DNA from: Dehalococcoidia bacterium
Lineage (GTDB): Bacteria > Chloroflexota > Dehalococcoidia > UBA2985
DNA length: 7,810 nt
Reading direction: 5' to 3'
Assembly (NCBI GenBank): GCA_030740415.1
Contig: JASLXI010000033.1
Coordinates: forward strand, 1-7,810
Positions 1-7,810 of this stretch are shown piece after piece (within the stretch, counting starts at the first letter, position 1; each line of letters opens with the position of its first letter). A program made the position numbers and the translations under genes. The notes under the pieces were generated by a model. It saw nothing but the letters and a program-made list of their open reading frames with translations, was not told the origin of the DNA and did no database searches.

Positions 1-105
1 ACTACGCCAAACCCATAATCAGACGCAGATCAAAGATTGGGGGATCAACCATATCATCCTCCCCACGCGTGGCGGTATCAAGTGTGCGATTGCTCGGTGC
101 TCAGG
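1..105. other. Left-edge segment with no confident gene
   Basis: No open frame of convincing length is contained here. On the minus strand a GGGGAGG tract (64 to 58) sits 5 nt upstream of an ATG (52 to 50), but that frame reads only 16 codons before TAG (4 to 2) and I do not recognise the peptide. The same GGGGA can pair with TCCCC (minus strand 44 to 40), forming a 5-bp stem that would mask the ribosome-binding tract. A 10-bp palindrome, CCACGCGTGG, lies at 63-72. No terminator with a T tract is visible downstream of the transporter gene that ends at 106. The segment could be the 5' end of a gene outside the window or plain intergenic DNA. Confidence 0.4.
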
Positions 106-798
106 CTATCGCAGGAATGACAGGGGGTTCAGGGAGATTTTGTGGTCGTACACGTCCACGCCCTCGCGGGCCTTCACATGTCCCACAACGGCATAGGTGA
201 TAGGTGTAGCAGCCACCTCATAGAGCACCTTAACGACCCACTGGGTAATCACCAGTTCTGTCAGGTTGCTTCCGGCCAATGTACCCACGAAGGCCACGGT
301 AATGAAAACTACGGAGTCGGCCCCCTGACCAACAATGGTCGAACTAATGGTACGGCTCCATAGCCAACGTCCCTCGGTAGCCACCTTCAGTCTGGAGAGT
401 ATTATTGAGTTGGAGAACTCTCCTACCAGGTATCCGGCAAAGGAGGCCATAAGCAGCCTCGGCGTATATCCAAGGATGGTATTGTATGCATCCTGTTCCT
501 GCCAGAAAGGAGCGGACGGTAGGAGACCACCAATCCAGAATCCCACCACTGCCACAGCGTTACACAGAAAGCCCAACCATATGACCCGTCTGGCAAAGCG
601 GAAACCGTACACCTCCGTGAGAACATCCCCGAGGACGTAAGTAATCGGGAACAAAACGATGGCCGCAGGCAGAATGCGTCCCCAGACCAGGACAAGTTTG
701 ACAGCAATAATGTTCGATGTAATCAGCAGCGTCACAAACAGGGCAGCCAAGACTACAAAGAGACCTGTAACACGTGGTGCTGTGGAGTTATACGACAT
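106..798 (-). CDS. yhhQ: Queuosine precursor transporter, YhhQ/VUT family
   Basis: This 230-residue integral membrane protein matches the YhhQ (vitamin-uptake-like, VUT) family, which imports queuosine precursors such as preQ0/preQ1 for tRNA wobble-base modification. Seen in the sequence: hydrophobic helices at about residues 11-37, 43-60, 70-92, 115-135, 158-176 and 185-206; family blocks YVLGDVLTEVYG (54-65), FAGYLVGEFSNS (120-131), RTISSTIVGQGADS (149-162) and KVLYEVAATPITY (190-202). Length is normal for the family. The frame is open upstream to a TTG at 873, but a promoter (TTGACC-N17-TAGACT, 880 to 852) would start transcription near 845, so the ATG at 798 is the best start, although no strong Shine-Dalgarno precedes it. 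It is divergent from the ABC operon. No queuosine biosynthesis gene is adjacent here, so the exact substrate is inferred from family. Confidence 0.9.
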   Translation of the reverse strand: MSYNSTAPRVTGLFVVLAALFVTLLITSNIIAVKLVLVWGRILPAAIVLFPITYVLGDVLTEVYGFRFARRVIWLGFLCNAVAVVGFWIGGLLPSAPFWQEQDAYNTILGYTPRLLMASFAGYLVGEFSNSIILSRLKVATEGRWLWSRTISSTIVGQGADSVVFITVAFVGTLAGSNLTELVITQWVVKVLYEVAATPITYAVVGHVKAREGVDVYDHKISLNPLSFLR

Positions 799-851
799 AT
801 AGCATTTGACAATTGAGAGGCACTCAATAGAGAGTGCGCTAAATCCAGTCC

Positions 852-880
852 AGTCTAATGTCACCTCTAACAACGGTCAA
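852..880 (-). promoter_or_regulatory. Sigma70-like promoter for the YhhQ-family gene
   Basis: On the minus strand TTGACC (880 to 875) and TAGACT (857 to 852) are separated by exactly 17 nt. This matches five of six bases of the -35 consensus and four of six of the -10. The predicted transcript begins near 845, leaving a leader of about 47 nt before the ATG at 798. Confidence 0.5.
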
Positions 881-900
881 TAGAAGTCTGATGCCATGTC

Positions 901-928
901 TTCACTCCTTCATGAGATCGTGTATACT
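901..928 (+). promoter_or_regulatory. Candidate promoter of the ABC operon, possibly leaderless
   Basis: TTCACT (901-906), a 16-nt spacer and TATACT (923-928) form a moderate sigma70-like promoter. The expected transcription start, about 7 nt after the -10, falls on or next to the ATG at 935. There is no Shine-Dalgarno before 935 or before the alternative ATG at 896, so a leaderless mRNA starting at 935 explains both facts. The -35 match is weak. Confidence 0.4.
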
Positions 929-934
929 TCTCAC

Positions 935-1840
935 ATGCCACCGCTGCTCGAAGCGAAAGGACTAACAAAGCACTACGGAACCACCATTGCACTAGAGTCC
1001 GTTGATTTCCAGATTAATGAGGGGATCACTGGACTATTGGGCCCCAATGGCGCTGGCAAAAGCACAACCATCAAGCTGTTCCTTGGCCTCATAGGACCCA
1101 CGTCCGGTTCTGCTGAGGTGATAGGCCAGAGACCCTATGAGTCTGTAGAAAGCCGGACACGCCTTGGTTATATGCCTGAGCACGACTGTCTGCCCGCCTC
1201 GGTCACCGCCGCGGAGTTCTTAACACATATGGCGCAAGTCAGCGGCATACCACCAGCTTACGCGCGTACTCGTGCCGCAGACATACTGCGGCATGTGGGC
1301 TTGGACGAAGAGCGATACCGCTCCATTGGCGAATATTCCACTGGAATGAAGCAGAGAGTCAAACTGGCACAGGCCCTAGTGCACGACCCCCTCTTGGTGC
1401 TGCTCGATGAGCCCACAGCTGGTCTTGACCCGGGAGGGCGTGAGGACATGCTGGCGTTAGTCAGGCGCACTGGCCATGAGTTTGGCATCAGCATCCTCCT
1501 TTCGTCACACCTGATGGGAGATGTGGAGAGCATTTGCGACCGTATCATTGTCCTCGAAGCAGGTCAGGTCACTGAGGAAGGCGAGGTATCCCAGTTTACC
1601 CAGGAGACCCAGACCATCTACATCGAAGTCGATGATCACCTTGAAGAACTCGTGGAGGCACTGTCTCAGCGGGGCATCTCATCGACGGTAGATGGACTCT
1701 CGGTGGTCGTAGAGCAACAGGGCGAGGAGCAGTACGACGGTATCCGTGATGCCATTGTGGCTGCCGACGCCCGCCTACGACGGCTAGCGCCTCGCCGCCA
1801 CAAGCTGACCGATATATTCAAAAGAGCGCCCAATGAGTGA
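935..1840 (+). CDS. ABC-2 type transporter ATP-binding protein (first of two)
   Basis: This 301-residue protein is the cytoplasmic nucleotide-binding subunit of an ABC exporter of the ABC-2/DrrA-CcmA-like type. Counting from the ATG at 935: Walker A GPNGAGKS (36-43), Q-loop position occupied by Glu82 (GYMPEH), signature YSTGM (134-138), Walker B LLVLLD with catalytic Glu159, D-loop AGLDP (162-166) and H-loop His192. The C-terminal ~90 residues form the poorly conserved extension usual for ABC-2 ATPases. The open frame extends back to an ATG at 896, but family proteins begin near residue 1 as chosen and the promoter -10 at 923-928 lies inside the extension. The gene overlaps the next permease by 8 nt, so the two are translationally coupled. 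The exported substrate cannot be read from sequence. Confidence 0.9.
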   Translation: MPPLLEAKGLTKHYGTTIALESVDFQINEGITGLLGPNGAGKSTTIKLFLGLIGPTSGSAEVIGQRPYESVESRTRLGYMPEHDCLPASVTAAEFLTHMAQVSGIPPAYARTRAADILRHVGLDEERYRSIGEYSTGMKQRVKLAQALVHDPLLVLLDEPTAGLDPGGREDMLALVRRTGHEFGISILLSSHLMGDVESICDRIIVLEAGQVTEEGEVSQFTQETQTIYIEVDDHLEELVEALSQRGISSTVDGLSVVVEQQGEEQYDGIRDAIVAADARLRRLAPRRHKLTDIFKRAPNE

Positions 1841-2801
1841 AGCACATGGCGAGGTATTCGACCTCGGTTATCACCACTATGAAGGACCGCGCGAAGGGCG
1901 CATGCGAGCTCGCAAGGCAGTGTGGATAAACGGCGTCCGCACCGCTCTGGGCATTGGCCGCGGCTTGGGCTCCAAGGCCCTCGCGGCGTTGCTCTTCATA
2001 GCCGTTATGATGCCCGCTGTGGCCATAGGCATAGGCGCCACTACCGCCGGTGACCTCGTGGAATTTCCAGGCCACGATGCATATTACCAGATTATCTCCA
2101 TACTCCTGATTATTTTCTCGGCCATCATTGCACCGGAGCTCCTCTGCCCAGACCGGCGAGATGGGGTCATTAGTTTGTACCTGGTACGACCGCTGACCAC
2201 CACAGACTATGTGGCCGGACGCTGGCTAGCCTTCCTTTCGGTGACCCTTGCTCTGGTCTACCTGGGGCAGGTGGTGTTGTTCATAGGGTTCGTTCTCGCT
2301 GCTGATCAGCCTGGGGATTATATGCGCGACAAATGGCTGGATATCCCACGATTTCTCCTGGCAGGACTCGCGGTGGCCGTCTTCACCACAACAATACCAC
2401 TCGCGGTAACTGCCTTCACCACACGCCGCGCATACGCTGCAGCCTTCGTCATCGGGCTGTTCCTCATCTCCCTACCAGTTGCCGGCATACTTAGCATTTG
2501 TGAGGAAGGATCGGGGGACCAGCAGAGACCGACTGAGGAGAGTGGACCAGGTAGTGCTATGGGAGCCCAGCCAGAGCCATGCAACCCTCCAACGGGAGAG
2601 GCGGCAAAGTGGTTCGCCCTGATTAACCTGGTAGGAGTACCCATACACGTGAACGACCTGATCTTCCCAGAAGAAAACACCTCTGAGTTTGCCACGCTTG
2701 TGTCAGAGTTGCCTTCTATAGTGCCTGTCGCCTGGTACCTGCTCCTTACAACTGGGTCTGGATTTGTCCTCTGGTGGCGATACAGGAGAATAAGCATATG
2801 A
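1833..2801 (+). CDS. ABC-2 type transporter permease (first of two)
   Basis: This 322-residue membrane protein is the presumed partner of the preceding ATPase. The N-terminus carries the cytoplasmic motif LGYHHYEGPREGR (11-23), common in one group of ABC-2 permeases. Six hydrophobic segments fall at about 48-70, 83-104, 131-156, 172-197, 199-223 and 295-315. The stretch PDRRDGVISLYLVRPLTTTDY (106-126, shown in part by its key residues D110, G111, L115, R119 and P120) corresponds to the conserved cytoplasmic coupling region after helix 2, also seen in the second permease. A hydrophilic loop of about 70 residues (224-292), rich in Gly, Ser, Pro and Glu and containing Cys250, precedes the last helix. 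The start ATG overlaps the upstream stop by 8 nt and the stop TGA overlaps the next ATG as ATGA. Confidence 0.88.
   Translation: MSEAHGEVFDLGYHHYEGPREGRMRARKAVWINGVRTALGIGRGLGSKALAALLFIAVMMPAVAIGIGATTAGDLVEFPGHDAYYQIISILLIIFSAIIAPELLCPDRRDGVISLYLVRPLTTTDYVAGRWLAFLSVTLALVYLGQVVLFIGFVLAADQPGDYMRDKWLDIPRFLLAGLAVAVFTTTIPLAVTAFTTRRAYAAAFVIGLFLISLPVAGILSICEEGSGDQQRPTEESGPGSAMGAQPEPCNPPTGEAAKWFALINLVGVPIHVNDLIFPEENTSEFATLVSELPSIVPVAWYLLLTTGSGFVLWWRYRRISI
2784..2789 (+). promoter_or_regulatory. Ribosome-binding site deciding the second ATPase start
   Basis: AGGAGA lies 8 nt before the ATG at 2798 and 11 nt before an adjacent ATG at 2801. It supports 2798, which forms an ATGA overlap with the permease stop, over the upstream GTG at 2774. 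Confidence 0.6.
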
Positions 2802-3751
2802 TGCCATACAGTCACGGCCCAGAGACCATCGCAATGAAGCCGCCCATAGACGTCCGCAGTGTCTCCAAGTGGTTCGGCAACGTTGTGGCCGTGAATGACG
2901 TTTCACTACAGGTCAACTCAGGTATCACCGGGCTCCTGGGGCCCAACGGTGCCGGGAAGACCACCCTCCTGCATATGATTACGGGACTAACAAAACCCTC
3001 CGAAGGAGAGGTAAAACTCATCGGGGAACCTGTGAGGGACAATCCCCAGCTATATCAGAGGGTCGGTTTTATGTCGGAGCACGAGTCGGTGTATGGTTTC
3101 CTAACCGGTCGAGAGTTTGTGAGCCTGGCCGCGAGACTGTACGGATTAGAGCCTCTGTCGCCTCCAGTGGACCGGGCCATAGGACTGGTGGGGCTAACGG
3201 ACGTGCAGGGCAGAACACTGTCCACTTACTCCCGAGGGATGCGGCAGCGGATGCGGTTGGCTGCAACTCTGGTCCACGATCCGGAGGTACTACTGCTGGA
3301 TGAACCTCTCAATGGCACTGACCCCCGCCAGCGCGTCGAATTCCAGAACCTTATGCGAAATCTTGCTATCGAGGGACGTACGATACTGATCTCCTCGCAC
3401 ATCTTAGAAGAGGTGGAGATGCTGGCTGGAAGTATACTGCTGATGGTCAGCGGCAAGCTGGCCGCAGCAGGAGACTTCCACGCTATCCGTGCCAAGCTAG
3501 ACGAGAGACCCTATAAGCTCCGCATCGTCGCCAGCAACCCACGTGGTATGGCTGCGGCCCTGGTTCGGTTGGACGCGGTGGATTCGGTATCCGTAGACTC
3601 CGAGGGGGCCCTGGAAGTCCTGAGCCGCAACGTATCCGCTCTCCAGCGATCAGTCCCTCACCTGGCCCAAGAGCAAGGGATACGCCTCTTGAGAGTTGAG
3701 CCTCTGGATGAGTCCCTGGAGAGCGTCTTCAGCTATTTGGTGGATCGTTGA
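2798..3751 (+). CDS. ABC-2 type transporter ATP-binding protein (second of two)
   Basis: This 317-residue nucleotide-binding subunit is a paralogue of the first ATPase; both share the run GITGLLGPNGAGK. Counting from 2798: Walker A GPNGAGKT (48-55), Q-loop position Glu94 (GFMSEH), signature YSRGM (144-148), Walker B EVLLLD with Glu169, D-loop NGTDP (172-176) and H-loop His201. All catalytic residues needed for ATP hydrolysis are present; the Q-to-E substitution is shared with the first ATPase. ATG 2798 is chosen for its Shine-Dalgarno and ATGA coupling. An internal ATG at 2834 (MKPPIDV) matches the usual family N-terminus but has no good ribosome-binding site. The stop at 3749-3751 abuts the next start with no gap. 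It probably heterodimerises with the first ATPase or serves the second permease. Confidence 0.9.
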   Translation: MMPYSHGPETIAMKPPIDVRSVSKWFGNVVAVNDVSLQVNSGITGLLGPNGAGKTTLLHMITGLTKPSEGEVKLIGEPVRDNPQLYQRVGFMSEHESVYGFLTGREFVSLAARLYGLEPLSPPVDRAIGLVGLTDVQGRTLSTYSRGMRQRMRLAATLVHDPEVLLLDEPLNGTDPRQRVEFQNLMRNLAIEGRTILISSHILEEVEMLAGSILLMVSGKLAAAGDFHAIRAKLDERPYKLRIVASNPRGMAAALVRLDAVDSVSVDSEGALEVLSRNVSALQRSVPHLAQEQGIRLLRVEPLDESLESVFSYLVDR

Positions 3752-4516
3752 ATGGGAACAATGTTCAGGATCTCCATGCGTCAGCTAGCCATCCGCTCTA
3801 AGCTCATACTCATCCTGATCCTGGCATTATTGCCGATAGGGCTGTCCGCTCTCGTCTCCGCTACTTTGAGCTATGATGTCGAAGATGCGGCCTCTAATCA
3901 TGGGTTCATCAACACCCTGCTGGATGGCCTGCTCATTGCAGGGATACTGCCTATTGTTACGATGGTGCTGGCAACGTCGTCCTTTGGCAATGAGCTGGAG
4001 GACCGTACTCTGAGCTATCTGGTATTGAAGCCAGTACCTCGGTGGCTTATCGTATTGCCAAAGCTGATGGCATCCATCGTTGTCGGCAGCATAGCCTTGA
4101 TAGTCAGTGGGGCCGTGGCAACGCTATTGGGTGGCAGCAGCATAGGTGCGGTGCTGGTGGTGCTGGACGGTAGCCTTCAGGCTACTCTGGCCGTGGGAGT
4201 GGCCGTCTTCGTTGGTGTGGTCACATATGCTGCCATCTTCACTTGGGCGGGCCTTGTGACCTCACGAGCCATCGCCTTCGCGCTCATCTACGTCTTCCTA
4301 TGGGAAGGGTTGATCAGCTCTTTTCTCGGAGGCGTCCGTTATCTCAGCGTGCGGGGCTACAGCTTGGCCATACTACACGGTTTGGACGACACGAGCTTCG
4401 AGCCTTTAAGTGAAAGGGTTATCGAGTTTCCCGCCGCGGTGGTGGGTGCAGCCGTCACGACTGCTGTGTTCTTCTGGCTGACGGTCCGCCGCCTACGCCA
4501 AATGGATGTGCCTTAG
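3752..4516 (+). CDS. ABC-2 type transporter permease (second of two)
   Basis: This 254-residue membrane protein closes the operon. Hydrophobic segments occur at about 18-40, 56-78, 105-128, 142-168, 172-192 and 227-245, the six-helix pattern of ABC-2 permeases. The cytoplasmic stretch FGNELEDRTLSYLVLKPVPR (78-97) is the characteristic coupling region of this family and aligns with the equivalent region of the first permease, so the two permeases are distant paralogues. It begins immediately after the preceding stop (TGA then ATG), so translation is coupled; a second ATG at 3761 is a possible alternative. It lacks the long extracytoplasmic loop of the first permease. No T-tract terminator is visible after the TAG at 4514-4516. 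Substrate unknown. Confidence 0.88.
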   Translation: MGTMFRISMRQLAIRSKLILILILALLPIGLSALVSATLSYDVEDAASNHGFINTLLDGLLIAGILPIVTMVLATSSFGNELEDRTLSYLVLKPVPRWLIVLPKLMASIVVGSIALIVSGAVATLLGGSSIGAVLVVLDGSLQATLAVGVAVFVGVVTYAAIFTWAGLVTSRAIAFALIYVFLWEGLISSFLGGVRYLSVRGYSLAILHGLDDTSFEPLSERVIEFPAAVVGAAVTTAVFFWLTVRRLRQMDVP

Positions 4517-4527
4517 CTCTCCCATGA

Positions 4528-4557
4528 TTGTCCATCGCTCATAGAAGCTGCTACTAT
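4528..4557 (+). promoter_or_regulatory. Candidate promoter for the Rdx-family gene
   Basis: TTGTCC (4528-4533), an 18-nt spacer and TACTAT (4552-4557) give a modest sigma70-like match, four of six at each box. The predicted start near 4564 is about 25 nt before the ATG at 4589. Read-through from the ABC operon is an alternative. Confidence 0.35.
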
Positions 4558-4622
4558 CGGGGTATTCAAGAGTTCTGTATGGATAGACATGATATCTAAG
4601 TCCCTCGTAGAGATAGAGTACT

Positions 4623-4643
4623 GCACTCAGTGTCGCTGAGTGC
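4623..4643 (+). repeat. Perfect 8-bp inverted repeat containing the in-frame TGA
   Basis: GCACTCAG (4623-4630) and CTGAGTGC (4636-4643) are exact reverse complements around a 5-nt loop, TGTCG. The hairpin covers the codons for the CxxC motif and the TGA, which lies in the 3' arm. It is upstream of and around the TGA rather than after it, so it is not placed like a bacterial SECIS element. Confidence 0.7.
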
Positions 4644-4853
4644 TTAGGGCTACGTGGGTCGCGCAGGAACTGCTAAACACCTTCCATATGGAGATTGGAG
4701 AGATCACTCTCATACCCTCCAATGACAGCATATTCGAGATACGTGCAAACGATCAACCGGCGTGGTCACTCAAGGGCAAAGAGCGGTTCCCCGAGCCAAA
4801 GGAGATCAAGCAACGTGTACGCGACGAGGTAGCTCCTGGACGGTCACTCAGCC

Positions 4854-4882
4854 ACGCCGCCAGACAGATAATCTGGCGGCGT
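4854..4882. terminator. Hairpin between convergent genes, possible bidirectional terminator
   Basis: ACGCCGCCAGA (4854-4864) and TCTGGCGGCGT (4872-4882) form a perfect 11-bp GC-rich stem with a 7-nt loop. It lies just past the amidase stop codon on the minus strand and at the expected end of the Rdx-family frame on the plus strand. Neither side has a T tract, so classic intrinsic termination is not assured; it may instead block transcription or stabilise mRNA 3' ends. Confidence 0.55.
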
Positions 4883-6294
4883 CACACCTCCAGACGGCGA
4901 AGGTGCCAGTCTGTGGACTCCTGATAGGCGTGGGCCGCGCGCAGCAGAAGGCTTTCCGAGAAGGGTTTGCCCACTAGCTGCAAACCAACGGGTAGGCCAC
5001 CCTTCGTGAACCCACAGGGCACTGAGATAGCCGGCAGTCCCACTGTGCTGAAGACGCGTGTGATACGCAATAAGGCTTCCCTGATAGGGACATCCTGCCC
5101 TTGCATCGTCGCCCGCTCCTGCCCGATCTCGGGCGCGGCAATGGCAGTGGTCGGTGTGGCCAGGAGGTCCGCATCCTCCATTGCCTTCAACAACCCTTCC
5201 TTCAGCTTGGCCCGCACCTGCTGTGCGTGGAGATACGCCTCGGCAGGGATGAACAGCCCGCTTTCGATGCGACGCCGTATCGCCGGATCGAAGTGCTGGC
5301 CCAGAGCCAGTACACGCGAGCGGTGAATGGTAGCGGCTTCCGATGTCTGCACGACGCTGCCCGCCGCGTTGATCAGACCCATGTCCGGAAAAGAGGTCTC
5401 TCGGATCAACGACCCCAACGATTCCAATTGCACCGTGGCACCTCGAAACGCTTCCTCTACCTCGGGAGCCACCACCTCCCAAATAAAGTCCTGGGGTATG
5501 CCGATCCGTATCCTCCGAATATCTCTACCCAACTCTTCTAGATAGTCCTGAGGTGCTATCTGAACAGAGTCCGGGTCTCTGGAGTCATAGCCGGCCAGCA
5601 TATTCAGGGCCAGAGCCGCGTCCCGCACGGTTCGGGTCATGGGCCCAACGTGGTCCATGGACCAGGACAACGGCGTGACGCCATACCTGCTGATGAGGCC
5701 AAAAGTTGGCTTAAGGCCAGTGATACCACACAGTGCCGCGGGCACACGCACCGACCCCCCGGTGTCCGTCCCCATGGCAATGGGGACCTGGCCACTGGCC
5801 ACCGCGGCTCCAGGGCCGCTGCTGGAACCCCCAGCCATCCGCGCCAGATCCCACGGATTGCGAGCAGGACCATAGTACCGATTAAGGCTGGTGCCATCGA
5901 AGGCGAACTCCGTCATGTGGAGCTTTCCAATGCAGTAGGCTCCAGCAACCTTCATTTGTGAGGCCACAGCCGAGTCCGCGGTGGGCACAAATTCACTGTC
6001 TATCAACGAGCCAGAGGTGGTGCGAATGTCCTTGGTCCAAAACAAGTCTTTGAGACCCACTGGAATGCCGTGAAACGGCCCCCGATAGTTGCCCCCTAGA
6101 ATCTCCTTCTGAGCTTCTCTGGCCTCCCGTAAGGCGTGCTCATCCAGTCTGGTAATAAAGGCGTTGAGTTGCGGTTCCAGGGCATCAATGCGGCATATAT
6201 AGGCCTCCGCCACCTCTACCGGAGAGATGTCCCGGCGTTGAATGTGTTGGCCCAACTGGGACACAGTAAGCTGAGTCAGGTCCTCGTTTGACAC
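4882..6294 (-). CDS. Amidase-signature family hydrolase (GatA-like)
   Basis: This 470-residue cytoplasmic enzyme belongs to the amidase-signature family, which hydrolyses amide bonds through a Lys-cis-Ser-Ser triad. The triad is visible: Lys82 in GIPVGLKD, Ser157 in the GGSSSG loop (155-160) and Ser181 in GTDTGGSVRVP (175-185). Length matches GatA and related amidases. The GatA-typical segment with a glutamine-binding Asp before the NLAGLP block is replaced by RITRVFSTVGLP (410-421), so it is probably not a tRNA-dependent glutamine amidase; the substrate is unknown. The GTG start follows the stop of the small GatC-like gene by 2 nt with no clear Shine-Dalgarno, so coupling is likely. No GatB gene is present in the window. 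The gene ends against a hairpin shared with the convergent Rdx-family frame. Confidence 0.9.
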   Translation of the reverse strand: MSNEDLTQLTVSQLGQHIQRRDISPVEVAEAYICRIDALEPQLNAFITRLDEHALREAREAQKEILGGNYRGPFHGIPVGLKDLFWTKDIRTTSGSLIDSEFVPTADSAVASQMKVAGAYCIGKLHMTEFAFDGTSLNRYYGPARNPWDLARMAGGSSSGPGAAVASGQVPIAMGTDTGGSVRVPAALCGITGLKPTFGLISRYGVTPLSWSMDHVGPMTRTVRDAALALNMLAGYDSRDPDSVQIAPQDYLEELGRDIRRIRIGIPQDFIWEVVAPEVEEAFRGATVQLESLGSLIRETSFPDMGLINAAGSVVQTSEAATIHRSRVLALGQHFDPAIRRRIESGLFIPAEAYLHAQQVRAKLKEGLLKAMEDADLLATPTTAIAAPEIGQERATMQGQDVPIREALLRITRVFSTVGLPAISVPCGFTKGGLPVGLQLVGKPFSESLLLRAAHAYQESTDWHLRRLEV

Positions 6295-6296
6295 GT

Positions 6297-6503
6297 CTAT
6301 TCTTGTGCTAGGGTATCCCCGGGAATGAAGCCACAGCTTGGCTGAATGCCCGAGGTGTCCACTTGATCGAGCAGCTTCATACGCCGAAACATGGCCTGCA
6401 CCTCTGGGAATAGCTCCTTGAGATGTACTGTGTCCATCTCAAACCCCTGCTGCTGCGCCAGGGTTATGAACACCTCGTAAGTCAGATTGGGTCTTTCAGT
6501 CAC
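6297..6503 (-). CDS. Small GatC/AtzG-like amidase partner
   Basis: This 68-residue protein (MTERPNLTYEVFITLAQQQ at the N-terminus) resembles short GatC/AtzG-type subunits, which wrap around an amidase-signature partner and stabilise it. Support comes from its size, the helical region around HLKELFPEVQAMFRRMKLLD, the C-terminal extended tail with Pro and Gly residues, and its position directly upstream of the amidase. The open frame extends to a TTG at 6530, but AGGAG (minus strand 6514 to 6510) lies 6 nt before the GTG at 6503, and that GTG begins 1 nt after the stop of the upstream gene, so 6503 is the likely start. It is shorter than typical GatC. I am confident it is coding and moderately confident in the family. 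Confidence 0.72.
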   Translation of the reverse strand: MTERPNLTYEVFITLAQQQGFEMDTVHLKELFPEVQAMFRRMKLLDQVDTSGIQPSCGFIPGDTLAQE

Positions 6504-6504
6504 G

Positions 6505-6915
6505 CTATGCTCCTGATAGAGCCTGCTCAATCCTTGGGAGGGATGAGTCCTCTATCTCCATAAAGTGCTCAAGTACCTGGCGCAAGGACCATGGGCCATT
6601 GGGCGCCCTGTCCAGGTCTTCGTCAGACAATCCAATCAGCAATCCTTCCAGCTGTCCCCTCGCCTCCTGAAGTCTCCCCAGAATAAGCTGGACCTCTGTT
6701 GTAGCAATGCCAAGGTCACGGAGTGTCTTCACCGCATGCACCGTATGCTCGACCTCGTGGTACATCAGCTGATAGATCATGGTGCGGATGGGCATCTGCC
6801 TCTGACCCCAAGGCCCTATATCTCCCATCCTGCTCTCGGGAATCTTCGCAAGCCTATCATTCAGATCGTCGTGCTTTGTCCGCATCCGCTTCAGCATATC
6901 AGCGACAGATGGCAT
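6505..6915 (-). CDS. DinB-like/DUF664-type four-helix protein
   Basis: This 136-residue protein shows the pattern of the DinB/YfiT-like superfamily: four amphipathic helices, a His-rich segment YHEVEHTVH (52-60) and a C-terminal WSLRQVLEHFMEIE (109-122). Candidate metal ligands are His53, His57 or His60 and His117. Family members are often metal-binding and some are thiol-dependent transferases, but no activity can be assigned here. The ATG at 6915 is preceded at 6 nt by GAGGTG (minus strand 6927 to 6922), a good Shine-Dalgarno. It is the first gene of the operon with the GatC-like and amidase genes; a role with the amidase is possible but not shown. Confidence 0.8.
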   Translation of the reverse strand: MPSVADMLKRMRTKHDDLNDRLAKIPESRMGDIGPWGQRQMPIRTMIYQLMYHEVEHTVHAVKTLRDLGIATTEVQLILGRLQEARGQLEGLLIGLSDEDLDRAPNGPWSLRQVLEHFMEIEDSSLPRIEQALSGA

Positions 6916-6972
6916 AAGTTACACCTCAATTGATTTTCAGGAAGGCGTGGAGTTCACGGGGACATCGCGCCC

Positions 6973-7001
6973 ATTGTAGGCAAATTGCTACCCTAGTGCA
7001 A
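6973..7001 (-). promoter_or_regulatory. Sigma70-like promoter of the DinB-like/GatC-like/amidase operon
   Basis: On the minus strand TTGCAC (7001 to 6996) and TACAAT (6978 to 6973) are separated by exactly 17 nt. The predicted start near 6966 leaves a leader of about 50 nt before the ATG at 6915. This is the best promoter match in the window. Confidence 0.6.
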
Positions 7002-7011
7002 TATGAAATCG

Positions 7012-7038
7012 TTGAGAGATCAGCGCCTGCTTTATGAT
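7012..7038 (+). promoter_or_regulatory. Candidate promoter of the rhodanese gene
   Basis: TTGAGA (7012-7017) and TATGAT (7033-7038) are separated by 15 nt, slightly short. An overlapping TACAAT (7038-7043) is an alternative -10. It is back to back with the promoter of the divergent operon, whose -35 ends 10 nt away, so the two may be co-regulated. Confidence 0.4.
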
Positions 7039-7077
7039 ACAATCGGTGACATAGAAAGCGGCGACCGCACATCCTAT

Positions 7078-7084
7078 GAGGTGA
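7078..7084 (+). promoter_or_regulatory. Shine-Dalgarno pointing to an ACG codon
   Basis: GAGGTGA at 7078-7084 is a strong ribosome-binding motif. It is about 30 nt before the ATG at 7115, too far to serve it. Six nt after GAGG is ACG (7088-7090), in frame with the rhodanese, giving TNSYARPDMLVESDWL, which looks like the usual family N-terminus. The site suggests that translation starts, or once started, at 7088. Confidence 0.5.
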
Positions 7085-7114
7085 ACCACGACCAACAGCT
7101 ACGCCCGCCCCGAC

Positions 7115-7810
7115 ATGCTGGTAGAGTCCGACTGGCTTGAAGCCCATCTGAACGACCCCGACCTGCACATAGTGGACTGCGACCAGTACGATGGGTATCG
7201 CCGCGCCCACATCCCAAACGCAGTCGGCATACGCGAGCATCATTACATCAAGCATCCTGATTTCCCTAAAGACCCCATCGGCCATCCCCTTGTCGCTCCC
7301 CCTGAACAAGTTGCCCGACTCATGGAGAGCATGGGGATTGGCAATGACGTCACGGTAATAACCTACGACGGATCTGGAGGCAACTCCGCCGCTCGCATTT
7401 GGTGGGTCCTCAATTACTATGGCCACGATAAGGTAAGGGTGCTCAACGGCGGCTGGGCCAAGTGGCTTGACGAAGGCCGGCCAATAACCACCGATGTCCC
7501 CAGAACAACGCCGGCTACCTTCACCTCACGTGAGCGCGAGGACTTGGTGTGTTTAATGGACTATGGTGTTTCTCAGATAGGACAGCCAGATACCATTTTC
7601 CTGGACGTGCGCTCCGACGGAGAGTGGATGGGCACCAACGATCGCGGGAATAAGAGGGCAGGACATATTCCGGGAGCCATCCACCTGGAGTGGCTCAACT
7701 TCGTGACGGCGGACAGCCACCGGACCTTCAAGCCGGCCGGCGAGCTACGAAGCCTGCTGGAAGAGAACGGCATCACGCCAGAGAAACAAGTGGTGACCTA
7801 TTGACAGAGC
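7115..7810 (+). CDS. Thiosulfate sulfurtransferase (rhodanese) with TGA at the catalytic Cys; runs off the edge
   Basis: This is a two-domain TST/rhodanese, a family of about 280 residues that transfers sulfane sulfur from thiosulfate or mercaptopyruvate to an acceptor through a persulfide on one Cys of the C-terminal domain. Counting from ATG 7115, the inactive N-terminal domain spans about 1-130 (DGYRRAHIPNAVGI, LNGGWAKWLDEGRP) with Asp-Gly where Cys would be. The C-terminal domain follows (IFLDVRSDGEW, GHIPGAIHLEW, FKPAGELRSLLEENGITPEK). It reads VVTY then TGA (7802-7804), then Gln and Ser. Family members read VVTYCQ[G/S]G here, so the TGA replaces the active-site Cys. This fits a selenocysteine codon, a nonsense mutation or a sequence error. 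The SECIS, if any, and the last ~50 residues lie beyond the window. The start is uncertain: conserved residues YARPD precede the ATG, and a Shine-Dalgarno favours ACG 7088. No other Cys besides one in the N-terminal IVDCDQ and one at VCLMD is evident. Confidence 0.82.

What the first reader, a model, noticed from the sequence alone, without database searches (positions are those of the whole stretch)
7790..7810. TGA exactly at the catalytic cysteine of a rhodanese: candidate selenoprotein
The frame reads V-V-T-Y-TGA-Q-S, and TST-family proteins have Cys at that position followed by Gln and Gly/Ser. All 229 preceding codons look like a functional protein with no other lesion. From family knowledge, rhodaneses use a nucleophilic Cys here, and Cys-to-Sec replacement occurs at exactly such positions; rhodanese-like selenoproteins have, as I recall, been reported in metagenomic surveys. 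An ordinary annotation would call this a truncated 229-residue protein lacking its active site. The window ends 6 nt later, so the decisive SECIS region is unseen.
Basis: partly seen in the sequence, partly recalled or inferred. Interest (0 to 1): 0.85.

Follow-up and report, generated by a model that had tools for sequence, protein, structure and literature searches.

The report
Sulfur-transfer enzyme with active-site selenocysteine
The gene at the contig's end is most likely not broken: its UGA sits where a sulfur-transfer enzyme has its active-site cysteine, and many relatives carry the same UGA followed by the RNA hairpin that makes bacteria insert selenocysteine there, so databases cut these proteins short.

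Summary
Confirmed. Frame 7115-7804 (+) is a two-domain thiosulfate sulfurtransferase (rhodanese, COG2897/SseA type) whose TGA (7802-7804) lies at the active-site Cys. The window ends 6 nt later, so the tests were run on relatives. Of 76 related loci, 48 have TGA at this codon, 23 have TGC/TGT and 5 are unclear. In all 48 the frame goes on: 41-47 codons to a stop in 47, 38 to the contig end in one. All 48 carry the hairpin CGUGC-GKC-GCACG, loop 17 nt after the UGA, fitting the published bacterial SECIS model; 0 of 23 Cys loci carry it, although 14 encode the identical eight residues. In 32 TGA genomes tested, 31 have selA, 30 selB and 29 a strong tRNA-Sec. The nearest relative (L001, 82% identical, same gene order) has selA, selB, tRNA-Sec and selD. 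Sec in COG2897 rhodaneses was predicted in 2005 and 2008, so this is a new member of a known predicted selenoprotein family. Added here: its breadth in Chloroflexota and Binatota, and that 118 of the 119 best other database hits end at this codon. The hairpin and sel genes of this contig's own organism were not seen.

The parts
7115..7801 (+). First 229 codons of the sulfurtransferase: N-terminal rhodanese domain and most of the C-terminal one, up to the residue before the active-site position
7802..7804 (+). In-frame TGA read as selenocysteine, at the active-site Cys of the family
7805..7810 (+). First two codons after the TGA (Gln, Ser). In relatives the hairpin starts beyond this, so it is not in the window
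7085..7114 (+). In-frame stretch TTTNSYARPD matching the first ten residues of relatives, but without their start codon

Best explanation
The TGA at 7802-7804 is a selenocysteine codon. The gene encodes a two-domain thiosulfate/mercaptopyruvate-type sulfurtransferase of about 270-285 residues with Sec as catalytic nucleophile (loop U-Q-x-G-I/V-R in relatives). A SECIS hairpin just beyond the contig's end would recruit SelB with Sec-tRNA, so the ribosome inserts Sec and reads on for some 41-47 codons. The enzyme would take a sulfane sulfur from a donor (thiosulfate, 3-mercaptopyruvate or a persulfide) as a selenenyl-sulfide on Sec and hand it to an acceptor. Shown in relatives: homology, position, conserved TGA, coding constraint after it, hairpin, Sec machinery. 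Inferred: Sec insertion in this organism, the catalytic step with Sec, and the donor, acceptor and cell role (the sulfurtransferase chemistry about 0.7 likely).
For: Position on the aligned Cys of solved sulfurtransferases. TGA in 48 of 76 loci and Cys codons in 23. Frame open 41-47 codons after TGA in 47 of 48 and to the contig end in L037, with rough pN/pS 0.098 in codons after the hairpin. Hairpin at one fixed offset in 48 of 48 TGA loci and 0 of 23 Cys loci; the four codons without any synonymous variation among 113 measured columns are the hairpin's. selA 31, selB 30, strong tRNA-Sec 29 of 32 TGA genomes, against 9, 9 and 8 of 18 Cys genomes; selD over cut-off in 10 of 10 TGA genomes tested and 0 of 5 Cys genomes without selA. 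Window syntenic with L001 and grouped with L001 and L002 among TGA forms.
Against: The window does not contain the hairpin, and no genome is held for it. The usual start codon is missing, and the second codon after TGA is Ser, where the 48 TGA loci have Gly (47) or Ala (1), so this copy could carry errors or decay. Covariation in the stem is weak: one pair changes on both sides, in 4 of 34 sequences, and 5 of 7 pairs never vary. Fold energies are not all exceptional, and one Cys control folds about as well. G020 has none of the three sel features, G023 lacks selB, G012 and G031 a strong tRNA-Sec. Nothing was measured on protein.
Confidence: 0.93

Rival explanations
1. The family codon is a real Sec codon, but the copy in this window is decaying or carries assembly errors near the contig end and does not make the full protein.
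For: Start codon of relatives absent at 7085-7087; Ser instead of Gly/Ala right after U-Q; the contig ends there.
Against: 229 codons without another stop or shift, 82% identical to L001; an in-frame ATG at 7115, the start predicted also in P0011 and P0081 or within a residue of it.
Confidence: 0.05
2. The TGA is an ordinary nonsense mutation or sequencing error that inactivates a Cys-type rhodanese.
For: A stop at the active site would inactivate the enzyme; no selenium was measured.
Against: Same codon TGA in 48 of 76 loci, hairpin present only with TGA, selection on residues after it.
Confidence: 0.015
3. The short product ending at TGA is the real protein, a one-and-a-half-domain rhodanese without active-site Cys.
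For: It is how 118 of 119 best database hits are predicted.
Against: The 41-47 codons after TGA keep the family's C-terminal sequence under selection and the hairpin is frozen. Gene callers stop at TGA by rule.
Confidence: 0.01
4. TGA is reassigned as a whole in this organism (for example to Trp or Gly).
For: Only the in-frame TGA.
Against: Four other predicted genes of the window end in TGA; 8 of 47 complete TGA-type relatives end this very gene in TGA; relatives have Cys at the codon, not Trp or Gly.
Confidence: 0.005

Closest known systems
Rhodanese-related sulfurtransferase selenoprotein, COG2897/SseA (Sargasso Sea 2005, PMC1088965; GOS 2008, PMC2398784; MQG53192.1 in PMC9312934; form 4, UxxG, MCY3690685.1 in PMC13188914)
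   Same: Same COG type, Sec with UxxG loop as in relatives of the window, predicted SECIS after the UGA
   Different: Reported from a few ocean sequences in the passages seen (3 in 2005; 8 plus 1 in 2008); here 48 loci in named genomes, largely Chloroflexota and Binatota. I could not compare the listed accessions letter by letter.
Cys-type thiosulfate sulfurtransferases (1UAR, 1E0C, 3HZU)
   Same: Two rhodanese domains, aligned end to end with the relative P0122 (E 3.8e-48 to 7.6e-41)
   Different: Cys instead of Sec; loop C-R/Q instead of U-Q-G-G-I-R
Other rhodanese selenoproteins (NF041203 rhodanese_LYCAU, CxU; TsoB, NF045694)
   Same: Rhodanese domain with Sec
   Different: Different size and motif; NF041203 scores 36.4 bits against a cut-off of 115, on the N-terminal domain, and NF045694 is not among the matches

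Membership tests
Tandem-domain sulfurtransferase (COG2897 type) | Two rhodanese domains in one chain | tested here: met
   Two Pfam stretches in the window protein and in P0122; end-to-end alignment of P0122 to 1UAR
Tandem-domain sulfurtransferase (COG2897 type) | Nucleophilic Cys (or Sec) in the C-terminal domain loop | tested here: met
   TGA at the aligned Cys in relatives and in the window; nucleophile role recalled from family knowledge
Tandem-domain sulfurtransferase (COG2897 type) | Sulfurtransferase activity | not testable with these tools
   Needs an enzyme assay
Bacterial selenoprotein gene | In-frame TGA at a Cys position with open frame after it | tested here: met
   TGA in the window; continuation seen in 48 relatives, not in the window
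Bacterial selenoprotein gene | SECIS model: loop 3-9 nt with G in the first two places, stem 4-16 bp, spacing 16-37 nt, MFE at most -7.5 (PMC13188914, passage) | tested here: inconclusive
   Met in relatives: loop 3 nt GGC/GUC, stem 6-7 bp, spacing 17 nt, MFE -8.4 to -25.0 for 45 nt in 48 loci. In the window the region is missing.
Bacterial selenoprotein gene | selA, selB, tRNA-Sec and selD in the genome | tested here: inconclusive
   No genome of the window; all four in the nearest relative G001
Bacterial selenoprotein gene | Selenium in the protein | not testable with these tools
   Needs 75Se labelling or mass spectrometry

The most novel reading that the evidence does not exclude
The Sec rhodanese is the ordinary form in much of the SAR202/Dehalococcoidia Chloroflexota and in Binatota and handles selenium as well as sulfur, for example by carrying selenium as a perselenide towards SelD (which itself has an internal TGA in all ten TGA genomes tested), so that selenium supply feeds its own carrier.
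Probability: 0.08. Interest if true: 0.75.

Novelty: new member of a known kind. Interest (0 to 1): 0.42.

Why it matters
It indicates that a rhodanese selenoprotein listed in surveys from a handful of ocean sequences is widespread in Chloroflexota and Binatota, and that databases cut it off just before its active site. A family model with Sec at this codon would correct such records. Natural Sec and Cys forms among relatives offer a clean test of what selenium gives a sulfurtransferase.

Tried and rejected
Own-genome search: none held. Rfam and tRNA scans of the window: nothing. Viral contigs: 91 pattern matches, no relative. NCBIfam: 8 models match P0122, none reaches its cut-off. Neighbouring genes as a guide to function: recurring neighbours follow kinship; the widest is an arylsulfotransferase-like gene in 20 of 48 TGA loci and 0 of 23 Cys loci. 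Direction of Sec/Cys change: at least 3 changes on the tree, 2 forced by starred branches; quick method, root unknown, long branches flagged, so gain and loss cannot be told apart. Literature on this clade: listings showed none, within open-licence PMC papers; two searches returned 0 papers, and searches matched thousands of which 15 each were listed. No structure prediction was run. One search translated the wrong bases of L078 and was not used.

Full report
What is there. The last gene of the window, 7115-7804 (+), has 229 codons before TGA 7802-7804, followed only by CAG AGC. It matches Pfam Rhodanese with two stretches and aligns with two-domain sulfurtransferases such as 1UAR, stopping at the residue before their Cys. 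With the full-length nearest relative (L001; P0122, 285 residues, TGA read as Cys) the TGA falls on the aligned Cys of 1UAR, 1E0C and 3HZU. That this Cys is the nucleophile is family knowledge, recalled.

Not an isolated stop. The protein search gave 894 proteins, 120 listed. Apart from the window's own entry, 118 of 119 listed end in the same Tyr; the exception is P0061. The DNA of these proteins was not seen as such. Of 76 related loci from named genome records, 48 have TGA at this codon, 23 TGC or TGT, and 5 are unclear: L006, L055, L058, L060, L076. L006 has TGA and the hairpin but its frame is shifted upstream. In 47 of the 48 the frame runs 41-47 codons to a stop (TAA 20, TAG 19, TGA 8); in L037 it runs 38 codons to the contig end. 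Most read UQGGIRAAHG...NYDGSMGEWAN...TPL. After the hairpin, codons with one difference are mostly synonymous (2520 against 776; rough pN/pS 0.098; 307 non-independent pairs under 30% divergence), so the stretch after TGA is under selection as protein.

The hairpin. All 48 TGA loci carry CGTGCG[GT]CGCACG at one offset; 0 of 23 Cys loci do. Fourteen Cys loci encode the same eight residues QGGIRAAH as 41 of the TGA loci, yet spell R-A-A-H in ten ways, none of them the hairpin's; the 48 TGA loci use one spelling (43) or its Ser variant (5). In 46 distinct TGA genes 113 columns could be measured: the four without any synonymous variation are the four hairpin codons, and the next three lowest are codons +4, +1 and +9. 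CGT, fixed there, is 13% of Arg codons in these genes. RNAalifold finds six pairs around a 3-nt loop. Covariation is weak: one pair changes on both sides, in 4 of 34 sequences; 318 of 500 shuffles reach that number of pairs and 493 of 500 the number of pair types, while 0 of 500 reach the percentage paired and the covariation score; 5 of 7 pairs never vary. Single folds: z -1.9 to -4.2 in four TGA loci, but -2.2 in one Cys control and +1.4 in another. The case therefore rests on codon freezing and on absence from Cys forms, not on energy. The published model (loop 3-9 nt, G in the first two places, stem 4-16 bp, spacing 16-37 nt, MFE at most -7.5; PMC13188914, passages) is met: 3 nt, G first, 6-7 bp, 17 nt, -8.4 to -25.0.

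The machinery. In 50 genomes (32 TGA, 18 Cys): selA over cut-off 31 of 32 against 9 of 18; selB 30 of 32 against 9 of 18; tRNA-Sec at 62 bits or more 29 of 32 against 8 of 18. Fisher p 1.6e-4, 6.8e-4 and 6.6e-4, not corrected for kinship. Misses among TGA genomes: G020 all three, G023 selB, G012 and G031 tRNA-Sec; the genomes are mostly MAGs or single-cell genomes and can be incomplete. selD is over cut-off in 10 of 10 TGA genomes tested, each with one internal TGA, and in 0 of 5 Cys genomes without selA. Half of the Cys genomes also have sel genes, so the machinery does not predict the Sec form.

The window's own place. The tree groups the window with L001 (starred), then L002, among TGA forms. 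L001 (Chloroflexi MAG casp150-mb.79) matches the window in the same order at 80-82% over 4193-6497, 6547-6929 and 7093-7807, the last block running through TGA CAG. Its genome has selA, selB, tRNA-Sec with anticodon TCA, and selD. This is as close as the tools come to extending the contig.

Doubts about this copy. Where relatives have their start codon the window reads ACC, so translation would start at ATG 7115 or the assembly is wrong. The last codon gives Ser where the 48 TGA loci have Gly (47) or Ala (1).

How it probably works. From knowledge of rhodaneses (recalled): a donor leaves a sulfane sulfur on the active Cys, which hands it to an acceptor. With Sec the intermediate would be a selenenyl-sulfide; a lower pKa and better leaving group could speed either half-reaction. 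Donor, acceptor and role are unknown. The window's other genes (DinB-like, amidase, ABC transporter, Vut_1 transporter) and the neighbours in relatives do not tell.

What is known. The Sargasso Sea survey lists this COG2897 family with 3 Sec sequences and a predicted SECIS (PMC1088965, passages). The GOS survey lists 8 under cd01449 and 1 under COG2897 (PMC2398784, passages). Two reviews list it with one accession each (PMC9312934 and PMC13188914, passages). 'Chloroflex' does not occur in the main text of the four papers in which I searched for it. NCBIfam has no model over cut-off for it. So the kind is known; added are its breadth (Chloroflexota and Binatota; also MAGs labelled Gemmatimonadetes and Deltaproteobacteria), the frozen hairpin, the co-occurrence and the systematic truncation.

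Verdict.

Noticed in passing
window 7085-7114: Relatives begin here with ATG (some GTG/TTG by my choice of start); the window reads ACC, after the in-frame TGA 7082-7084.
   Followed up: partly
L052:716-2191: A second Sec-type rhodanese copy with TGA and the same hairpin (at 2066), upstream of the first (at 3682), with U-Q-A-G-L-R instead of U-Q-G-G-I-R.
   Followed up: partly
L006:3001-3760: A Tectomicrobia MAG has the TGA and the hairpin but its frame is shifted shortly upstream; error or decay.
   Followed up: partly
L010, L014, L015, L017, L018, L020, L021, L023-L027, L029-L032, L040, L052, L057, L065: An arylsulfotransferase-like gene near the Sec rhodanese in 20 of 48 TGA loci and in 0 of 23 Cys loci; in 19 it lies downstream on the same strand. 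May be kinship only.
   Followed up: partly
genomes G001-G004, G007, G009, G014, G017, G027, G032: selD itself has one internal TGA in all ten TGA genomes tested, as expected of a Sec-containing SelD.
   Followed up: no
L033: A TGA form placed within a group of Cys forms (support 86, not starred), a possible change of state between close relatives.
   Followed up: no
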